A stretch of 64,000 nucleotides of DNA from Anaerocolumna sp. AGMB13025. Lineage in GTDB: Bacteria > Bacillota > Clostridia > Lachnospirales > Lachnospiraceae. Below the pieces are notes generated by a model. The model was not told the origin of the DNA, did not search any database, and saw only the letters and a program-made list of their open reading frames with translations. The position numbers and the translations under genes are program-made. The stretch spans positions 5,378,501 to 5,442,500 of the forward strand of contig NZ_CP121445.1 in assembly GCF_029689925.1 (NCBI RefSeq). The letters are read 5' to 3'. Numbering within the stretch: position 1 is the first letter of the stretch; each line of letters opens with the position of its first letter. This document shows, in pieces, positions 1-64,000 of this stretch.

Positions 1-10
1 ATATATAACC

Positions 11-934
11 TCATTCTTCTGTATATTTTTGCTTGAAATACTCTATGGTTTTTGATATCCCTCTTTCAAATGAATATTTAGGAATATATCCTGTATCACT
101 TTTTAACTTTGATATGTCAACAACAGAATTATCAATTTGTTTGGTTTTATATGGTAAATCTCCAATTCCTATTGGTAGATTCTTATCAATTAAATTCCTA
201 ATGACTTTAACATAATGATATAGTTGAAAATTTTCGCCGCTTCCAATTGGATAAATCATTTGATTTTTTCCAGCTTCTCCAACACTATATAAAGCTTCCA
301 ATAAATCATCAATATATATATAATCCCATCTCTGCTCAAGTCTCGTAAAACTTGGACGTTCTTTCTTCAAAAACGACTTAATTGAATATGTAATCAAATT
401 ATTATCTTCCCTACCCGGACCATATATACTAGAAATTAAAACCCAAATAAAATTAAGATTGTTTAGTCTGGCGTAAATATCACAAACGTAATGTGTTGCA
501 ACCTTTGTAGCACTATAAAAATCAGCTGGACTAGGTATATCTATTCCGCTCACTGCTTCCTTATTATATGCATATTCTGAAACAGATCCAGTAAAAATAA
601 TCTTTTTAATACCTATTTCCCGAGCTAGTTTTAATATATTTAAGCTATATTCTATATTCTTTAACTGTATTTCTTCATCGTTTTTGAGTGTAGAACTAAC
701 TCCTACCCAAGCTAAATGATAAAGTACATCGATATTTAAAGGCAACTCTTTTTGTATTTCTTGAACATTTTTTAAGTCGAATATCATAATTTTTACATTA
801 TCCAAGTCTTTTATAGATTCATAATTCGTATCCTTCTGAACTAATGCATATACCTTTTTACCTCTATCAGAAAATAACTTAGTTAAATGACTTCCGACAA
901 ACCCATTAGCTCCTGTAATAAGTATACTTTTCAT
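11..934 (-). CDS. NAD-dependent epimerase/dehydratase (extended SDR), nucleotide-sugar
   Basis: This 307-residue protein is an extended short-chain dehydrogenase/reductase. The Rossmann dinucleotide motif TGANGFVGSHL lies at residues 7-17, the TGS active-site strand at 115-117 and the catalytic YxxxK pair at Y140/K144. It starts 17 bases after the rfbG stop, so it is probably co-transcribed with rfbG and rfbF. By position it should reduce or epimerise the CDP-4-keto-6-deoxy-glucose made by RfbG, as CDP-abequose/paratose synthases do. The substrate is an inference, because the 3-dehydrase RfbH normally needed for dideoxyhexoses is not in the window (it could lie beyond position 1). The family assignment is firm; the exact product is not. 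Confidence 0.85.
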   Translation of the reverse strand: MKSILITGANGFVGSHLTKLFSDRGKKVYALVQKDTNYESIKDLDNVKIMIFDLKNVQEIQKELPLNIDVLYHLAWVGVSSTLKNDEEIQLKNIEYSLNILKLAREIGIKKIIFTGSVSEYAYNKEAVSGIDIPSPADFYSATKVATHYVCDIYARLNNLNFIWVLISSIYGPGREDNNLITYSIKSFLKKERPSFTRLEQRWDYIYIDDLLEALYSVGEAGKNQMIYPIGSGENFQLYHYVKVIRNLIDKNLPIGIGDLPYKTKQIDNSVVDISKLKSDTGYIPKYSFERGISKTIEYFKQKYTEE

Positions 935-951
935 CTTTTGTGCCCCTTTAT

Positions 952-1995
952 CTATTTCATAAATTCTATAATTTGCTTGTCCATCAATTCTGGTATATTC
1001 TCTCCCTTTTGATATGCCTTAGACCATTCCACTGTTTTTTCAATTGCTAATTCAACGCTCCATCTCGGATTCCAATTAAATATATTTTTTATTTTTGAGC
1101 AATCCAACTTAAGAAAATTAGCTTCATGTGGTCCATCTAATGATATATTTGCCCATTCTTGATTTTCACCCCATTTTGAGCAAAATAGATCTACCAATGT
1201 CCCAGTTGTTATACAATCAATATCATCCGGTCCTACATTATAAAAATCTGCAATATCAGGATTCTCATATTGCTTCATAGCAATCAATAAATACGCATAT
1301 AAAGGCTCCAATACATGCTGATAAGGTCTCGTAGAATGTGGATTTCTTACAATAATAGTTTCATGTTTAAAAGCCGCTCTTACGCAATCCGGTATAATTC
1401 TATCATTTGCAAAATCGCCACCTCCAATTACATTACCTGCTCTAGCTGTAGAAATTGCTACTTTACTATCCGCAAAAAAAGACTTTTTATAACTATGTGT
1501 TACAAGTTCTGAACATGATTTACTGTTTGAATATGGATCAAAACCATCCAATGGATCATTTTCTCTATATCCCCATTCCCATTCCTTGTTTTCATATACT
1601 TTATCTGTTGTAACATTAAGAAAAGATTTTATAAAATTAGTTGTTCTAATACATTCCAAAACATTTACAGTCCCCATTACATTAGTTTCATATGTATATA
1701 GCGGATCTATATAACTTTCACGCACTATTGGCTGAGCTGCAAGATGAAAAACAATCTCAGGCTGAGCATTATCAATTGCTTTTTTTAGTGAGGATAAATC
1801 TCTGATATCCCCAATAACAGATGTAATCTTTTCTTTTACCTTACTTATAGAGAATAAATCTGGTACTGTGTTAGGATTTAAAGAGTATCCTGTTACTTCC
1901 GCACCTAAATTCACTAACATTTTTGTCAACCATGTTCCCTTAAACCCAGTATGACCTGTGATAAATACTTTCTTACCTTTATAAAAATCCAACAT
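952..1995 (-). CDS. rfbG: CDP-glucose 4,6-dehydratase RfbG
   Basis: An SDR-superfamily dehydratase of about 347 residues that converts CDP-D-glucose to CDP-4-keto-6-deoxy-D-glucose. Counting from the chosen start, FITGHTGFKG (11-20) is the NAD motif, TTDK (129-132) is the dehydratase active-site signature and Y155/K159 the catalytic pair. The reading frame is open 12 codons further upstream to 2031, but ATG at 1995 is chosen: GGAGG sits just ahead of it, and the rfbF stop codon overlaps the ATG by one base (TAATG), the usual sign of translational coupling. It works in the cytoplasm between RfbF and the SDR encoded downstream. Confidence 0.93.
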   Translation of the reverse strand: MLDFYKGKKVFITGHTGFKGTWLTKMLVNLGAEVTGYSLNPNTVPDLFSISKVKEKITSVIGDIRDLSSLKKAIDNAQPEIVFHLAAQPIVRESYIDPLYTYETNVMGTVNVLECIRTTNFIKSFLNVTTDKVYENKEWEWGYRENDPLDGFDPYSNSKSCSELVTHSYKKSFFADSKVAISTARAGNVIGGGDFANDRIIPDCVRAAFKHETIIVRNPHSTRPYQHVLEPLYAYLLIAMKQYENPDIADFYNVGPDDIDCITTGTLVDLFCSKWGENQEWANISLDGPHEANFLKLDCSKIKNIFNWNPRWSVELAIEKTVEWSKAYQKGENIPELMDKQIIEFMK

Positions 1996-2765
1996 TACCA
2001 AATCCTCCAAGGTGCTTTGCCACTCTCCCATAGTTGTTCTAACTGCTGCTTGTCACGTTGAGTATCCATACATTGCCAAAACCCTCTGTGTTTATACGCC
2101 ATTAATTGTCCTTCGCTAGCAATTGTCTCTAGTGGCTCTTTTTCTAATATAGTGCTATCATCTTTAATATAATTGAAAATCTGAGGTTCTAATACCATAA
2201 ATCCAGCATTAATATATCCACTGTCCTGTTTGCTTTTTTCCCGAAATGCATTAATTTGATTGTTGTTAATATCCAATACACCAAACCGACCATCAGGTTG
2301 AATTGCTGTCATGGTAGCTATCTTGCCATGAGACTTGTGAAATTCAACCAGCTTTTGTATATCTACATCACTTACTCCATCTCCATATGTAAGCATAAAA
2401 GGCTCTTCGCCTATATACTTTTGAATACGTTTAATACGACCTCCTGTCATTGTATTGAGCCCAGTATCAACAAGTGTTACCTTCCAGGGCTCAGCGAAAT
2501 TATCATGTATCTCAAGTCTATTACCATCGGCAAAATCAAAAGTAATATCACTTCTATGAAAATAGTAATCTGCAAAATATTGTTTAATAACATAAGCCTT
2601 ATAACCACAGCAGATTACAAAATCGTTATAACCATAAGCTGAATACGATTTCATTATATGCCATAATATTGGCATATCGCCAACCTCAATCATTGGCTTG
2701 GGTTTTAAATGACTCTCTTCGCTAATTCGTGTTCCAAATCCTCCTGCTAACAATACAACTTTCAT
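1995..2765 (-). CDS. rfbF: Glucose-1-phosphate cytidylyltransferase RfbF
   Basis: A nucleotidyltransferase of about 256 residues that makes CDP-glucose from CTP and glucose-1-phosphate. The N-terminus MKVVLLAGGFGTR is the sugar-nucleotidyltransferase signature, followed by KPKPMIEVG and, later, the conserved LTYGDGVSD metal site. The frame is open upstream to 2819, but those 18 codons do not resemble the family, so the start is placed at ATG 2765; no strong Shine-Dalgarno lies right in front of it, so this start is less certain than most. Coupled to rfbG by a one-base overlap. It supplies an activated 6-deoxy or 3,6-dideoxy sugar for the surface glycan built by the rest of the locus. Confidence 0.93.
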   Translation of the reverse strand: MKVVLLAGGFGTRISEESHLKPKPMIEVGDMPILWHIMKSYSAYGYNDFVICCGYKAYVIKQYFADYYFHRSDITFDFADGNRLEIHDNFAEPWKVTLVDTGLNTMTGGRIKRIQKYIGEEPFMLTYGDGVSDVDIQKLVEFHKSHGKIATMTAIQPDGRFGVLDINNNQINAFREKSKQDSGYINAGFMVLEPQIFNYIKDDSTILEKEPLETIASEGQLMAYKHRGFWQCMDTQRDKQQLEQLWESGKAPWRIW

Positions 2766-3025
2766 CTTACGTTTATATGGAATATATAATTTAAACTCCC
2801 ATACTCTCCTTTCAATCATACTCTAATAATATAATATCTTACAATTTTATGTCACTAATGACAATAAAATGCTGATCCCATGGTATTTACCCGTTTATAA
2901 ATTTTAATTATTATAAAAATTAAACAGTTAGAAAATTACGGTTATTTAACAAAGAACCAATTATAACTATCATAAGAAAACCATCACTTTGAGATCAAAA
3001 ATAAATTTTCATATTAAATACTCTT
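2766..3025. other. Intergenic spacer with small palindrome ahead of rfbF
   Basis: AT-rich spacer without a supported gene. Around 2848-2874 there is an inverted repeat built on TGTCA-CTAA-TGACA flanked by ATTTTA/TAAAAT. On the minus strand the same stretch reads TTGTCA-17-TAAGAT, so it could be a weak promoter with an operator-like dyad, or a leaky terminator of the upstream GT-C gene. The sequence does not decide between these. Confidence 0.35.
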
Positions 3026-5185
3026 TTATTTTATTATAATATCATAAAAAATATTTTTTTTATAATTTATACTATTGTAATTAAATGCATTATCTCCGTT
3101 CAAGTCCGCATCTTGAAAGAAATCAACTGACAATTTATATTTTCCCTTTTCCATTGGTTTTGGTATAGGTACCACGAATGTCTTTTCCTGTCCCGGAAAA
3201 ATTGTCGACAATGTATATACATAACTATATGAGTAGGTAATTATTTCGCCTTCTTCTGTAAGAAGAGAAATTACTATACCAGTCCGCAACGCTGGTTGTT
3301 CCAATTGCCCTGCTAATATAGTTGTATTACTAATATTTTTCACTTTAATATCGGCCAATATTTTCGTATTGTTTTCACTATATTTTTTAGCATAATTGTC
3401 CCAACTAATTTCCAGTTTCAAATTATTCGGGTCCAGTGGTTGTCTATTGTTAGGAAAAACCATATTGTCATCAAATTCAATTACGTATATTTTATCATCA
3501 AGTTTAATATCACTCAATTTGTTATTCAGATAACTTATGTCTTTAGAGTGAATAACCGATAAAAATTTAGCTATAGAACTTTTAGTTAAAGTGACTTTTG
3601 AAATATACGTAATTCCATCTTTTTGTTTGGTAGTTATGATTGGTAGATTTTTATCCTCAATTTTTTCCATCTTGCTTAATTTTTTAAAAAATAAATCTTC
3701 AGATGGATTTTCTACTACATATTGTTTTAAAAACCAAATGTCAGAATCATAACTTTTATCTCTAAGAGTATAATACGGATCAAAGGGAACCCGTACGGTA
3801 CCCATTTGATATATTTGACTTACCAAATTAGTTAAATCAATTAATGGAGATATACCTGCTATCGATAACAATATGATAAGACCATAAATACCAAATGTTA
3901 TTTTATCTGTTTTAACTTTTTTACAGATAAATTCAATTACCAAAATCATAATATAAAAACATCCAGGTATTGTAGTTCTTGCAGTAAAATCCATTGTACC
4001 ATCTAAAGAAATAAAGAAAAATACAACCATCGATATATTTGCAGCATATAGCAAAATATCCTTTTTATATTCATGTATAATGCAAAATGTATATAAGCCA
4101 AATTCAAGCAGAAATACAATTATAACAACAAGTATACTCCTTTTAATGCCATATGTCGCTACAATATTTTTTATTGTAATAATATTGCTAGCACCATGAT
4201 AAAATAAATAATAAATTGGTAAGAATATTAGTGTGCTGATACAATTAGGAATTGAAAATAATTCTTTCACATTAATTTTCTTTGTTAATGCTAATTTAAT
4301 TACATATATTATCATAAGTGTGGCTAAACCAATTAAAGGAAATGGTGATGAAATAAGGATAGAAAATCCGAGTAATGCATAAATTGAATAATTTTCCTTA
4401 AGGTTAACAAACAAACAAGTTGCTATGAAGGCGGGTATTGTTTGGTTAAAAACATACATTAATTGTATTAAATTACCATTAATCACTGCAGCTTCTTTAA
4501 AATAATGGTCTATATGATGATTTACAAAATCATTCATTGTACCTACTTGCAAAAGCTGCCTAAATATATATCCTATAATATCTAGCCCACCAAATACTGT
4601 GAAAATACTTACTATTATAATAATTATTTTTTTATTTATCGTTTTAATGGGTGCATTTTTAGATATAAACGACATAATTAGAAGTAATACTAATAAAATA
4701 TTAAACACACTATATAAAAACAATGCAATATTGGCAATTTCCCAACCAATATAATTACCGAAAATTAATATTCCTAATTTGCCTGCAATTGCAGGTAATA
4801 GCCAATATCCAAAATAATAAACTAATGCATTGTTTGTTTCGCTGTAAACTACAGGCCATTTCTGTTCTACAATATCTCTAAAAATAGGGTTTCTAGCTAT
4901 ATGATCATAAGTTTGCGAAAAAAAACCTCCTATACCAGATAAAAAAACAATTAAAGTTACTAAAACAGTTAATAATATTATAGCACTTATTTCTATGTCA
5001 ATACAATCATTTTGAAGAACTGTATTGCAAATTACATTACTAGCCTTTATAAAACATATTCCAATACCCAAACAACATATAATAGCATAGATAGGGCTTA
5101 GCCAGCCTATAAAAAAAATTATATTTACTAGTACTAAAAAAAACAATGAAATTATGTATAGTCTTTTCTTTTTTATATGAATCAT
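3026..5185 (-). CDS. Large polytopic membrane protein with C-terminal beta domain (GT-C-like)
   Basis: A 719-residue protein with a hydrophobic N-terminus and at least ten predicted membrane segments over about residues 8-445, then a soluble region of about 270 residues. Its last ~120 residues alternate polar and hydrophobic stretches (FPGQEKTFVVPIP, GKYKLSVDFFQDAD) typical of an Ig-like beta sandwich. Layout and neighbours suggest a lipid-linked-sugar-dependent glycosyltransferase of the GT-C type or a glycan-modifying membrane enzyme, with the beta domain outside the membrane. I do not recognise a specific family and see no decisive catalytic motif. It lies 39 bases downstream of a second large membrane protein and is probably in the same operon. 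Confidence 0.7.
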   Translation of the reverse strand: MIHIKKKRLYIISLFFLVLVNIIFFIGWLSPIYAIICCLGIGICFIKASNVICNTVLQNDCIDIEISAIILLTVLVTLIVFLSGIGGFFSQTYDHIARNPIFRDIVEQKWPVVYSETNNALVYYFGYWLLPAIAGKLGILIFGNYIGWEIANIALFLYSVFNILLVLLLIMSFISKNAPIKTINKKIIIIIVSIFTVFGGLDIIGYIFRQLLQVGTMNDFVNHHIDHYFKEAAVINGNLIQLMYVFNQTIPAFIATCLFVNLKENYSIYALLGFSILISSPFPLIGLATLMIIYVIKLALTKKINVKELFSIPNCISTLIFLPIYYLFYHGASNIITIKNIVATYGIKRSILVVIIVFLLEFGLYTFCIIHEYKKDILLYAANISMVVFFFISLDGTMDFTARTTIPGCFYIMILVIEFICKKVKTDKITFGIYGLIILLSIAGISPLIDLTNLVSQIYQMGTVRVPFDPYYTLRDKSYDSDIWFLKQYVVENPSEDLFFKKLSKMEKIEDKNLPIITTKQKDGITYISKVTLTKSSIAKFLSVIHSKDISYLNNKLSDIKLDDKIYVIEFDDNMVFPNNRQPLDPNNLKLEISWDNYAKKYSENNTKILADIKVKNISNTTILAGQLEQPALRTGIVISLLTEEGEIITYSYSYVYTLSTIFPGQEKTFVVPIPKPMEKGKYKLSVDFFQDADLNGDNAFNYNSINYKKNIFYDIIIK

Positions 5186-5224
5186 CTTACTTATTACCTT
5201 TCATAATCCTAATAAATAATAATT

Positions 5225-7207
5225 TCAACCCAAATATTCTAATTGAATACTTAAATCTCTGTTGTCCTGACTCACTCCTGCTTTGTATGGATTATATACT
5301 CCATTTGTAATTATTTTAATTTCATAATATTGATCATCCGCTTTTTTAATTTTATTTTTATCAATATGAATATTATAGCTACCTATTTTATTAATTGGAA
5401 TACTTTCGACTAAAATGTCATTAACATAAAAATCAATCTTTAATGATTCATTGCTTAATCTATTCAAATCTATTGGTATATTAAATTTGGAATTCAAACC
5501 ATGCATTTCAATTTTTTTACTTACTAGACATATCAAAGCATTTGAAGATAACCAATTAAAGGAACCTTCATTTCCATAAACTCCTTTTGTGAATTTTTGA
5601 ATATCCTGATCTCCACTTGCAATAAATTCTTCTGGGGCATTATAAACCTTAGTTTTAAGTTCAATGTTTTTTCCGATATTTATATAATTCCATTTATTAT
5701 AGTCATTAATATCATTTAATTCTTTCTTGATTTCTTTTAAGTCAGATTCACTACCTTTTATACAATCTAATAAATTAGTGGTAGTATTAGGACTTAGTAA
5801 AATTTTTCTGATAAATCCATCCTTATCAGTATAAATAACTGGCTCTGTTGTCTCTTCCCAGTATCCACCATCTATATGATTTGTTCTTGAAATAAACGTG
5901 TATCTATATGGATTATAAAGAGAGGGGAAATTATCAAGTATTTTAGATGCAATAGGAGAAAAATATCGGTAATCCATTCCCGTCTCTGATTTTCTTATAT
6001 AAACAACAATAGTAGTAGTTAAAATACTAGAACATAGTAATAAACTATATAAATATTTTTTCACTGATTTACCAGATATTATTCGTGTGGCTTGAGTAGT
6101 TAAAAAGAATATCATTATTGGAAAAGTCCACGCATTATATCTTGCTATTCCCGTCATTCCACAGTTTATATGCCAAGTGCTAGAATATGTTAATACAGTA
6201 AGCAAAAAGGCTAAAATAAACATTAGTGACATTCTATCCTTCTTAAAAATTCCATATATTGCAATAACAAAAAATAAAAATAATGCAATTGTGAAATAAG
6301 GTAAAAATCCCAAATTCAAATCAAAGATATACGTTAAAAATCTTTCAAATATAAGGTCAGTCCTCGCTAAACCGAGTACATTCTGCAAATTAAACATTTT
6401 AAAATGAATGTAATTATATATAAATGTTGTTAATGATGGCAGAAAACAGATTATTAGAATTATGATATCTTTTATATTTTTTAGCAAAACATTAATAATG
6501 TTTTTTTCACCTTTTTGTATTGATTCAGTATACATTTTAGTAAAATAGTCTAATATAATCACTGCTCCATATGCCATAATAGCTGGGTTTAATGTACCCG
6601 CCAACGAAACAAATAATCCAGCTAATTTATGATTACTATTTGTAAAATATACTAATGATATAACAACTAATGAAAAGATAAAAATTTCAGCAGAAGGCCA
6701 AAAATAATAAAGCACTGTTGGTGTACTTACTAATAATAAGATTGTAAAAAAAACATTCTTTCGACTCACTTTTAATTTAAAAAATACTACCAAAAGTGAA
6801 AGAACGTACCAAAATATATTTGTTATTGCGAATGCATACGATTGACTTAATCCCAATGTTTTTAGTAATATTTTCATAGGAATACAAGTTATCGAATAAG
6901 TACCCATGTACCATGGATATACTTCCCCTTTAACAATACTAAAATAATCTGGCATACCGTTATCCCATGAGGCCCTTATATATGCATAATGCTCTGGAAA
7001 ATCTTTTTTTGCTTGTTCAACATCTTTTTCTGTCATTCTTAAAGAAAACCTATTTTCCAATGATATAGTAGACAACATATAATCATCGCTTTCACCAGTT
7101 GGAGCTGTTGGTGTCAATGTTGCTAATAACATAAAAACAATAAAAAAAATAATTATTATTGTTCTAGAAGCCAAATCCCAATTTATTCTTTTCAAATTTA
7201 TATTCAT
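5225..7207 (-). CDS. GT-C-like polytopic glycosyltransferase
   Basis: 660 residues: one membrane helix at 15-31, an acidic first loop with GESDDYM (39-44), then about nine more helices to residue ~405, and a soluble C-terminal region of ~250 residues. An Asp-rich motif in the first extracytoplasmic loop after helix one is characteristic of GT-C enzymes (ArnT/PMT type), which use polyprenyl-phosphate sugars outside the membrane. That assignment is by architecture, not by a recognised family signature. AAGGAG lies six bases before the ATG. It is 27 bases downstream of a GT4 gene and 39 bases upstream of the other large membrane protein, so the two may act on the same exported glycan. Confidence 0.72.
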   Translation of the reverse strand: MNINLKRINWDLASRTIIIIFFIVFMLLATLTPTAPTGESDDYMLSTISLENRFSLRMTEKDVEQAKKDFPEHYAYIRASWDNGMPDYFSIVKGEVYPWYMGTYSITCIPMKILLKTLGLSQSYAFAITNIFWYVLSLLVVFFKLKVSRKNVFFTILLLVSTPTVLYYFWPSAEIFIFSLVVISLVYFTNSNHKLAGLFVSLAGTLNPAIMAYGAVIILDYFTKMYTESIQKGEKNIINVLLKNIKDIIILIICFLPSLTTFIYNYIHFKMFNLQNVLGLARTDLIFERFLTYIFDLNLGFLPYFTIALFLFFVIAIYGIFKKDRMSLMFILAFLLTVLTYSSTWHINCGMTGIARYNAWTFPIMIFFLTTQATRIISGKSVKKYLYSLLLCSSILTTTIVVYIRKSETGMDYRYFSPIASKILDNFPSLYNPYRYTFISRTNHIDGGYWEETTEPVIYTDKDGFIRKILLSPNTTTNLLDCIKGSESDLKEIKKELNDINDYNKWNYINIGKNIELKTKVYNAPEEFIASGDQDIQKFTKGVYGNEGSFNWLSSNALICLVSKKIEMHGLNSKFNIPIDLNRLSNESLKIDFYVNDILVESIPINKIGSYNIHIDKNKIKKADDQYYEIKIITNGVYNPYKAGVSQDNRDLSIQLEYLG

Positions 7208-7234
7208 CGTTTTCTCCTTATCTGTAAACGATTA

Positions 7235-8560
7235 TTAATATCTTTCAATAATTTTATTAATTTTTCTCACATTAATCAAGTAGTCAATATAATGTTCTTC
7301 TACAATATTTAGTTCAAATAGCTTGTCAATAAAATAATCTATTCCTCTTTCAATAAAACTGTTATTACATACATTCTGATAGAATTCAAAATATTTGCAT
7401 GCATTCATTTCCAAATTGCAATACTTATTAGCATACTCAAAAGCACTTTTATTTCGCTGCTTCATTATTGAACTATTATTTGTTAGTTCACATAATGCAT
7501 TGTAGATATCTGTTATTTCATCGCAATCACACCGAACTTTTAAAACAATTTCATCTGGATATTCATCAAAGCTACCTATATTTGAGACGATAACAGCTTT
7601 CCCCATCCCTAACATGCGATGCAAACTAGCTGAAGATTCGCCATGTGTAGGATACCTTAAATTAATACATATATCGCACGCACTCATATAAGTTTTAAAA
7701 TCTTCTAACTCAGTAAACCCAGTAACAGTTACATTATCTTGAATTGATAACTCTTGGATTTTACTTTCAACATCAATACCATCCACTTTACCAACTATGA
7801 AGTAATGAAAATCTTTAGTTACTTTTTTATAAAACATACCTAATGCTTCTAGCGTTTCAATTATTCTTTTTGCCCTAGTTGCATAGCCAAACGATCCAAA
7901 TACATAAGTTTTACCGTCTATATTCAATTTTTTCTTAGCTTCAATTTTATTCACTTCATAATCTGCTAAAATATCCGGCGTGTGCAGAGGTATATTAATT
8001 ACCGGAACCTCAGGTCTTATACCTTTTACCATTTGTTTAGCCATATCTGAATGAACAATAACACCTTTTGCACGATCTATTAAGTGTTTATTCACAGTTA
8101 ATTCCAAGGAATGAGTTTCCCATGGAGCTTTTGCTTGTCCAGCTATAAATTTCTGAACTATTTTTACGCCTTTTTCTCCATGACTATAACGAACACCTTC
8201 TACATAAGCTTGAACATCATTTCGTACATATGTATCTCCTGCAAGATAATTATGCAGTGAAAAATCATGCAGCTCTAAAATACCAGGAAACTGCATAAAT
8301 GTTTCAGCAATACATTTATGATATTCTACATTATTACCCATATGATATACGATTGTATCATATTTAGAGCGAATACTATCTTTATATAATTCTTCAATAT
8401 TATAAAAAGCAAAATTATCAAGAATTTCTTGTTTACTCGGTTGCACATTATAAAATAAATCTATATCAGCAAATTTCTTTAATTCCATAAGTAATTCTTC
8501 ATTAAAATCTGATATGCCTGATTTTATAGGATTAAATGGTGAACAATATGCAATACGCAT
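7235..8560 (-). CDS. GT4 glycosyltransferase
   Basis: 441 residues with the two-Rossmann GT-B layout. The N-terminus MRIAYCSPFNPIKSGISDFNEEL is typical of GT4 enzymes that begin with an acceptor-binding glycine loop, the central TYVFGSFGYATRAKRI marks the start of the donor domain, and GESSASLHRMLGMGKAVIVS is the C-terminal EX7E-like nucleotide-sugar region. It should add a sugar to the lipid-linked glycan at the cytoplasmic face. GGGGAGG precedes the ATG. It lies 14 bases after the next GT4 gene upstream, so it is part of the long minus-strand operon. Donor and linkage cannot be read from sequence. Confidence 0.88.
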   Translation of the reverse strand: MRIAYCSPFNPIKSGISDFNEELLMELKKFADIDLFYNVQPSKQEILDNFAFYNIEELYKDSIRSKYDTIVYHMGNNVEYHKCIAETFMQFPGILELHDFSLHNYLAGDTYVRNDVQAYVEGVRYSHGEKGVKIVQKFIAGQAKAPWETHSLELTVNKHLIDRAKGVIVHSDMAKQMVKGIRPEVPVINIPLHTPDILADYEVNKIEAKKKLNIDGKTYVFGSFGYATRAKRIIETLEALGMFYKKVTKDFHYFIVGKVDGIDVESKIQELSIQDNVTVTGFTELEDFKTYMSACDICINLRYPTHGESSASLHRMLGMGKAVIVSNIGSFDEYPDEIVLKVRCDCDEITDIYNALCELTNNSSIMKQRNKSAFEYANKYCNLEMNACKYFEFYQNVCNNSFIERGIDYFIDKLFELNIVEEHYIDYLINVRKINKIIERY

Positions 8561-8574
8561 ACTTATCCCTCCCC

Positions 8575-9627
8575 TTATCTGATTGTTTGAGTTAATCTAT
8601 CTATTACATTATCCCAACTAATGTCTTTAACATTATTATATCCATATTCCCCCATATCTTTACATTTATTTTTATTATTATACATAATATTAATTTTTTC
8701 ACCTATTTCTATTTCATTTGAATTAACGATATAAGCACTCAACTCATCCTCCACAAATTCTAAGACTCCACCGGAATCATTACATGTAATTAAAGGTTTT
8801 TTAGATAATAAAGCTTCTAGTGTAATATATCCATAGTCCTCATCAACAGGAGCAAAGTAGACTGCGAATGCATTGGCATACAATTTCAGTAAATCAGTAT
8901 CGTTTACAAAACCCAAAAACTTAACTCTATCTTCAACTTGTAAATCATAAGCTAGCTTTTGTAACTTATCTAATTCAGGACCTTTACCAGCTATATAAGC
9001 TTGTACAGATTTATCGCTATAAGTTAATGATTTTATTAACAAGTCAACCCTTTTTTTCATATCAAGACGCCCAATTGATAATATATAATTACCATAACTT
9101 TCATTGTTATATTTTCCCATATGCATTGGTGGATGATATAAAGGAATTGAATCAATATTATTATACTTTTTTAATCTATTAGTAACATTTTTAGATATAG
9201 AATATATTTCTTTTGATTCTGGTATAAGTTTATTATCTAAATCTATTATTTTGCTGCGGGTTTTAGCGCCTTCTGGTATTGTATTTAGACCAGCGTAATC
9301 TTTATTATCACATAAATCATAAGCTTCACGAAACTGATGAACCAACCATAATATTTTGTTTTCATGGTTTACTGCATATGTAGGGAATTTAGTACCAATT
9401 ACTAAATCAATTCTATTACCATTTGTTTCTGATAAGTCTATCATCCTCCAAGCAAGTACACTATCTATTAATGAATTATTGGGATACCATTTAAATGGTA
9501 TCGAAACAAGTTCCGCATCAAAATTGCGTTCATTAAGTTCTCTGGTCAAATTTTCCACTAACAATTCAGCACCACCACGAACAAAAGGAACTTGTGCATG
9601 TAAGACGCAAATTTTCTTTTTTTTCAT
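8575..9627 (-). CDS. GT4 glycosyltransferase (Alg2-like mannosyltransferase type)
   Basis: 350 residues of GT-B fold. GGAELLVENLTREL near residues 18-31 is the family-4 glycine-rich acceptor loop, ILSIGRLDMKKRVDLLI starts the donor domain, and DEDYGYITLEALLSKKPLITCNDSGG is the C-terminal EX7E motif with the GG loop. The DYGYI variant of that motif is common in mannosyltransferases of the Alg2/WbaZ group, but the donor is an inference. GGGAG precedes the ATG. It lies 48 bases after the large coiled-coil GT/methyltransferase gene, inside the glycan operon. Confidence 0.88.
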   Translation of the reverse strand: MKKKKICVLHAQVPFVRGGAELLVENLTRELNERNFDAELVSIPFKWYPNNSLIDSVLAWRMIDLSETNGNRIDLVIGTKFPTYAVNHENKILWLVHQFREAYDLCDNKDYAGLNTIPEGAKTRSKIIDLDNKLIPESKEIYSISKNVTNRLKKYNNIDSIPLYHPPMHMGKYNNESYGNYILSIGRLDMKKRVDLLIKSLTYSDKSVQAYIAGKGPELDKLQKLAYDLQVEDRVKFLGFVNDTDLLKLYANAFAVYFAPVDEDYGYITLEALLSKKPLITCNDSGGVLEFVEDELSAYIVNSNEIEIGEKINIMYNNKNKCKDMGEYGYNNVKDISWDNVIDRLTQTIR

Positions 9628-9675
9628 ATAGAATCTCCCTATATTAAATATAATATCGAAATTATTACATTGTAA

Positions 9676-12243
9676 TTATTTCTTAACTGCTGCAACTGTC
9701 CAGGATACTGGATCATTTTCTATCGTTTTTACCCCAATAGGAATTAGATATATTGCTTCAAAATTATTTTCATTTAATTCTTGTATTATACTTTTTTCAG
9801 TCCAGAAAACATCATAGATATTAAAGTCATCCCAATTACCTTGTTCTCTATTTTTCATAGCATATTTTATATTGGGTGCATCAAAAATAAGGATACCATT
9901 TTTATTTAGATTATTCCATAACCTTTTATATAATATTTTACGTTGCTTATAATCAAAATGTCTAATATATCGAAATGTTGTGATGACATCATATTGATTC
10001 GCTATATCATCTGTAAAATAATCACATATCTCAGTTTTTAGTTCCCCAATTTTTCCATAACGTTCCTTTACAATATCTAGCATTGCCATTGAGCTATCTA
10101 TGGAGGTACATTCACCATATTTTATAATTTCCTGTACTATCCTTCCATCTCCTGAAGCTATATCTAATATTTTCAAATGATTATCATGAAATTTTGCTTT
10201 AATTAATAAACCTATAGAAGCACGCTCAAAAGCATCAAAATAGTTAGTAGGATATTGTAAAAATCTATCGTCATTATAATTATTTGCAACATCTTTATTT
10301 TGATAATATTCTTTAATAGCTGAATGACCTTTAACAAGATATTTATCCTTTTTTACTAAATGATAGTTCCATTCATCTAGTGTCACAAAATTTTTAGGAT
10401 AATAGTCCATAAGTGTATTTTCAATGATTGAAACAATTTGTCTAGAATCTAAAATTTCTTTTAGCCTCTTAACTTTATTATGCCCAATATAATTATTGTA
10501 ATTTGATATCAAAGTATTTATCCCTGAGACTATATTCATACTTGTTGGCTCACAAATTACTCCCATATCAAACCTATTGACAAGTTCAGAAATCCCAGCA
10601 ACATTTGTACACACAACTGGAATATTATTTAACATCGCCTCTACTCCGGATAAAGAACAGGCATGATTATAATCAACAGTTCGATATGGTACTATAATGC
10701 AGTCAATTTCTTGATAAAATAACTCCATATTATATTTTCCTATATAAATCTCACAATTATTGAGTTCTTCAAAAGCAGCAGAAACTTGAAGCAATTCATT
10801 TCTCCATAAAATTTTAAAGGTTACATCCGGTAATTTTCTCATAACTTCTAATAATAAATTCATTCCCCTATCATCAAACTGCTTTTCCTCCATGGGAGAT
10901 GAGGCAAAACCTACCACAAATGAACCTTGATGAATCTTTTTTCTCTCTTTATATGTAACTCTATTTGAATCAATTACAGGATAGGATAAAATAACATTTC
11001 TAAAACCATTTTCAAACATTACGTCATATGCATTTTGTGATTCAACAAGATATTGATGTACTCCAAAATCGTTACAATGCCTCAATTCTTCAATAATTCC
11101 TTCATCGAGCCCCTGTAGCGGATTTTGTCCAGTTAATTTTATAAGCGTGTGATTTTTTATTAGTACACCATCATAATTAAAAATAATATAGGGTGTACTT
11201 TCAATCAAAATTATTAACGAAGGTGCTAATTCACCCATGCATTTATTTATATTCTTCTTATCTACATAAATAATATGATCAGAATAATTAGGTTCTTCTG
11301 CAACATGTTCCAAAGACAAAATTTTAACATCATATTTACTTTCTCTTGACAATAATTGAAACAAATCATATGCTTCATTCTTTATAGCTTCAATTCCACT
11401 TTCTTCTCGAAAACGTAAACAATAAATAATTATTAAATCTTTCTTTAACATTGCACGTTTTGCTAACTTTTTTTGCATTGTTTCAATATAATATTCTGTA
11501 GCATTCCTTAGTTTATCAGTAACATCTTCATTGGTAGCTTTTTCTAGCTGCTGCACTCTATCCTGTAATTCAAAATCAATAATTCCATCAATAATAATGT
11601 TTCGTTTATCAAGTACTTCAAACCTAGAACCTGGTGATACTTGACTTTGAAAATAATCTAAAGATTTTTTATTGTAATCTATTTGAGTCAATAATTTAAA
11701 TGCAACTTCCTCAATTTCGTCATGCAATTTATGATCATTATTCTCTATTTGATACTCGAGTTCTTGTGTTATCGACTTTATCTTGTTGAATAGATTCTGA
11801 TTATTCTCATCTTGTTTTATCTGCATATTTTTTTCTAAGTTATCACATTTATTAATTAATTGATTAATAGTCTGTTCTTGCTTAGTAATAATATCCTTCA
11901 GAATTGTAAGTGAATTTACCGTTTTACCGTTAAAGTGGCTTTGACGATCAATCATTGGGAATAAAAACCACCCATAAAAGATTCTTACTAATTTACGTAA
12001 TAATTTTTTTATAAATATCGTAATTTTTTTACCCGACAATATCCAATATGCATTTTGATAAGAATGATCATTTGCTTCTCTAATGTTCTCATTAAGTATA
12101 TAATAAAGTCTGTCACTGTCTTTACTTTTTTTTTCATTATCTGAGCGAAAGTACATGTCATTATCATCATTTAGACCCATATTTTTTATTGCCATTTTTC
12201 GGATATTTATTTTTCTTTTTATTTCTTTCTCCAAATTATCCAT
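9676..12243 (-). CDS. Coiled-coil / GT4 / SAM-methyltransferase fusion protein
   Basis: 855 residues with three visible parts. Residues ~70-97 are a basic, aromatic amphipathic or re-entrant stretch and ~105-265 are heptad-like (Leu/Ile/Asn/Gln-rich) coiled coil. About 270-640 form a glycosyltransferase with a late GT-B signature (GVEAMLNNIPVVCTN). From residue 690 a class I methyltransferase begins with LKILDIASGDGRIVQEI. By analogy with WbdD/WsaE-type proteins, such fusions can cap the non-reducing end of an ABC-exported polymer and use a coiled coil to measure length. It lies immediately downstream of the Wzt-like ATPase with a glycan-binding domain, which fits that capping role, but this is inference. 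Confidence 0.8.
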   Translation of the reverse strand: MDNLEKEIKRKINIRKMAIKNMGLNDDNDMYFRSDNEKKSKDSDRLYYILNENIREANDHSYQNAYWILSGKKITIFIKKLLRKLVRIFYGWFLFPMIDRQSHFNGKTVNSLTILKDIITKQEQTINQLINKCDNLEKNMQIKQDENNQNLFNKIKSITQELEYQIENNDHKLHDEIEEVAFKLLTQIDYNKKSLDYFQSQVSPGSRFEVLDKRNIIIDGIIDFELQDRVQQLEKATNEDVTDKLRNATEYYIETMQKKLAKRAMLKKDLIIIYCLRFREESGIEAIKNEAYDLFQLLSRESKYDVKILSLEHVAEEPNYSDHIIYVDKKNINKCMGELAPSLIILIESTPYIIFNYDGVLIKNHTLIKLTGQNPLQGLDEGIIEELRHCNDFGVHQYLVESQNAYDVMFENGFRNVILSYPVIDSNRVTYKERKKIHQGSFVVGFASSPMEEKQFDDRGMNLLLEVMRKLPDVTFKILWRNELLQVSAAFEELNNCEIYIGKYNMELFYQEIDCIIVPYRTVDYNHACSLSGVEAMLNNIPVVCTNVAGISELVNRFDMGVICEPTSMNIVSGINTLISNYNNYIGHNKVKRLKEILDSRQIVSIIENTLMDYYPKNFVTLDEWNYHLVKKDKYLVKGHSAIKEYYQNKDVANNYNDDRFLQYPTNYFDAFERASIGLLIKAKFHDNHLKILDIASGDGRIVQEIIKYGECTSIDSSMAMLDIVKERYGKIGELKTEICDYFTDDIANQYDVITTFRYIRHFDYKQRKILYKRLWNNLNKNGILIFDAPNIKYAMKNREQGNWDDFNIYDVFWTEKSIIQELNENNFEAIYLIPIGVKTIENDPVSWTVAAVKK

Positions 12244-12256
12244 AATAATCTCCCAT

Positions 12257-13561
12257 TTATTCTATATCAACGTCTGACTTAAACTCCCAATAATGATCTA
12301 AATGAACAATTCCTTCCTCATAAATGGAGTTATATATAACAAACTGTGCCGCATGACTTATATAATCATATGCGAACATTTCTTGAGACCGTATTGCTAT
12401 ATCTAATATATATTCCCCCGCAATCAAATTAAATTTTTCGAAATGGCAATAAAAAAATCCTTGTTCATATAACTGAACCTTTACATGTTCATTCTGAGTA
12501 TTAGTTCCAAAACTATTGATATTATCATTTCGATATAATTTTAACCCAATGATAGGTTGATCAAGATAATGTGGTTTTGCTTTATAGCTTATCCTTAAAG
12601 TGACTGGTTCGCCAGTTTTAAATCGTGTATCTGATTTACCATCCTTATGTAGCAATTCAACCTGTACGATTTTAGCAATTTGATCCTTATTTATCGAATC
12701 GACAATATCATCGTTTTTTGCTACACTCGTTATGAGTTGTTCTTTTTGATCATTCATTGCATTATTCGATTGAATACCATCATTTTTAACTTCTAAATCA
12801 ACTGTTTTTTGAAATCCCTTATTTTGTTCTCCCATATAATCTAGATATTGATAAACAATGTCGCTAGGGGATCCTTCTTTATATATCTCACCTTTATTAA
12901 TCCAAATACATCGATTGCAAATTTGTTCAATTTGTGTCATGGAATGCGAAACTATAACAATTGTAGTTCCTCTGCTTTTTATTTCCCTTAGTTTGTTTAA
13001 ACATTTTGCCTGAAAATTGGCATCACCAACTGCTAATATTTCATCAATCAGAAGGACATCCGCGTCCACATTAATAGCAATAGAAAAAGCTAAACGCATA
13101 TACATTCCTGAAGAGTATGTTCTAACTGGGTTATCTAAGAATTCTTCTAGCTCTGAAAACTCAATTATATCATTAATACGAGAATCAATTTCCTTTCTTG
13201 TCAATCCAAATATTGAAGCATTAGTGTATATATTCTCCCTACCGCTCATATCTGGATGAAAACCTGCTCCTAATTCAATTAAGCTGGAAACCCTGCCTTT
13301 AATTTCAATCGTACCATCATCCGGATACATTATTCTAGTAAGAAGCTTTAAAGTAGTACTTTTTCCACAACCATTATGACCAATTATGCCAATCGCTTCT
13401 CCCTTTTTAACCTCAAAACTTATACCATTTAACACCCATCTAACTTCATATCGATTTCTATTTTTAAAAAGTACTTTTTCTTTTAAGCTACTTCCTTTAT
13501 CAAAATAGACTTTAAACTTTTTTTTAACATTTTTAACTTCAACTGCATTCTCATTTTTCAT
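12257..13561 (-). CDS. wzt: ABC exporter ATPase with C-terminal Wzt-like glycan-binding domain
   Basis: About 434 residues. Walker A is GHNGCGKSTT (61-70), the ABC signature is YSSGMYMRLAFSI and Walker B is DVLLIDEILAVGD. After the ATPase (to ~245) there is a linker and a ~140-residue beta-rich C-terminal domain like that of O-antigen Wzt proteins, which bind the capped polymer end. The frame is open to a TTG at 13579, but ATG 13561 is preferred: GGAGG sits seven bases upstream and the permease stop codon ends one base before it. It energises export of the undecaprenol-linked polysaccharide with the adjacent permease. Confidence 0.92.
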   Translation of the reverse strand: MKNENAVEVKNVKKKFKVYFDKGSSLKEKVLFKNRNRYEVRWVLNGISFEVKKGEAIGIIGHNGCGKSTTLKLLTRIMYPDDGTIEIKGRVSSLIELGAGFHPDMSGRENIYTNASIFGLTRKEIDSRINDIIEFSELEEFLDNPVRTYSSGMYMRLAFSIAINVDADVLLIDEILAVGDANFQAKCLNKLREIKSRGTTIVIVSHSMTQIEQICNRCIWINKGEIYKEGSPSDIVYQYLDYMGEQNKGFQKTVDLEVKNDGIQSNNAMNDQKEQLITSVAKNDDIVDSINKDQIAKIVQVELLHKDGKSDTRFKTGEPVTLRISYKAKPHYLDQPIIGLKLYRNDNINSFGTNTQNEHVKVQLYEQGFFYCHFEKFNLIAGEYILDIAIRSQEMFAYDYISHAAQFVIYNSIYEEGIVHLDHYWEFKSDVDIE

Positions 13562-13562
13562 A

Positions 13563-14339
13563 TTATAGTTCCTCCGCAAAATGCCTTTTTAATTTCGAAA
13601 ACAAAAAACATCCCAAAATCAAAACAAAAAGACCCAGTAAAAATGCATGTACTAAAGTACCTAGTTGAGGCGAATGTTTATAATACAGTATATCACGATA
13701 TGCAATTATAATTGGATTCATTGGATTCAAGTTATAGAAAGGCATTATTTCTTTTGGAACTTGTTCTACCGAATAAACTATAGGTGTCATATACATCCAA
13801 GCCATGCTTACGATACTCAAAATGTATTCCAAGTCTCTGAAATAAACTGTTAATGCAGACATAAGCATAGTAGTCCCTAACGCAAGAACAAATTCCACTG
13901 AAATTATTATCGGCAAATATAAGACAGCTATAACATTAATTCCAGTCCCTGAAATAATAATAACTATAAAAATAACTATAAATGTAAGTAACATATTAAT
14001 TAATTGACTTATTACATATGAAAGTGGTAATACTTCACGAGGAAAATATATCTTCTTTACCATATCTTGTTGAGCCCATATACAACTTGCTCCTCCAGTC
14101 AAACAAGTACTAAAAAAAAGCCAGGGAACAAGAGCAACAAAAAGAAACAAGTAAAATTTATCTATGTCAGTTTTTATAATTACAGAAAATACGAGAGTAT
14201 AAACTATCAACTGTAGCAACGGATTTATGAAAGTCCATAGAAATCCCAATGCTGACCCCTTGTATCGTCCTCGTAAATCCCTTTTTACAAGGCTAAATAT
14301 CATTTGCCTATATCCATATAATTCTTTAATTGTATTCAT
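13563..14339 (-). CDS. wzm: ABC-2 polysaccharide export permease (Wzm/TagG type)
   Basis: 258 residues with six membrane segments. The N-terminus LVKRDLRGRYKGSALGFLWTFINPL is the conserved amphipathic interface-helix region of the O-antigen/teichoic-acid exporter family, and the ~AWMYMTPIVYSVEQVP stretch is also typical. It pairs with the ATPase encoded one base downstream and should move the finished glycan-lipid across the membrane. AAAGG precedes the ATG. A second pair of the same families sits at 21597-23139, with different sequence, so the locus has two dedicated exporters. Confidence 0.92.
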   Translation of the reverse strand: MNTIKELYGYRQMIFSLVKRDLRGRYKGSALGFLWTFINPLLQLIVYTLVFSVIIKTDIDKFYLFLFVALVPWLFFSTCLTGGASCIWAQQDMVKKIYFPREVLPLSYVISQLINMLLTFIVIFIVIIISGTGINVIAVLYLPIIISVEFVLALGTTMLMSALTVYFRDLEYILSIVSMAWMYMTPIVYSVEQVPKEIMPFYNLNPMNPIIIAYRDILYYKHSPQLGTLVHAFLLGLFVLILGCFLFSKLKRHFAEEL

Positions 14340-14354
14340 AAAATTACCTTTCTT

Positions 14355-15503
14355 TCATTCAAGTAAAGAATAATAAATCTCCATCAATCGATTTACTGAT
14401 TGGTTCCATGAAAACTTTTTTACTCGCTGTAGTCCTTTTTCAATAAGATTCTTTCGTAGTAATTCATCGTTTAATAAATTTTCTATTGTACTTGCTAACT
14501 CTTCTATTGAATATGGATTAACCAATAGACCTGCATCTCCTACTATTTCCGGTAACGATGCTGTGTTTGATGCTATAACAGGGGTACCACAAGCCATTGC
14601 CTCTAATGGTGGGAGACCAAATCCTTCATAAATAGATGGGAATACAAAAATTCTAGCACCATTTAAAAGCTTAGGTATATCTCCATCTTCTATATAATCC
14701 GTAAAAATAATATATTCATTTAATTTATATAATTCTATCGTATTAAATATTGTGTCATACATCCAACCTTTTTTTCCGGCTAATACCAATTTAGGCAACA
14801 CAATACCCTTTCTTTTTAATTGAAAGTAAGCCTCTATAAGTCTTACGATATTTTTTCTAGGTTCTAATGTACCTAGATATAATATATACTCACCTTGAAT
14901 AGCATATTTTTCCTTAACTTTTCCTACTTCTTCTTCAGAATAGCTAGTATGATAAATTGATAAATCGACACCACATGGCATAATGGAAATTTTATTTTCC
15001 GGCACTTGTAAATACTTAATTATTTCATTTTTACTGAACTGTGAAATTGTAATAATATGATTTGCCCTTTTACAAGTCTTTTCCAAATTATAATCCAACA
15101 TCTTCAATGTCTTTTTACTCATAGTTTCTGGAAAGGCTTTATATACCATATCGTATATAAATGTTACTGCTTTGCCACTTACCCCGGGTGGAATGTCATA
15201 ATTAAAAAATTGTGTGATTTCGTAGCTTCTACCAAAAAATAATGTATAAGGAATTGAAATGTTATTCCATATTTTACGATATATTACATTATGAAACCAT
15301 CCACATTTATGCACTTTATAGCCTAGTTTATTATAATTTTGAACTATCTCTTCTTTTTCACTACTATTCCGTATTGAAAAATAATTCAAATAATATTCAT
15401 TGTCATATTCTTTTATTATATTTCTTATTACATAGTCGGCTGTCCTACCAATACCTGTTTTTTGTTTTTCAAATAATAACTGTGCATCAAATGCAATTTT
15501 CAA
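14355..15503 (-). CDS. GT4 glycosyltransferase (MtfB/WbaZ-like), paralogue of next gene
   Basis: 382 residues, translation starting at TTG 15503 with AGAGGAAG seven bases upstream. It begins [20 protein letters not shown], a start shared with mannosyltransferase-B-type enzymes, has [11 protein letters not shown] at the donor-domain entrance and the EX7E region [20 protein letters not shown]. It is strongly similar along its whole length to the protein encoded at 15520-16671, so the two arose by tandem duplication and probably add successive, similar residues of the repeat unit. Confidence 0.9.
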
Positions 15504-15519
15504 TTTAAATCTTCCTCTC

Positions 15520-16671
15520 TTATTTGCCTAAATTATTTTGTATAACCTTATGAAAAACTTCAGTAGACACATCCCAAGAAAAATTTTTTGACCTTACTAA
15601 TCCTTTATTAGATAATTCCATCCTCAACTCTTTACTATTAATAAGTTTCTCCATACCATCCTTTATACTATCTACAGAAAAAGGATCCACCAAAACCCCC
15701 GCATCTCCAACAACTTCCGGAAGTGATGAGGTGTTAGAAGTCAATACTGGAGTACCACAAGCCATAGCTTCAAGTGGTGGCATACCAAATCCTTCATATA
15801 TAGAAGGGAAAAGAAACACCATTGCCCCTTTAATAAGTATTGGTGCATCTTCTGCATCCACATATCCAGTAAATATAATATCACTCATTAAATTAAGTGA
15901 ATTAACAATTTCAAAAATTTCATCATACATCCAGCCTTTTCTCCCTGCTAATACTAACTTAGGTGTATCGGATATTTTTTGCTTTAATTGAGCATAGGCT
16001 TTTAATAGTCTTACAATATTCTTTCTGGGTTCTAGTGTCCCTAAGTAAAGTAAATACACTCCCTGTATCCTATATTTTTTACATACTCTATCGATATCTT
16101 CATCTGTATATTTTTCATGATATAAAGTTGTATCAACACCACAGGGCATTATCGTTATTTTATCCTCAGGTATATTTAGATATTTTATTATTTCTTTTTT
16201 GCTGAATTCGGATATAGTAAGAATATGATCTGCCCTGCGACATGATTTCTTTAATGCTATCTCTAATAACCGTCTCGTCCTTTTTCGCACAGTTTCGGGA
16301 TATGCCTTATATGCCATATCATAAACAATGGCTATTTTTTTGCCCTTTACTCCTGGTGGTATTACATAATTAAAGAATAAGGTAACATCAGCTGGCTTTC
16401 TAAAGAAAAAAGAATAAGGCACATAAAAGAAGTTCCACATCATTCGATATAAAGTATGGTGGAACCATGTGCATTCATTTATTTGATATCCAAAAGTAGT
16501 ATATTTATGTACATTATCTAGTTGCTCTACCGTATAACCAAGAGAAAAATAATTCAGTTGATATGTATTTTCAAGATATTGGGGCATTCGCATTAATATA
16601 TTCTCTGCGCACCACCCTATTCCCGTTTTGTCACCTTTTATCAATAATTGAGCATCAAATGCGATTTTCAC
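15520..16671 (-). CDS. GT4 glycosyltransferase (MtfB/WbaZ-like), tandem paralogue
   Basis: 383 residues, GTG start at 16671 with GAGGAAA upstream. Shares with its neighbour the start KIAFDAQLL, the block [14 protein letters not shown] and the EX7E region [20 protein letters not shown]. The two genes are separated by only 16 bases. Base use here is slightly less AT-rich than in the downstream copy. A promoter-like sequence lies in the 118-base gap upstream (16722-16750), so this gene may begin a sub-operon. Confidence 0.9.
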
Positions 16672-16721
16672 AGAGTTTCCTCATTTCCACTTAAACGAAA
16701 TATAGTAATATATAATTAACA

Positions 16722-16750
16722 ATTATAACTTACTTATATCGTATATACAA
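16722..16750 (-). promoter_or_regulatory. Candidate internal sigma-A promoter of the glycan operon
   Basis: On the minus strand TTGTAT (16745-16750), a 17-base spacer and TATAAT (16722-16727) lie ~50 bases before the GTG of the MtfB-like gene. The spacing is ideal and the -10 is consensus, but the DNA here is very AT-rich, so chance matches are possible. Confidence 0.45.
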
Positions 16751-16789
16751 TATTAAATATGATATTTTCCAATAATCCTCTACTTTTAT

Positions 16790-17902
16790 CTATAAATTCT
16801 GATAAAGCTTAAGAACATTCTTTAGCATACTCTCCATTTGAAAACATTCTTTCATACGTTCTCTTGCTTTTCTTCCCATCTCAATTCTTTCTTCTTCATG
16901 TAATGCCATCCATTGAATCGCATCCGCCAGTGCTTGTACATCATTCGGCGGCACGGTTAATCCAGTAACATGATCTATACTTACATAAGGAACCCCGCTT
17001 GGAAGATTCGTATTAATCACAGGCTTACCATATGCCATTGCTTCTATTTGCACTAATCCAAAGGCCTCGCTTTTGAGTATTGATGGTAAAACGAATACAT
17101 CGCATTCTTCAAATGCTTTATTTAGTTCATTATCGCCTATATTGCCAAGAAAATGTACTCTATTTTGTATACCAAGTTTAATCACATCTTCTTTTAATTT
17201 TGGCTCTAATTCACCGCTGCCAACCATGTTCAATTCAATTCCGTCTACTTTACTAATGGCTCTTAATAGTACTTCACAGCCTTTATAATAGACAAATCGC
17301 CCAACAAATAACAGTTTTAATTGTTTCTTATGTGTCGGAACAGCATTTTTATAATACTGAGTTCCTCTGTCTTCAATTAATAAATCAACACCGTATGGTA
17401 TTATAATGCACTTATCTTTGTACTTTGACAGATAATCAGAACCATCAATGTGTCCCTGCGTAGCAACTATAATAGCATCAGCTCTTTTTAAAAACTTATC
17501 CATTAATGGACGATAAACATACATCAGTTTCTTTTGTCTCACAATATCACTATGCCACCAGATTACTACTTTGCCTTTATACCCAGATAATATACAAGCT
17601 AAATCACCAAGTGGGAAAGGCATATGAAAGTGAAGTATGTCTTTATCCATAGACATCTTTCTTAACTTTCTTAAAAAAATAAAGGATATCGGCATAGATA
17701 AAAATACCCCATAACTGCCTGCACGGGTGACCTTTACTCCATTAATATCCTCTACAATAGTTTTACCTCGTTCCTGACACACCAACACTTCCATGTCAGT
17801 CTTATCTTGTAAACCTTCTGCTACCTGTTGTACAATACGTTCAATTCCACCAGTAACAGGGTAATATAATTTATTTATCTGCAATATTTTTAATTTATCC
17901 AT
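16790..17902 (-). CDS. GT4 glycosyltransferase
   Basis: 370 residues of GT-B fold. KILQINKLYYPVTGGIERIVQQVAEG near the N-terminus is the GT4 acceptor loop, LLFVGRFVYYKGCEVL opens the donor domain and SEAFGLVQIEAMAYGKPVINTN is the EX7E region. The frame is open to 17932, but ATG 17902 is chosen because GGAG lies six bases before it and the first ten codons of the longer form are unlike the family. It lies 51 bases from the SDR gene upstream. It probably adds the first or second sugar after the initiating transferase, judging by position only. Confidence 0.9.
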   Translation of the reverse strand: MDKLKILQINKLYYPVTGGIERIVQQVAEGLQDKTDMEVLVCQERGKTIVEDINGVKVTRAGSYGVFLSMPISFIFLRKLRKMSMDKDILHFHMPFPLGDLACILSGYKGKVVIWWHSDIVRQKKLMYVYRPLMDKFLKRADAIIVATQGHIDGSDYLSKYKDKCIIIPYGVDLLIEDRGTQYYKNAVPTHKKQLKLLFVGRFVYYKGCEVLLRAISKVDGIELNMVGSGELEPKLKEDVIKLGIQNRVHFLGNIGDNELNKAFEECDVFVLPSILKSEAFGLVQIEAMAYGKPVINTNLPSGVPYVSIDHVTGLTVPPNDVQALADAIQWMALHEEERIEMGRKARERMKECFQMESMLKNVLKLYQNL

Positions 17903-17953
17903 TACTTGCTCCATACAAAGGCATAAATCCATAATCAGAAATTGATTATTATT

Positions 17954-18748
17954 CTACACCAAAGATTTATCATAATATAAATCACCGAACATTTTTTTTA
18001 ATACACTAATATTGTTCTTAATGAAAAAACCTATCATAGCATTAAAATAAGGTGTCAATTTAGTCCTTTTACCCATCTCTTTACGTATTTTGACTATTAC
18101 CTCACATGTATCCGCATAATCACCATCTTGAGGATGATAGATTCCGTTACTTTCATTTCTAATTAATTCTACCAGATATTTCGATAAGTTATCAATATAT
18201 AACATGCTTCGCTTATTGTGATACTCTGGAAATACCGGAGTGTATCTCGCTAGTTTAACCAGTTTTTCATAATTTCCTTTGCAGCCATCCCCATAAACCA
18301 TTGGAGGACGTACAATTGCAATCCGATATTTTTCATCTTGCAGCTTTAGTATTTCACTTTCAGCTAATAATTTTGACTTCCCGTAAAAAGTGACTGGTCT
18401 AGGTTTAGTTTCTTTTGTAATGCACTCGTAGGAAGGACCAAACACTGCAGCAGTACTCATGAAAATAAATTGATTTATTTGACTTTCTTTCGCCTTCCTG
18501 GCAGCTTCTAAGGCAAGTTTATGATTTACATCATAATAAAGTGCCTCCATACCTTTTGTTTCCTTTTTATGTACAATGGCTGCAAGATGCAAAATAACAT
18601 CATAGCAAGTAAAATCCACCATCCTCCATGAACCATCGAATGCACTTACTAAGTCAACTGTTAGTTCATACTCACATTCCTGCAAGACATACTCCCTAAA
18701 CTTTCGGCCGATATAACTATTGGCTCCGATTACAAGTACTTTCTTCAT
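17954..18748 (-). CDS. NAD-dependent epimerase/dehydratase (SDR)
   Basis: 264 residues. MKKVLVIGANSYIGRKF carries the GxNxxIG variant of the extended-SDR dinucleotide motif, MSTAAVFGP is the active-site strand, and FYGKSKLLAE the YxxxK pair. The start overlaps the stop of the sugar-transferase gene by four bases (ATGA), so the two are translationally coupled. Pairs of a PglC/WbaP-like transferase with such a short SDR are common at the start of glycan loci, where the SDR prepares or reduces the first nucleotide sugar. The substrate is not readable. Confidence 0.85.
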   Translation of the reverse strand: MKKVLVIGANSYIGRKFREYVLQECEYELTVDLVSAFDGSWRMVDFTCYDVILHLAAIVHKKETKGMEALYYDVNHKLALEAARKAKESQINQFIFMSTAAVFGPSYECITKETKPRPVTFYGKSKLLAESEILKLQDEKYRIAIVRPPMVYGDGCKGNYEKLVKLARYTPVFPEYHNKRSMLYIDNLSKYLVELIRNESNGIYHPQDGDYADTCEVIVKIRKEMGKRTKLTPYFNAMIGFFIKNNISVLKKMFGDLYYDKSLV

Positions 18749-19350
18749 GAATTATTACTAACCTCCGTAGTACCTTCTTTCTGTCCATCGCGCCTTATTA
18801 CACAACCTACAGTTTTTATAATACATTTTATATCAAACATAAAACTTATCTTTTTTATGTATTCTCCATCCAGCTTTGCCTTTAATGGAATTGGCAGTTC
18901 ATCCCTGCCATTAATCTGTGCCCAGCCAGTTAAACCAGGTTTTACATCATTAGCACCGTATTTATCTCTTTCCTCTATTAAATCATACTGATTCCATAAA
19001 GCAGGTCTTGGTCCGACTATACTCATATCTCCCTTAATTATATTAAATAATTGGGGAAGTTCATCCAAGCTGGTTTTTCTTAGGATTTTTCCTATGACAG
19101 TTATGTATTTTTCAGGATTTTCAAGCAAATGCGTGGGCATATCACTTGGGGTATCAATTCTCATTGTTCTAAATTTTAGTATGTAGAATTCACTTTTATT
19201 CTTCCCTATTCTCTTTTGGCGGAAAAACACTGGTCCTTTAGACGTTAATTTAATAAATAGCATAAGAAGGAAAAATAACCATAAAAGCAATACAATCGCA
19301 ATAAGTGATAGCACAAAATCAATTATTCTTTTATAATATTTTATATACAT
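18745..19350 (-). CDS. Initiating undecaprenyl-phosphate sugar-phosphate transferase
   Basis: 201 residues, the length of the minimal PglC-type catalytic unit of the bacterial sugar transferase family. One N-terminal re-entrant/membrane helix (~9-32) is followed by FFRQKRIGKN, ILKFRTMR, LRKTSLDELPQLFNIIKGDMS and VGPRPAL, the catalytic DE and phosphate-binding signatures. It moves a sugar-1-phosphate from a nucleotide sugar to undecaprenyl phosphate at the inner membrane face, the first committed step. It is the first gene of the long minus-strand operon and has a consensus promoter directly upstream. Confidence 0.94.
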   Translation of the reverse strand: MYIKYYKRIIDFVLSLIAIVLLLWLFFLLMLFIKLTSKGPVFFRQKRIGKNKSEFYILKFRTMRIDTPSDMPTHLLENPEKYITVIGKILRKTSLDELPQLFNIIKGDMSIVGPRPALWNQYDLIEERDKYGANDVKPGLTGWAQINGRDELPIPLKAKLDGEYIKKISFMFDIKCIIKTVGCVIRRDGQKEGTTEVSNNS

Positions 19351-19369
19351 ATACGTCTACCACCTCACT

Positions 19370-19399
19370 TTGACATAGGACCACTTTTAAGTTTATTAT
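19370..19399 (+). promoter_or_regulatory. Candidate plus-strand promoter facing the Wzy/WaaL-like gene
   Basis: TTGACA (19370-19375), 18-base spacer, TATTAT (19394-19399) on the plus strand. Its -10 overlaps, on the opposite strand, the -10 of the promoter of the glycan operon. Transcription would run towards the ligase gene at 19596. Confidence 0.5.
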
Positions 19400-19423
19400 A
19401 GTTAATCTGTCCCCTTTATACAA
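19395..19423 (-). promoter_or_regulatory. Promoter of the main glycan operon
   Basis: On the minus strand TTGTAT (19418-19423), 17-base spacer, perfect TATAAT (19395-19400), about 45 bases before the ATG of the initiating transferase, whose Shine-Dalgarno AGGTGG follows. Confidence 0.7.
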
Positions 19424-19458
19424 GTTTTTTGTCGTATTTCATAATAAATAAATTTTAC

Positions 19459-19526
19459 CATACCACTATTCTATTGTATACATACCATTATTTTATTATA
19501 TAACATACCATTATTTTATTATATAA
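19459..19526. repeat. Three tandem 23-bp repeats between divergent glycan genes
   Basis: Units CATACCATTATTTTATTATATAA at 19481-19503 and 19504-19526 are identical; a third, 22-base unit at 19459-19480 differs at a few positions. They lie between the divergent promoters and the ligase gene. They may be regulator sites or only slipped AT-rich DNA. Confidence 0.85.
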
Positions 19527-19527
19527 C

Positions 19528-19556
19528 TTGTAAATACCATAAATTCATATTAGAAT
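19528..19556 (+). promoter_or_regulatory. Second candidate promoter of the Wzy/WaaL-like gene
   Basis: TTGTAA (19528-19533), 17-base spacer, TAGAAT (19551-19556), 40 bases before the ATG at 19596 and directly after the 23-bp repeats. Weaker hexamers than the upstream candidate but closer to the gene. Confidence 0.4.
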
Positions 19557-19595
19557 ATATAAATGATATGTATTATATTAAATAAGGAGATAACT

Positions 19596-21419
19596 ATGAA
19601 AGCGAACTCAACATCAAAAAATAAAAGTTCCTCACATTCACAAAAAGCAAGTAATTATTCTGCCAAGAATAGTAAGCTTTACATGCTGCCAATTATCTTT
19701 ATAACTGCAATACTTCCTTTAATAATAAGAGTGCATGAATATGATACTGGTTTGGCAGGTTATAAATGGTTTTCTCAAGACGGATTAAAAACCGATGTAT
19801 TTTTATTTTATAAGCAAGTTTTTTATATAATTGTATGTTCCATCATGTTGTTACTTATAATCTACAATGCTTATAAAGACAAAAAGAAATTAACTTTTTC
19901 ATTTACCTTGTTACCATTATTACTATACGGACTTTTTGCACTTTTATCAACTATATTCTCAAAATATACACCTTTTGGGTTTACAGGAATTTATGAACAA
20001 TTTGAGTCAATATTTGTTATATTAGGCTATTGCATTTCAGTATATTATGCTTTCTTATTTATTAAGACAGAAGATAATCTTCGTTTTATATTTAAATATT
20101 TACTTATTAGCATTATAATTTTAAGCTTATTAGGGCTGTCACAAATTTTGGGGCATGATTTTATAGGATCCGATCTTGCTAAAAATCTTATTCTGCCAAG
20201 TAAACTTTTAGGTAAATTAGATTTAAGTTTTAATTTTGGGCTTCACCGTGTCTATTTAACCCTCTATAATCCCAATTATGTAGGTGTCTATGTTTCCTTA
20301 CTCGCCCCTATACTTGTGGGTATGCTGCTGGCAGAAAAAAGCAGAAATAAAATTATTTTATACATAACCGCACTTATTGGATTACTAATAAGTCTCCTCG
20401 GCTCACAATCTAAGACTAGTGTTATAAGTCTTTTCTTTGCAGCAGTTTTAATATTAATTTTATTCCGTAAATATATATTCCGCAAATCTAAGATATTAAT
20501 ATCAATATATGGAATTGTGGTTACTGTTATTCTCGTCTTATTCGTATTAAATTTTACAAAGATAACCAATACAGTTAACACTTTATTTAATATGACGAAA
20601 GAAAACCCGACTTTAACTGATATAAAAACTGGTGACGACTTGGTTATTACATATAAAGGAAATGACATAAAAATAAACTTAAGTATGGCAAATGATGGTA
20701 TGTCCATATTAATGAAGGATGGATTGGATAAAATTATTCCGTATACCATGGATAATGGAACAGGGGAATTTTTAATCAATGATGAACGCTTTAGCGGCCT
20801 CAAAGCTGCACTTACTTTATACAATCAGATACTGTGCTTAAAGGTTAATATTGACAATAAAGATTGGATTTTTTCAAATCAGTTAGGTGATAACTCATTT
20901 TACTATTTAAATGTAAGCGGTAAGTTTGATAAAATCAAAAAGGCAGAATCTGCACTTTTTACAGGACATGAAATGTTTGCTTCCTCCAGAGGATATATAT
21001 GGTCACGTACAATCCCCCTGCTAAAGGATAATATATTTGGAACCGGTGCTGATACATTCGTATTTGCTTTCCCTCAGCAAGATTACGTTAATCTGTATAA
21101 TGCCGGTTTTGATGGACAATTAATTACAAGACCTCATAATATGTATCTGCAGATGGGTGTCCAGACTGGTGTCGTTTCACTTATAGCCTTCTTACTATTT
21201 TATTTCATTTATTTCGTTTCCAGTATTAAGTTATATATAAATGGCACTTTTAATAATTTTTATTCACAGGTCGGCGTTTCAATCTTCATCGGTACAGTGG
21301 CATATATGATCTCTGGTATAACGAATGACTCTACAATTACGGTGGCTCCTCTATTCTGGGCACTAATTGGAATTGGACTTGCCATTAATTACAAACTTAA
21401 GCCCAACCAAAAGCAATAG
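19596..21419 (+). CDS. O-antigen ligase/polymerase family membrane protein with extracytoplasmic insert
   Basis: 607 residues from ATG 19596, which has AAGGAG seven bases upstream (the frame is open 11 codons earlier). A Lys/Ser-rich cytoplasmic tail is followed by about eleven membrane helices. NPNYVGVYVSLLAPILVG and the late periplasm-side motif RPHNMYLQMGVQTGVVSL are typical of the Wzy_C/WaaL family. Between them, about residues 300-440 form a polar, beta-rich insert outside the membrane, longer than usual. The family polymerises glycans or transfers them from undecaprenol to an acceptor (lipid A, pilin, S-layer protein). Next to an ABC-dependent exporter and with no Wzx seen, a ligase or protein O-glycosyltransferase role is more likely than polymerisation; that is inference. 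Confidence 0.82.
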   Translation: MKANSTSKNKSSSHSQKASNYSAKNSKLYMLPIIFITAILPLIIRVHEYDTGLAGYKWFSQDGLKTDVFLFYKQVFYIIVCSIMLLLIIYNAYKDKKKLTFSFTLLPLLLYGLFALLSTIFSKYTPFGFTGIYEQFESIFVILGYCISVYYAFLFIKTEDNLRFIFKYLLISIIILSLLGLSQILGHDFIGSDLAKNLILPSKLLGKLDLSFNFGLHRVYLTLYNPNYVGVYVSLLAPILVGMLLAEKSRNKIILYITALIGLLISLLGSQSKTSVISLFFAAVLILILFRKYIFRKSKILISIYGIVVTVILVLFVLNFTKITNTVNTLFNMTKENPTLTDIKTGDDLVITYKGNDIKINLSMANDGMSILMKDGLDKIIPYTMDNGTGEFLINDERFSGLKAALTLYNQILCLKVNIDNKDWIFSNQLGDNSFYYLNVSGKFDKIKKAESALFTGHEMFASSRGYIWSRTIPLLKDNIFGTGADTFVFAFPQQDYVNLYNAGFDGQLITRPHNMYLQMGVQTGVVSLIAFLLFYFIYFVSSIKLYINGTFNNFYSQVGVSIFIGTVAYMISGITNDSTITVAPLFWALIGIGLAINYKLKPNQKQ

Positions 21420-21501
21420 ATTATAGCTGATAGTTAGTTTCAGGAGTAGTGACATAGGTTCATCAATTGCTCCCACTTTAACTATTATAAATCTCCAATA
21501 T

Positions 21502-21553
21502 AAAAGCCATATTAATTTATCAATACATACTGATAAATCGATATGGCTTTTTT
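21502..21553. terminator. Bidirectional intrinsic terminator
   Basis: Long hairpin whose outer stem is AAAAGCCATAT / ATATGGCTTTT, with a further paired AATTTATCA/TGATAAAT segment inside, followed by a T run on the plus strand and T-rich sequence on the minus strand. It separates the convergent ligase gene and the second ABC exporter. Confidence 0.85.
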
Positions 21554-21596
21554 ATTATAATGTACCCAAATTTATAACTCACTTCATAATCTTTAC

Positions 21597-22334
21597 CTAC
21601 TTCGTCTTCTCCTCATAAATCGCACTAACTTCCCCAATATCCCCATTTGCAATAATCTTCCCATGCTCTAACAGTATAGCCTTATTACAAATCTTCTGCA
21701 CCTGAGGCAAGGAATGGGATACAAACAGCACCGTTACCCCTTTATCAAACATGGATTGGATCTTAGCTTCGCATTTTTTCTTAAACTTAGCATCGCCAAC
21801 TGCCAGTACTTCATCCAGAATCAACACATCCGGCTCTACCACCGTTGCAATAGCAAAGCCAAGCCTTGACTTCATACCAGAGGAATAATTTTTAAGAGGA
21901 ACATTTATGAACTTCCCAAGTTCCGAGAATTCAATAATCTCATTGTACTTCTCTGCTATAAATTCCCTTGGATAACCAAGAACAGCTCCATACAGATAGA
22001 TATTCTCTGCCCCGGTATATTCCGGCTCAAAACCGGCTCCAAGCTCCAATAGAGGTGCAATCTTGCCTTTAACCGTAATGGACCCTTCTGTAGGTTTTAA
22101 TACCCCTGCTATTATTTTCAGCAAGGTACTCTTCCCGGCACCGTTTAATCCCAGGATACCTAAACGATCCCCTTTATTTACTTTCAGGCTCACATTCTTT
22201 AATGCCCAGAATTCATTATATTTTAGTTCTTTCTTAAGGAACTTTATAAAATACTCTTTCAGATTGTCTACCTTTTGGGAAGACAGATTAAACCGCATAC
22301 TTACCTGTTTCACTTCAACAGCAATCTTTTCCAT
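21597..22334 (-). CDS. ABC exporter ATPase (TagH/RfbB type, no C-terminal domain)
   Basis: 245 residues: Walker A GLNGAGKSTLLK, ABC signature YSSGMKSRLGFAIA, Walker B DVLILDEVLAVGD. Unlike the ATPase at 12257-13561 it ends right after the nucleotide-binding domain, so it lacks the polymer-binding Wzt C-terminus and need not recognise a capped chain end. AAGGAGG precedes the ATG. It is 28 bases downstream of its permease gene and energises export of a second surface polymer, perhaps the TagF-type polymer made by the gene at 25861-28803. Confidence 0.92.
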   Translation of the reverse strand: MEKIAVEVKQVSMRFNLSSQKVDNLKEYFIKFLKKELKYNEFWALKNVSLKVNKGDRLGILGLNGAGKSTLLKIIAGVLKPTEGSITVKGKIAPLLELGAGFEPEYTGAENIYLYGAVLGYPREFIAEKYNEIIEFSELGKFINVPLKNYSSGMKSRLGFAIATVVEPDVLILDEVLAVGDAKFKKKCEAKIQSMFDKGVTVLFVSHSLPQVQKICNKAILLEHGKIIANGDIGEVSAIYEEKTK

Positions 22335-22362
22335 GGTATGCCTCCTTTTTCATCAAACTTAA

Positions 22363-23139
22363 TTATACATGCAGTATGAATTCATCCTGTTTCTTAAGAA
22401 ACATAAGCGTACCAATAGCCAGGAATCCAAAACTGTAGAGCAAAGATAAGGAAAATGCTCTTTGATCCAACGGCATTCCAAAGATAGAATTTCTAAAGTT
22501 AATTACAATGGAATACAGCGGGTTAATCTCTAACAGCCATCCATAACCTGCATCAATTATTCTCGCTGGTTTATAGAATATGGCTGAGGTATACATAACC
22601 AGCATTAACGCAACAGACCAGATATACTCTAAGTCTCGGAAGAATACCGATAAGGTTGCCAGTATTAAACCAATTCCATAAGCCATAATGGGCATTAAAA
22701 CCAAAGGTATTACTGCCTGGAATAAGTAAAAAGTAGGTTGTACCTTTAAAACAATTCCTACTAACACTAAAATAATCAGGGATATTAAAAATATAATGTA
22801 ATCCGTAAGTATGCTGGATAACGGGTACATATATTTCGGAACATAGACCTTCTTTATCATACCACTGTGTGTACGAATGGATTTCATAGCTACTTTCGTA
22901 CTGTTGGAGAAGAAAGAATACAATAATCTACCTGATAAGATATATACAGGAAATTGTCTGTCTTCATTACCAAACAAGGTACCAAATACAATTGTCAATA
23001 CAATCATCGTCAATAAAGGCTCTACTAAAGTCCATAGAATGCCCAGGTAAGATCTTCTATATTTTAAGGTGATACCCTTCTTAACCAGCTCACCCAATAA
23101 AAATCGATATTTAGTAAAATTACTGATATATTTCTTCAA
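22363..23139 (-). CDS. ABC-2 polysaccharide/teichoic acid export permease
   Basis: 258 residues, TTG start at 23139 with GGAG five bases upstream. Six membrane segments, the family N-terminal motif ITLKYRRSYLGILWTLVEPLL and a late VLMVMYTSAIFYKP stretch. It is the partner of the ATPase encoded downstream. Low similarity to the first permease (13563-14339) shows the two export systems are not a recent duplication. Confidence 0.92.
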   Translation of the reverse strand: MKKYISNFTKYRFLLGELVKKGITLKYRRSYLGILWTLVEPLLTMIVLTIVFGTLFGNEDRQFPVYILSGRLLYSFFSNSTKVAMKSIRTHSGMIKKVYVPKYMYPLSSILTDYIIFLISLIILVLVGIVLKVQPTFYLFQAVIPLVLMPIMAYGIGLILATLSVFFRDLEYIWSVALMLVMYTSAIFYKPARIIDAGYGWLLEINPLYSIVINFRNSIFGMPLDQRAFSLSLLYSFGFLAIGTLMFLKKQDEFILHV

Positions 23140-23633
23140 TTTAACTCCAATCTGCCTGCTAAAAAACTGCAGACATTACAAATTTAGATAATACTGCCTT
23201 ATTCTCTTATTGCCTATAAGTTAATGTACTTTATCAAACAGCAAAATGAAGTAAAAGATGGGATATTCCTATAATGCATAAGTACCTGTAGGGATCATCT
23301 TTCAAACTAATGTCCATACAGGCTTATACAATCGCAATTATAAAGGATATTACATATAAAGAATTCTTATATTGTATTATTTATATCTTAACTATCTTTT
23401 ATATCTTACTACCTTTTATATCTTATTATATTTATATCTTAAATATTATGATCTAAATATTATAAATCTTACTATTTTATATCTTTTAAATTTATACAGC
23501 TTTCTTTTTTAGTCTTCTTCATTTATCCTTTATTTGTTATAAAATATATTAAAGTACACTCAATCCCATAAACAAGCCTATATTAAGAAATAGACCTGTA
23601 AGAAAATAAGATTCCTATCTTCTATTTAATCAA
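23140..23633. repeat. 494-base gene-free gap with 16-18-bp tandem repeat
   Basis: No supported gene. TTTATATCTTA recurs at 23380, 23398, 23415 and 23431, with a fifth, slightly changed copy at 23476: first steps 18, 17 and 16 bases, then 45. The rest is featureless AT-rich DNA; the promoter of the exporter pair should lie in its first part, but no convincing hexamer pair stands out. Confidence 0.75.
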
Positions 23634-25859
23634 TTATTTCTTTAAATCATTATATTCATATAATAAGTCATCAATCGGGTCCTTGTCCAAACGGTCAAAT
23701 ACATCAAGCCGTTCTAATTTAAAAGGACTTGGTTTATTATGATTCTTTTTAAATGCCTTTGCCATATCACTCTCCTTATAATTGAATTTTTCCTTCACAT
23801 TATCCCATATTTTGCTGCCTTTGTCATCATTAATGGTAATTAAGCTTACCCCTTTATCATCAAACATGGAAGGATCAATATCTTTAATCCCCCAGAAGTC
23901 ACCAATTGTAACATCTCCGACTCTGTTTTTATAGGTATATTCACAAGAGCTGCAGCTTGGTCTGGAGATGTAATCATTTAAAAATGCACGGAAATAATTA
24001 TTTTTCCTGGAATTTACGCTTAAGTTCTTTCCGTTTTCGAATTCAATGATCATACTGCATTTATGAATCAGCCATCCGGTATTCTTATTTCTAAAAGTAA
24101 GATTAACCACCCTTGAATTGAACTTTTTATTTAAATAGTCCAAATACTGATTAAAAATCTTAGGTGATGGCGCAGCATGGCATAGAATCTCACAGATATA
24201 TAAGTTCTCATACTCCTTCTTTAAATAAGAGCGTAAGGCAGCACATTCACAAGGAAGACCAGAATATAAAACCGTCTGATTATCCTGTAAAAGCTTCTTA
24301 ATCTGAGGGTAAATACCGTCAAAATCGCTCTTAACATACTTCGAGCCATAAAACGCTTTGACCTCCTCCATATTATCTGCGATGGAGGATACCACCTTCA
24401 TATCTTTATCATATTTTACACCAACAACATATCCCTTTTTCTCTTCGATGACGAATCTAGCAAGCTCCGGGAAGATACCACCAGAGGAGCTCTTCATACG
24501 GACTTCCTCCTGCTTGTTCATAACCGAGTATACTTTTGGATATTGCTCTGCATATTCAATAATATGATTTGTCTTACGGATACACGCTTTATTACAAGCT
24601 CCGCAGTCAATACATTTTGCTTCGTCTACAACAGGATATCGGAAGCCTTCTTTGTCTTCTTCCATTGTAATCGCATTGGTAGGACAGATTTCCTTGCAGG
24701 CGTAACAGCCGTAACATTCATGTTTCTTAATCTGGGTTGGACAGGCAACAATCTTTTGCCTGTCATTATTCTTTAATGCATCTAATAAGAATAACAGCGA
24801 GGTCTGTCTTAATTCTAATATTCTTTTTCTTAACTTTTCAGGTTCCTCGATCCGAAATTTATTGAAATCATCAAAATCAGAAGCAGTATAAAGTAAGTGG
24901 GATTCCAAATTTAAGGATTTAAGTAAATCCACCGTTCTGCTGCCGGTATTGGAATGGAGCATAGAAACAAAAGGTGTTTCATATATAATAGAAAACACCG
25001 TTCCATGGAACGAATTCGTAATAACATACTCTGCATTCTCAATTAATCCCAAGAAATCCCCGGGAGCCGAGGTATAACAGGTTGCAATTTCATTCTTAAA
25101 TATTTTATTCGGTCTTCTCTGGACAATGGGCAGACCCGTTGCTGTAGATATTTTATTAGCAAAAGCTACAACATCAGGATTATGTTCCATCATATAAACA
25201 AATATATATTTACCCTTAATATTCGGTACTGTTTTGATCTCATTATATTCTTCCCTGGCAAGCAATAAAGTAGGATCCAAAACCACATCCACTTGCTTCT
25301 TCGCCAGTTCTTTCACTGGCCTTTTTGCACTTTTTTCTCTAACAGAAATAGAAGTAAAGCTTTTCAGGCTGTTTTTAATCTGTTCATGATAGACTGGTAA
25401 TAAATAATCTCTTCCGATACTTGCCGCATAGGAAATCTTAAGGGGACCTGGTTTTACAAAATCCAGGAAATACGCCGGATCAAACCCACCGATATGCTCA
25501 CTGTTCCATACCTGATCACTGCCTACGATATAAGCATCCAGATTAAGATCAGCTGCTTCTAATTCCTCATAAGTCGAGAAATCTCCTAGCAGGTTTAAAT
25601 GCTTTTTAAGGAATCTTGTATAATTTTCATAACGTTCCAGACTTCTTGGATTTTTACGACGCAGCTTAAATTTTGCAATACGTCTCTTCATTCCAAATTT
25701 ACCTTTAAGCGGATTATATAAATCATCTATTATACTTGGATGATAATTAATTACTGAGGCTTCTATCTTGTAATTCTTAAGGGCTCTTTGCAGCGCCCAG
25801 GTCTGTAGAGTTGCACCAAAATTATGGGCACTATGAAATGTAATAACGCCAGCCTTCAC
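23634..25859 (-). CDS. Polysaccharide pyruvyltransferase / 2x[4Fe-4S] ferredoxin / F420-hydrogenase-beta-like fusion
   Basis: 741 residues, GTG start with AGGAGG nine bases upstream, one base after the stop of the preceding gene. Residues 1-350 are a polysaccharide pyruvyltransferase domain (GSDQVW at 113-118, TNSFHGT with H285). Residues 382-426 hold two [4Fe-4S] motifs: C382, C385, C388, C392 and C416, C419, C422, C426. From ~445 to 725 follows an F420 hydrogenase/dehydrogenase beta-subunit-like domain with further Cys residues (SSCEYTYKNRVGD). The domains are usually neighbouring genes in glycan loci; here they are one chain. It probably modifies surface glycan with a ketal pyruvate and performs a flavin/Fe-S redox step of unknown substrate. 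Confidence 0.88.
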   Translation of the reverse strand: MKAGVITFHSAHNFGATLQTWALQRALKNYKIEASVINYHPSIIDDLYNPLKGKFGMKRRIAKFKLRRKNPRSLERYENYTRFLKKHLNLLGDFSTYEELEAADLNLDAYIVGSDQVWNSEHIGGFDPAYFLDFVKPGPLKISYAASIGRDYLLPVYHEQIKNSLKSFTSISVREKSAKRPVKELAKKQVDVVLDPTLLLAREEYNEIKTVPNIKGKYIFVYMMEHNPDVVAFANKISTATGLPIVQRRPNKIFKNEIATCYTSAPGDFLGLIENAEYVITNSFHGTVFSIIYETPFVSMLHSNTGSRTVDLLKSLNLESHLLYTASDFDDFNKFRIEEPEKLRKRILELRQTSLLFLLDALKNNDRQKIVACPTQIKKHECYGCYACKEICPTNAITMEEDKEGFRYPVVDEAKCIDCGACNKACIRKTNHIIEYAEQYPKVYSVMNKQEEVRMKSSSGGIFPELARFVIEEKKGYVVGVKYDKDMKVVSSIADNMEEVKAFYGSKYVKSDFDGIYPQIKKLLQDNQTVLYSGLPCECAALRSYLKKEYENLYICEILCHAAPSPKIFNQYLDYLNKKFNSRVVNLTFRNKNTGWLIHKCSMIIEFENGKNLSVNSRKNNYFRAFLNDYISRPSCSSCEYTYKNRVGDVTIGDFWGIKDIDPSMFDDKGVSLITINDDKGSKIWDNVKEKFNYKESDMAKAFKKNHNKPSPFKLERLDVFDRLDKDPIDDLLYEYNDLKK

Positions 25860-25860
25860 G

Positions 25861-28803
25861 CTATTTCGCCTCCTTTAATATTGTGTCAATTGTTACCGAC
25901 GATGTGTCCTTGACCACGACACTTACCTTTTGCTTTAATTCTATAATTTCAGCAATGTTCTCCATGGATGGCGGAATGATAACAAGAGTATAATCCTCCA
26001 GCTTTCTAAGGGCATATCGTACGTTCCTGCGGTATTTTTTAGAACTGTTATATTTCTTTATATCAAAATCATGGAAATTAAATATCTTCTTACCCTCAAA
26101 GGAATCAAACACATGGAGCAGCATTAAATCCATTCCGGAATAATAGATAACATACTCAAAGTTTGTTATGCCATATAATTTCTTCTTCTCTCTGTCTGCA
26201 AGGCTTGCAAGTTTCTTCTTTGTGTATGTAGTTTCTATTCCAAACCGGAAGGTTAATGTAAATGCGAAATATTCGGATAACCTGTAATTTCTACCCGGTG
26301 ATAATGGAATGTACCCAATTTCTTTATCAAAAAGGGATAAGAGTCTGGAAGTCTTCTTCATGGCACCCGCTTTAAAATTTAAGTAAAAGTTGTGCATCTT
26401 TACATTCAGGTGATTCATATTATCTATAAAACGTAAATCTTCTTCATTATTACGCAAAGACTTTACGAAAATCAGAACATTCTCCGTAGCTGTTTTCTGA
26501 TAAACTTCCGTTCTGACTTTATTCTCTTCCTGCAGGAATACCGTATCACATACATTTTTCGCAGTATCGGCAGAATCCAAACTGCAGAACTGTTCATAAA
26601 ACTTAGGATATGCAAACTCCTCCCTGTTAATTTCTTCAATCAGCTCATCTACCGTATCAACTTTAGGCAGATCCATATCATCCAGGTCAATATAGATACC
26701 ACGGTCTCCTAGATATTCTTTTCTGTCATAGGTAAAGAGAATTATCTTCTTTTTAGAAACTGCATAATCAAACATAATACTGGAATAATCCGTAATAAGC
26801 ATATCAGAAGCATTTAAGAAATCATAAGTTTCATAATCTCCGGGGAATTCTCTTACATGTAACAACTGGGTATAATCAATACTCTTTTTTACAAAAGGAT
26901 GGAGCTTAACGTATAACACCTGGTTCTTCTTTAATTTATGATCCAGATGCGCCAAATAACCAAATATCTTTTCAACCTGGGCTTTGGATTCCTTCTTATG
27001 AAGCAGTCCTCTCCAGGTAGGCATATAAACAATTACCTGCATGTCCGCAAGACCTAAATCCTGTCTAATCTTATCCCTTCGATCTGTGCGGTAGAAGGAG
27101 GAATTTCTTGGATATCCGGATAATAAGACCTTTCCTTCATAAGTCTTGTCTATCATATAATCTTGTAAAAATATATCCTTTGAAAATTCATTCTGATATA
27201 ACAGATAATCCGCAATATTAAAGTTCCTCTGTACGTTACCAAGAGCATATTCCCTGTCCGGTACAATTCTGCCCATGGCTTTCAGCGGTGTTCCATGCCA
27301 GGTATTCAGATATACCTGTTCGGGTTTCTTAATATAATAAGGAGGCAGACTGGTATCAGTAACCAGGTATTTGGCAGCAGCTAACCCGCGTAAATATTCA
27401 TCCGAATGTAATTCGATAAATGTTACATGATTGATATTATAATTTTTTAATAACTTACCATAAGTCTCGTAAAGTTCTTTTCTCAGCACAAGAAGGATAC
27501 GGAAATCTTTATACTTATCCCTACCAGTTTCATATATCATATTAAAAATATTACCTGCTAAATCGTCACCATGCTTGGATTCAAACAGGATAACCTTATC
27601 GTTTACAGCTAAGGTTTCATAATATTTTGTATATTTCATGTCTAGTGGCATATTAAATAATTTAAAGATACGCAGCTTGCGTAATTTCTTTCTTATTGCA
27701 GCCATTTTCTTTTTTGTCTTTTTAAATTTTCTCCATTTATTACCTATCTTATCCTTTAAATCAGTAAATTTTAGGACAAGCCGGTAAACCCTTCCAGGTA
27801 TTCGTTCCCGAAAGGATATATATCGAATCGTTTTTTTTCTGTCCACATAATACTTTAAATGCTTTTTAAGCGATGGGCCGGCAGTATACTTGAGATAATG
27901 ATTGTCTGGCCAATCCGGTATTTCTTTGTCTAAGAAATCCTGAGTCATATTAATTATATCTTTTTTGAGTCCTAATTGACCTTTTTTCCCATCGGTATAA
28001 AAGGACTCATAACGGAAAAAGAAATGTCTTGTACAGATATATTCCAATTCCTCTTGAAACGTCTCAAAGAGATCATGTTCTTTCATGTACTGAAACAACA
28101 GTTCAAATGCCTTCACAATATCTTTGGTAGCTTCAGAAAAGCTGTTTAGAAAACCCACCTGCGTCGTTTTTCTGTAATTATACAAAGGTTCCGGAACTAT
28201 ACCAATACTTTCTGCCATAACCGCAGTTTCAAATGCAAGTCCTAAATCTTCAAAACGCATTCCCTCCGGGAACCTGATTTCGGATAGCAAATTACGCTTA
28301 AATAGTTTGTCCCAGGGAAAAGGTGAGGCATGAACCAGTTCAAACTTGCGTTCAGACATCTTAAAGTTCTGATTCATGGAGAATATATTCATTACTTTAC
28401 GCTTTAGTTCTGCTTTACCTTCCACTTCATAAACATTAAACCTGGCACACATAACCAGGTCATTCTGATCCGTTATCGCCTTGGTATACAGCTTCTCAGC
28501 CATATCAAGTTCAACAAAATCGTCACTGTCGACAAACATAATATATTCGCCCGAGGCACGGTCTATACCATAATTACGGGCATGACTAACCCCCCGATTC
28601 TCCGTCGTAAACACTTTGACCATATCAGGGTATTTCTTTTCATATTTTTCTAATATCTTTATACTATTATCAGGGCTACCATCGTTCACTACTATAATTT
28701 CAATATCCATTAAAGTCTGGTTCACTAAACTCTCCATGCACTGTGTCAGATATTTTTCCACATTATAAACAGGAACAATAATACTCACCTTATATTCATT
28801 CAT
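25861..28803 (-). CDS. GT2 glycosyltransferase / CDP-glycerol glycerophosphotransferase (TagF-like) fusion
   Basis: 980 residues from ATG 28803, which follows AGGAGG; the frame is open to 28932 but the extra 43 codons are not family-like. The N-terminal GT2 domain has VSIIVPVYN at 6-14 and the DSDD metal motif at 92-95. A basic linker (~355-380) precedes a Glyphos_transf domain with NTWHGTPLK (catalytic-type H503) and ITDYSSIMFDYA. The last ~200 residues are extra and unassigned. It should polymerise or prime a glycerol- or ribitol-phosphate polymer, teichoic-acid-like, at the cytoplasmic membrane face. Next to a TagGH-like exporter this gives a self-contained teichoic-type branch. Confidence 0.88.
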   Translation of the reverse strand: MNEYKVSIIVPVYNVEKYLTQCMESLVNQTLMDIEIIVVNDGSPDNSIKILEKYEKKYPDMVKVFTTENRGVSHARNYGIDRASGEYIMFVDSDDFVELDMAEKLYTKAITDQNDLVMCARFNVYEVEGKAELKRKVMNIFSMNQNFKMSERKFELVHASPFPWDKLFKRNLLSEIRFPEGMRFEDLGLAFETAVMAESIGIVPEPLYNYRKTTQVGFLNSFSEATKDIVKAFELLFQYMKEHDLFETFQEELEYICTRHFFFRYESFYTDGKKGQLGLKKDIINMTQDFLDKEIPDWPDNHYLKYTAGPSLKKHLKYYVDRKKTIRYISFRERIPGRVYRLVLKFTDLKDKIGNKWRKFKKTKKKMAAIRKKLRKLRIFKLFNMPLDMKYTKYYETLAVNDKVILFESKHGDDLAGNIFNMIYETGRDKYKDFRILLVLRKELYETYGKLLKNYNINHVTFIELHSDEYLRGLAAAKYLVTDTSLPPYYIKKPEQVYLNTWHGTPLKAMGRIVPDREYALGNVQRNFNIADYLLYQNEFSKDIFLQDYMIDKTYEGKVLLSGYPRNSSFYRTDRRDKIRQDLGLADMQVIVYMPTWRGLLHKKESKAQVEKIFGYLAHLDHKLKKNQVLYVKLHPFVKKSIDYTQLLHVREFPGDYETYDFLNASDMLITDYSSIMFDYAVSKKKIILFTYDRKEYLGDRGIYIDLDDMDLPKVDTVDELIEEINREEFAYPKFYEQFCSLDSADTAKNVCDTVFLQEENKVRTEVYQKTATENVLIFVKSLRNNEEDLRFIDNMNHLNVKMHNFYLNFKAGAMKKTSRLLSLFDKEIGYIPLSPGRNYRLSEYFAFTLTFRFGIETTYTKKKLASLADREKKKLYGITNFEYVIYYSGMDLMLLHVFDSFEGKKIFNFHDFDIKKYNSSKKYRRNVRYALRKLEDYTLVIIPPSMENIAEIIELKQKVSVVVKDTSSVTIDTILKEAK

Positions 28804-29104
28804 TATAGAATTCCTCCTGGATTCGGTTTCCACTAAGAAGGATTTTAACATAGATAGGGGGATTATGCAATAATTATTAAGGATTCTTAAGGAGTATATA
28901 TTAATATATAAAAAACTATAATTACCTTTCATATTTGAGTCTTAATAAACCAAATTATTAAGATTGCCTTAAAAACCCTTAATTTAAACAGTTCCTACAA
29001 GAATAATTTAATATACATTAAGTATAGTTGCTCATTGGCATTCATAAAAAATACTAATTGAAAATGAAGCAAACATCAAATGAATTGAATTAGTAGATAT
29101 CAAT

Positions 29105-29140
29105 AAAAAAGGTGAGATTCAGAGAATCTCACCTTTTTTT
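29105..29140. terminator. Intrinsic terminator of the surface-protein gene
   Basis: Perfect stem GGTGAGATT (29111-29119) / AATCTCACC (29125-29133) with loop CAGAG, flanked by A and T runs so that it can act on both strands. It lies 18 bases past the surface-protein stop. Confidence 0.93.
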
Positions 29141-29157
29141 ATAATAACATTGTTAAA

Positions 29158-31668
29158 TTATTCTACGATTGTAATAGATCCAATTCCACTAACGGAAATT
29201 TTCTGACGTAATGTATAACCACTTCCAGCATAGTTAGTATGTTCAATAGTGATTGATTTAACTAATAAGCTATCACCTTTGCTTACACTAGTTGATCCTA
29301 AGCTAGTAGTTACCTTAGCATTATTAAGAACTACTTCAGCATTAACGATAGTGCCTGCACTAACGGTATAAGCAGCCTTAATAACTTTTAAAATATCTCC
29401 TTCAGTTTGGCTTATTGTAGAATCATCTAATTTAACTGTAGGAAGTACCTGGCTATTCTTAACAACTACAGTTGCAGATGCTTTTCTACCAGTACCACTT
29501 TCTTCTGCTTTGATAAGATAAGTACCAGCAGCAGCTTGTGTAGCAACGTTAGGAGATGAAGTAGTGTCAAGAGCTAATGCTGTTACAGTTACGGCACCAG
29601 CTGCTGTAGCTACAGTAACACCATCAGGAGTAACAGAATTTCCATCACGAGTAATAGTATATGATACACCACCTGTAACTTTACCTATCTGTTGTGCATC
29701 TTTATTATATCTGTAAAGAGTTAAAGTCTTATCTGCAACACTAGGGGTTGAACCTTTAATTACTGCATCAAGTGTAGTTGTAGGAGCATCAAAATTGATA
29801 TAGCTTAATACTGTATTGGATACTTCAACTGCTTTAATATTAACTACAGTAGATTTACCTTTGTAAGTTAATTTATAGCTATAATTGCCATCGTTGTTTT
29901 TATCTACAGGTACATTTCCCGTAATTGTAACTGTTTTACCTGAACCACTAGCAGTTACAGCTGCTGTATTACCTGATACTAAGTTGCTGCTAATAAGTTC
30001 AACATCAACATTATCGGTACCAACAGCCACTTCGTTGCCATATTGATCTTCAGCTTTTAATGTAATAGTCTTTGTACTGTCAACAAAACCTACAGTAGCA
30101 CCATTAGTTGCAGCATTAACATAATAGAATGTTACTACGCTAGAATCTGGAACAACGCTTATTACTTTTGATTCAGAGCCTACTGTTACAGCAAGCATTT
30201 TAGAAGTAGCGCCGTAGGTAGCTTTGATATAAGCAGTACCTGCCTTAATAGCATAAACTTCACCAGTGCTGGATACTGATAATATAGATGTATCAGATGA
30301 TTCAAATGTGAAGTCAGTTTGATCTATATCATTATCAGTTGCAGCATCTTTAGCTTTAATAAATACTTGATACTTTTCTGCTGTTGCAGGTATAGTAGTA
30401 TTAACTTTATCCCAATTTGGACCATCGCTAGTAGCTAATGTGTATTTAATATCAGATGCTACATCTTTGATTTCTTCAACAGAGTTAAATACTGCTGAGC
30501 TCTTAAATGTTGATTCTTCGCCATCTGTATACTTATAAGTATGATAAGTAGCTGTTACATTAACTGATTTAGGGAAATCATAAACAGTGATTTGATACTT
30601 ATTGTCGTTGTTTAAGTTAACATAAGCCAAAGAATTATCTACATCAAAGGTTATATAACTTGTATAATCTGATTTCACGCCAGTAACATCAACACCGTTC
30701 TTGTCTAAAAGCTTAACATCAATTGTAGTAGCTTTTGCATATTGAACTGTTTTTCCTGTTAAAGAAATACTAGCTACATCGCCTACGCTTGCTGTAAATG
30801 TCTTATCAGTTGTACCATAAGCTACTTTATATGTTGCAGCGTCTGACAGATTTAAATAAAATTCAACTGTAGCTGTTTTACCATCTGCTGAAAAGCTTAA
30901 AGATTTGATAATTTGTTTTACGCCATCTTTATCAGTTACTGTAAGAGCATCAGCTGTTAAAGACTTGCTTTGATCTGTAGCAAAAGTAACTTCAATCTTA
31001 GAAGGTGTAGTTTGCTTAACGGACTGGATACCATCAGCAACTGTTACTTTAACAGTATCTTTTTTGTTGTACTTGCTTGTATCTGCACTTGCAGATGTTG
31101 CTTTAGAAAGTACAGTGATAGTAGCTTCACCAACACCAACTGCTTTAACAACACCAGACTTAGCATTTACAGTAGCTACTGCAGTGTTATCAGATACATA
31201 TTTAACAGTATCAGTTGATTTAGCAGGAGTTTTAACTGCATTTAAGTCTTTATCCTGACCAATAACTAATTTAAAGTCATCTGCACCGATATCAATGCTA
31301 GTTGCACGTTGGTTAATAGTTAATTTCTTAGTGAATGCGCTAAGCCATTTGCCTTTGGAATCTCTAGCAGTAACTTTGATAGTTACCTTTCCAGGTGCTT
31401 TCGCTGTAACAACACCAGATTTGTTAATTGTAGCAATTTTAGAATTGCTTGTTGTCCAAGTATATTTATTACCTTTAACAACTTTGCTCAGACCGTAATC
31501 TGTGCCTTTTTCACCAACATAGAGAACGGTTGGTGCGGCTGCTCCGCCCTGCTTAACAATTTTAGTAGCTGTAGCAGCTGATGCGCTTGTAGGTACAGCT
31601 AAGCTAGTTACTACCATTGCTAATGCAAGTGTGGAAGCTAATTTCTTTTTAAAGAAATTTTTCCTCAT
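29158..31668 (-). CDS. Secreted Ig-like (Big_2) surface protein, probable S-layer-type protein
   Basis: 836 residues. A clear Sec signal peptide (basic RKNFFKKK, hydrophobic core ~10-25, cleavage after TSASA near residue 32) precedes repeated bacterial Ig-like group 2 domains, visible as recurrent blocks such as NSKIATINKSGVVTAKAPG, NTAVATVNAKSGVVKAVG and DTSILSVSSTGEVYAIKAG. The protein is very rich in Thr, Ser, Val and Ala with no LPXTG or SLH motif seen at the C-terminus. AAGGAGG and a consensus promoter precede it and a strong terminator follows, so it is probably monocistronic and abundant. Position at the end of the glycan cluster makes it the likely acceptor or partner of the polysaccharide (inference). 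Confidence 0.88.
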   Translation of the reverse strand: MRKNFFKKKLASTLALAMVVTSLAVPTSASAATATKIVKQGGAAAPTVLYVGEKGTDYGLSKVVKGNKYTWTTSNSKIATINKSGVVTAKAPGKVTIKVTARDSKGKWLSAFTKKLTINQRATSIDIGADDFKLVIGQDKDLNAVKTPAKSTDTVKYVSDNTAVATVNAKSGVVKAVGVGEATITVLSKATSASADTSKYNKKDTVKVTVADGIQSVKQTTPSKIEVTFATDQSKSLTADALTVTDKDGVKQIIKSLSFSADGKTATVEFYLNLSDAATYKVAYGTTDKTFTASVGDVASISLTGKTVQYAKATTIDVKLLDKNGVDVTGVKSDYTSYITFDVDNSLAYVNLNNDNKYQITVYDFPKSVNVTATYHTYKYTDGEESTFKSSAVFNSVEEIKDVASDIKYTLATSDGPNWDKVNTTIPATAEKYQVFIKAKDAATDNDIDQTDFTFESSDTSILSVSSTGEVYAIKAGTAYIKATYGATSKMLAVTVGSESKVISVVPDSSVVTFYYVNAATNGATVGFVDSTKTITLKAEDQYGNEVAVGTDNVDVELISSNLVSGNTAAVTASGSGKTVTITGNVPVDKNNDGNYSYKLTYKGKSTVVNIKAVEVSNTVLSYINFDAPTTTLDAVIKGSTPSVADKTLTLYRYNKDAQQIGKVTGGVSYTITRDGNSVTPDGVTVATAAGAVTVTALALDTTSSPNVATQAAAGTYLIKAEESGTGRKASATVVVKNSQVLPTVKLDDSTISQTEGDILKVIKAAYTVSAGTIVNAEVVLNNAKVTTSLGSTSVSKGDSLLVKSITIEHTNYAGSGYTLRQKISVSGIGSITIVE

Positions 31669-32411
31669 ATTCTTTCTTCCTCCTTAAAATATAGGTTTGG
31701 TTTGGTATTATATTTTGTCAAATATAATCATTCCAATAACAAGTTGATTATAACAATAATCAAACAAAAGGTCAAGTCCTTTTATCTATTATTTTACTTT
31801 TTTTATAACCATATTTACTGGCTGTATACCCCGAGTTTTGCCTTATTTTTGACACATTCCAGCCATTTTTGATAATGTCTTTCAGCACCAAAAAATTGGG
31901 TTTTACTCCCAGATACATTAGATAAATTACACCCTGTTCGTATGTTATATCTGTATTGAATTGATTATACCAAAGTCATAAAGGGTGAACATTGATTCTT
32001 CTTTCTGTTCCGTTCCCGCCTGACCTGTTTATATAATGCACTTTGAATGTGTCAATTTTATGTCATGGTTTTGTCACAATCAGTTTATTTTTTTGTAATA
32101 ATTTTGTTATTCTTATTATCTTAAAATTTTGATATTCAAAGTCGATACTCTGTAGCCCAGCACTAAACTCAATCATTACTATACTGTTTAATCTCAAAAA
32201 ATTAATTCTGTCCAAGTATTATATCATTGTATTTGCCTATTGAATTTAACTCATTGCTTTATACTTTTTGTTTGTGCTTCTTGCATTTTACTTCTTGCGT
32301 TACTTCTTCCATTTTGCTTCTTAACCCTTTTACACCAAATATCCCTTAATACCAAAAGTCCATGCCAATTGCAGAAGCAGATTTAACCACTGTCCCCTAC
32401 ATCCTTTGCCT
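31669..32411. other. Long non-coding stretch upstream of the surface-protein gene
   Basis: About 740 bases with no supported gene: a ribosome binding site and promoter near 31680-31775, then AT-rich DNA. At 32277-32322 a short degenerate repeat based on CTTCTT recurs four times at 12-14-base steps. The rest shows no recognisable structure. Confidence 0.6.
31747..31775 (-). promoter_or_regulatory. Promoter of the surface-protein gene
   Basis: On the minus strand TTGACC (31770-31775), 17-base spacer, TATAAT (31747-31752), leaving a ~70-base leader before the AAGGAGG ribosome binding site. A second TTGGAA-18-TATAAT match lies downstream, so there may be two start sites. Confidence 0.75.
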
Positions 32412-32417
32412 AAAACA

Positions 32418-32461
32418 GAAAAAATGCACACCATTTGTTCAAGAAACAATTGATGTGCATT
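32418..32461 (-). terminator. Intrinsic terminator of thrC
   Basis: Hairpin of about 18 pairs with two or three mismatches (AATGCACA...TGTGCATT arms, loop around 32441-32443) followed on the minus strand by a six-base T run, 50 bases past the thrC stop. Confidence 0.82.
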
Positions 32462-32511
32462 CGTTATTTAATATCTACATAATTTTATAATCTATTATCC
32501 CATTATCATTT

Positions 32512-33996
32512 CTATTTCAAAATATCTTCCACCGTCTCCTGCATCTTATCTTTATCACATATCGCATCATGCAATATGACTGCAAATCGAATATCTTCTA
32601 TCGCAGCCGGTACAGCTGTATTGGATCTCTTGCTCAGCTCATCTACTAATTCAAACTCACTTAAGTGATTGCATTCACTATCTATGGCATTCATGACGCT
32701 TCTGGTAAATTTGTATGGGCTTGCGGTTGAGGCAATGATTGTTTTTGTTTTATCGTCTGCAACTGTAATATAACTTTCATATACACTGGCTGCGACAGCT
32801 GTATGGGTATCTATGACATAACCGGTTTTTTCATATAACTTCTTGATTGTTTCGGCTGTTTCTTTTTCAGAAGCATATCCACCCACAAAGTCTTTCATTT
32901 GGGCTTTCATCTCTTCTGTGATTCCATATTCTCCGCTGGTGCCTAATGCTTTCATCATGGCAAGGGTTTTATCTGCATCTTTATCTGCAATCTGATAAAT
33001 GAGTCTCTCTAAGTTACTTGAAATCAGAATATCCATAGACGGCGAAGAGGTCAGAATGAATTCGCGGTTTCTGTTGTAGATGCCGGTCTGGAAGAAATCA
33101 AATAGTACTTTGTTTTCATTGGAGGCACAAATCAGCTTATTAATAGGCAGTCCCATGGACTTTGCATAGTACGCCGCTAATATATTGCCAAAGTTACCAG
33201 TAGGTACCACTACGTTGATTTTCTCGCCTTCCCTTATTTCACCATTTTCAAATAATTTGGCATAGGAATAAACGTAATATACAATCTGGGGCACTAATCT
33301 TCCGATGTTGATTGAGTTGGCAGAGGAAAATTGATAACCTTTTTCTTTTAAATCTGCTGCAAGTTCTTTGTTGTTAAACATTGCCTTAACGCCGTTCTGG
33401 GCATCGTCAAAGTTGCCGTGGATTCCGATTACGTAGGTGTTATCCCCTTTCTGAGTTACCATCTGCCTTTCCTGCATGGGACTGACACCATCTTTTGGGT
33501 AGAACACAATGATCTTAGTTCCTTCCACATCTGCAAAACCCTCCAAAGCTGCTTTCCCGGTATCCCCGGAGGTAGCTGTTAATATTACTATTTTATCTTT
33601 CACCTGGTTTTTCCTGGCTGCAGTTGTAAGTAAATGCGGGAGTATTGACAATGCCATATCTTTAAAGGCTATGGTTGCTCCATGGAATAATTCAAGATAA
33701 AATGCTCCATCTGCCTTAACGAGAGGGGCAATCTCCTTTGTATCGAATTTGTCATCATAAGCACGATTTATGCAGGTTTTTAATTCCTCTTCTGAAAAGT
33801 CGGTAAAAAATAATTTCATGACTTCATATGCTGTTTCCTGATACGTCATTTTACTGAGCTGCGTTACAGGAATCTCGAGTGTTGGTATGGATACCGGTAC
33901 ATATAGACCTCCATCATCTGCCAGTCCCTTTAAGATAGCCTGGGAAGCCGTTATGGGTTCGCTGTTGCTGCGGGTACTCTGATACATTAGATTCAT
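32512..33996 (-). CDS. thrC: Threonine synthase
   Basis: 494 residues, the length of the long bacterial/yeast-type threonine synthase. It converts O-phospho-L-homoserine to threonine using PLP. FHGATIAFKD (105-114) holds the PLP lysine K112, TATSGDTGKAALEG is the phosphate/substrate loop and PTGNFGNILAAYYAKSMGLP another conserved block. AAGGATG lies before the ATG. It stands alone, with long gene-free flanks on both sides; no T-box or other leader motif could be found in the upstream 870 bases. Confidence 0.97.
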   Translation of the reverse strand: MNLMYQSTRSNSEPITASQAILKGLADDGGLYVPVSIPTLEIPVTQLSKMTYQETAYEVMKLFFTDFSEEELKTCINRAYDDKFDTKEIAPLVKADGAFYLELFHGATIAFKDMALSILPHLLTTAARKNQVKDKIVILTATSGDTGKAALEGFADVEGTKIIVFYPKDGVSPMQERQMVTQKGDNTYVIGIHGNFDDAQNGVKAMFNNKELAADLKEKGYQFSSANSINIGRLVPQIVYYVYSYAKLFENGEIREGEKINVVVPTGNFGNILAAYYAKSMGLPINKLICASNENKVLFDFFQTGIYNRNREFILTSSPSMDILISSNLERLIYQIADKDADKTLAMMKALGTSGEYGITEEMKAQMKDFVGGYASEKETAETIKKLYEKTGYVIDTHTAVAASVYESYITVADDKTKTIIASTASPYKFTRSVMNAIDSECNHLSEFELVDELSKRSNTAVPAAIEDIRFAVILHDAICDKDKMQETVEDILK

Positions 33997-34159
33997 ATGG
34001 ATTCATCCTTTTTATATTTTTAGTTATTTTTATTATCTTATTATTTGGTTTTACTTACCTTTATAATTTCTTACTGCGAGTATTTATTTGGTCATCAATC
34101 CTTACTCACTGTAACATTCATGTTTACTTCTTAATGTTTACCGCACTATTTATTGATAG

Positions 34160-34265
34160 CATACTTTTTAAAGTATTACTTATTTACGATATTACCTATT
34201 TACGTATTGATTATCTACAGTATTACTTTTCTACGGTAATACTTTTCTATGGTATTACTTAATGG
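34160..34265. repeat. 16-bp-period degenerate tandem repeat
   Basis: The motif TATTACT and variants recur at 34174, 34190, 34205, 34221, 34237 and 34253, so six units with a nearly fixed 16-base step (best unit GTATTACTTTTCTACG). Confidence 0.8.
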
Positions 34266-34499
34266 TTTTGCTGATTATTTTTTTACAGATTAAGTGTGCT
34301 TTTATTACTTAACTCAGCATTTAATTTATTGTTACTCAACTCCATACCTTGTAATTTATCAATATCGTTATTTTGTTTAAATTTTCTGTATTATAACATG
34401 TTTAATCGGCTTATACAATACGCTAATACGATAAAGTATAAAATTATAAAATTTTAAAGTCTTTTTCGCCAAGAACTGTAAGCCCTTTTCCTCAACCTG

Positions 34500-34720
34500 C
34501 TAGAATCATACAACTCGCAAGAATCATTCAACATACGAAAATCATCCAACTTGTAAGAATCATTCGACCACAAGTATCATTCGACCACCAAGTATCATTC
34601 GACTCACAAGTATCATTTGACTCACAAGTATTATTCGACTCACAAGTATCATTCTACCACCAAGTATCATTCTCGACTCTCAAGAATCATTCAACCACCA
34701 AGATTGACATAGGACCAGGT
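34500..34720. repeat. 18-bp-period tandem repeat array
   Basis: About twelve units of CAAGTATCATTCGACTCA type start at 34500, 34518, 34536, 34554, 34571, 34589, 34607, 34625, 34643, 34661, 34681 and 34699. Steps are 18 bases apart from one 17 and one 20. Units vary most in their last four bases. Confidence 0.93.
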
Positions 34721-34872
34721 CATCCAACCAGCAAGAATCGTCAAACATTGGGAATCATCCATGATGTGAAAAATCAACAGCAAAAAAACAAGCTCAACTT
34801 TCTCCATTACTCATCCCTAAAATGGACAAGCGAGAAAATCAAGCCTGTTTTTAAGTTTTTTTCTCCAAATCA

Positions 34873-35934
34873 TTATTTGAAGAATTCATGACCTCCGTAC
34901 CGGAACAAAAAATCAAGGTGATTGTCAAACCATCTCATGCTGCTTTTATCAGCTCTTGATCTGGCTGAGAAGTATAGGGCGCCTTTGGAATCATCTTCGC
35001 CCTGCAATACTTTGTCTACTGCTTTGACGGTATCCTTTGAAATCTTGACCGACCAGTAACGGTTATCCTTTATCGGGGAGAATTGATAGGTTCCGCCGTC
35101 TCGTTGGAACACAACCCCTTTTACGGTATCCGGGAAATCGTCATCCTTAACTCGGTTCAGGATGACATTTGCTACCAGCATTTTCCCTTTTAAATCTTCT
35201 CCGGTAGCTTCAGCTTCTACGATTCGCTGTAGTATCTCGATTTCATCCGATGATAAATTGACTGAATTCTTTTTCTTTTTATCTGTATCGGATTTTTTGG
35301 TATTTTTTGATTCTGAATTCTTAGAGTCCTTTTTGGTCTCTTTGGTATCTTTGTCGGAATCTTTCGAGTGAGTGGTTTCTGTTTTGGTCTTTTTTGCTGT
35401 AGCGGCTACAGCCATAACGGTTTTTTGTATTTTTTTATCCTTGGTTGAACTGCTATCAACCTTATCCTTAGCAACTGCTCCTGCCTGTTTGGAGTCTGCT
35501 TCTTCGTTGTTCTCCGTTTTCTCATTATCCGAATCGTTTTTATCTGCACTTAATATTAAATTATTATATGATTTCCCTTCTGGAAATAAATTCAGGGCAT
35601 TTTGCCCAGCTTGTCCAGGCAAAATGTTCTTTGCCGTCAGATCAAATAGTTTGAATTGATCTCCTAAAATGTTTTGACTGGTTCGTACTATTGCTTCATA
35701 AGCTGTTCCTTCCTCTATATTTTGGGGTACATCATGCGTGATCTCAGCTTTCGCGTAAGATTCTACGCCATTATAACCTGTACCGTAGATATAGTCCGGA
35801 CTAAGTAAGAATAAGACGGTAACCATAGCGTAAGCAATTACCACCAGGCTTGTCTTATATTTGCCGATACCAGCAGGTAATACCTTGCCGATTGGCTTCT
35901 TAATCCAGTGAAGAAACGAGTGTATTTTTAGCAT
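34873..35934 (-). CDS. Membrane-anchored SleB-type cell-wall hydrolase
   Basis: 353 residues. A single membrane helix (~28-46) anchors the protein, then comes an extracellular region and a ~100-residue Lys/Asp/Ser/Thr-rich low-complexity linker (about 130-225). The C-terminal ~125 residues are a Hydrolase_2/SleB domain: EIEILQRIVEAEATGE with the catalytic-type Glu, VANVILNRV, and the ending GALYFSARS...GGHEFF. The family cleaves peptidoglycan, including spore cortex, as a lytic transglycosylase. The membrane anchor and charged linker differ from secreted SleB and suggest vegetative wall remodelling. AGAGGAT precedes the ATG. Confidence 0.9.
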   Translation of the reverse strand: MLKIHSFLHWIKKPIGKVLPAGIGKYKTSLVVIAYAMVTVLFLLSPDYIYGTGYNGVESYAKAEITHDVPQNIEEGTAYEAIVRTSQNILGDQFKLFDLTAKNILPGQAGQNALNLFPEGKSYNNLILSADKNDSDNEKTENNEEADSKQAGAVAKDKVDSSSTKDKKIQKTVMAVAATAKKTKTETTHSKDSDKDTKETKKDSKNSESKNTKKSDTDKKKKNSVNLSSDEIEILQRIVEAEATGEDLKGKMLVANVILNRVKDDDFPDTVKGVVFQRDGGTYQFSPIKDNRYWSVKISKDTVKAVDKVLQGEDDSKGALYFSARSRADKSSMRWFDNHLDFLFRYGGHEFFK

Positions 35935-36037
35935 GCATACATCCTCTTTTCTTTTTATGATACCTCCAACCTACGGGAGTTTAATCAGCGTATTAAAATA
36001 TTAAATCCAGGCAAACTTCTTTAATCGCTCATCATGC

Positions 36038-36065
36038 ATTATATCATCTCGCTTTAACCTGTCAA
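36038..36065 (-). promoter_or_regulatory. Promoter of the SleB-like gene
   Basis: Minus strand TTGACA (36060-36065), 16-base spacer, TATAAT (36038-36043); both hexamers are consensus. The leader to the ATG at 35934 is about 95 bases. Confidence 0.75.
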
Positions 36066-36474
36066 TAAGGTCAGTTCATTTTTGGAGGATACAACACAAT
36101 TTGTTTACCATTATTTACCATGAATTATCTTTATGCATAAATAAGTGGCATATTTTTACCAGTTATTTATCTGTATTGCACAATAATATTTTAACGAATT
36201 ATTAATTATTTATTAACTATTTTTCACACCTTATTTTCATTTTATACAATTCGTTATAAAAATATTTCATTTCCCCTGCGAAAAGTGTTGATAACAGTAG
36301 TTTTTTCTGTAGAATCCATGTCACACTATTTAACATTTATGTAATATTTATGTAACATAATCATCTAGACAAAATCACGCCCGTCCGCTATTTTATATAG
36401 CACTTCTGGCATATAGAACGAAATACCCAGATATTATTACTTTCTATTCAGATAGAATATAATAGATGGTTCTA

Positions 36475-36503
36475 TTGACATCAATTTATTATTATGCTGT
36501 AAT
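36475..36503 (+). promoter_or_regulatory. Promoter of the AP2-like gene
   Basis: TTGACA (36475-36480), 17-base spacer, TGTAAT (36498-36503), 49 bases before the TTG start codon. Confidence 0.65.
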
Positions 36504-36552
36504 AAAAATAAGAGAATAACTATAAATATACAATAGTAGGAGGATAAAAAGC

Positions 36553-37344
36553 TTGCCGACTTTACCTGGTGTTTTAAAAGCAGTTAAAAAAAATGGCGAT
36601 GTCTATTACAGGGCATCTGTTACCTATAAAAATAAGCATATCAGTCTGGGCAGTTATTCTTCTGAACATGATGCAAATCAGGCTTACATAGTTGCAGGGG
36701 AAATCCTTCACTCTTCCAGATATGAAATTGATGATTATGCCAACGAACATATCCTCGATTTTAATAAATGGGTTATCCTTATTAACCTAAGAGATAACGG
36801 CATGTATTTCAAAAATCCCATTTATTTAAAAAGCCGTTACTTTATATACTATATTAATAAGAAGATACTGCTAAAATTTGATATCGACGATCTGTTTTAT
36901 TATGCCCATCATAAGATCATGAAACGGGGCGGTCACCTGTTTGTATCCGATTACGGAATGCAGGTCACAATACTGTCCCGCTATGGAATAAAAAACTACG
37001 CCGTCCCAGGACGGGATTACCGTTTTGCCAATGGTGACAATACCGATTACCGCTACGGAAATATTGAAATCATTAACCGCTACCACGGCGTTACCAAATC
37101 CATCCGCAAAGGTCTCCCTGTCTATACTGCCAAACTTCATATCAACGGAGATTACATAATCGGCCGATACGCCACAGATATTGAAGCTGCCATAGCCTAT
37201 AACAAAGCAGCCAGACTCATAAAAGAAAAAGGAATAAACAAAGACTTTCCAGAAAATTACATAGGAGAGATCGACGAAATTGAATACGCAAGAATCTATC
37301 ATGGGATAAGAATCTCAAAAAAGCTTAGAAATTACACTATATAG
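36553..37344 (+). CDS. AP2-like DNA-binding protein with degenerate HNH domain
   Basis: 263 residues, TTG start with AGGAGG nine bases upstream. Residues ~17-50 (YYRASVTYKNKHISLGSYSS) and ~193-228 (YTAKLHINGDYIIGRYATD) look like two AP2-type three-stranded DNA-binding units. Between them, ~128-180, lies a stretch with the tail of an HNH homing nuclease (FANGDNTDYRYGNIEII). Active HNH/AP2 proteins have a His-His-Ile-Asn-Gly-Asp core; here the catalytic histidines are replaced while NGD-x2-D-x-R-x2-N is kept. The protein may therefore be a domesticated, non-cutting homing endonuclease acting as a DNA-binding protein. No mobile intron or intein is adjacent. The relationship is by eye and needs a profile search. 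Confidence 0.65.
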   Translation: MPTLPGVLKAVKKNGDVYYRASVTYKNKHISLGSYSSEHDANQAYIVAGEILHSSRYEIDDYANEHILDFNKWVILINLRDNGMYFKNPIYLKSRYFIYYINKKILLKFDIDDLFYYAHHKIMKRGGHLFVSDYGMQVTILSRYGIKNYAVPGRDYRFANGDNTDYRYGNIEIINRYHGVTKSIRKGLPVYTAKLHINGDYIIGRYATDIEAAIAYNKAARLIKEKGINKDFPENYIGEIDEIEYARIYHGIRISKKLRNYTI

Positions 37345-37463
37345 TGATATAAAATGAATCAATCGAAATTTTTCAAAATAATTTAAAAAAATGCTACCTT
37401 TTTTTAGATAATGTGTTATAATAAACCTATATTATTCTTCTTCCATTTTCATATTCAAAATGA

Positions 37464-37506
37464 AGCCACCGGAATCATCCCCTAACAAGGACCGGTGGCT
37501 AGTTTT
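37464..37506 (+). terminator. Hairpin downstream of the AP2-like gene
   Basis: Nine-base stem AGCCACCGG (37464-37472) / CCGGTGGCT (37492-37500) with a 19-base loop, followed by AGTTTT. A plausible but weak terminator ~120 bases after the stop. Confidence 0.5.
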
Positions 37507-37544
37507 ATGCTATAAAAATCTAAATGATTTCATATGATCAGTAC

Positions 37545-37772
37545 TTCTTTTAACCGAAATTTTTCTTTTAACGAAGCTTTTCTTTTAACGACGCTCTTCA
37601 TTTAACGAAGCTCTTCTTTTAACGACGCTTTTCTTTTAACGACGCTCTTCTTTTAAACGAAGTTCTTCTTTTAACGAAGCTTTTCCTTTAACGACTCTCT
37701 TCATTTAACGAAGCTCCTCTTTTAACGACGCTCTTCTTTTAAAGACGCTCTTCTTCTAACGAAGATTCTCAT
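37545..37772. repeat. 17-bp-period tandem repeat array
   Basis: About thirteen units of the type CTTCTTTTAACGAAGCT. TTTAAC starts at 37549, 37567, 37584, 37601, 37618, 37635, 37652, 37670, 37687, 37704, 37721 and 37738, with a last variant at 37755: steps are 17 with two of 18. The units alternate between GAAG and GACG after AAC. The array ends directly before the palindromic element. Confidence 0.95.
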
Positions 37773-37788
37773 CTCTTCCATATAACAT

Positions 37789-38063
37789 CAGCTTTGCCTC
37801 ACAACCGAAAAAGAAATCCGGGAATGACAGAGGGTATTTTTACTGTGACTCTGAACGAATGCCTGAGTTTCTTATACTTTGAGAATCGTGCCAATATCCG
37901 CAGGACTAGCTGTCTGACGAATGGGTAAAACCCATGAGGAGTTCTAGTCCTGTGGATATGTTATAAACGATTCTCAAAGTATTAGAAACACTGCATTCTT
38001 TCACCGAACAGTAAAAATACCCTCTGTCATTCCCGGATTTCTCAACCCCCACCAGGCAAAGCG
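37789..38063. repeat. Palindromic element, copy A (~275 bp)
   Basis: An almost complete inverted repeat. Ends are GCTTTGCC...GGCAAAGC. A 33-base perfect arm pair begins AAATCCGGGAATGACAG (left, from ~37815) and ends with its complement near 38040. A second stem pairs GTTTCTTATACTTTGAGAATCG with its complement (one mismatch), and a third ATATCCGCAGGACTA with its complement (one G-T). The apex holds GCTGTCTGACGAA, a small hairpin ATGGGT-AAAA-CCCAT and GAGGAGTTC. The same core and ends occur at 45709-45979 with different arms. No open reading frame or transposase motif lies inside. It may be a structured RNA gene or a non-autonomous mobile element. Confidence 0.93.
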
Positions 38064-38160
38064 TCCGCAACATAAGATTTCCCATCCCACGCCAGACAAA
38101 GCGTCCGCAACAAAAGATTTCCCATCCCCCACCAAGCAAAGCGTCCGTAGCAAAAAACCC
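38047..38160. repeat. Three 40-bp direct repeats abutting palindrome A
   Basis: GCGTCCGCAA starts at exactly 38061 and 38101, and GCGTCCGTAG at 38141: a 40-base period with units built on CCACCAGGCAAAGCGTCCGCAAC and AAAAGATTTCCCATCC. The unit contains the GCAAAGCG end of the palindrome, so the element end has been amplified or the palindrome ends within the repeat. Confidence 0.9.
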
Positions 38161-39074
38161 TACCGTCTCCTCTTCTTCCTGCAATACCGATCCCGCAAAG
38201 GATCCAATAACTTAGCCGATCCAATCAGCAAAATAACCGAGATCCCCAGTTGAATGGAAACACTAACATAAAACCAAACATTCTGAACTCCCATGGAAAC
38301 AGTACCAAAATTCCCGAAAAATGAAGTCAGCCTGGAACCCGTACCAATCTGGTCTTCAATCATGGAGAAAAAAGTAACTCCCGGGTTAATTAATAAAATC
38401 AAGATCCAGTTACCGGCATCCGGAGTCTGATAAACTATGCTGCCAGCAGCGGATTCGTTCATTTTTAGTTCAATGACAAGCCGGATCGCCCAAAGTATGG
38501 CTAAGGTGCCAATCCCCAGAAACAATAAGACTCCATAGGTAGTCACCGTTGCTGAAGTGGTCTTTTTAAACAGGGTAGAGAAGAAGATACCGATGCTGCC
38601 TACAAATACAGCCGTTACCACGATTAATAGCATAAATACCAGAAAATCCCGCAGTGTTATCCCCCCAATGGTAAAGACAATTGCCAGTACCGGAAGGCTG
38701 GATACTGCAAGAAGGATCATCATACTGATAGACGAGGCAAGTTTCCCGAGAATAATCTGAAACGGAGTAAGTTTTGTAGTCAGAAGAATCTCCAGGGTCT
38801 GTTTTTCTCTTTCTCCGGATATAGCGGCAGCTGTTAAAGCCGGTACGGTAAATAAAACCAGACCGAATTCCGCCGCCGTAATAATGGCATAGATCTGAAG
38901 GATAGAGGAATAATCCACCGTCCCGCCATATCTGCTGTCATATTCAAAGGTAACATAGAAGGCAAACAAACCAAACAGAGCAAGGATTGCATTATAACCA
39001 AGCAAAATGACAGCTGTTCTTACACTTCTTACACTTGTTTTTAATTCCTTTTGATAAACCGGATTAATTTTCAT
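38160..39074 (-). CDS. ABC-2 type permease
   Basis: 304 residues with six membrane helices; the first follows KINPVYQKELKTSVRS and the conserved SGEREKQTLEILLTTKLTP block precedes helix three, as in NosY/GldF-like ABC-2 permeases. AGGAGG precedes the ATG. It lies 11 bases downstream of its ATPase gene and ends the five-gene unit 44609-38160 (response regulator, kinase, large ectodomain protein, ATPase, permease). Substrate unknown; the closest general model is a GldAFG-type complex. Confidence 0.88.
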   Translation of the reverse strand: MKINPVYQKELKTSVRSVRTAVILLGYNAILALFGLFAFYVTFEYDSRYGGTVDYSSILQIYAIITAAEFGLVLFTVPALTAAAISGEREKQTLEILLTTKLTPFQIILGKLASSISMMILLAVSSLPVLAIVFTIGGITLRDFLVFMLLIVVTAVFVGSIGIFFSTLFKKTTSATVTTYGVLLFLGIGTLAILWAIRLVIELKMNESAAGSIVYQTPDAGNWILILLINPGVTFFSMIEDQIGTGSRLTSFFGNFGTVSMGVQNVWFYVSVSIQLGISVILLIGSAKLLDPLRDRYCRKKRRR

Positions 39075-39085
39075 ACCGACACCTC

Positions 39086-40009
39086 CTATTCTTCCTTGGT
39101 AGTAATCTGCATAAACAAGGACTCCAGACTGCTTTCCTCCCTGGTAAAGGAAGAGAGCATCGCTCCATTTTGAATCATGGCCGCCAGGATACCAGCGACC
39201 TCTGTCTCACTCCCCTTAAAAAGTATGGATACACTGTTGTCACGTATTACTATGTTCTGAACCAGATTATTCTGCTTTAATACCTCAACTGCTTTATCCT
39301 GGCCCTCTGTGAATTTCATTATGATAGGACTTGCGGCTGCTTTGGCTGACAAAATCTCCTCAACCGTGCCGCACACCACCATTCTGCCTTTTTCAATAAC
39401 ACCGATGCTGCTGCACAATTGGGCCAGTTCCGGCAGGATATGTGAGCTGATTAATATTGTCTTTCCCTTATTATGAAGTTCCCTTAAGATTTCCTTCATC
39501 TCAAAGCGGGCTCTCGGGTCAAGACCTGAGGCCGGTTCATCTAAAATCAGCAATTCCGGATCATGAACCAGGCTCCTTGCCAGGCATAAGCGCTGCTTCA
39601 TTCCCCGGGACATTTCATCCACATAATTCTCTGTATGATCCGACAGCCGAACTAAATCCATTAGTTCCAGACAAAGCTGTCTTGCCTTATTCCCTACAAT
39701 TCCGTAAATAGAAGCATAAAATTCCATGTATTCCAACGCTTTTAAATTATCATAGACTCCAAAAAAATCCGGCATATATCCGATTTTATTCTTTAGCCCC
39801 TTTGGATTCGTCCTTGCATCCACACCATCTACGTTAACAATTCCGGAATTGGCTTTTAATAATCCCGCAATTATTCGCATGGTGGTGGTTTTTCCTGCTC
39901 CGTTTGGACCTACAAATCCAAAAATCTCACCTTTGTTTATTTCCAGGTTCAGATTATCAAGCGCTGTGAACTTGCCATATTTTTTAATCAGGTTTTTAAT
40001 TTCCAGCAT
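39086..40009 (-). CDS. ABC transporter ATPase
   Basis: 307 residues. Walker A GPNGAGKTTT, ABC signature MSRGMKQRL, Walker B LLILDEPASGLDP, followed by ~85 residues of a C-terminal regulatory region common in DrrA/CcmA-like ATPases. AAGGAGG precedes the ATG; the start overlaps the end of the large membrane protein gene by 14 bases, so the two are coupled. Partner of the permease encoded next. Confidence 0.92.
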   Translation of the reverse strand: MLEIKNLIKKYGKFTALDNLNLEINKGEIFGFVGPNGAGKTTTMRIIAGLLKANSGIVNVDGVDARTNPKGLKNKIGYMPDFFGVYDNLKALEYMEFYASIYGIVGNKARQLCLELMDLVRLSDHTENYVDEMSRGMKQRLCLARSLVHDPELLILDEPASGLDPRARFEMKEILRELHNKGKTILISSHILPELAQLCSSIGVIEKGRMVVCGTVEEILSAKAAASPIIMKFTEGQDKAVEVLKQNNLVQNIVIRDNSVSILFKGSETEVAGILAAMIQNGAMLSSFTREESSLESLFMQITTKEE

Positions 40010-42701
40010 AGAAACCAGCCTCCTTCCAATAGGAAATGTAAGGCAGCACCATCTGATATCCTTTTAATGACATCTTTGTACTGTAACGTACGGTTATTGT
40101 ATTTTGTTCCGAGAGATAATTATTTATGTCTGTAACACTGCTTCCTGGTCCATCTTTGAATACTTCATCGTAATTGCCGGTTATGGTATTCAGAAAATAG
40201 ATCGAGCCGTCAAAGGCACTCAGATAATCATTACTGCTGTCCTGATTCCGGTTTGACAGATATTCAAAGGAAACTATCTTATCGCTCTCCGGCAGATGAT
40301 ATTTGATTGTCATGCTGTCACTGTTTAAATAGCGGGACTGATAATATTTATTATAATTTCCCTCCGACATTATAATATAAGGATCAATGGAGGGAACAAA
40401 TTCCTTATCCCCTTTTTTATAATCAACTTCTACCGGCAGTTTTACCGCCGTAGTACCGTAAGCCTTCATATTTTTTGTCAAATCACCTAATATATTGTAG
40501 TTCTTATCCTGTTCCGAGAGGGTACCTTCTACAAATCCAATGATACAGCTGGTATGGCGGCTGTTCAAAAGATTGTTCTCCGTCAGATAATATAAAACAT
40601 TAGACAAACGGTTGACCTGAGGCGTATTGTCCTTAACCTCTCCGGTTCCTCCAGCGATACGGTTAATGATATCCGTATTATAGAGTTCATCTCTGGTAGT
40701 CATGAAGATGGCATCTTTTCCTTCTAAGGATACGGTTTCTCCTTTTTTTATTTCACCTATATTAATAACATACCCATCACTGGTCAACATGGCGTTGCTT
40801 ATATTAAAGTCAAAACCATTGGTTACGGTCCCATAAACTTTATCACCGATATAATGAATATTATAAGTCAGCCGGTCTGTCATATCATAGGAGCCTTCCC
40901 ACTGGTAATAAACCGGAGAAAATGCAGGATTATTCTGAATCTCCAATGTGGTTTTGTCATTCTCGTAATTCACCGCAGTAACATAATCATCATAATAAAC
41001 CTTCTTTTTCTTATAATCATATAAGTAACTGTTATCTCCGTTTCCCCGTAATTCTTTGATGTCATACGGATCATCCACCGGTACGGAATACATTTGATTG
41101 GAGGGAGCTGTCAGTGCAAAGTAAAACTCTTCCTTTACTTTATTATTATCCTGAAAATCAAGAAGCTTGACATATCCTGCATATGGCTCGTCAATTCTCG
41201 TATCCGATCCTGCAAAATAGACGATAAGGGTAAATACAATTGCCGTAACCGGAACCACTGCCCAGATCAGACTTCTCCTATCAAGTTTTCTTAAGAGGAT
41301 AAAGGTAACCGGTCCTATGGTGAAGATATAAATTGCAATTATGATAATATATTTTGCAACTTTGGGAATCTCTTTTGCATTGGTATAAGACATACTGTTG
41401 AAAACACCATAGTTCAAATAGGAACCGTAATACTCTTCTTCTAATTGGGTGATTTTGGTGTTGCTCATGTTTTTACTGATCTCATTCAGGATTGCCAGTC
41501 CGATGGTCTTATGTTCCTTATTAAGTCCCAGATCGAAACTAAAAAGCTGGACTTTACCATGACCAAAGGAACTTACCTGCATTAGTTTATTCGTTCCCTC
41601 TGCTGTGACCGCGGAACTGTCTTTCATCCATAGATCAGTAATTTCTTTGTTGATCTTCTCTATATTCAGACCGCCAAGTTCTTCTTTCGACCATCTTTGA
41701 AATACAGTAGTATCGATTGGTATTGTATCATTGCCATAAGCCTTAAGCATTTCGTTGCGGTCTTTGATTGATTCTAAAAAAATCTTCCGTTCTTCTTCAT
41801 AATCCACAATATCCTGCTTTAAGTCCTGAAGAGTTTCCTGGTTCAGACCAAAGGTTATTTCTTCCTTGACGGGATTGCCCTTGGCTGCTATGGAGAATAT
41901 GTTATCTAATTTTGCTAAGGTATCTTTGGAGTATTCACCGGTTCCAATTACCAGGGTACCCCCGTTCATTACCCACTTTTCCAAAGCTTTTATCTGATTA
42001 TTGGATAATAGACCGGTATCATACTGGTTAATTACAATTATGTCCAGGAGATCAAGTGCCTTATAGTCATCTGACAGGGTATTTTCATTCAGATAAAAGA
42101 CTCTGGTGCCAAAATCCTTAAGATACTCCAAATCCTCTGAAGCATTACTTAAGACACCCACATAGGCAAGATTTTCATAGTTTCCGATTTTTAATTTGTA
42201 CTTTTTTTCTCCGATTGTAGTACCGTTTTTGTCCGCTAATATGAATTGGAGGTATCCGGTATCATCCATTACAGGCAGGCTTAGGGATACTTTTGTAGTC
42301 TCTTTTGCCGCAACTTTTACTTTTCTCCGATATACGACATTATTCTTGGTCTTTGGAACTATTACCTGGACCCAGCCGGTAAAATCCTTACCGTTGTTCG
42401 TAATGGCTGCCGTAACACACATATACCGCCCATATTTTGCGTACTGGTCATATCCGTAATCCACAACCACTGTCAAATCAGAATCTTTTGTTTCATCGGT
42501 CTCTTCCTTGTCCGCCGCAATAACCGTCAGGGTAGTGCTGCTATCCGGCCAGAAGGGCAGGCGTACTAAGACCGTCGACTGCAAAATAAAGAAAGCAGCA
42601 ATACCGATTCCAACGAGTAAAATTGTTGCTAAAGCCGGGGTTTTTTTACCGTTAGGTCTATGTCCTAATCTGATGTCCTTATGTTGAAAGCCCATCCTCA
42701 T
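39996..42701 (-). CDS. Large membrane protein with extracytoplasmic Gld-G-like/amidotransferase-fold region
   Basis: 901 residues. One membrane helix at ~25-46, a ~390-residue extracytoplasmic part, two helices at ~440-500 (IIIIAIYIFTIGPVTFILL and SLIWAVVPVTAIVFTLIVYF), then a second ~390-residue outer domain. Within the first outer part, NQYDTGLLSNNQIKALEKWVMNGGTLVIGTG resembles the glutamine-amidotransferase-like fold found in GldG/DUF4350-type proteins. It starts with an ATGA overlap with the kinase stop and is followed by an ABC ATPase and permease. The five genes look like a signal-controlled envelope complex; cargo unknown. Confidence 0.78.
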   Translation of the reverse strand: MRMGFQHKDIRLGHRPNGKKTPALATILLVGIGIAAFFILQSTVLVRLPFWPDSSTTLTVIAADKEETDETKDSDLTVVVDYGYDQYAKYGRYMCVTAAITNNGKDFTGWVQVIVPKTKNNVVYRRKVKVAAKETTKVSLSLPVMDDTGYLQFILADKNGTTIGEKKYKLKIGNYENLAYVGVLSNASEDLEYLKDFGTRVFYLNENTLSDDYKALDLLDIIVINQYDTGLLSNNQIKALEKWVMNGGTLVIGTGEYSKDTLAKLDNIFSIAAKGNPVKEEITFGLNQETLQDLKQDIVDYEEERKIFLESIKDRNEMLKAYGNDTIPIDTTVFQRWSKEELGGLNIEKINKEITDLWMKDSSAVTAEGTNKLMQVSSFGHGKVQLFSFDLGLNKEHKTIGLAILNEISKNMSNTKITQLEEEYYGSYLNYGVFNSMSYTNAKEIPKVAKYIIIIAIYIFTIGPVTFILLRKLDRRSLIWAVVPVTAIVFTLIVYFAGSDTRIDEPYAGYVKLLDFQDNNKVKEEFYFALTAPSNQMYSVPVDDPYDIKELRGNGDNSYLYDYKKKKVYYDDYVTAVNYENDKTTLEIQNNPAFSPVYYQWEGSYDMTDRLTYNIHYIGDKVYGTVTNGFDFNISNAMLTSDGYVINIGEIKKGETVSLEGKDAIFMTTRDELYNTDIINRIAGGTGEVKDNTPQVNRLSNVLYYLTENNLLNSRHTSCIIGFVEGTLSEQDKNYNILGDLTKNMKAYGTTAVKLPVEVDYKKGDKEFVPSIDPYIIMSEGNYNKYYQSRYLNSDSMTIKYHLPESDKIVSFEYLSNRNQDSSNDYLSAFDGSIYFLNTITGNYDEVFKDGPGSSVTDINNYLSEQNTITVRYSTKMSLKGYQMVLPYISYWKEAGFYAGN

Positions 42702-43930
42702 CCTACCATGCCTTCCTTCTTTTCCTCTAAGACCACTTCAAATACGGTTCCGTCAAAATCACTTCTGACCTCTATGGTCCCGCCATGCATCTGGATAATA
42801 CTTTTTGCAATTGCAAGTCCTAAGCCGGTTCCTCCGGTTTCACTGGATCTTGAACCTTCCACACGGTAAAAACGTTCGAAGATATGCTGTAAATCTTTCT
42901 CGGGTATTAAAGTACCGTAATTGGTTACAGACACGATTACTTTTTCATTTTCTTTTCTTAATCTCAGGATGATACTTTTACCGTCCCTGCCATATTTAAT
43001 AGCATTACTGATTAAATTGGCAAATGCTCTTGCCAGCAGATTACCGTCGGCAGCTACCAGGGCAGTCGCATTATTCGTAAGGAATTCATATTCCAGACCG
43101 TTTTCCTGAAAACTTGGATAAAACTCATCCAGTAACTGATTGATGAATTTTACCATATCAATCTCTGACCATTCTATAGTTACTTCACCAAAGTTCAGAT
43201 TTGTATAGGCAAATAAATCTTCTATGAGTTTTTCCAGTCTTTTGGATTTGCTATAGGCTACTTCGATATAGTGGTCTTTAATATCCGGCGTTAGTTTATC
43301 CTTATCCGATACCAGCTCCAAATAGCCGATAATAGATGTAAGGGGGGTCCTCAAATCATGGGCAACACTGGTAATTAGTTCATTCTTGGTAGATTCGCTT
43401 TTACGCTCATTTTCAATTAATAGTCTGATGTCATCTGTCATCTTGTTTAATTTAGAGGCAATAAAGCCGAACTCATCGTCATTAGAAATATCAATCCGGG
43501 CAGTAAAGTCTCCTGCGGAAATTTCTGATATTCCACCGGCTATGCGTTCAAGATAAGTACCAAACTTTCTGGTAAGCAGTAAAAAATAGGTCGTAAACAG
43601 CACCACCCCTGCAATCAGGGCAATACTTACCACAACGAATAAAAATCCTTTACCCGGCAATGTACTTTGATCGAGTATGCTGCTTCGGCCGTTATTAATC
43701 TCATAGCGGTTTAGGGCAGCTCCGTTGTCTATGATGTAATTATTCAGGCTATTTCCAATCTTTTCAGTTTTTAGTCCGACTTCATTGCCGTTTAGTATGT
43801 GATACACCAAAAATATTCCAAAAAATAAGGCCGCCTCCGAAAGTATGGTATACACTAAGCTTAGGAGACTATACAATACAATTTCAAAACGAAAGCTTTT
43901 AAATATACTATTTTTCAATTTTGTATCCAA
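42698..43930 (-). CDS. Sensor histidine kinase
   Basis: Up to 410 residues. Membrane helices at ~18-45 and ~95-120 enclose a small outer domain, followed by HAMP (~121-175), HisKA with SVAHDLRTPLTSIIGYLEL (phosphorylated-type H191) and HATPase with NLISNAIKYG, GTGLGLAI. The annotated start is TTG 43930, which lies one base from the GGGGAG stretch and so is too close to use it; TTG 43918 is the better start, leaving the response-regulator overlap short or absent. It should phosphorylate the regulator encoded upstream in the same operon. Confidence 0.92.
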   Translation of the reverse strand: MDTKLKNSIFKSFRFEIVLYSLLSLVYTILSEAALFFGIFLVYHILNGNEVGLKTEKIGNSLNNYIIDNGAALNRYEINNGRSSILDQSTLPGKGFLFVVVSIALIAGVVLFTTYFLLLTRKFGTYLERIAGGISEISAGDFTARIDISNDDEFGFIASKLNKMTDDIRLLIENERKSESTKNELITSVAHDLRTPLTSIIGYLELVSDKDKLTPDIKDHYIEVAYSKSKRLEKLIEDLFAYTNLNFGEVTIEWSEIDMVKFINQLLDEFYPSFQENGLEYEFLTNNATALVAADGNLLARAFANLISNAIKYGRDGKSIILRLRKENEKVIVSVTNYGTLIPEKDLQHIFERFYRVEGSRSSETGGTGLGLAIAKSIIQMHGGTIEVRSDFDGTVFEVVLEEKKEGMVG

Positions 43931-44609
43931 CTCCCCAAACTGTTTTTATGATTTGTGCGTTACGGGAATCCACCTCTATCTTCTCTCTGAGCCTCCGGAT
44001 ATGGACCATAACGGTATTGTTGGCTTCATACATCTTTTCATTCCAGACCCGTTCAAATATCTCATCGGTGCTAAATACCCTGCCTGGATTACTGGCAAGC
44101 AGGTATAGGATGTCAAATTCTATTGGGGTTAACTTTACTTCTTTTTCATAGGCAATCACACGGTGATCTTCTTTATTAATCACCAAATGATTTACCACGA
44201 TTTCCTTATCGGTCCTGTCTTCATGGGAATTCGGATTAAACTTGGTGTACCTTCTTAACTGGGATTTTACCCGGGCAGTTAATTCCAGGGGATTAAAAGG
44301 TTTTATTACATAATCATCTGCCCCGGTGCTAAGTCCGATTATTTTGTCAATATCCGCCGATTTGGCACTTAACATAATAATAGGAATGGTGCTGGTATTT
44401 CGTATGGTTTTACACATATTCAAACCATCGATACCCGGCATCATAATATCCAGAATTATCAGCTTAATATCTTCTTTTTCCAGTATCTCAAAACCTTCCT
44501 TGGCACTAAAGGCCTTAAACACCTTATAGCCGTCACTGACCAAATGTATCTCAACAAGTTCGGCAATTTCCCTGTCATCATCCACCACTAATATACTGGT
44601 CTGCTCCAT
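43908..44609 (-). CDS. OmpR/PhoB-family response regulator
   Basis: 233 residues: receiver domain with DD pair at 10-11, phosphoacceptor D54 in LIILDIMMPG, LSAK and K-containing YVIKPFNPLEL switch residues, then a winged-helix effector domain (VKLTPIEFDILYLLASNPGRVFS and VMVHIRRLREKIE). AAAGGAT precedes the ATG. First gene of the five-gene unit, so it probably controls its own operon and the downstream ABC complex. Confidence 0.95.
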   Translation of the reverse strand: MEQTSILVVDDDREIAELVEIHLVSDGYKVFKAFSAKEGFEILEKEDIKLIILDIMMPGIDGLNMCKTIRNTSTIPIIMLSAKSADIDKIIGLSTGADDYVIKPFNPLELTARVKSQLRRYTKFNPNSHEDRTDKEIVVNHLVINKEDHRVIAYEKEVKLTPIEFDILYLLASNPGRVFSTDEIFERVWNEKMYEANNTVMVHIRRLREKIEVDSRNAQIIKTVWGVGYKIEK

Positions 44610-44910
44610 AAACCGAATCCATCCTTTCTATATAAGTGTATTTATAATATCTAATTTATCAACCGTATTCTTGCTTATCTTTCCCAAATACAGTTTTGAA
44701 CCTAGTATCTTTGCATAAATATCTAAATATCGTAAACGAAACCTTTCTTACTATAAATTATCAAATACTGATTTCTATATACTGGTTAATAAATATTGTC
44801 TTCTTTATACAGATTCTTAAACACAACTATTAATCGATTTTTTAATCTTATTCCAAATCGCAGATTCCCAAAAAAATTATCGAATTTGTGCTACAATTCA
44901 TATATAATTT
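44610..44910. other. Gene-free stretch upstream of the two-component operon
   Basis: About 300 AT-rich bases with many TATAAT-like words and no feature that can be supported individually. The promoter of the two-component operon must be here. Confidence 0.5.
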
Positions 44911-45126
44911 GTGCTAAAAATGAAATTATATCCATATAGTCTGTATATTTCAGGTAATTTCATACTAGCATATCTGCCTGGAAAAGTCTTTACTTTTTTC
45001 TTACAAAACCTTTCTATTCCATGTCAGGATTCTGACAATAGAATAAACTTCATCTTATTAATCGTCATGCTCCTCCTGCCGGTCCTGTTTTTATTATACT
45101 GGATAGTTCAGAGAACTTTCGTATAA
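44911..45126 (+). CDS. Possible small membrane protein (71 residues)
   Basis: GTG-initiated frame (an ATG follows at codon 4) of 71 codons. The C-terminal half is a strong membrane helix (INFILLIVMLLLPVLFLLYWI) and residues ~10-33 are a weaker one. TATAAT lies just upstream at 44903-44908, but no ribosome binding site is visible and no family is recognised. It could equally be a chance frame in AT-rich DNA, so confidence is low. Confidence 0.25.
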   Translation: MLKMKLYPYSLYISGNFILAYLPGKVFTFFLQNLSIPCQDSDNRINFILLIVMLLLPVLFLLYWIVQRTFV

Positions 45127-45127
45127 T

Positions 45128-45153
45128 AAAAAACACTACTCAAAGAGTAGTGT
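45128..45153 (-). terminator. Intrinsic terminator of rnpB
   Basis: Stem ACACTACT (45133-45140) / AGTAGTGT (45146-45153), loop CAAAG, followed on the minus strand by a T run (45128-45133). Confidence 0.9.
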
Positions 45154-45164
45154 AAAATGCAGTT

Positions 45165-45569
45165 TAAATGAGCAGCACTATAAGCCGAGTTCTGTATTAA
45201 ATGATCATCTATCTTTGCCACATGTTACCATATGGCTCGTTTGTGAAATAATGTACTGCCAAAGCAGACATTATACTGCAAACCGCGACCTACCCTAAAG
45301 CACGACGGGCAGCCGTATCGCTTTAAATTCGGTCTTGCTTCGAGTGGGGTTTACATATGCCCTGTCTGTTACCACACAGGCGGTGGTCTCTTACTCCACC
45401 CTTCCAACCTTACCGGTATGCCAAAACATACAGGCGGTATATTTCTGTTGCACTATCCTTAGAGTCGCCTCCACCGGACGTTATCCGGCACTCTGCCCTA
45501 TGAAGCTCGGACTTTCCTCACCTAAGGCCTTTCGGCAGCTAATAGGCGCGATCATCTGTGCTACTCACA
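45165..45569 (-). ncRNA. rnpB: RNase P RNA, A-type
   Basis: The minus strand contains the conserved RNase P core: GAGGAAAGTCCGAGC then CATAGGGCAGAGTGCC near the 5' end, AACGTCCGGTGGAGGCGAC, the ACAGAAATATACCGCC block, GGTAAGGTTGGAAGGGTG, and the 3' signature ATACAGAACTCGGCTTA. This is the catalytic RNA that cuts tRNA 5' leaders. The order of helices fits the ancestral A type. The 5' end is placed from the promoter at 45577-45605 and the 3' end just before the terminator; both are good to a few bases only. Confidence 0.96.
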
Positions 45570-45576
45570 GAATGAT

Positions 45577-45605
45577 ATTTTAACATGAAATTATGTGAAA
45601 GTAAA
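45577..45605 (-). promoter_or_regulatory. Promoter of rnpB
   Basis: Minus strand TTTACT (45600-45605), 17-base spacer, TAAAAT (45577-45582); the start site would be around 45569-45570, matching the expected RNA 5' end. Confidence 0.7.
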
Positions 45606-45708
45606 TACTAAGGTTTGAGAAAGTTTCATTAATTTCACAAACAATTGATAAAAAACCAATAATACAAGCCCATATTACACTTATTTAAAACCATATAATT
45701 TTATACCC

Positions 45709-45979
45709 CAGCTTTGCCAAGCCAACCTAACGTAATCCCGTGAGGCAGCAGTGTATTTACTGTTCGTCAGAAAGAATACGAGAGTTTCTTACGCTTTGAT
45801 TATCGTGCCAATATAAACAGTGCTTGCTGTCTGACGAAGGGGTTACTACCCCTGAGGAGTTCAAGCACTGTTTATATGTCCTAAACGATAATCAAAGCAT
45901 TAGAAACGCCGTATTCTTTCTCTGAACAGTAAATACACTGCTGCCTCACGGGATTGCGTTAGGTTGGCTTGGCAAAGCG
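45709..45979. repeat. Palindromic element, copy B (~271 bp)
   Basis: Same architecture as 37789-38063. Ends GCTTTGCC...GGCAAAGC, a long outer arm (begins GCCAAGCCAACCTAACG, complement at 45953-45976) unrelated in sequence to that of copy A, a second stem GTTTCTTACGCTTTGATTATCG with its near complement, a third AAACAGTGCTT/AAGCACTGTTT, and the apex GCTGTCTGACGAA, AGGGGT-TACT-ACCCCT, GAGGAGTTC. It lies between rnpB and the TGS/uridine kinase gene, ending 25 bases from the stop of the latter. Confidence 0.93.
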
Positions 45980-46003
45980 ATTCTTCAGCCCAAATAGATA
46001 AAT

Positions 46004-47665
46004 TCAGACTTTAAAACAGCTTCCCCCAATAAATTCCTTAAGAATTGAATTCTGTGGTACCACCTCACTATTCACCCCAAGGAAATAATCCAGGAATTTA
46101 AGCAGCCGTTTTGCCTCCACATACTCCTCCGAATCCCTGTCAATCCCAAACAGAACCGGTTCTGCATATTGCTTTAAAGCAGCCAGCTCATAAATCAGGG
46201 CTGAGTTAAAGAATACATCCGCATCCTCCTGAAAAGGAAAAATATTTTCTTCCTCTCCACGCCTTACCGACGGCCACATATTAATCGTTTTCTGTCCGGA
46301 GGCTCCTCTGGTTCTTGCATCCCGTACCATTCTTCTAAGCAGCCTTAAATCCGTAGTTGGAATCCGGTTATGTTCATCTATATTAAGGGAGGTCAATGCA
46401 CTGATATATATTTTAAACTTTTTCTCTCTAGGCAGGCTGTAGGAAAGTTTATCATTTAACCCATGAATACCCTCTATCACCAGAATATCATTAGGACCTA
46501 AGGTCTTATAATTGCCTTTGTATTCCCGGTGACCGGTCTTAAAATTAAAACTTGGAAGTTCCACGGTTTTTCCCTGTAACAAATCTGTCATATTCTTATT
46601 AAATGTTTCCAGATCAATGGCTAAAAGGGATTCATAGTTTGGTTTTCCTTCCTCATCAACGGGAGTGTTCTCTCTTTCTACAAAATAATCATCTACCGGT
46701 ATGGGATGGGGATTCAATCCATGAGTCCTTAATTGTATGGATAAACGATGGGAAAAGGTTGTTTTACCGGAGGAGGAAGGTCCTGCAATCATAACCAGTT
46801 TCTTGCCGGACACTCTGATTTGTTCTGCAATTTCACCTATCTTCATCTCCTGTAACGCTTCCTGGGTCAGGATTAATTCGTTGATGTTTCCATTTACGAT
46901 GGCATCATTAAGGGCCCCTACCGTATCAATCTCCATAGCGTGGGACCAGCGGGCTGCCTCCTTTAAGGTATGGAATAATTTTTCCTGTGGCTTAAAGGGT
47001 TCCAATTCACTTGGATTATTTTTCTCCGGCAGGAGCAGCATAAGCCCTTCATCATATAAAAAGAGATCAAAATATTTCAAATACCCGGTACTTGGAGGCA
47101 TATATCCATAATAGTAGTCCTCAAAGCCTTCCAGGTTATATATATTGGCTTTGGATACCCGGCGGTAACGGAATAAGCGCTCTTTATCATGCATACCATA
47201 TTGTTTAAATAACTCGATTGCATCGGCGGTGCCAATGGATTTTTTCTTAATAGGGATATCCTTCTCTATGAGTGCCTGCATTTTTTCTTTAATTAAAAGA
47301 CATTGTTCCTCGGTAATGGCGGCTTTGGTATCCGTCTGGCAATACAAACCGTTTCCTACGGAATATTCTATGGATATCTTATTGATATTCGCGGAACCTA
47401 TAACACTATAAACCGCTTTTAACATGACAAGAGTAAGACCCCTGTTATAGGTTTTATGACCGGCATCATCGGCGGTAGTGACAAAACGTATCTTACAGTC
47501 CTTCTGGACGGTTTTGGGAAGCTCTCTTAAGCGGTTATTTACAAACGCCAGAATAATATCATTTTTATAGTCCTTCTGATATTCTCTGCTGATTTCCAGT
47601 AAGCTGACACCCTGGGGATATTCTCTTGTTGTACCGTTAATTTCCACTTTAATTGTTTCTTCCAT
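46004..47665 (-). CDS. TGS-domain uridine kinase-like nucleoside kinase
   Basis: 553 residues from ATG 47665, with AAGGAGG eight bases upstream (the frame is open to 47689). Residues ~1-65 are a TGS domain, ~70-200 resemble the ThrRS second additional domain, and from ~285 a uridine-kinase/phosphoribulokinase fold follows with P-loop GPSSSGKTT (295-303), PVDDYFV and a late VIEGIHGL Walker-B-like strand. Clostridial proteins with this layout are annotated as nucleoside kinases; the TGS-SAD front suggests an RNA- or nucleotide-sensing role. It lies downstream of trmK with the 16-bp repeat between. Confidence 0.88.
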   Translation of the reverse strand: MEETIKVEINGTTREYPQGVSLLEISREYQKDYKNDIILAFVNNRLRELPKTVQKDCKIRFVTTADDAGHKTYNRGLTLVMLKAVYSVIGSANINKISIEYSVGNGLYCQTDTKAAITEEQCLLIKEKMQALIEKDIPIKKKSIGTADAIELFKQYGMHDKERLFRYRRVSKANIYNLEGFEDYYYGYMPPSTGYLKYFDLFLYDEGLMLLLPEKNNPSELEPFKPQEKLFHTLKEAARWSHAMEIDTVGALNDAIVNGNINELILTQEALQEMKIGEIAEQIRVSGKKLVMIAGPSSSGKTTFSHRLSIQLRTHGLNPHPIPVDDYFVERENTPVDEEGKPNYESLLAIDLETFNKNMTDLLQGKTVELPSFNFKTGHREYKGNYKTLGPNDILVIEGIHGLNDKLSYSLPREKKFKIYISALTSLNIDEHNRIPTTDLRLLRRMVRDARTRGASGQKTINMWPSVRRGEEENIFPFQEDADVFFNSALIYELAALKQYAEPVLFGIDRDSEEYVEAKRLLKFLDYFLGVNSEVVPQNSILKEFIGGSCFKV

Positions 47666-47786
47666 ATAAAAAACCTCCTTATAAATCATAAGTACCCCCG
47701 GTAACTCTTAGTACCGCCTAGACTACCAGATAAACGTTAGACAGTTTCTATTAATATGAGTTACTGGGAGTATTTATTACTTTAGA

Positions 47787-47955
47787 GTATCTACTACTTA
47801 GCGTATCTATTGCTTAGCGTATCAACTACATAACGCATCAATTACTTAGCGTATCTATTGTTTAGCATATCAACTACATAACGCATCAATTACTTAGCGT
47901 ATCTATTGCTTAGCATATCGACTGCATAGCGTATCTATTACTTAGTGTATCTGCT
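47787..47955. repeat. 16-bp-period tandem repeat array
   Basis: Eleven units of type CTTAGCGTATCTATTG. GTATC or variants start at 47787, 47803, 47819, 47835, 47851, 47867, 47883, 47899, 47915, 47931 and 47947: an exact 16-base step throughout, although the units differ (GTATC, GCATC, ATATC). The array ends at the trmK stop codon. Confidence 0.95.
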
Positions 47956-47956
47956 T

Positions 47957-48655
47957 TTAGGCAAAATAAGACAGTGCTTCCTTGATATAATCCATTTCAA
48001 GGTTGACTTCTTCCATCCGTATCATAGCTTTTGGTGTAGAATTTGCGGTAAGATCTTTTATTACCTCATTCCGGATTCTTTGCTCTCTCTTAAGAAATTC
48101 TTCCAAAAGAGGTTCCTTTTGTTCCAACAGCAATTTGCCATACTGGTAGTGTACCTCTCTGTCATAGGCTTTTACGCTCTCTTCCGGTTGGGCTTTTATA
48201 ATAAAATAATATTTACCGTCTTCTTTTACCATTTGTTCCCTCACAATGGCAAAGTTTGATTGGTGTAAAAATTTACGGACCAGATAAATTTCGGACTGGG
48301 GCTGAAGAATTAGTTCTTTTGCTTTTTCTACTGCTTTAAAGCCCTCTTCTAATATTTTAATAGCAAGAGATCCGCCCATTCCGGCTATTAGTATGGTATC
48401 CGCTTCACCAGGGATTAAACTGTGCAAGCCGTCTGAGAGCCTGGTATCAATAGCCCTGTCATAACCATAGGTTTTAATATTCTCTGCGGCACGCTTTAGG
48501 GGACCTTTATTCACATCCATTGCAATTACCTTTGGTGCTATGTCATTCCGAATGAGATATATTGATATGTAGGCATGGTCGCATCCTACATCGGCAACCC
48601 TGTTTCCTTTCGTAACAGTATCTGCAACTGCCTGTAAACGCCTTGATAATTGCAT
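47957..48655 (-). CDS. trmK: tRNA (adenine22-N1)-methyltransferase TrmK
   Basis: 232 residues. SAM-binding motif VADVGCDHAYISIYL near residues 19-33, then GGSLAIKILEEG and LQPQSE, characteristic of the TrmK/YqfN family, followed by the C-terminal helical domain. It methylates A22 of tRNAs such as tRNA-Ser and tRNA-Leu. In Bacilli and Clostridia it lies next to sigA/rpoD as here, 240 bases downstream of rpoD. Confidence 0.93.
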   Translation of the reverse strand: MQLSRRLQAVADTVTKGNRVADVGCDHAYISIYLIRNDIAPKVIAMDVNKGPLKRAAENIKTYGYDRAIDTRLSDGLHSLIPGEADTILIAGMGGSLAIKILEEGFKAVEKAKELILQPQSEIYLVRKFLHQSNFAIVREQMVKEDGKYYFIIKAQPEESVKAYDREVHYQYGKLLLEQKEPLLEEFLKREQRIRNEVIKDLTANSTPKAMIRMEEVNLEMDYIKEALSYFA

Positions 48656-48895
48656 GTCATCCTCTTTCTTCTGTTCATTTTATGCTGTATTACTATCCCT
48701 TTAGACTAACTGCAACTCTTAAACTCCAGTTAATCCAAAGCATTATAATGTACCATAACCTGGACACATTATTTAGAAAAGACCTGCCTTTCAGACACGT
48801 TTACTAAATAAATCCTTAATTATGAAACTGTTCTATTACAATACTATAGTATTTATCCTTGATTTTTAATTATAAATATATATACTTACTTGTTT

Positions 48896-49987
48896 TTATT
48901 CCAAATAGTCCTTTAACTTACGGCTTCGGCTGGGATGCCTTAATTTACGCAGAGCTTTCGCCTCAATCTGGCGGATTCTCTCCCTGGTAACATTAAATTC
49001 CTTGCCAACTTCCTCTAACGTACGGGCTCGTCCGTCATCCAGTCCGAACCGAAGCCTGAGTACCTTCTGTTCTCTGTCGGTCAAGGTTCCCAGTACATCG
49101 ATTAATTGTTCCTTTAGTAAAGTAAATGCTGCTGCATCGGCAGGTACCGGCACATTATCATCCTGAATAAAGTCTCCTAAATGGCTGTCTTCTTCTTCGC
49201 CGATGGGGGTCTCTAAGGACACCGGTTCCTGGGATATCTTCTGGATTTCCCTTACCCGCTCAACCGGGATGTTCATCTCTGCTGCTACTTCCTCAGGCGA
49301 AGGTTCTCTGCCTAATTCCTGAAGGAGTTGTCGTTGTACCCGAATCAGCTTATTAATGGTTTCCACCATATGGACCGGTATACGGATGGTTCTAGCCTGA
49401 TCGGCAATGGCTCTGGTGATAGCTTGTCTAATCCACCAGGTAGCATAGGTACTGAACTTAAAGCCTTTGGTATAATCAAACTTTTCAACTGCTTTGATTA
49501 AACCTAAATTGCCTTCTTGTATCAAGTCTAAAAACATCATACCTCTGCCTACATAACGTTTTGCGATACTGACCACCAGACGCAGATTGGCTTCTGCCAG
49601 CCTTTTCTTGGCCTCTGCATCTCCGACTTTCATCCTTCTGGCCAGCTCGATTTCGTCATCTGCACTTAATAAAGGAACTTTACCGATTTCTTTTAAATAC
49701 ATTCTGACCGGGTCATCGATACTGATTCCTTCCGGTATGGAAAAATCAATTTCTTCTAAATCCTCTTCCTCATCCAGTATGATATCATCTTCCTCATCGG
49801 TTATCCGAAGTACATCCACGTTGTTGGCTTCAAGGAATTCATAGATTCTCTCAACCATAACCGGATCCATATCAAAATCGACAAAGAAATCATTTATTTC
49901 CTGAAATTCAAGTACGTTTTTCTTTTTCTTGGCAAAGACTAATAATTCTTTTAGCTTTTCCGAGAATTTAACCATGCTCTCATCCAT
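48896..49987 (-). CDS. rpoD: RNA polymerase primary sigma factor
   Basis: 363 residues. An N-terminal region 1.1-like acidic segment, region 1.2 ([17 protein letters not shown]), region 2 with [20 protein letters not shown] and [11 protein letters not shown], region 3, and region 4 helix-turn-helix [20 protein letters not shown]. This is the housekeeping sigma factor; promoters in the window fit its TTGACA/TATAAT consensus. AAGGAGG precedes the ATG, 97 bases after dnaG. dnaG-rpoD is the classical macromolecular synthesis operon. Confidence 0.98.
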
Positions 49988-50084
49988 TATTTACCATCCT
50001 CCTTTAGATTTGCTTCCATATTCGCAGTTACTCATCTATATAAAAAAGGCTTATTCTCATAATTACTTACAATCTTTTAGTATT

Positions 50085-51872
50085 TTAACCATCATTAAAA
50101 GAAATATGCAATTTCTGTAAGTCTGCCTGTTCCCGGATAATAATCTGAAGCGCTTGAATATCATTGCTTTCAATCGCTTTCTTACTTTGTAAATCCAAAC
50201 TGTTCTTCTTAATACGCTTCACTGTTTCTTCCAGGGCTTTTTTTCGCTCTGAATCACTCATTTCTCCCCGCATAGCCATATTAAATAGAGAAGCTGCTTC
50301 ACTTTGTTCTTCCTTACTCTCAAAATGATTGATAATCTTAGCAGGCGTCACCCTGTTTTCTGTCTCGAACTGATGAAAAAGCACCTCTGCTACCTGTTGG
50401 TATAAATTCTCCGTAAAATCTGCGGGACCAATGATACCCTTTATCTTATCAAATATTCTGGTATCTTCAATCAACCAGGTAAGAAGTATTTTCTGGGACT
50501 GCTTCATGCCGTCCTCAGGTACATTCTTCTGTCTTCCTCCTTCCGTACTCCTCTCCCTTGGCAAGTCATTGGCTCCCACTACAATCTGAGCCCCATACCG
50601 GTTAACTAACTTTTTTAAATTATCAAAACCAATCATGTATTTGGAGGCAACCGCTTCAATATAGATGTTTCTTTCAATTTCCTCCGTAAATACCAGCATT
50701 TTCTTGGCGATTTCATTAAAAAACCTGGTTTTTTGTTCAGGATCATTTAGCTCGAAATCCTTTTCTAAAACCTCCACTTCAAACAAAAAGGAATTCCCGG
50801 CAGTTTCCATCCTCTTTTTGAATTCCTCCGCCCCTAGGGCTTTTATAAATTCATCCGGATCTTTATAAGGCTTCATATTAACTACTTTAGCACTTAGACC
50901 GGCTTCTTTTAGTATAGGAATAGCCCGAAGGGCAGCTTTCGTACCTGCTTCATCGCTGTCATACGTAAGCAATACCTCATTGGTATAACGCTTTAGCAAA
51001 TTGGCCTGAAGCCCGGTAAAGGCCGTACCCAGCGAAGCTACGGCATTGGTAAAGCCCGCTTGGTGCAGGGCTATCACATCCATATATCCCTCACAGATTA
51101 TCATGTTGGGCTTTCTTGATATTCTTGCAAAATTAAGCCCGTACAGGTTCCGGCTTTTATCAAACAATTTTGTTTCCGGGGAATTTAAGTATTTTGGCAT
51201 TCCTTCCCCCATAACACGCCCGCCAAAACCGATTACACGGTTATTCACATCCATAATGGGATACATGACCCGGTTCCAGAACTTATCATAGACTTTTTTG
51301 GTCTCATCAAAACTAATCAGACCGGAATCTCTTAAGATACTGTCCTCATAACCCAAATGTTTTAAATACTGGTATAAATCATCTCCAGTTTTATTGGAGT
51401 ATCCAAGCCCAAACTGTTTTATGGTATCCTCGGAGATTTCCCTTTTACTTAAATACTCATAGGCTGCTTGTCCGCGTTCGGACTTTAACTGATAATAAAA
51501 ATACTTGGCAGCTTCTTTATTTATTTCAAGGAGTCTGGCTTTTAAACCAGCCTGCTTTTTTGCTTCCTCACTGTATTCCGCTTCCGGCAGGTTAACCCCC
51601 ACCCGTCCGGCTAAATACTTTAACGCTTCCACAAAGGTATAATTTTCATATTCCATAATAAAGGTAAATACATTGCCGCCCACACCGCAGCCAAAACAAT
51701 GATACATCTGCTTGGAACTGCTTACACTAAAGGATGGTGATTTTTCATTATGGAAGGGGCAGAGCCCCATATGGCTGCCGCCTTTTTTCTGAAGCTTGAC
51801 ATAGGAACCCACTACGTCCACTATATCATTTTTCATTCTGACTTCTTCCACTAATTCTTCAGGATAAAACAT
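50085..51872 (-). CDS. dnaG: DNA primase
   Basis: 595 residues from ATG 51872, with AAGGAGAG close upstream (the frame is open to 51908). Zinc ribbon C38, H41, C59, C62; RNA-polymerase-like core; TOPRIM motif CEGYMD and YDSDEAG; C-terminal helicase-interaction region. It makes replication primers. It lies 97 bases upstream of rpoD and 159 bases downstream of dgt. Confidence 0.97.
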   Translation of the reverse strand: MFYPEELVEEVRMKNDIVDVVGSYVKLQKKGGSHMGLCPFHNEKSPSFSVSSSKQMYHCFGCGVGGNVFTFIMEYENYTFVEALKYLAGRVGVNLPEAEYSEEAKKQAGLKARLLEINKEAAKYFYYQLKSERGQAAYEYLSKREISEDTIKQFGLGYSNKTGDDLYQYLKHLGYEDSILRDSGLISFDETKKVYDKFWNRVMYPIMDVNNRVIGFGGRVMGEGMPKYLNSPETKLFDKSRNLYGLNFARISRKPNMIICEGYMDVIALHQAGFTNAVASLGTAFTGLQANLLKRYTNEVLLTYDSDEAGTKAALRAIPILKEAGLSAKVVNMKPYKDPDEFIKALGAEEFKKRMETAGNSFLFEVEVLEKDFELNDPEQKTRFFNEIAKKMLVFTEEIERNIYIEAVASKYMIGFDNLKKLVNRYGAQIVVGANDLPRERSTEGGRQKNVPEDGMKQSQKILLTWLIEDTRIFDKIKGIIGPADFTENLYQQVAEVLFHQFETENRVTPAKIINHFESKEEQSEAASLFNMAMRGEMSDSERKKALEETVKRIKKNSLDLQSKKAIESNDIQALQIIIREQADLQKLHISFNDG

Positions 51873-52031
51873 GGAACTCTCCTTTCCCGTATATTTTCTA
51901 TAGGTCAAATGCGAAACTCTATATCGCTTCGCTGATATTTATTCACTCACTGATATTTATCTAAGAATCGATTCAGTTATACTGTTAATATATCGGCATA
52001 AGTCCAAACTCTTTTTATCCCTTTGCTGTTT

Positions 52032-53081
52032 TTAATAAATACTCCAGGATCTTGGTATGGACAATTCCTTAAATTTCGCCACTGCGTAACGGTCTGTCAT
52101 CCCGGCAATATAATCGCAGACGACTCTGGTGGCGGTCTCTCCTTTGCGTTCCATCATATACAGATATTCCTCAGGCAGAAGTTCCAGATTATTGGTATAA
52201 TATTCGAACAGATGGGCCAGCATCGCTTCTGCTTTCTGTTCTTCCCCTTTCGCTAACGGATTGGTATAAACACTGCGAAACATATATTTTCTCATCTCTA
52301 ACATGGCGCGTTCTACATCGGGAGACATGGAGATATCGCCTGTATCTTCACTGTGGCTTACAATATCATGGATAATCGTATTAAGCCGTTCCCTCAAACT
52401 GTGTCCCAATACGTCTGTAAATTCCCAAGGTATCTCTTCCTCTGTAATAATGTGGCCTCTGATGGCATCGTCCACATCGTGGTTGATATATGCAATTTTA
52501 TCGGAAAGGCGGACTATTTTACCTTCCAGGGTACTTGGATGACCTTTCGTCTGGTGGTTTAGGATACCATCTCTTACCTCTTTGGTAAGATTTAACCCTT
52601 CTCCGTGTTTTTCCAATAATTCCACAACCCGTATGCTTTGTATATGATGTTCAAAGCCTTCCGGGCAGATATTATTCAGAGCCCGCTCCCCGGCATGACC
52701 AAAAGGAGTATGCCCAAGGTCATGACCCAAGGCAATGGCTTCCGTTAAATCTTCATTCAGCCGCAAAGCTCTGGCGATGGTCCTGGCATTCTGGGATACT
52801 TCCAGGGTATGTGTTAATCTTGTCCGGTAATGGTCCCCTTCCGGTGCTAAAAACACCTGGGTCTTATGTTTTAATCTGCGAAAAGACTTAGAATGCAGTA
52901 TTCTGTCCCGGTCTCTTTGATAAATGGTGCGTATATCACAAGGTTCTTCATAAATATCCCTTCCTATGGAGCTGTCACTAAATGCCGCATAAGGGCTTAG
53001 ATATTCATGTTCTCTTTGTTCCAGCTTCTGACGCATATTGATCTTTTTCTCTGAATTGTTATGTTCCATTTGTTCTTTCAT
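52032..53081 (-). CDS. dgt: Deoxyguanosinetriphosphate triphosphohydrolase-like protein
   Basis: 349 residues of the HD superfamily. SKSFRRLKHKTQVF, RTRLTHTLEVSQ (first metal His), ALGHDLGHTPFGHAGE (the HD pair) and KIAYINHDVDDA (distal Asp) are all present. It hydrolyses dNTP to nucleoside plus triphosphate. Shorter than E. coli Dgt, like the usual firmicute form placed ahead of dnaG. AGGAG lies five bases before the ATG. Confidence 0.95.
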   Translation of the reverse strand: MKEQMEHNNSEKKINMRQKLEQREHEYLSPYAAFSDSSIGRDIYEEPCDIRTIYQRDRDRILHSKSFRRLKHKTQVFLAPEGDHYRTRLTHTLEVSQNARTIARALRLNEDLTEAIALGHDLGHTPFGHAGERALNNICPEGFEHHIQSIRVVELLEKHGEGLNLTKEVRDGILNHQTKGHPSTLEGKIVRLSDKIAYINHDVDDAIRGHIITEEEIPWEFTDVLGHSLRERLNTIIHDIVSHSEDTGDISMSPDVERAMLEMRKYMFRSVYTNPLAKGEEQKAEAMLAHLFEYYTNNLELLPEEYLYMMERKGETATRVVCDYIAGMTDRYAVAKFKELSIPRSWSIY

Positions 53082-53393
53082 GATAACTCCTGTCTGCGTG
53101 ACGATCCACGTCTGAACCCTTACCTTTTTTGTATACTTTCATATACCTTAATCAGGTCAGGCAATAACAGTTTTGCAATTCATTTAACAAAATCCCCCAG
53201 GTTAAACGGGTTTTATACAGATTAAACCTCTTCCTCCACACATAGATTAACAGCCTATATAATTATATATTCTACCAAACATGCTTATTTCCTTTTTTAT
53301 TTTTAAGAATTTTATTAATAAAATATAAAAAAACCGTCGACTAAAATGCTTCCTGCATAATAATCGGCGATATTTCTATTAAACCCGCTTAAA
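53082..53393. other. Gene-free spacer between dgt and the SDR gene
   Basis: 312 bases with no gene. Around 53328-53371 an imperfect hairpin (CCG...CGG arms, GCAT/ATGC inner pairing) is followed on the minus strand by a seven-base T run and probably terminates the SDR transcript. Confidence 0.55.
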
Positions 53394-54125
53394 TCATGAA
53401 TTTCCTTCATACTTCCAGCCATTGTCATTGTGATAAATCATTAATTTGGTCATTCCACCGTCCACTGTTATATTTTCTCCGGTAATAAAGCTGCTGTCTT
53501 CACTGCAAAGAAACATAACTGTTTTCGCAATATCGGAAGTAGTTCCAATCCGCTTTACAGGATGCTGCGTTTCATCCTCTGCGCTCCAGGCATCATTCGT
53601 TGTATCAATCCAGCCGGGAGCTATAGAGTTCACCCTTACTCTGCCAGCAAGGCTTACAGCCATAGCGTGGGTCAGAGCGGTAATCCCCCCTTTGGCAGCC
53701 GTATAGCTTTCGGTATCTGCCTGGGACATAAAAGCTCTGGTGGAAGATATATTGACTACGGCGCCATTCTGGTTAAAGTGCTCTAAAAATAGTTTTGTAA
53801 GCATATATGGTGCCGTTACGCCCACCTTTAATACATAATTAAAATCCTCATAACTGCAGTCGGTAAGAATTCCTCTCCGGCTCAAACATGCATTATGAAT
53901 CAAATAATCTATTTTCCCGAATTTTTTGATTACACAGGCTGCAAACTCAGTAAGGGTTTCTTCTTTTGCAATATCCCCCTGAAAATAAAAATCACAGGGT
54001 ACACTTTGGTTATCCAGATCAATTACCGCAGCTTTCGCTCCTGCGGCCATAAATTCTTCCGTCATAGTCTTACCGATTCCGCCAGCACCACCGGTTATTA
54101 CAACAACTTTGTCCTTAAAATCCAT
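53394..54125 (-). CDS. Classical SDR oxidoreductase
   Basis: 243 residues: dinucleotide motif TGGAGGIGKTM (10-20), NISSTR active-site Ser, YTAAKG with catalytic Tyr/Lys, and the C-terminal FITGENITVDGGM typical of the family. Substrate unknown; 3-oxoacyl-ACP reductase-like and sugar-alcohol dehydrogenases share this form. It lies 45 bases after the small Feo-associated gene, possibly as the last gene of the feo transcript. Confidence 0.9.
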   Translation of the reverse strand: MDFKDKVVVITGGAGGIGKTMTEEFMAAGAKAAVIDLDNQSVPCDFYFQGDIAKEETLTEFAACVIKKFGKIDYLIHNACLSRRGILTDCSYEDFNYVLKVGVTAPYMLTKLFLEHFNQNGAVVNISSTRAFMSQADTESYTAAKGGITALTHAMAVSLAGRVRVNSIAPGWIDTTNDAWSAEDETQHPVKRIGTTSDIAKTVMFLCSEDSSFITGENITVDGGMTKLMIYHNDNGWKYEGNS

Positions 54126-54170
54126 CCGCTCTCCATCTATGGGTATGGCATATACAATATAACCATTCCT

Positions 54171-54314
54171 TTATTTTTCATCCATACATTTTATTTTAGT
54201 TGGGCAGTCACCACAGCCACAGGTACAAAACTTCCCTGCTTTTGCAGCTTTTACTTTCTTATAAATCACATACGCAGCATATAGTACTACTAATGCTCCT
54301 ATAATATATGGCAT
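54171..54314 (-). CDS. FeoB-associated Cys-rich membrane protein
   Basis: A 47-residue gene that is easy to miss. ATG 54314 has AAGGAG six bases upstream. One membrane helix (PYIIGALVVLYAAYVIYKK) is followed by a Lys/Ala stretch and a compact Cys-rich tail, CTCGCGDCPTK plus a last Cys, likely metal-binding. Small proteins of this form regularly follow feoB in clostridia and are thought to help ferrous iron uptake, playing the place of FeoC. It starts 13 bases after the feoB stop. Confidence 0.92.
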   Translation of the reverse strand: MPYIIGALVVLYAAYVIYKKVKAAKAGKFCTCGCGDCPTKIKCMDEK

Positions 54315-54327
54315 ACTCTGCTCCTTT

Positions 54328-56394
54328 CTACAGAATCAGGCTTCCGATCTGGAAGACTAAAACTGCTGCCAGCCACGCTATAATCAGCTGGAAAAATATC
54401 GTGAATACCGTCCACTTAACTGATTTTAGTTCTCTTGCAATCACTCCCATTGCCGCAGCACAGGGGGTATATAATAAACAAAATACCATTAATGCATATG
54501 CGTTTAAAGCCCCAAAGCCTTCCGGTCTTAAAATCTGTACCAGACTGCTCATCCCTTCGGCAGAATTAATATTGGCAATTCCAAATAGTACACTGAAACT
54601 GGATACCACCACCTCTTTGGCTGCGAGTCCTGATATCAGCGCCACTCCTATCTGCCATAATCCCAGTCCTGCAGGCTTTAGTACAGGTACCAGATAGTGT
54701 CCTAAGATTGCGCCGAAACTCTTAGACATATCCTCAACTTTTCCGTCAAATCCAAAGTTTAAGATAAACCAGATAAATATGGAGGCTAAAAATATGGTCG
54801 TACCAGCTTTACTTAGGTAATCCTTTACTTTATCCCATACATAAATAAATATTGTTCTTGTATTCGGTGTTTTATATTCCGGCAATTCAATCAATAAGGT
54901 GTTGGTAACCTTATTTTTATCCTTCCTGGTATCTATTTTATTCATAATATAGGCAGTTAGAATACCAATTACCAAACCTACTACATATAAGGAAAAGGCT
55001 GCTATCGTTGCATATTTGCCAAAGAACATGCCGGAAATCAGTACATAAATCGGAATTTTGGCGCTGCAGGACATAAACGGAGTTATCATTATGGTCCTTC
55101 GCCTGTCCTTCACATTCTCTAGCGTACGGGAAGCCATGACAGCCGGTACCGTACAGCCAAATCCTAACAACATAGGGATAAAGGCTCTGCCGGATAATCC
55201 AATTTTACCCATCAGACTATTCATAACATATGCCACCCTGGACATATAACCGCTGTCCTCCAAAAATGCCAGAGCCAGAAATAGTATAAAAATATTTGGT
55301 AAAAAGGTTAAAATTCCGCCTACCCCTGCTATAATTCCGTCAACCACCAGGGAAGTCAAAATCTCTCCTGTTCCGGTAACGGTCAAAAAGTGAAGGGTTG
55401 CCTCCGATATCACGTTAAAGGCAAATTCAAATACTCCCTTTAAGGCATCACCTATGGTAAAGGTTAAAAAGAATACCATGGCCATAATCAGAAGAAAGAT
55501 CGGCATACCCAGATACCGGTTCGTTAAAATCCGGTCTACTTTATCCGTGGCTTCTTCCTTTGAATTCTTATTGACCAATACTTCTTCTATAATTTCTTCA
55601 ATAAAATCATACTTCTGGTTAATAATATCTGTTTCATAACTGCGGTCTACATATCTGCTTATAGTTACCGGATATTGTTTCATAATCTCTGGATCCTGTT
55701 CTAACAGCTTAATTGCATGCCATCTGAGATTTTTGATATCCGGGTATTTATCCTTTAGTATATCGGATATTTTTCTAATTTTGTATTCGAGGTCATCGGT
55801 ATAAACAATAGTAAGTTCATCATGCTGCTTGCTGGTATTGGTGCTGTGCTCCGAAATTCGCTTTCCATGATGGTGTTCCAGATTATTATCTTTTTCTTTG
55901 AATTTATGATGAGCTACCGCATGCATTAGGATATCCAGACCGGTTTTCTTTCTTGCCGAAACAGGAATAACCGGTATTCCAAGCATCTCCGGCAGACGGT
56001 GGAGATCGATTTCCATTCCGCGTTCTTCAACGATATCCATCATATTAAGGGCTAATACTACAGGTTTTCCAAGTTCAATCAATTGGAGGGTTAAGTATAA
56101 GTTTCTTTCAAGACTGGAGGCATCTGCTACGTCAATGATAACATCCACGTCATCATTTAAAATATATTCCCTGGTCAGCTTTTCCTCCATGGTATACGAA
56201 GTCAGACTATATGTACCGGGTAAGTCCACCAATTTAAAGATATGGTTATGGTACTTAAAGGCTCCTTCTTTTTTCTCGACAGTAACACCAGGCCAATTGG
56301 CTACTTTAAGCTTGGCACCTGTATAGGCATTAAATAGTGTAGTTTTACCGCAATTGGGATTACCTACAAAACCTACCTGCAATTCTTCTTTCAT
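54328..56394 (-). CDS. feoB: Ferrous iron transporter FeoB
   Basis: 688 residues. G-protein domain with G1 GNPNCGKTT (11-19), G3 VDLPGTYSL and G4 NMMD, a linker with a His-rich patch around HHHGK (~170-178), and a C-terminal membrane domain with two Gate motifs (LLGFGCTVPAVMASR) and the internal repeat. Takes up Fe2+ across the membrane. Starts with an ATGA overlap with the feoA stop. Expressed under Fur with feoA. Confidence 0.97.
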   Translation of the reverse strand: MKEELQVGFVGNPNCGKTTLFNAYTGAKLKVANWPGVTVEKKEGAFKYHNHIFKLVDLPGTYSLTSYTMEEKLTREYILNDDVDVIIDVADASSLERNLYLTLQLIELGKPVVLALNMMDIVEERGMEIDLHRLPEMLGIPVIPVSARKKTGLDILMHAVAHHKFKEKDNNLEHHHGKRISEHSTNTSKQHDELTIVYTDDLEYKIRKISDILKDKYPDIKNLRWHAIKLLEQDPEIMKQYPVTISRYVDRSYETDIINQKYDFIEEIIEEVLVNKNSKEEATDKVDRILTNRYLGMPIFLLIMAMVFFLTFTIGDALKGVFEFAFNVISEATLHFLTVTGTGEILTSLVVDGIIAGVGGILTFLPNIFILFLALAFLEDSGYMSRVAYVMNSLMGKIGLSGRAFIPMLLGFGCTVPAVMASRTLENVKDRRRTIMITPFMSCSAKIPIYVLISGMFFGKYATIAAFSLYVVGLVIGILTAYIMNKIDTRKDKNKVTNTLLIELPEYKTPNTRTIFIYVWDKVKDYLSKAGTTIFLASIFIWFILNFGFDGKVEDMSKSFGAILGHYLVPVLKPAGLGLWQIGVALISGLAAKEVVVSSFSVLFGIANINSAEGMSSLVQILRPEGFGALNAYALMVFCLLYTPCAAAMGVIARELKSVKWTVFTIFFQLIIAWLAAVLVFQIGSLIL

Positions 56395-56618
56395 TTTGCC
56401 ACCTCCTCAATATAGATGGCTTCTGCAATTTTATTCCCAATAGCAAGCCTGGTTCCTCTTACTTTAAATACGACGGCTCCATCTGCATTCTGGTTCATCA
56501 TCTGTATTCTGGTTCCGCCAATCAAACCCAAAGCTTCCAGTCTGCGCCCAACCTGGGGATCCAGTTTTAGTTCTTTTACAATATAGCTATGTCCAATCTG
56601 CCCATCCTTAAGAGTCAT
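56391..56618 (-). CDS. feoA: Ferrous iron transport protein FeoA
   Basis: 75 residues, a single SH3-like FeoA domain (LDPQVGRRLEALGLIGGTRI and VFKVRGTRLAIGNKIAEAI). Regulatory partner of FeoB. AAAGG precedes the ATG. Promoter and Fur box lie directly upstream. Confidence 0.95.
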   Translation of the reverse strand: MTLKDGQIGHSYIVKELKLDPQVGRRLEALGLIGGTRIQMMNQNADGAVVFKVRGTRLAIGNKIAEAIYIEEVAK

Positions 56619-56644
56619 AAATGTTCACCTTTCAGCATTAATAT

Positions 56645-56659
56645 TGAGAATTATTATCA
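56645..56659 (-). promoter_or_regulatory. Fur box of the feo operon
   Basis: TGATAATAATTCTCA on the minus strand, one mismatch from the 7-1-7 Fur consensus TGATAATNATTATCA. It overlaps the start of transcription, so iron-loaded Fur would block the promoter. Confidence 0.82.
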
Positions 56660-56672
56660 TTTAATTCACCTT

Positions 56673-56701
56673 ATTATACCCCCGCTACCCCTTAATGTCA
56701 A
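56673..56701 (-). promoter_or_regulatory. Promoter of the feo operon
   Basis: Minus strand TTGACA (56696-56701), 17-base spacer, TATAAT (56673-56678); both hexamers perfect. The Fur box lies 14 bases downstream of the -10. Confidence 0.85.
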
Positions 56702-56787
56702 CTCTTGAGGAATAATGTTTTCTGGTTTTTTTAATCTATTTTTTTTAGTTTAAGCGAAAGATTAAATTCCAGTTTATAAGACTAAAT

Positions 56788-56891
56788 TCCAGGATGCGGA
56801 AGTTACTTTTACATGGCTCTAGGCTGACGCGCTGTCACGAAAGTGACATCTTCCTTAAGCGCGTCATGTGCCTCCCCCGGAGGGTTTTTAT
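56788..56891 (+). ncRNA. Candidate structured RNA with own terminator, divergent from feo
   Basis: On the plus strand TGACGCGC (56824-56831) pairs with GCGCGTCA (56859-56866) around an inner hairpin TGTCAC-GAAA-GTGACA with a GNRA tetraloop. GGAAG (~56798) could also pair with CTTCC inside the outer loop, giving a pseudoknot. A final CCTCC-CCC-GGAGG hairpin followed by GTTTTT is terminator-like. The GC content is far above its surroundings. No promoter is convincing, and it matches no riboswitch I can recognise. It may be a small RNA or a repeat element. Confidence 0.5.
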
Positions 56892-57049
56892 AGAATAGGA
56901 CGAACTTTCTAAACGATAAAAAAGCATTTAATATATCAACACTAAATGCCTCTGCTAATAACTTATTTATTTAATTCAATAATGAAAAAGATATTAAATC
57001 TAATATATCTGCTTAATAAGCTTAATTCTAAAAATGTAAGTATACATAA

Positions 57050-57898
57050 TTACTTTTTATAAACGATATTTCCTATTTTACCATCTTCCCTTAAATTATT
57101 ATTCTCAGACTTTACTTTTTTTGCAATATACCCATCCTTCATACCAGGTACTGAATATGGGATGTCATCTGATTTACCATCTAATATCAGGTCACAAATA
57201 TGTATAACTTCATCTAATATCTCCTTGGCAGAATCCTTCGGTGCATGAGAGAGATATACCTTGTCATATTCTTCTTCTCTTGTCTTGACCCTTAATAATG
57301 AATTTTTGTATTCAGCGACACCTGTAGATTCAGGTAAAAATAGCCATACGAATGGATTGCAGGAATCACCAAAGATGATGGCTCTTTGTTCCTTAATTAA
57401 AACTACTACACTCCCTTTCGTATGCCCAGGGCATTCTATTATCTCGAGTGTCAGCCCTCCAAGCTCAAACTTATCTCCGTCTGAGAGAGGCAGAAAATTC
57501 TTATGAAAAGGTTTGACCATATCCTTCTCTTGCAAATGAATTGCAAGTTCTTTGTTTGTTCCGGCTACAAAGTCTTTAATCCCCTGATACATTAGTCTAC
57601 ATTCTTCTTCGCTAAACTCCAAATTTAACAATTTAGCATCCTGTTCATTTAAATAAACCTCATTAAAATAAAAAGCTCCAGCCGAATGGTCAATATGGGC
57701 ATGGGTCAATATAACAATAATAGGAAGTTTCGTCAACTCCTCCACATATTCCTTTATATTGCCTACACCTGATCCTGTATCGATCAAAGCTGCCATTTTG
57801 CTTCCTACAATCAAATACATTAATTCATTTCCGGCTCCAGTTATTCTAATAATACCAGCTTCTATCAGTTCCCATGAAAAGAAATAGTTAAGTTCCAT
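57050..57898 (-). CDS. MBL-fold metallohydrolase
   Basis: 282 residues. THAHIDHSAGA gives the metal ligands H66, H68, D70, H71; CPGHTKGSVVV supplies the next His, FGDSCNP the bridging Asp, and LSHAP the last His. This is the glyoxalase-II/beta-lactamase fold in the broad hydrolase group with N-terminal ~65 residues of beta strands. The substrate cannot be told. The ribosome binding site is weak. It stands alone between the feo region and the accessory island. Confidence 0.88.
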   Translation of the reverse strand: MELNYFFSWELIEAGIIRITGAGNELMYLIVGSKMAALIDTGSGVGNIKEYVEELTKLPIIVILTHAHIDHSAGAFYFNEVYLNEQDAKLLNLEFSEEECRLMYQGIKDFVAGTNKELAIHLQEKDMVKPFHKNFLPLSDGDKFELGGLTLEIIECPGHTKGSVVVLIKEQRAIIFGDSCNPFVWLFLPESTGVAEYKNSLLRVKTREEEYDKVYLSHAPKDSAKEILDEVIHICDLILDGKSDDIPYSVPGMKDGYIAKKVKSENNNLREDGKIGNIVYKK

Positions 57899-58299
57899 AT
57901 CGTTTACAATCAGCCTAAACCTTATTTTTCTCTATTTAAGTGGATGTATTCCATCTTTTCTTAAGGTAAGCTAAATACTCCTCAGCATTCAATTTTTTAG
58001 ACATTAATTCATTTATTATAGTGAATTAACTTTATAAATATGATACTACTAAAAAATATAAATTACCACATATTTCTAGTTGGTAATAATACAACCGTAC
58101 CTGATTATGAACATATTTAGTATTTAGCATACTACTTGATTAAGCTATATAATTAAAATACAGATTTGCCTGTCTGTGCAAAAAGTGAGGTTAATCATCT
58201 GTACCATAAGATAGATGGCAATCAAAAACACTTAACTGTTTCTCAAAGGTTAATTATTGAAAAAGGATTGTGTTGGAATATTTTTTTGTTTATTTACCC
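57899..58299. other. Gene-free stretch with a 22-codon gene remnant
   Basis: No full gene. On the minus strand 57936-58004 reads as a 22-residue frame (MSKKLNAEEYLAYLKKRWN...) with protein-like composition but no ribosome binding site, probably the front of a lost gene. Otherwise AT-rich DNA leading to the LexA-controlled promoter at 58300. Confidence 0.35.
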
Positions 58300-58355
58300 T
58301 TGACTTCATTTTGTTTGTTTTGTATAATAGTTTTAGATACTCGAACAAATGTTCC
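58300..58355 (+). promoter_or_regulatory. SOS promoter with LexA box
   Basis: TTGACT (58300-58305), 17-base spacer, TATAAT (58323-58328), then CGAACAAATGTTCC at 58342-58355, a perfect match to the firmicute LexA consensus CGAAC-RNRY-GTTYC. The box lies just after the start site, a repressing position. Confidence 0.85.
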
Positions 58356-58378
58356 CTGTTAGTGGAGGTGGTCACCCT

Positions 58379-58693
58379 ATGTTTGATAATTCATATTCAT
58401 ATGGTTTTTCATCTGGTAATAAGCAAAACGGTATTCTTTATTCCAAATTAGAGACCTCTGTTATTGCTTCTTTTAATCCTGCCGGTAAAATTAAACCATT
58501 ATATTTTCAGTATAAGGATTTCTATGGTGATAACACTAATATTAAGATTGAACGTGTCCTCTCTTCGAAAGAAGAGACGATTGATACTCTTCCTGTAATC
58601 ACTTATTCCTGTCAGGCAAATGTTCAAAGCCGAACACTACAATGTAAACTCCGGTACCATATATCTGAGCACTACTGGGAGATTCTATATTAA
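58379..58693 (+). CDS. Small LexA-controlled protein of unknown function (104 residues)
   Basis: ATG 58379 has GGAGGTG eight bases upstream; the frame is open to 58349 but that GTT-rich start has no ribosome site. The 104-residue product begins MFDNSYSYGFSSGNK, has a central hydrophilic SKLETSVIASFNPAGKIKPLYF stretch and no signal peptide or membrane helix. I do not recognise the family. The LexA box and the phage-like small gene behind it suggest it belongs to a mobile or prophage-derived element and is induced by DNA damage. Confidence 0.65.
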   Translation: MFDNSYSYGFSSGNKQNGILYSKLETSVIASFNPAGKIKPLYFQYKDFYGDNTNIKIERVLSSKEETIDTLPVITYSCQANVQSRTLQCKLRYHISEHYWEILY

Positions 58694-58819
58694 TGTCATT
58701 ATTCCGCTCTTAATAAAAAGCTGTGCCTGCAAGTACTAAGTTTTCAAAGGGGTAGTCCTTTTACACTAAATTATCTGTGACATTGTTTTGTTTTACTATA
58801 ATGAAATGGAGGATTTATC

Positions 58820-58927
58820 TTGAATCTAAATAATTACCGGGATGAAGCAGAAGACTTCCTAAAAAAACTAGGAGTTCAAAATGAAACCTTAGATATTAAG
58901 ATATCCACATGTTTTTATTTTTCTTAA
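58820..58927 (+). pseudogene. Short LexA-unit gene or truncated phage-type gene (35 codons)
   Basis: TTG start at 58820 with GGAGG eight bases upstream and TATAAT-like sequence ahead. The product MNLNNYRDEAEDFLKKLG... is 35 residues and then stops. It resembles in flavour the N-terminus of small phage proteins with NYxxxAxxFLKK starts, so it may be the front of a truncated gene. Functional status unclear. Confidence 0.35.
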
Positions 58928-59054
58928 AAGTACATGACTTTTCCCGTTATGTTGCATATTTTCTGACCTATGCGACATGAAATGCAACACAATTTTTCTA
59001 TACAAATATACTTGCTGTACTCTCCGTATAGCACCCAAAAGCAACCCCATGCTC

Positions 59055-59578
59055 TTCCCAGATTACATTGGGTTTTCTATTGACAAATTATCTTGGTACT
59101 TATCGCAATTATTGTAATACCAGTACAATCAGCGAGTGCTGCGTCTACAAAATAAGTAAAAATAATTTAATTTTATATGTTGGTGATACATACAGTATAA
59201 AAGTCACCGGTACTACAAAGACAGTAAAATGGGTTAGTAATAATAGCTCTGTGGCTTCTGTAACAAGTAAGGGTAAAATAACAGCAAACGATATAGGCAA
59301 AACAATTATCATAGGGAAGGTTGGAAGTAAGAATTATTCTTGCAAAATAGAAGTACGGTCAAATAAGTTTACTGATCGATTGTCTGAAATTGATAATTTC
59401 ATAATTGGTACTATATGGAATAATGCTTTTTGCAATATTGACTGGTACATTTCATCTGGCACTGACTCTGTAGGGGGAAATTAGATATTGAAAAGACTCT
59501 TAAAAATCTCACTGATTCCATGAAACAACTAGATAATTATGATAAATACGAAAAAAGGAACTGCTATTAAAACAGTTC
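59055..59578 (+). pseudogene. Frameshifted secreted Ig-like (Big_2) protein
   Basis: Three frames together make one decayed gene. A signal-peptide core LIAIIVIPVQSASA (59098-59141) is read in one frame and ends in a stop soon after; a Big_2 domain (KISKNNLILYVGDTYSIKV, SNNSSVASVTSKGKITAN, about 59152-59355) is read in another and carries on to a stop at 59484; and KTLKNLTDSMKQLDNYDKYEK (59493-59560) in a third. At least two frameshifts, near 59145-59155 and 59470-59485, separate them. It is a small secreted Ig-like protein, not a fragment of the S-layer-type gene at 29158. Confidence 0.72.
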
Positions 59579-59580
59579 CT
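59551..59580 (-). terminator. Intrinsic terminator of the SOS two-gene unit
   Basis: Stem AGGAACTG (59556-59563) / CAGTTCCT (59573-59580), loop CTATTAAAA region, T run on the minus strand at 59551-59556; 12 bases past the membrane-protein stop. Confidence 0.88.
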
Positions 59581-59591
59581 AATTAATTGTT

Positions 59592-60167
59592 TTATTTTTC
59601 ATTTGTCTTTTTAATTAAATTTTTTAAGTTTGTTTCATCTTCGTTTGTAATTTCATTTTTTACTTTTTTATTTGGCGTATCATCGTCTAAAAATAATCTT
59701 AATAGCAAACTAATAAACCTATAAGCATTCGAAAGATAATATAACAACACCCAAATCCAAATAGCTGTTAGAATTATTAATCCCCAGCGCAAATAGATAT
59801 CATTTAATAGTAATAAGCATGAAAGCACATCTGCAGCCAATCCAGATATAATCGTCAGTTTCAAAGAACTTGCAAATTTCTTTTTATCAGCATTATCAAA
59901 AAAATACTGGATTAAATTAGATTTACCTTTATTTGAAATTAAGATGGTTAATAATACACCTAAAAAACTTATTATAATCGATATAAATGTTATAGTAGAT
60001 TTAAATACTTCATTGAAATTTTTACTATCATAGACCTCATAAAGTCCAAGTTTCAATAAATAATTTAATCCTGAATAGCTCAAGAAAATAATACTAGAAA
60101 TGGACGGAATACTATAATAATATTTTTTTAAGCATTTCTTTAAACCATTTCTAGCTATTTTTTTCAT
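59592..60167 (-). CDS. Four-helix membrane protein, second gene of SOS unit
   Basis: 191 residues from ATG 60167 (AAGAGG eight bases upstream; the GTG at 60176 is too close to it). The basic N-terminus KKIARNGLKKCLKKYYYS is followed by four membrane helices at about 20-40, 59-79, 102-122 and 127-152, and a charged cytosolic tail (~155-191, Asp/Glu/Lys/Asn-rich). No family recognised. It starts one base after the stop of the ~300-residue cytosolic protein, so the two are tightly coupled and probably interact. The layout, a soluble partner plus a small four-helix membrane protein, is that of RexAB and Kiwa, but no sequence similarity is claimed. Confidence 0.8.
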   Translation of the reverse strand: MKKIARNGLKKCLKKYYYSIPSISSIIFLSYSGLNYLLKLGLYEVYDSKNFNEVFKSTITFISIIISFLGVLLTILISNKGKSNLIQYFFDNADKKKFASSLKLTIISGLAADVLSCLLLLNDIYLRWGLIILTAIWIWVLLYYLSNAYRFISLLLRLFLDDDTPNKKVKNEITNEDETNLKNLIKKTNEK

Positions 60168-60168
60168 T

Positions 60169-61074
60169 CTATTCACCTCTTCTTAAGATATTTAATATTC
60201 TTGCCCTTGCTCTTTCATCATATTTTTCTGCCATTGTATCGGCCATAAATCCATATCCTAATTCTCCGCGTGCTTGGATAGGGAATGTTATTTTATCACT
60301 TTCTATATTGTTAAACAAATCAAAAACAGCAGACTTCTGATCATCTGTAAGCATAATTTTGGCAGATGATATGCAACGCTTATTTTTTATAATATCGGTT
60401 ACAGCATTATATACAGTCTCTGGATCTAATTTATTTTCTTTATTACGTCCCTGCCCCATTCCTATTTCAATATGAGCTGTTATACATTCCATCTTTTTAA
60501 ATGAGTCAACAATTTCTTCAAATTCTTCTGACTGGTCAGGTCGAAATTCCCTAATATCAGAAAACCTAACATCTATCTTTGTTGTAGCTCCTTCAAGACA
60601 TTTTTGCACATCTAACTCACTTAAAATAGGTCTAAGATAACATAAATCACTTTCAGAATTGAAGGAATTAATATAACTCTCTATAGCTGTAACGCCATAT
60701 CCTCCTCTATTACACTGAACCATAACTATATAAAGCCTAGGATCATATAATATTACTGTATTCTTACCGATATATTCGCCATCTTCTAAATCTATGTGTT
60801 CTGCCTCTTCGTCTTCGCGAACGAGATACGTGTTACTTAGTTCATCCATTCTCATAAAATTAACTGCATAATATTCTTCATTATGTACTAAGTCTATGTT
60901 TTCTACTCTTCCTTTTATACCATTTATATCCTTGATGCGATTTGATAAATCAGTGATAGCTGCAAGCTTAGCAATCCAAGTTCTAAAATCATAATTAATA
61001 TCTGTATGCTCATCATTATCCATACAACATATTTCATAATATTGATATTTTATTGTGCTCCGTTTAATTACCAT
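60169..61074 (-). CDS. LexA-controlled cytosolic protein (~300 residues), first gene of SOS unit
   Basis: 301 residues, ATG with AGGAGGG four bases upstream. No signal or membrane segment. The N-terminal half alternates strands and helices (YQYYEICCMD..., DFRTWIAKLAAI, GYIG-like DGEYIGKNTVILYDPRLYIVMVQ, IESYINSF), the C-terminal half includes DIREFRPDQSEEFEEIVDSF. It resembles a group of ~300-residue uncharacterised firmicute proteins (possibly the DUF6731 group; not verified). The promoter 61183-61211 contains a LexA box in its spacer. It is co-transcribed with a four-helix membrane protein, so a damage- or phage-triggered sensor/effector pair is possible (inference). Confidence 0.8.
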   Translation of the reverse strand: MVIKRSTIKYQYYEICCMDNDEHTDINYDFRTWIAKLAAITDLSNRIKDINGIKGRVENIDLVHNEEYYAVNFMRMDELSNTYLVREDEEAEHIDLEDGEYIGKNTVILYDPRLYIVMVQCNRGGYGVTAIESYINSFNSESDLCYLRPILSELDVQKCLEGATTKIDVRFSDIREFRPDQSEEFEEIVDSFKKMECITAHIEIGMGQGRNKENKLDPETVYNAVTDIIKNKRCISSAKIMLTDDQKSAVFDLFNNIESDKITFPIQARGELGYGFMADTMAEKYDERARARILNILRRGE

Positions 61075-61182
61075 AATACCCTCCTATTAATTATTTTACC
61101 AACATTATACAACTATATAATGTATGATTCAATAAAAAAGGGTAAAATATGACAAATAGTGAGAGGATTTGTTAATAAATAC

Positions 61183-61211
61183 ATTATACGAACATTTGTT
61201 CTTATTGTCAA
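61183..61211 (-). promoter_or_regulatory. SOS promoter with LexA box inside the spacer
   Basis: Minus strand TTGACA (61206-61211), 17-base spacer, TATAAT (61183-61188), both perfect. The spacer contains AGAACAAATGTTCG (61189-61202), a LexA box of the firmicute type, so bound LexA would cover the polymerase site completely. Confidence 0.88.
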
Positions 61212-61237
61212 TAACTTTATGATGAAATTTATTAGTT

Positions 61238-61261
61238 AAAAAAAGCACCCAGAAGGATGCT
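61238..61261 (-). terminator. Terminator of the YHYH/peptidoglycan-binding gene
   Basis: Stem AGCATCC / GGGTGCT (one G-T) with loop TTCT on the minus strand, then a T run at 61238-61244. Confidence 0.82.
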
Positions 61262-61316
61262 TGTAGTATATATTATATTTTAAATTAATGTTACACAATA
61301 TATAATATCGCCTTAG

Positions 61317-61790
61317 CTAATTAATATTGAGTGCCTTTTTTACCTTAGGACCTATTATTCCATCTTTCTTTAAACCATTGTCCTCTTGGAATTCTTTTAA
61401 CGCTGCCTTAGTTTTTTTACCAAATACACCATCAGGTGTACCACAATCATATCCCAGTGCGTTTAAAGCTTCTTGTACCTTTTGGACAACTTCAGTAGAT
61501 ATCGTGGATTTTTTTTCTTTTTTCGAACTTGATGAAGTCGAATTTTTACTTGAGTCTGTTGAATATGGACATACCCCATTATCATGTAAATGAGCTGGAT
61601 TTCCTCCACAATGATAGTGATAACTGCCTAATCCACTTTTATTTTTATTGTCCTTATGTCCCCCGCTCGAATCTGTTCTACCTGAATGCGCTTCTGCTGT
61701 TATCATATTTATGTGGTAGTCATAAATTGGAGCAAACGCAACTGTCATTATTAATAAGATTATCAAAAACTTATTAATTCTATTCTTCAA
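61317..61790 (-). CDS. Secreted YHYH and peptidoglycan-binding domain protein
   Basis: 157 residues, TTG start with AAGGAGG eight bases upstream. Signal peptide over residues ~7-33 (cleavage probably at ITAEA), a short YHYHCGGNPAHLH metal-binding-type motif at ~57-69, a Ser/Lys linker, and a C-terminal peptidoglycan-binding domain (VQEALNALGYDCGTPDGVFGKKT). Small secreted proteins of this type occur near nucleases and mobile genes; the function is unknown. Promoter at 61816-61844. Confidence 0.85.
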   Translation of the reverse strand: MKNRINKFLIILLIMTVAFAPIYDYHINMITAEAHSGRTDSSGGHKDNKNKSGLGSYHYHCGGNPAHLHDNGVCPYSTDSSKNSTSSSSKKEKKSTISTEVVQKVQEALNALGYDCGTPDGVFGKKTKAALKEFQEDNGLKKDGIIGPKVKKALNIN

Positions 61791-61815
61791 ATTATATACC
61801 TCCTTCCCTATACAA

Positions 61816-61844
61816 ATACTACCACTATTTTACATTATTTGCAA
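61816..61844 (-). promoter_or_regulatory. Promoter of the YHYH protein gene
   Basis: Minus strand TTGCAA (61839-61844), 17-base spacer, TAGTAT (61816-61821), 26 bases before the start codon. Confidence 0.65.
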
Positions 61845-61850
61845 TAACGT

Positions 61851-61882
61851 AAAAAGACACCTTACGCCTTTGTAAGATGCCT
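61851..61882 (-). terminator. Intrinsic terminator of unclear owner
   Basis: GGCATCTTAC / GTAAGGTGTC stem (one G-T) with AAAGGC loop and TTTTT on the minus strand, but the tRNA upstream already has its own terminator. It may belong to a lost gene between 61883 and 61985. Confidence 0.6.
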
Positions 61883-61984
61883 TTCTAAATGAGGGGAAGT
61901 ATAAATAATTGTCGCAAATAGCCACGAAAGAAAAACGATAAAATAACTAATATATCCTTTGAAGAGGCTATGCAATACAAAATA

Positions 61985-62011
61985 AAAAAACCCCCGAAAA
62001 TTCGGAGGTTA
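61985..62011 (-). terminator. Intrinsic terminator of tRNA-Pro
   Basis: ACCTCCGAA / TTCGGGGGT hairpin (one G-T) followed by a T run on the minus strand, six bases after the tRNA 3' end. Confidence 0.9.
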
Positions 62012-62016
62012 TATAA

Positions 62017-62091
62017 TCGAGGCGACAAGATTTGAACTTGCGACCTCTGCGTCCCTAACACAGCGCTCTAGCCAAGCTGAGCCACGCCTCG
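62017..62091 (-). tRNA. tRNA-Pro, anticodon AGG
   Basis: A full cloverleaf on the minus strand: acceptor CGAGGCG/CGCCTCG with discriminator A, D arm GCTC/GAGC, anticodon stem CTGTG/CGCAG (one T-G) with loop TTAGGGA, T arm GCAAG-TTCAAAT-CTTGT. Residues 34-36 are A, G, G, so it reads CCU proline codons, with inosine at 34 also CCC and CCA. CCA is not encoded. An A34 tRNA other than tRNA-Arg is unusual in bacteria. Confidence 0.95.
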
Positions 62092-62280
62092 ATTTGCTTT
62101 GTGAAATATTTTGTTGTTTTCACAGCAGATATATATTATAATATTTCGAGAAGAAAATCAAGCAAAATTTATAAATTTTTTAAAAAATTTCAAAAACTTA
62201 TGAAATGGGAACGAAAAATTGTTTTAAATCACCTTTATATGTAAATATATCCCGTTTTTCAGTTATTATGGAGGGTCTTT

Positions 62281-62913
62281 ATGGATATACAAAGAAATTA
62301 CCAAAAAGAAATGGATAAGCTGCTGGCAGGTTTAGAAGCAGATCATATCACGCCCAGTCTGCTGTTACATAGCTGCTGCGCTCCCTGCAGCAGTTATGTG
62401 CTTGAGTACTTAACCCAATTCTTTCATATAACCATATATTATTATAATCCCAATATATCCTTTGAAGAGGAATATCACAGACGTGTCCAGGAACAGAAAC
62501 GTCTAATCAGCAGCCTGACGGTTAAGAATCCCATTCAGTTTCGCCAGGGAATCTATGATCCAGACCGTTTTTATGAATTAGCAAAAGGACTTGAATCCTG
62601 TCCGGAGGGCGGTGAGCGTTGCTTTAAGTGCTATGAACTCCGCCTTGAAGAAACTGCCAAACTGGCTAAGGAGGAAGGGTTTGATTATTTTACCACTACG
62701 TTATCCATCAGCCCACATAAAAACGCCGGAAAGTTAAATGAAATCGGGGAACGGCTATCTAAGAAATATGATACCCCTTACCTGGGAGCTGATTTTAAGA
62801 AGAAGAACGGTTACAAACGTTCTATCGAACTTTCCAAAGAATATCAGCTCTACAGGCAGGATTACTGTGGTTGTATCTATTCTAAGGTCAATGAGACGGC
62901 TGGGAAAGATTGA
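62281..62913 (+). CDS. queH: Epoxyqueuosine reductase QueH
   Basis: 210 residues, ATG with GGAGGG seven bases upstream. LLLHSCCAPCSSYVLE at ~27-42 (C32, C33, C36), CFKCYELR, DYFTTTLSISPHKN and the late RQDYCGCIYS give the Cys set of the QueH (DUF208) family, which carries an [4Fe-4S]-adjacent metal site and does the last step of queuosine synthesis in place of QueG. Stands alone; its stop is one base from the stop of the convergent glycosidase gene. Confidence 0.95.
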   Translation: MDIQRNYQKEMDKLLAGLEADHITPSLLLHSCCAPCSSYVLEYLTQFFHITIYYYNPNISFEEEYHRRVQEQKRLISSLTVKNPIQFRQGIYDPDRFYELAKGLESCPEGGERCFKCYELRLEETAKLAKEEGFDYFTTTLSISPHKNAGKLNEIGERLSKKYDTPYLGADFKKKNGYKRSIELSKEYQLYRQDYCGCIYSKVNETAGKD

Positions 62914-62914
62914 T

Positions 62915-64000
62915 TTAGTCAAAGTCTTTCGTACTTCCCAGATACAATGGAGTTTTCCTTGTGGGGATTGTATCCAGAAGCTGTATATTCTTGTATAGGG
63001 GATAATATTCTCCACTTGGGGATATGCTGATTACATTATCCCCCGCCCAGTTGGTTTCAAATACATCATCTACAGCGGTTTCTATTGTTTTTCTCATTAT
63101 AACCGGGAAGGTTACTTCGATTTCTTCTTTGTCTTTTACATCAGCCAGTTTTACAAAGTAATTCTTTATCCAGGGCAATTCTCTGGCGCTTATGGTTTTT
63201 TCTTCACCGTTAAAGGTTCTTTTAATTGTTACGGCTCCGTAAGGGACGTATTCCGGTATTCTTATGCAGAGTTCTTTTATATCAGTTTTTGCTGTGACTT
63301 CTAATTTGCCAGCGTGAGGGAGGTGGCTGTATATCTCTACCCACTTGGAGGCTCTATTAAGAAGCATATTGACGCTTACCCGTCCTCTTTCTTCCGTAAC
63401 GATGTTGTTCCATCCATTATAAAGTCCTCTTGCACCGGAAGCTACACAGCAGACCTGTACATCCATAATATGCCCCCTGCCTTTCATTCCGCTGTATACA
63501 AAGTCATTTGGAGCTGAGTATCCTGCAAATGCGCCTCTTAAGCGGTCTGCCACCTTATAATACGTCTTTTCCTGATAAATATCCTTGTCCTTGGTATCCG
63601 ACTGTTTAATCCAACTGGTATCCAGAAGCTGAGCCTCGGTAAGCTGGTTACGCAGGAACCGCTCTGCTATCCCCCAGTATTCTGTGTATCCGTTTTTAGC
63701 CAGTGTAATCGCTGTCCCTATGGCATCAACCAAGGTGCAGGTTTCATGTTCGTATCCCTGATCTTCTAAGTCACCTGGTGTCCAGCCGAAGGTCGTACAT
63801 TTAGAAAGACCCCAGTCATAGCATTTTTTCACCCAGTTCATTAGATATGCATCATGGGTAAATTCAGCAAATCTGGCCAAAGAGGCAATGGTACCCATTC
63901 TGGTGTGGAAATGACCATTTCTATATCCAAGACCCGCGTTCCAGCTTCCGTCTGCCGAAAAAGCTCCGCTTCGGTATACAATATTGGATACAAAGTTCTC
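62915..64000 (-). CDS. GH127-like glycosidase (DUF1680, beta-L-arabinofuranosidase type), partial
   Basis: The reading frame stays open to the end of the window, so the N-terminal part is missing; 361 codons are visible. YEHETCTLVDA carries the Glu and Cys of the GH127 zinc site and VQVCCVASGARGLY the Cys pair that includes the nucleophile, with LNRASKWVEIYSHLP and C-terminal beta-sandwich sequence after that. The enzyme should remove beta-L-arabinofuranose or a similar sugar from plant polysaccharide or glycoprotein, fitting a plant-biomass-degrading clostridium. The next gene upstream is not visible. Confidence 0.88.
   Translation of the reverse strand, partial: ENFVSNIVYRSGAFSADGSWNAGLGYRNGHFHTRMGTIASLARFAEFTHDAYLMNWVKKCYDWGLSKCTTFGWTPGDLEDQGYEHETCTLVDAIGTAITLAKNGYTEYWGIAERFLRNQLTEAQLLDTSWIKQSDTKDKDIYQEKTYYKVADRLRGAFAGYSAPNDFVYSGMKGRGHIMDVQVCCVASGARGLYNGWNNIVTEERGRVSVNMLLNRASKWVEIYSHLPHAGKLEVTAKTDIKELCIRIPEYVPYGAVTIKRTFNGEEKTISARELPWIKNYFVKLADVKDKEEIEVTFPVIMRKTIETAVDDVFETNWAGDNVISISPSGEYYPLYKNIQLLDTIPTRKTPLYLGSTKDFD

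Follow-up and report, generated by a model that had tools for sequence, protein, structure and literature searches.

Which process is served by two adjoining genes that lie behind a perfect promoter with a LexA-like box in its spacer? The pair is part of a 64,000-nucleotide stretch of the genome of Anaerocolumna sp. AGMB13025, which is referred to as the window. With a probability of about 0.6, we explain it as a RexAB-type phage-exclusion (abortive-infection) module of Firmicutes that probably arrived via a mobile element and is placed under the SOS repressor. The locus comprises the following features:

61262-61243, minus strand: intrinsic terminator-like site upstream of P1 (sequence scan)
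61211-61183, minus strand: promoter P1, TTGACA-17-TATAAT (exact match, promoter score 12/12)
61202-61189, minus strand: LexA-like box AGAACAAATGTTCG, the whole box within the 17-base P1 spacer
61132-61104, minus strand: possible second, basal promoter P2, TTGAAT-17-TATAAT (promoter score 10/12)
61084-61079, minus strand: ribosome-binding site GGAGGG of gene A (sequence)
61074-60169, minus strand: gene A, DUF6731 / RexA-fold protein of 301 aa (PF20505, phrog_10865, AlphaFold, lambda RexA structure match)
60179-60174, minus strand: ribosome-binding site GAGGTG of gene B, within the 3' end of gene A (sequence)
60167-59592, minus strand: gene B, four-helix membrane protein of 191 aa in RexB position (phrog_17119, AlphaFold, place after A)
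59580-59556, minus strand: intrinsic terminator 3' of gene B, stem and T tail (sequence scan)

Gene B starts one base past the stop of gene A. A first-pass annotation of this DNA had described genes for 301 and 191 residues one base apart, a perfect promoter with a LexA box wholly in the spacer, and a clean terminator; the coordinates bear out all three, those of the genes exactly. The A-B pair is insulated by the terminator-like sites on either side. The exact arrangement TTGACA-17-TATAAT was found twice in the window compared to 0.07 expected occurrences, and P1, which is one of them, is the sole 12/12 promoter match within 57900-62300. The motif TATAA[AT] near the start codon is common to all eight aligned gene A leaders. 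An imperfect inverted repeat in the gene A leader (61116-61188; 21-base arms, 76%) joins the start of P1 to the P2 region.

The first-pass annotation had named no family with certainty for either protein. Gene A, however, belongs to DUF6731 (PF20505), a named family without a function, with an E-value of 8.3e-48 and 163.8 bits (curated cut-off 27 bits), residues 6-290 aligning to positions 4-292 of 295; it also matched phrog_10865 (4e-37). The best PDB match of its AlphaFold model (pLDDT 90.3) was lambda RexA (8twq) in two structure searches, Foldseek and VIA. Judged by the model, gene A has a RexA-type fold, i.e. a split globular domain with an inserted dimerization domain as in 8twq, with a partial superposition (Foldseek TM-score of about 0.4 and rmsd of 16.8 over the whole chain; 150 of 301 residues in VIA). 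The profile alignment of the gene A family with RexA was collinear at an hhalign probability of 52%, compared to 14% against lambda RexA alone. The Pfam RexA model (PF15969), to which lambda RexA itself scored 1e-97 as a control, did not match gene A at E-values up to 1, and only DUF6731 was reported. The DNA-binding residues R219/K221 of lambda RexA were, by eye, not evident in the alignment of the window's clade. A sub-cut-off match in the control genome of Methanocaldococcus jannaschii occurred in each of four DUF6731 searches and is possibly an archaeal relative of the family.

The AlphaFold model of gene B (pLDDT 80.2) contains helices at residues 20-39, 48-78, 95-120, and 127-163 and ends in a charged C-terminal helix (175-190). 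The four membrane helices of the first-pass annotation are thus present in the model, and simple hydropathy recovered three of them. Gene B matched phrog_17119 (2.9e-5). The Pfam RexB model (PF15968) gave no match at E-values up to 1, and neither sequence nor fold comparison yielded a convincing link to RexB; among 27 B proteins, one matched the RexB model of PADLOC, at 0.029. The soluble-plus-membrane architecture had also been likened to Kiwa (KwaA-KwaB), which consists of a soluble protein and a four-helix membrane protein. A Kiwa-like membrane defence complex would share this general plan, but we regard it as very improbable: the PADLOC library presumably contains KwaA/KwaB models, and yet the window proteins gave only a weak Cas6 match (0.013) and no Kiwa match at E-values up to 1, the relatives (28 A and 27 B proteins) gave none at E-values up to 0.1, and the best fold match of A is RexA.

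Relatives of the pair were collected through A, yielding 33 DUF6731 loci: the window, 11 genome loci, 9 genome contigs, 9 viral contigs, and 3 phage records. Two more (L108 and L109) from a sample of 391 genomes raised the total to 35. L037, L040, L041, L048, L049, L057, L060, and L063 were dropped as duplicates by place or match, L051 because of a contig end, and L045 because the start of A was missing, although its B is present and it was kept for alignments and neighbours. Both members of the close pairs L042/L043 and L044/L047 were kept in the counts. The broken A genes of L035 and L036 were included in the upstream and pairing counts and in the B alignments, and were left out of the A alignments and the tree; L031 is absent from alignments A4 and A5. 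In L035 (G716, 9277-11550), a frame resembling, by eye, a TnpB-type transposon protein splits the DUF6731 gene; that of L036 (G572, 9559-10490) is broken into two frames.

At all 33 loci and at both added ones, A is directly followed by a gene whose product has 147-201 aa and shows hydropathy peaks, and in the 31 loci with intact A the longest B frame begins no more than 53 bases from the A stop. Twenty-seven of the 35 B genes, including those of the window and L035, were aligned with the window's B, while for L052, L054, L064, L088, L089, L090, L108, and L109 the assignment relied on place, length, and helices. A four-helix membrane gene directly behind a RexA-like gene, as in a RexAB system, is found in 35 of 35 loci, two of them with a broken A. 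Searching from the B side, 9 of 397 genomes matched, 7 of them adjoining A and the other two near 1e-3 in long frames; this search missed the B of G364 (L031). The family is rare: DUF6731 occurred in 8 of 397 genomes in the window's family, 5 of 398 in its phylum, and 3 of 391 in its class, with overlapping samples that each include the window's own genome. All 16 genome-contig loci came from Firmicute organisms, the query being a Firmicute alignment.

Two viral contigs, L055 and L058, show one exchange of both genes as a unit. The contigs are 93% identical over 1033 bases ending exactly at the A start codon, and beyond the pair they are 99% identical over 88 bases and 92% over 2001 bases. In contrast, their A proteins are only 27% and their B proteins 25% identical, and the exchanged part of L055 holds an extra small frame. 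With the leader conserved and both genes divergent, A and B were swapped together while the SOS promoter stayed. In this one case, the joint swap is what diversifying selection on a cognate pair would be expected to produce.

The box AGAACAAATGTTCG is one mismatch away from CGAACRNRYGTTYG. Such boxes occur twice in the window compared to 0.36 expected, and 9 of 100 shuffles reach 2; genome-wide, allowing one mismatch to the consensus gave 20 matches compared to 47 for the reversed control. By itself, a LexA-like box is not rare and not beyond chance. It gains weight because it lies inside a perfect promoter, because boxes of the same type precede lexA genes, and because it recurs at other DUF6731 loci. 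Within 300 bases 5' of gene A, an exact GAACN4GTTY on either strand was present at 10 of 33 loci, compared to none for the reversed pattern in the same regions and a mean of 0.33 (maximum 2) in 200 dinucleotide shuffles. All ten boxes precede a -10 element with at most one mismatch, and eight of these -10 elements are preceded, at a distance of 17 bases, by a hexamer that differs from TTGACA at no more than two positions; of the exceptions, L055 has three mismatches and L044 fits if another -10 is chosen. The regions upstream of L108 and L109 lack a box, bringing the total to 10 of 35 loci, a recurrence that supports the LexA control predicted in the first-pass annotation. Since 25 of the 35 loci, including the near relative L050, are without a box, SOS control is not general. 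On the A protein tree, the box label required seven changes, five of them forced by well-supported branches, and did not cluster beyond chance.

LexA-like boxes of this type, with 0-2 mismatches, lie upstream of lexA in the window's own genome (G000) and in its relatives G015, G281, and G364; one of the G000 boxes overlaps the -35 element and spacer of a TTGACA-17-TATAAT promoter facing the neighbour of lexA. Carrying a predicted host-type box in its promoter, the window pair would belong to the LexA regulon. Another repressor with a similar operator, for example that of a prophage, might use the box instead, leaving the genes outside LexA control, an arrangement compatible with any reading of their function. 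Of the nine box-bearing relatives, six (L027, L044, L055, L056, L058, L088) come from viral or phage records or have typed phage genes as neighbours, as this would predict, but the box is of the Bacillus type GAACN4GTTC as given in a portion of PMC4234289, the lexA genes of all four genomes looked at are preceded by its like, and none of the window frames at 52-64 kb stood out as a phage repressor. We therefore consider a different repressor unlikely. Two further LexA-like boxes of G000 lie, by eye, in promoter-like places, one before a gene for an ATP-binding-type protein (C1, about 4202013) and one before an unknown gene (C1, about 2457355).

The pair lies within an apparent insertion, listed here with the comparison that delimits it:

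58694..62015, no strand: stretch with the pair, missing from G345 of the same genus (comparison with G345)

This stretch is flanked by a small SOS-type gene and tRNA-Pro(agg), whose matches are 262 bases apart in G345 compared to 3466 in the window; G345 differs from the window also further left of the small gene. The GC content is 27-34% in the stretch itself, 27-35% across the wider zone of about 57-62 kb, which begins further left, and 38-44% around that zone. A and B were absent from the two same-genus genomes searched. The insert also holds a PG_binding_1 peptidoglycan-binding protein gene adjoining the pair (61317-61790, minus strand). In L099 of G024 (3869-4099), the 3' end of tRNA-Pro recurs in partial copies beside the tRNA around a masked stretch, which suggests that tRNA-Pro is an integration site in this genus. 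The small flanking gene (58300-58693, plus strand) encodes about 104 aa from 58379 and matches no Pfam family. A LexA-like box at 58342-58355 lies just past its TTGACT-17-TATAAT promoter, and two such boxes, one of them within the promoter spacer, accompany the relative in G345; the gene is possibly an undescribed SOS gene of the genus.

At least 18 of the 35 loci are in phage company, namely 12 viral or phage records and 6 more adjoining PHROG-typed phage genes. Terminase genes adjoin L027, L028, L044, L050, L055, and L058, and endolysin genes adjoin L034 and L108. C5 methylase genes adjoin L045, L046, and L109, the last also an EcoO109I-type endonuclease gene. The copies of the window, L031, and L039 lie among chromosomal genes as judged by the look of the frames. 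Carriage by temperate phages thus applies to many relatives, while no prophage is evident around the window copy. The RexAB lead of the first-pass annotation has gained from this distribution over prophages, restriction-modification (R-M) neighbourhoods, and chromosomes, together with the RexA fold of A and the constant pairing.

The same company could point to a helper of prophage induction, in which A acts on the lysis-lysogeny switch of its own prophage, as reported for lambda RexA, or the pair keeps rival phages out during multiplication of the inducing prophage; the window copy would then be a relic. The frequent position before terminase, the terminase genes beside the nearest relatives L058 and L050, and the timing of an SOS promoter would fit such a role, and RexA biases lambda towards lysis according to parts of PMC11077077. 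However, three copies look chromosomal, three loci lie beside R-M genes, and no cI/cro-type switch was noticed adjoining the pair by eye in the listed frames, so that we hold this role to be doubtful. A phage-independent role was considered as well. TisB of E. coli is a LexA-controlled membrane toxin, and B might likewise arrest growth and cause dormancy after DNA damage, with A as its regulator. The predicted LexA operator in the promoter, the small size and membrane nature of B, and the existence of chromosomal copies agree with this; the phage and R-M company, the joint exchange of divergent A and B genes, the rarity of the family, the RexA fold of A, and the 25 loci without a box argue against it and render it quite improbable.

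We thus favour a RexAB-type exclusion module, based on the genes themselves, their pairing at every locus counted, a RexA fold in A, the promoter and operator anatomy with its recurrence, and the exchange of the whole A-B cassette behind one SOS promoter. LexA bound to the box in the spacer would keep P1 shut, while the weak proximal P2 may keep small amounts of the proteins present at all times. On DNA damage, or when phage replication raises RecA filaments, LexA would be cleaved and P1 would fire. The RexA-like A, probably as a DNA-clamping dimer, would sense phage DNA-protein intermediates or a phage protein and switch on B, an oligomeric four-helix membrane protein; the membrane would become leaky and depolarise, and growth would stop before phage release, protecting against the phage. 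We infer all steps after transcription, the scheme of A-to-B membrane damage being taken from RexABpp and lambda as described in sections of PMC12894663. According to the same sections, two-hybrid tests did not detect contact between RexApp and RexBpp, and the roles are swapped in phage Butters, whose effector is the soluble protein and not the membrane protein. For lambda RexA, exclusion did not track DNA binding (PMC11077077, in part). As a tentative extension, the Firmicute RexAB branch could couple phage exclusion to the SOS response: LexA cleavage would arm the pair and stop cells in which RecA is raised by DNA damage, an incoming phage, or a waking rival prophage, so that induction of one prophage would bring membrane collapse against competitors, with cognate A-B cassettes swapped behind a fixed SOS promoter.

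Should DUF6731 be RexA, a family of Firmicutes and their phages that has lacked a function would gain a testable one, and the SOS promoter would be a built-in clue to the activating signal and would tie the long-standing puzzle of virus exclusion by RexA/RexB to the DNA-damage alarm. The L055/L058 cassettes are a natural source of matched as well as mismatched A-B combinations, with which the opening of the membrane effector by the sensor could be mapped. The name RexAB also belongs to an unrelated S. aureus enzyme.

The name DUF6731 was in no paper found in our literature search (mostly open-access, no bioRxiv preprints), nor did it find papers on RexA/RexB homologues in Bacillota or on PADLOC with PDC-M67; combining RexAB, prophage defense, and Clostridi found none with these words in the title. 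The first-pass term "undescribed" holds only in part: the kind of system, RexAB, is known, and a distant relative resembles a PADLOC phage-defence candidate. The divergent DUF6731 protein of L031 matches PDC-M67A (2.3e-14), whereas the window's own A and B match neither PDC-M67 model. Among 27 B proteins, two match PDC-M67B (best 1.7e-5) and six match PDC-M18B (best 5.5e-6). Distant DUF6731 pairs thus touch PDC-M67 and PDC-M18, and relatives have therefore already been flagged as defence candidates. RdgC shares the fold class of RexA and gene A, but we know of no membrane partner for it. It also differs in acting on RecA and recombination (portions of PMC11077077).

RexAB-like systems are carried by temperate phages such as lambda, P. 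putida P1, and actinophages. RexAB has been known for 70 years with its activation still open, and five RexAB-like systems were counted (PMC12894663, in part); the words SOS, Firmicutes, and Gram-positive are absent from the main text of that paper. As in the window, RexABpp of Pseudomonas putida prophage P1 combines a RexA-like soluble protein with a four-TM partner lacking an HHpred match, but it lies behind a CI-like repressor in a proteobacterium (PMC12894663, in part). With lambda RexA-RexB, the window pair shares the A-then-B order, the RexA fold, the collinear profile alignment, the four-helix membrane partner, and phage carriage of relatives; it differs in its Pfam families and in a B without a convincing sequence link to RexB. 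Lambda rex lies behind cI and, according to excerpts of PMC11077077, is expressed together with cI from PRM, and damage, through CI cleavage, should therefore end its supply. The window pair has a promoter to itself, which contains a LexA box, and damage should switch it on. This reversed wiring, together with the assignment of a RexA fold to DUF6731, is what the window pair adds to the known RexAB systems.
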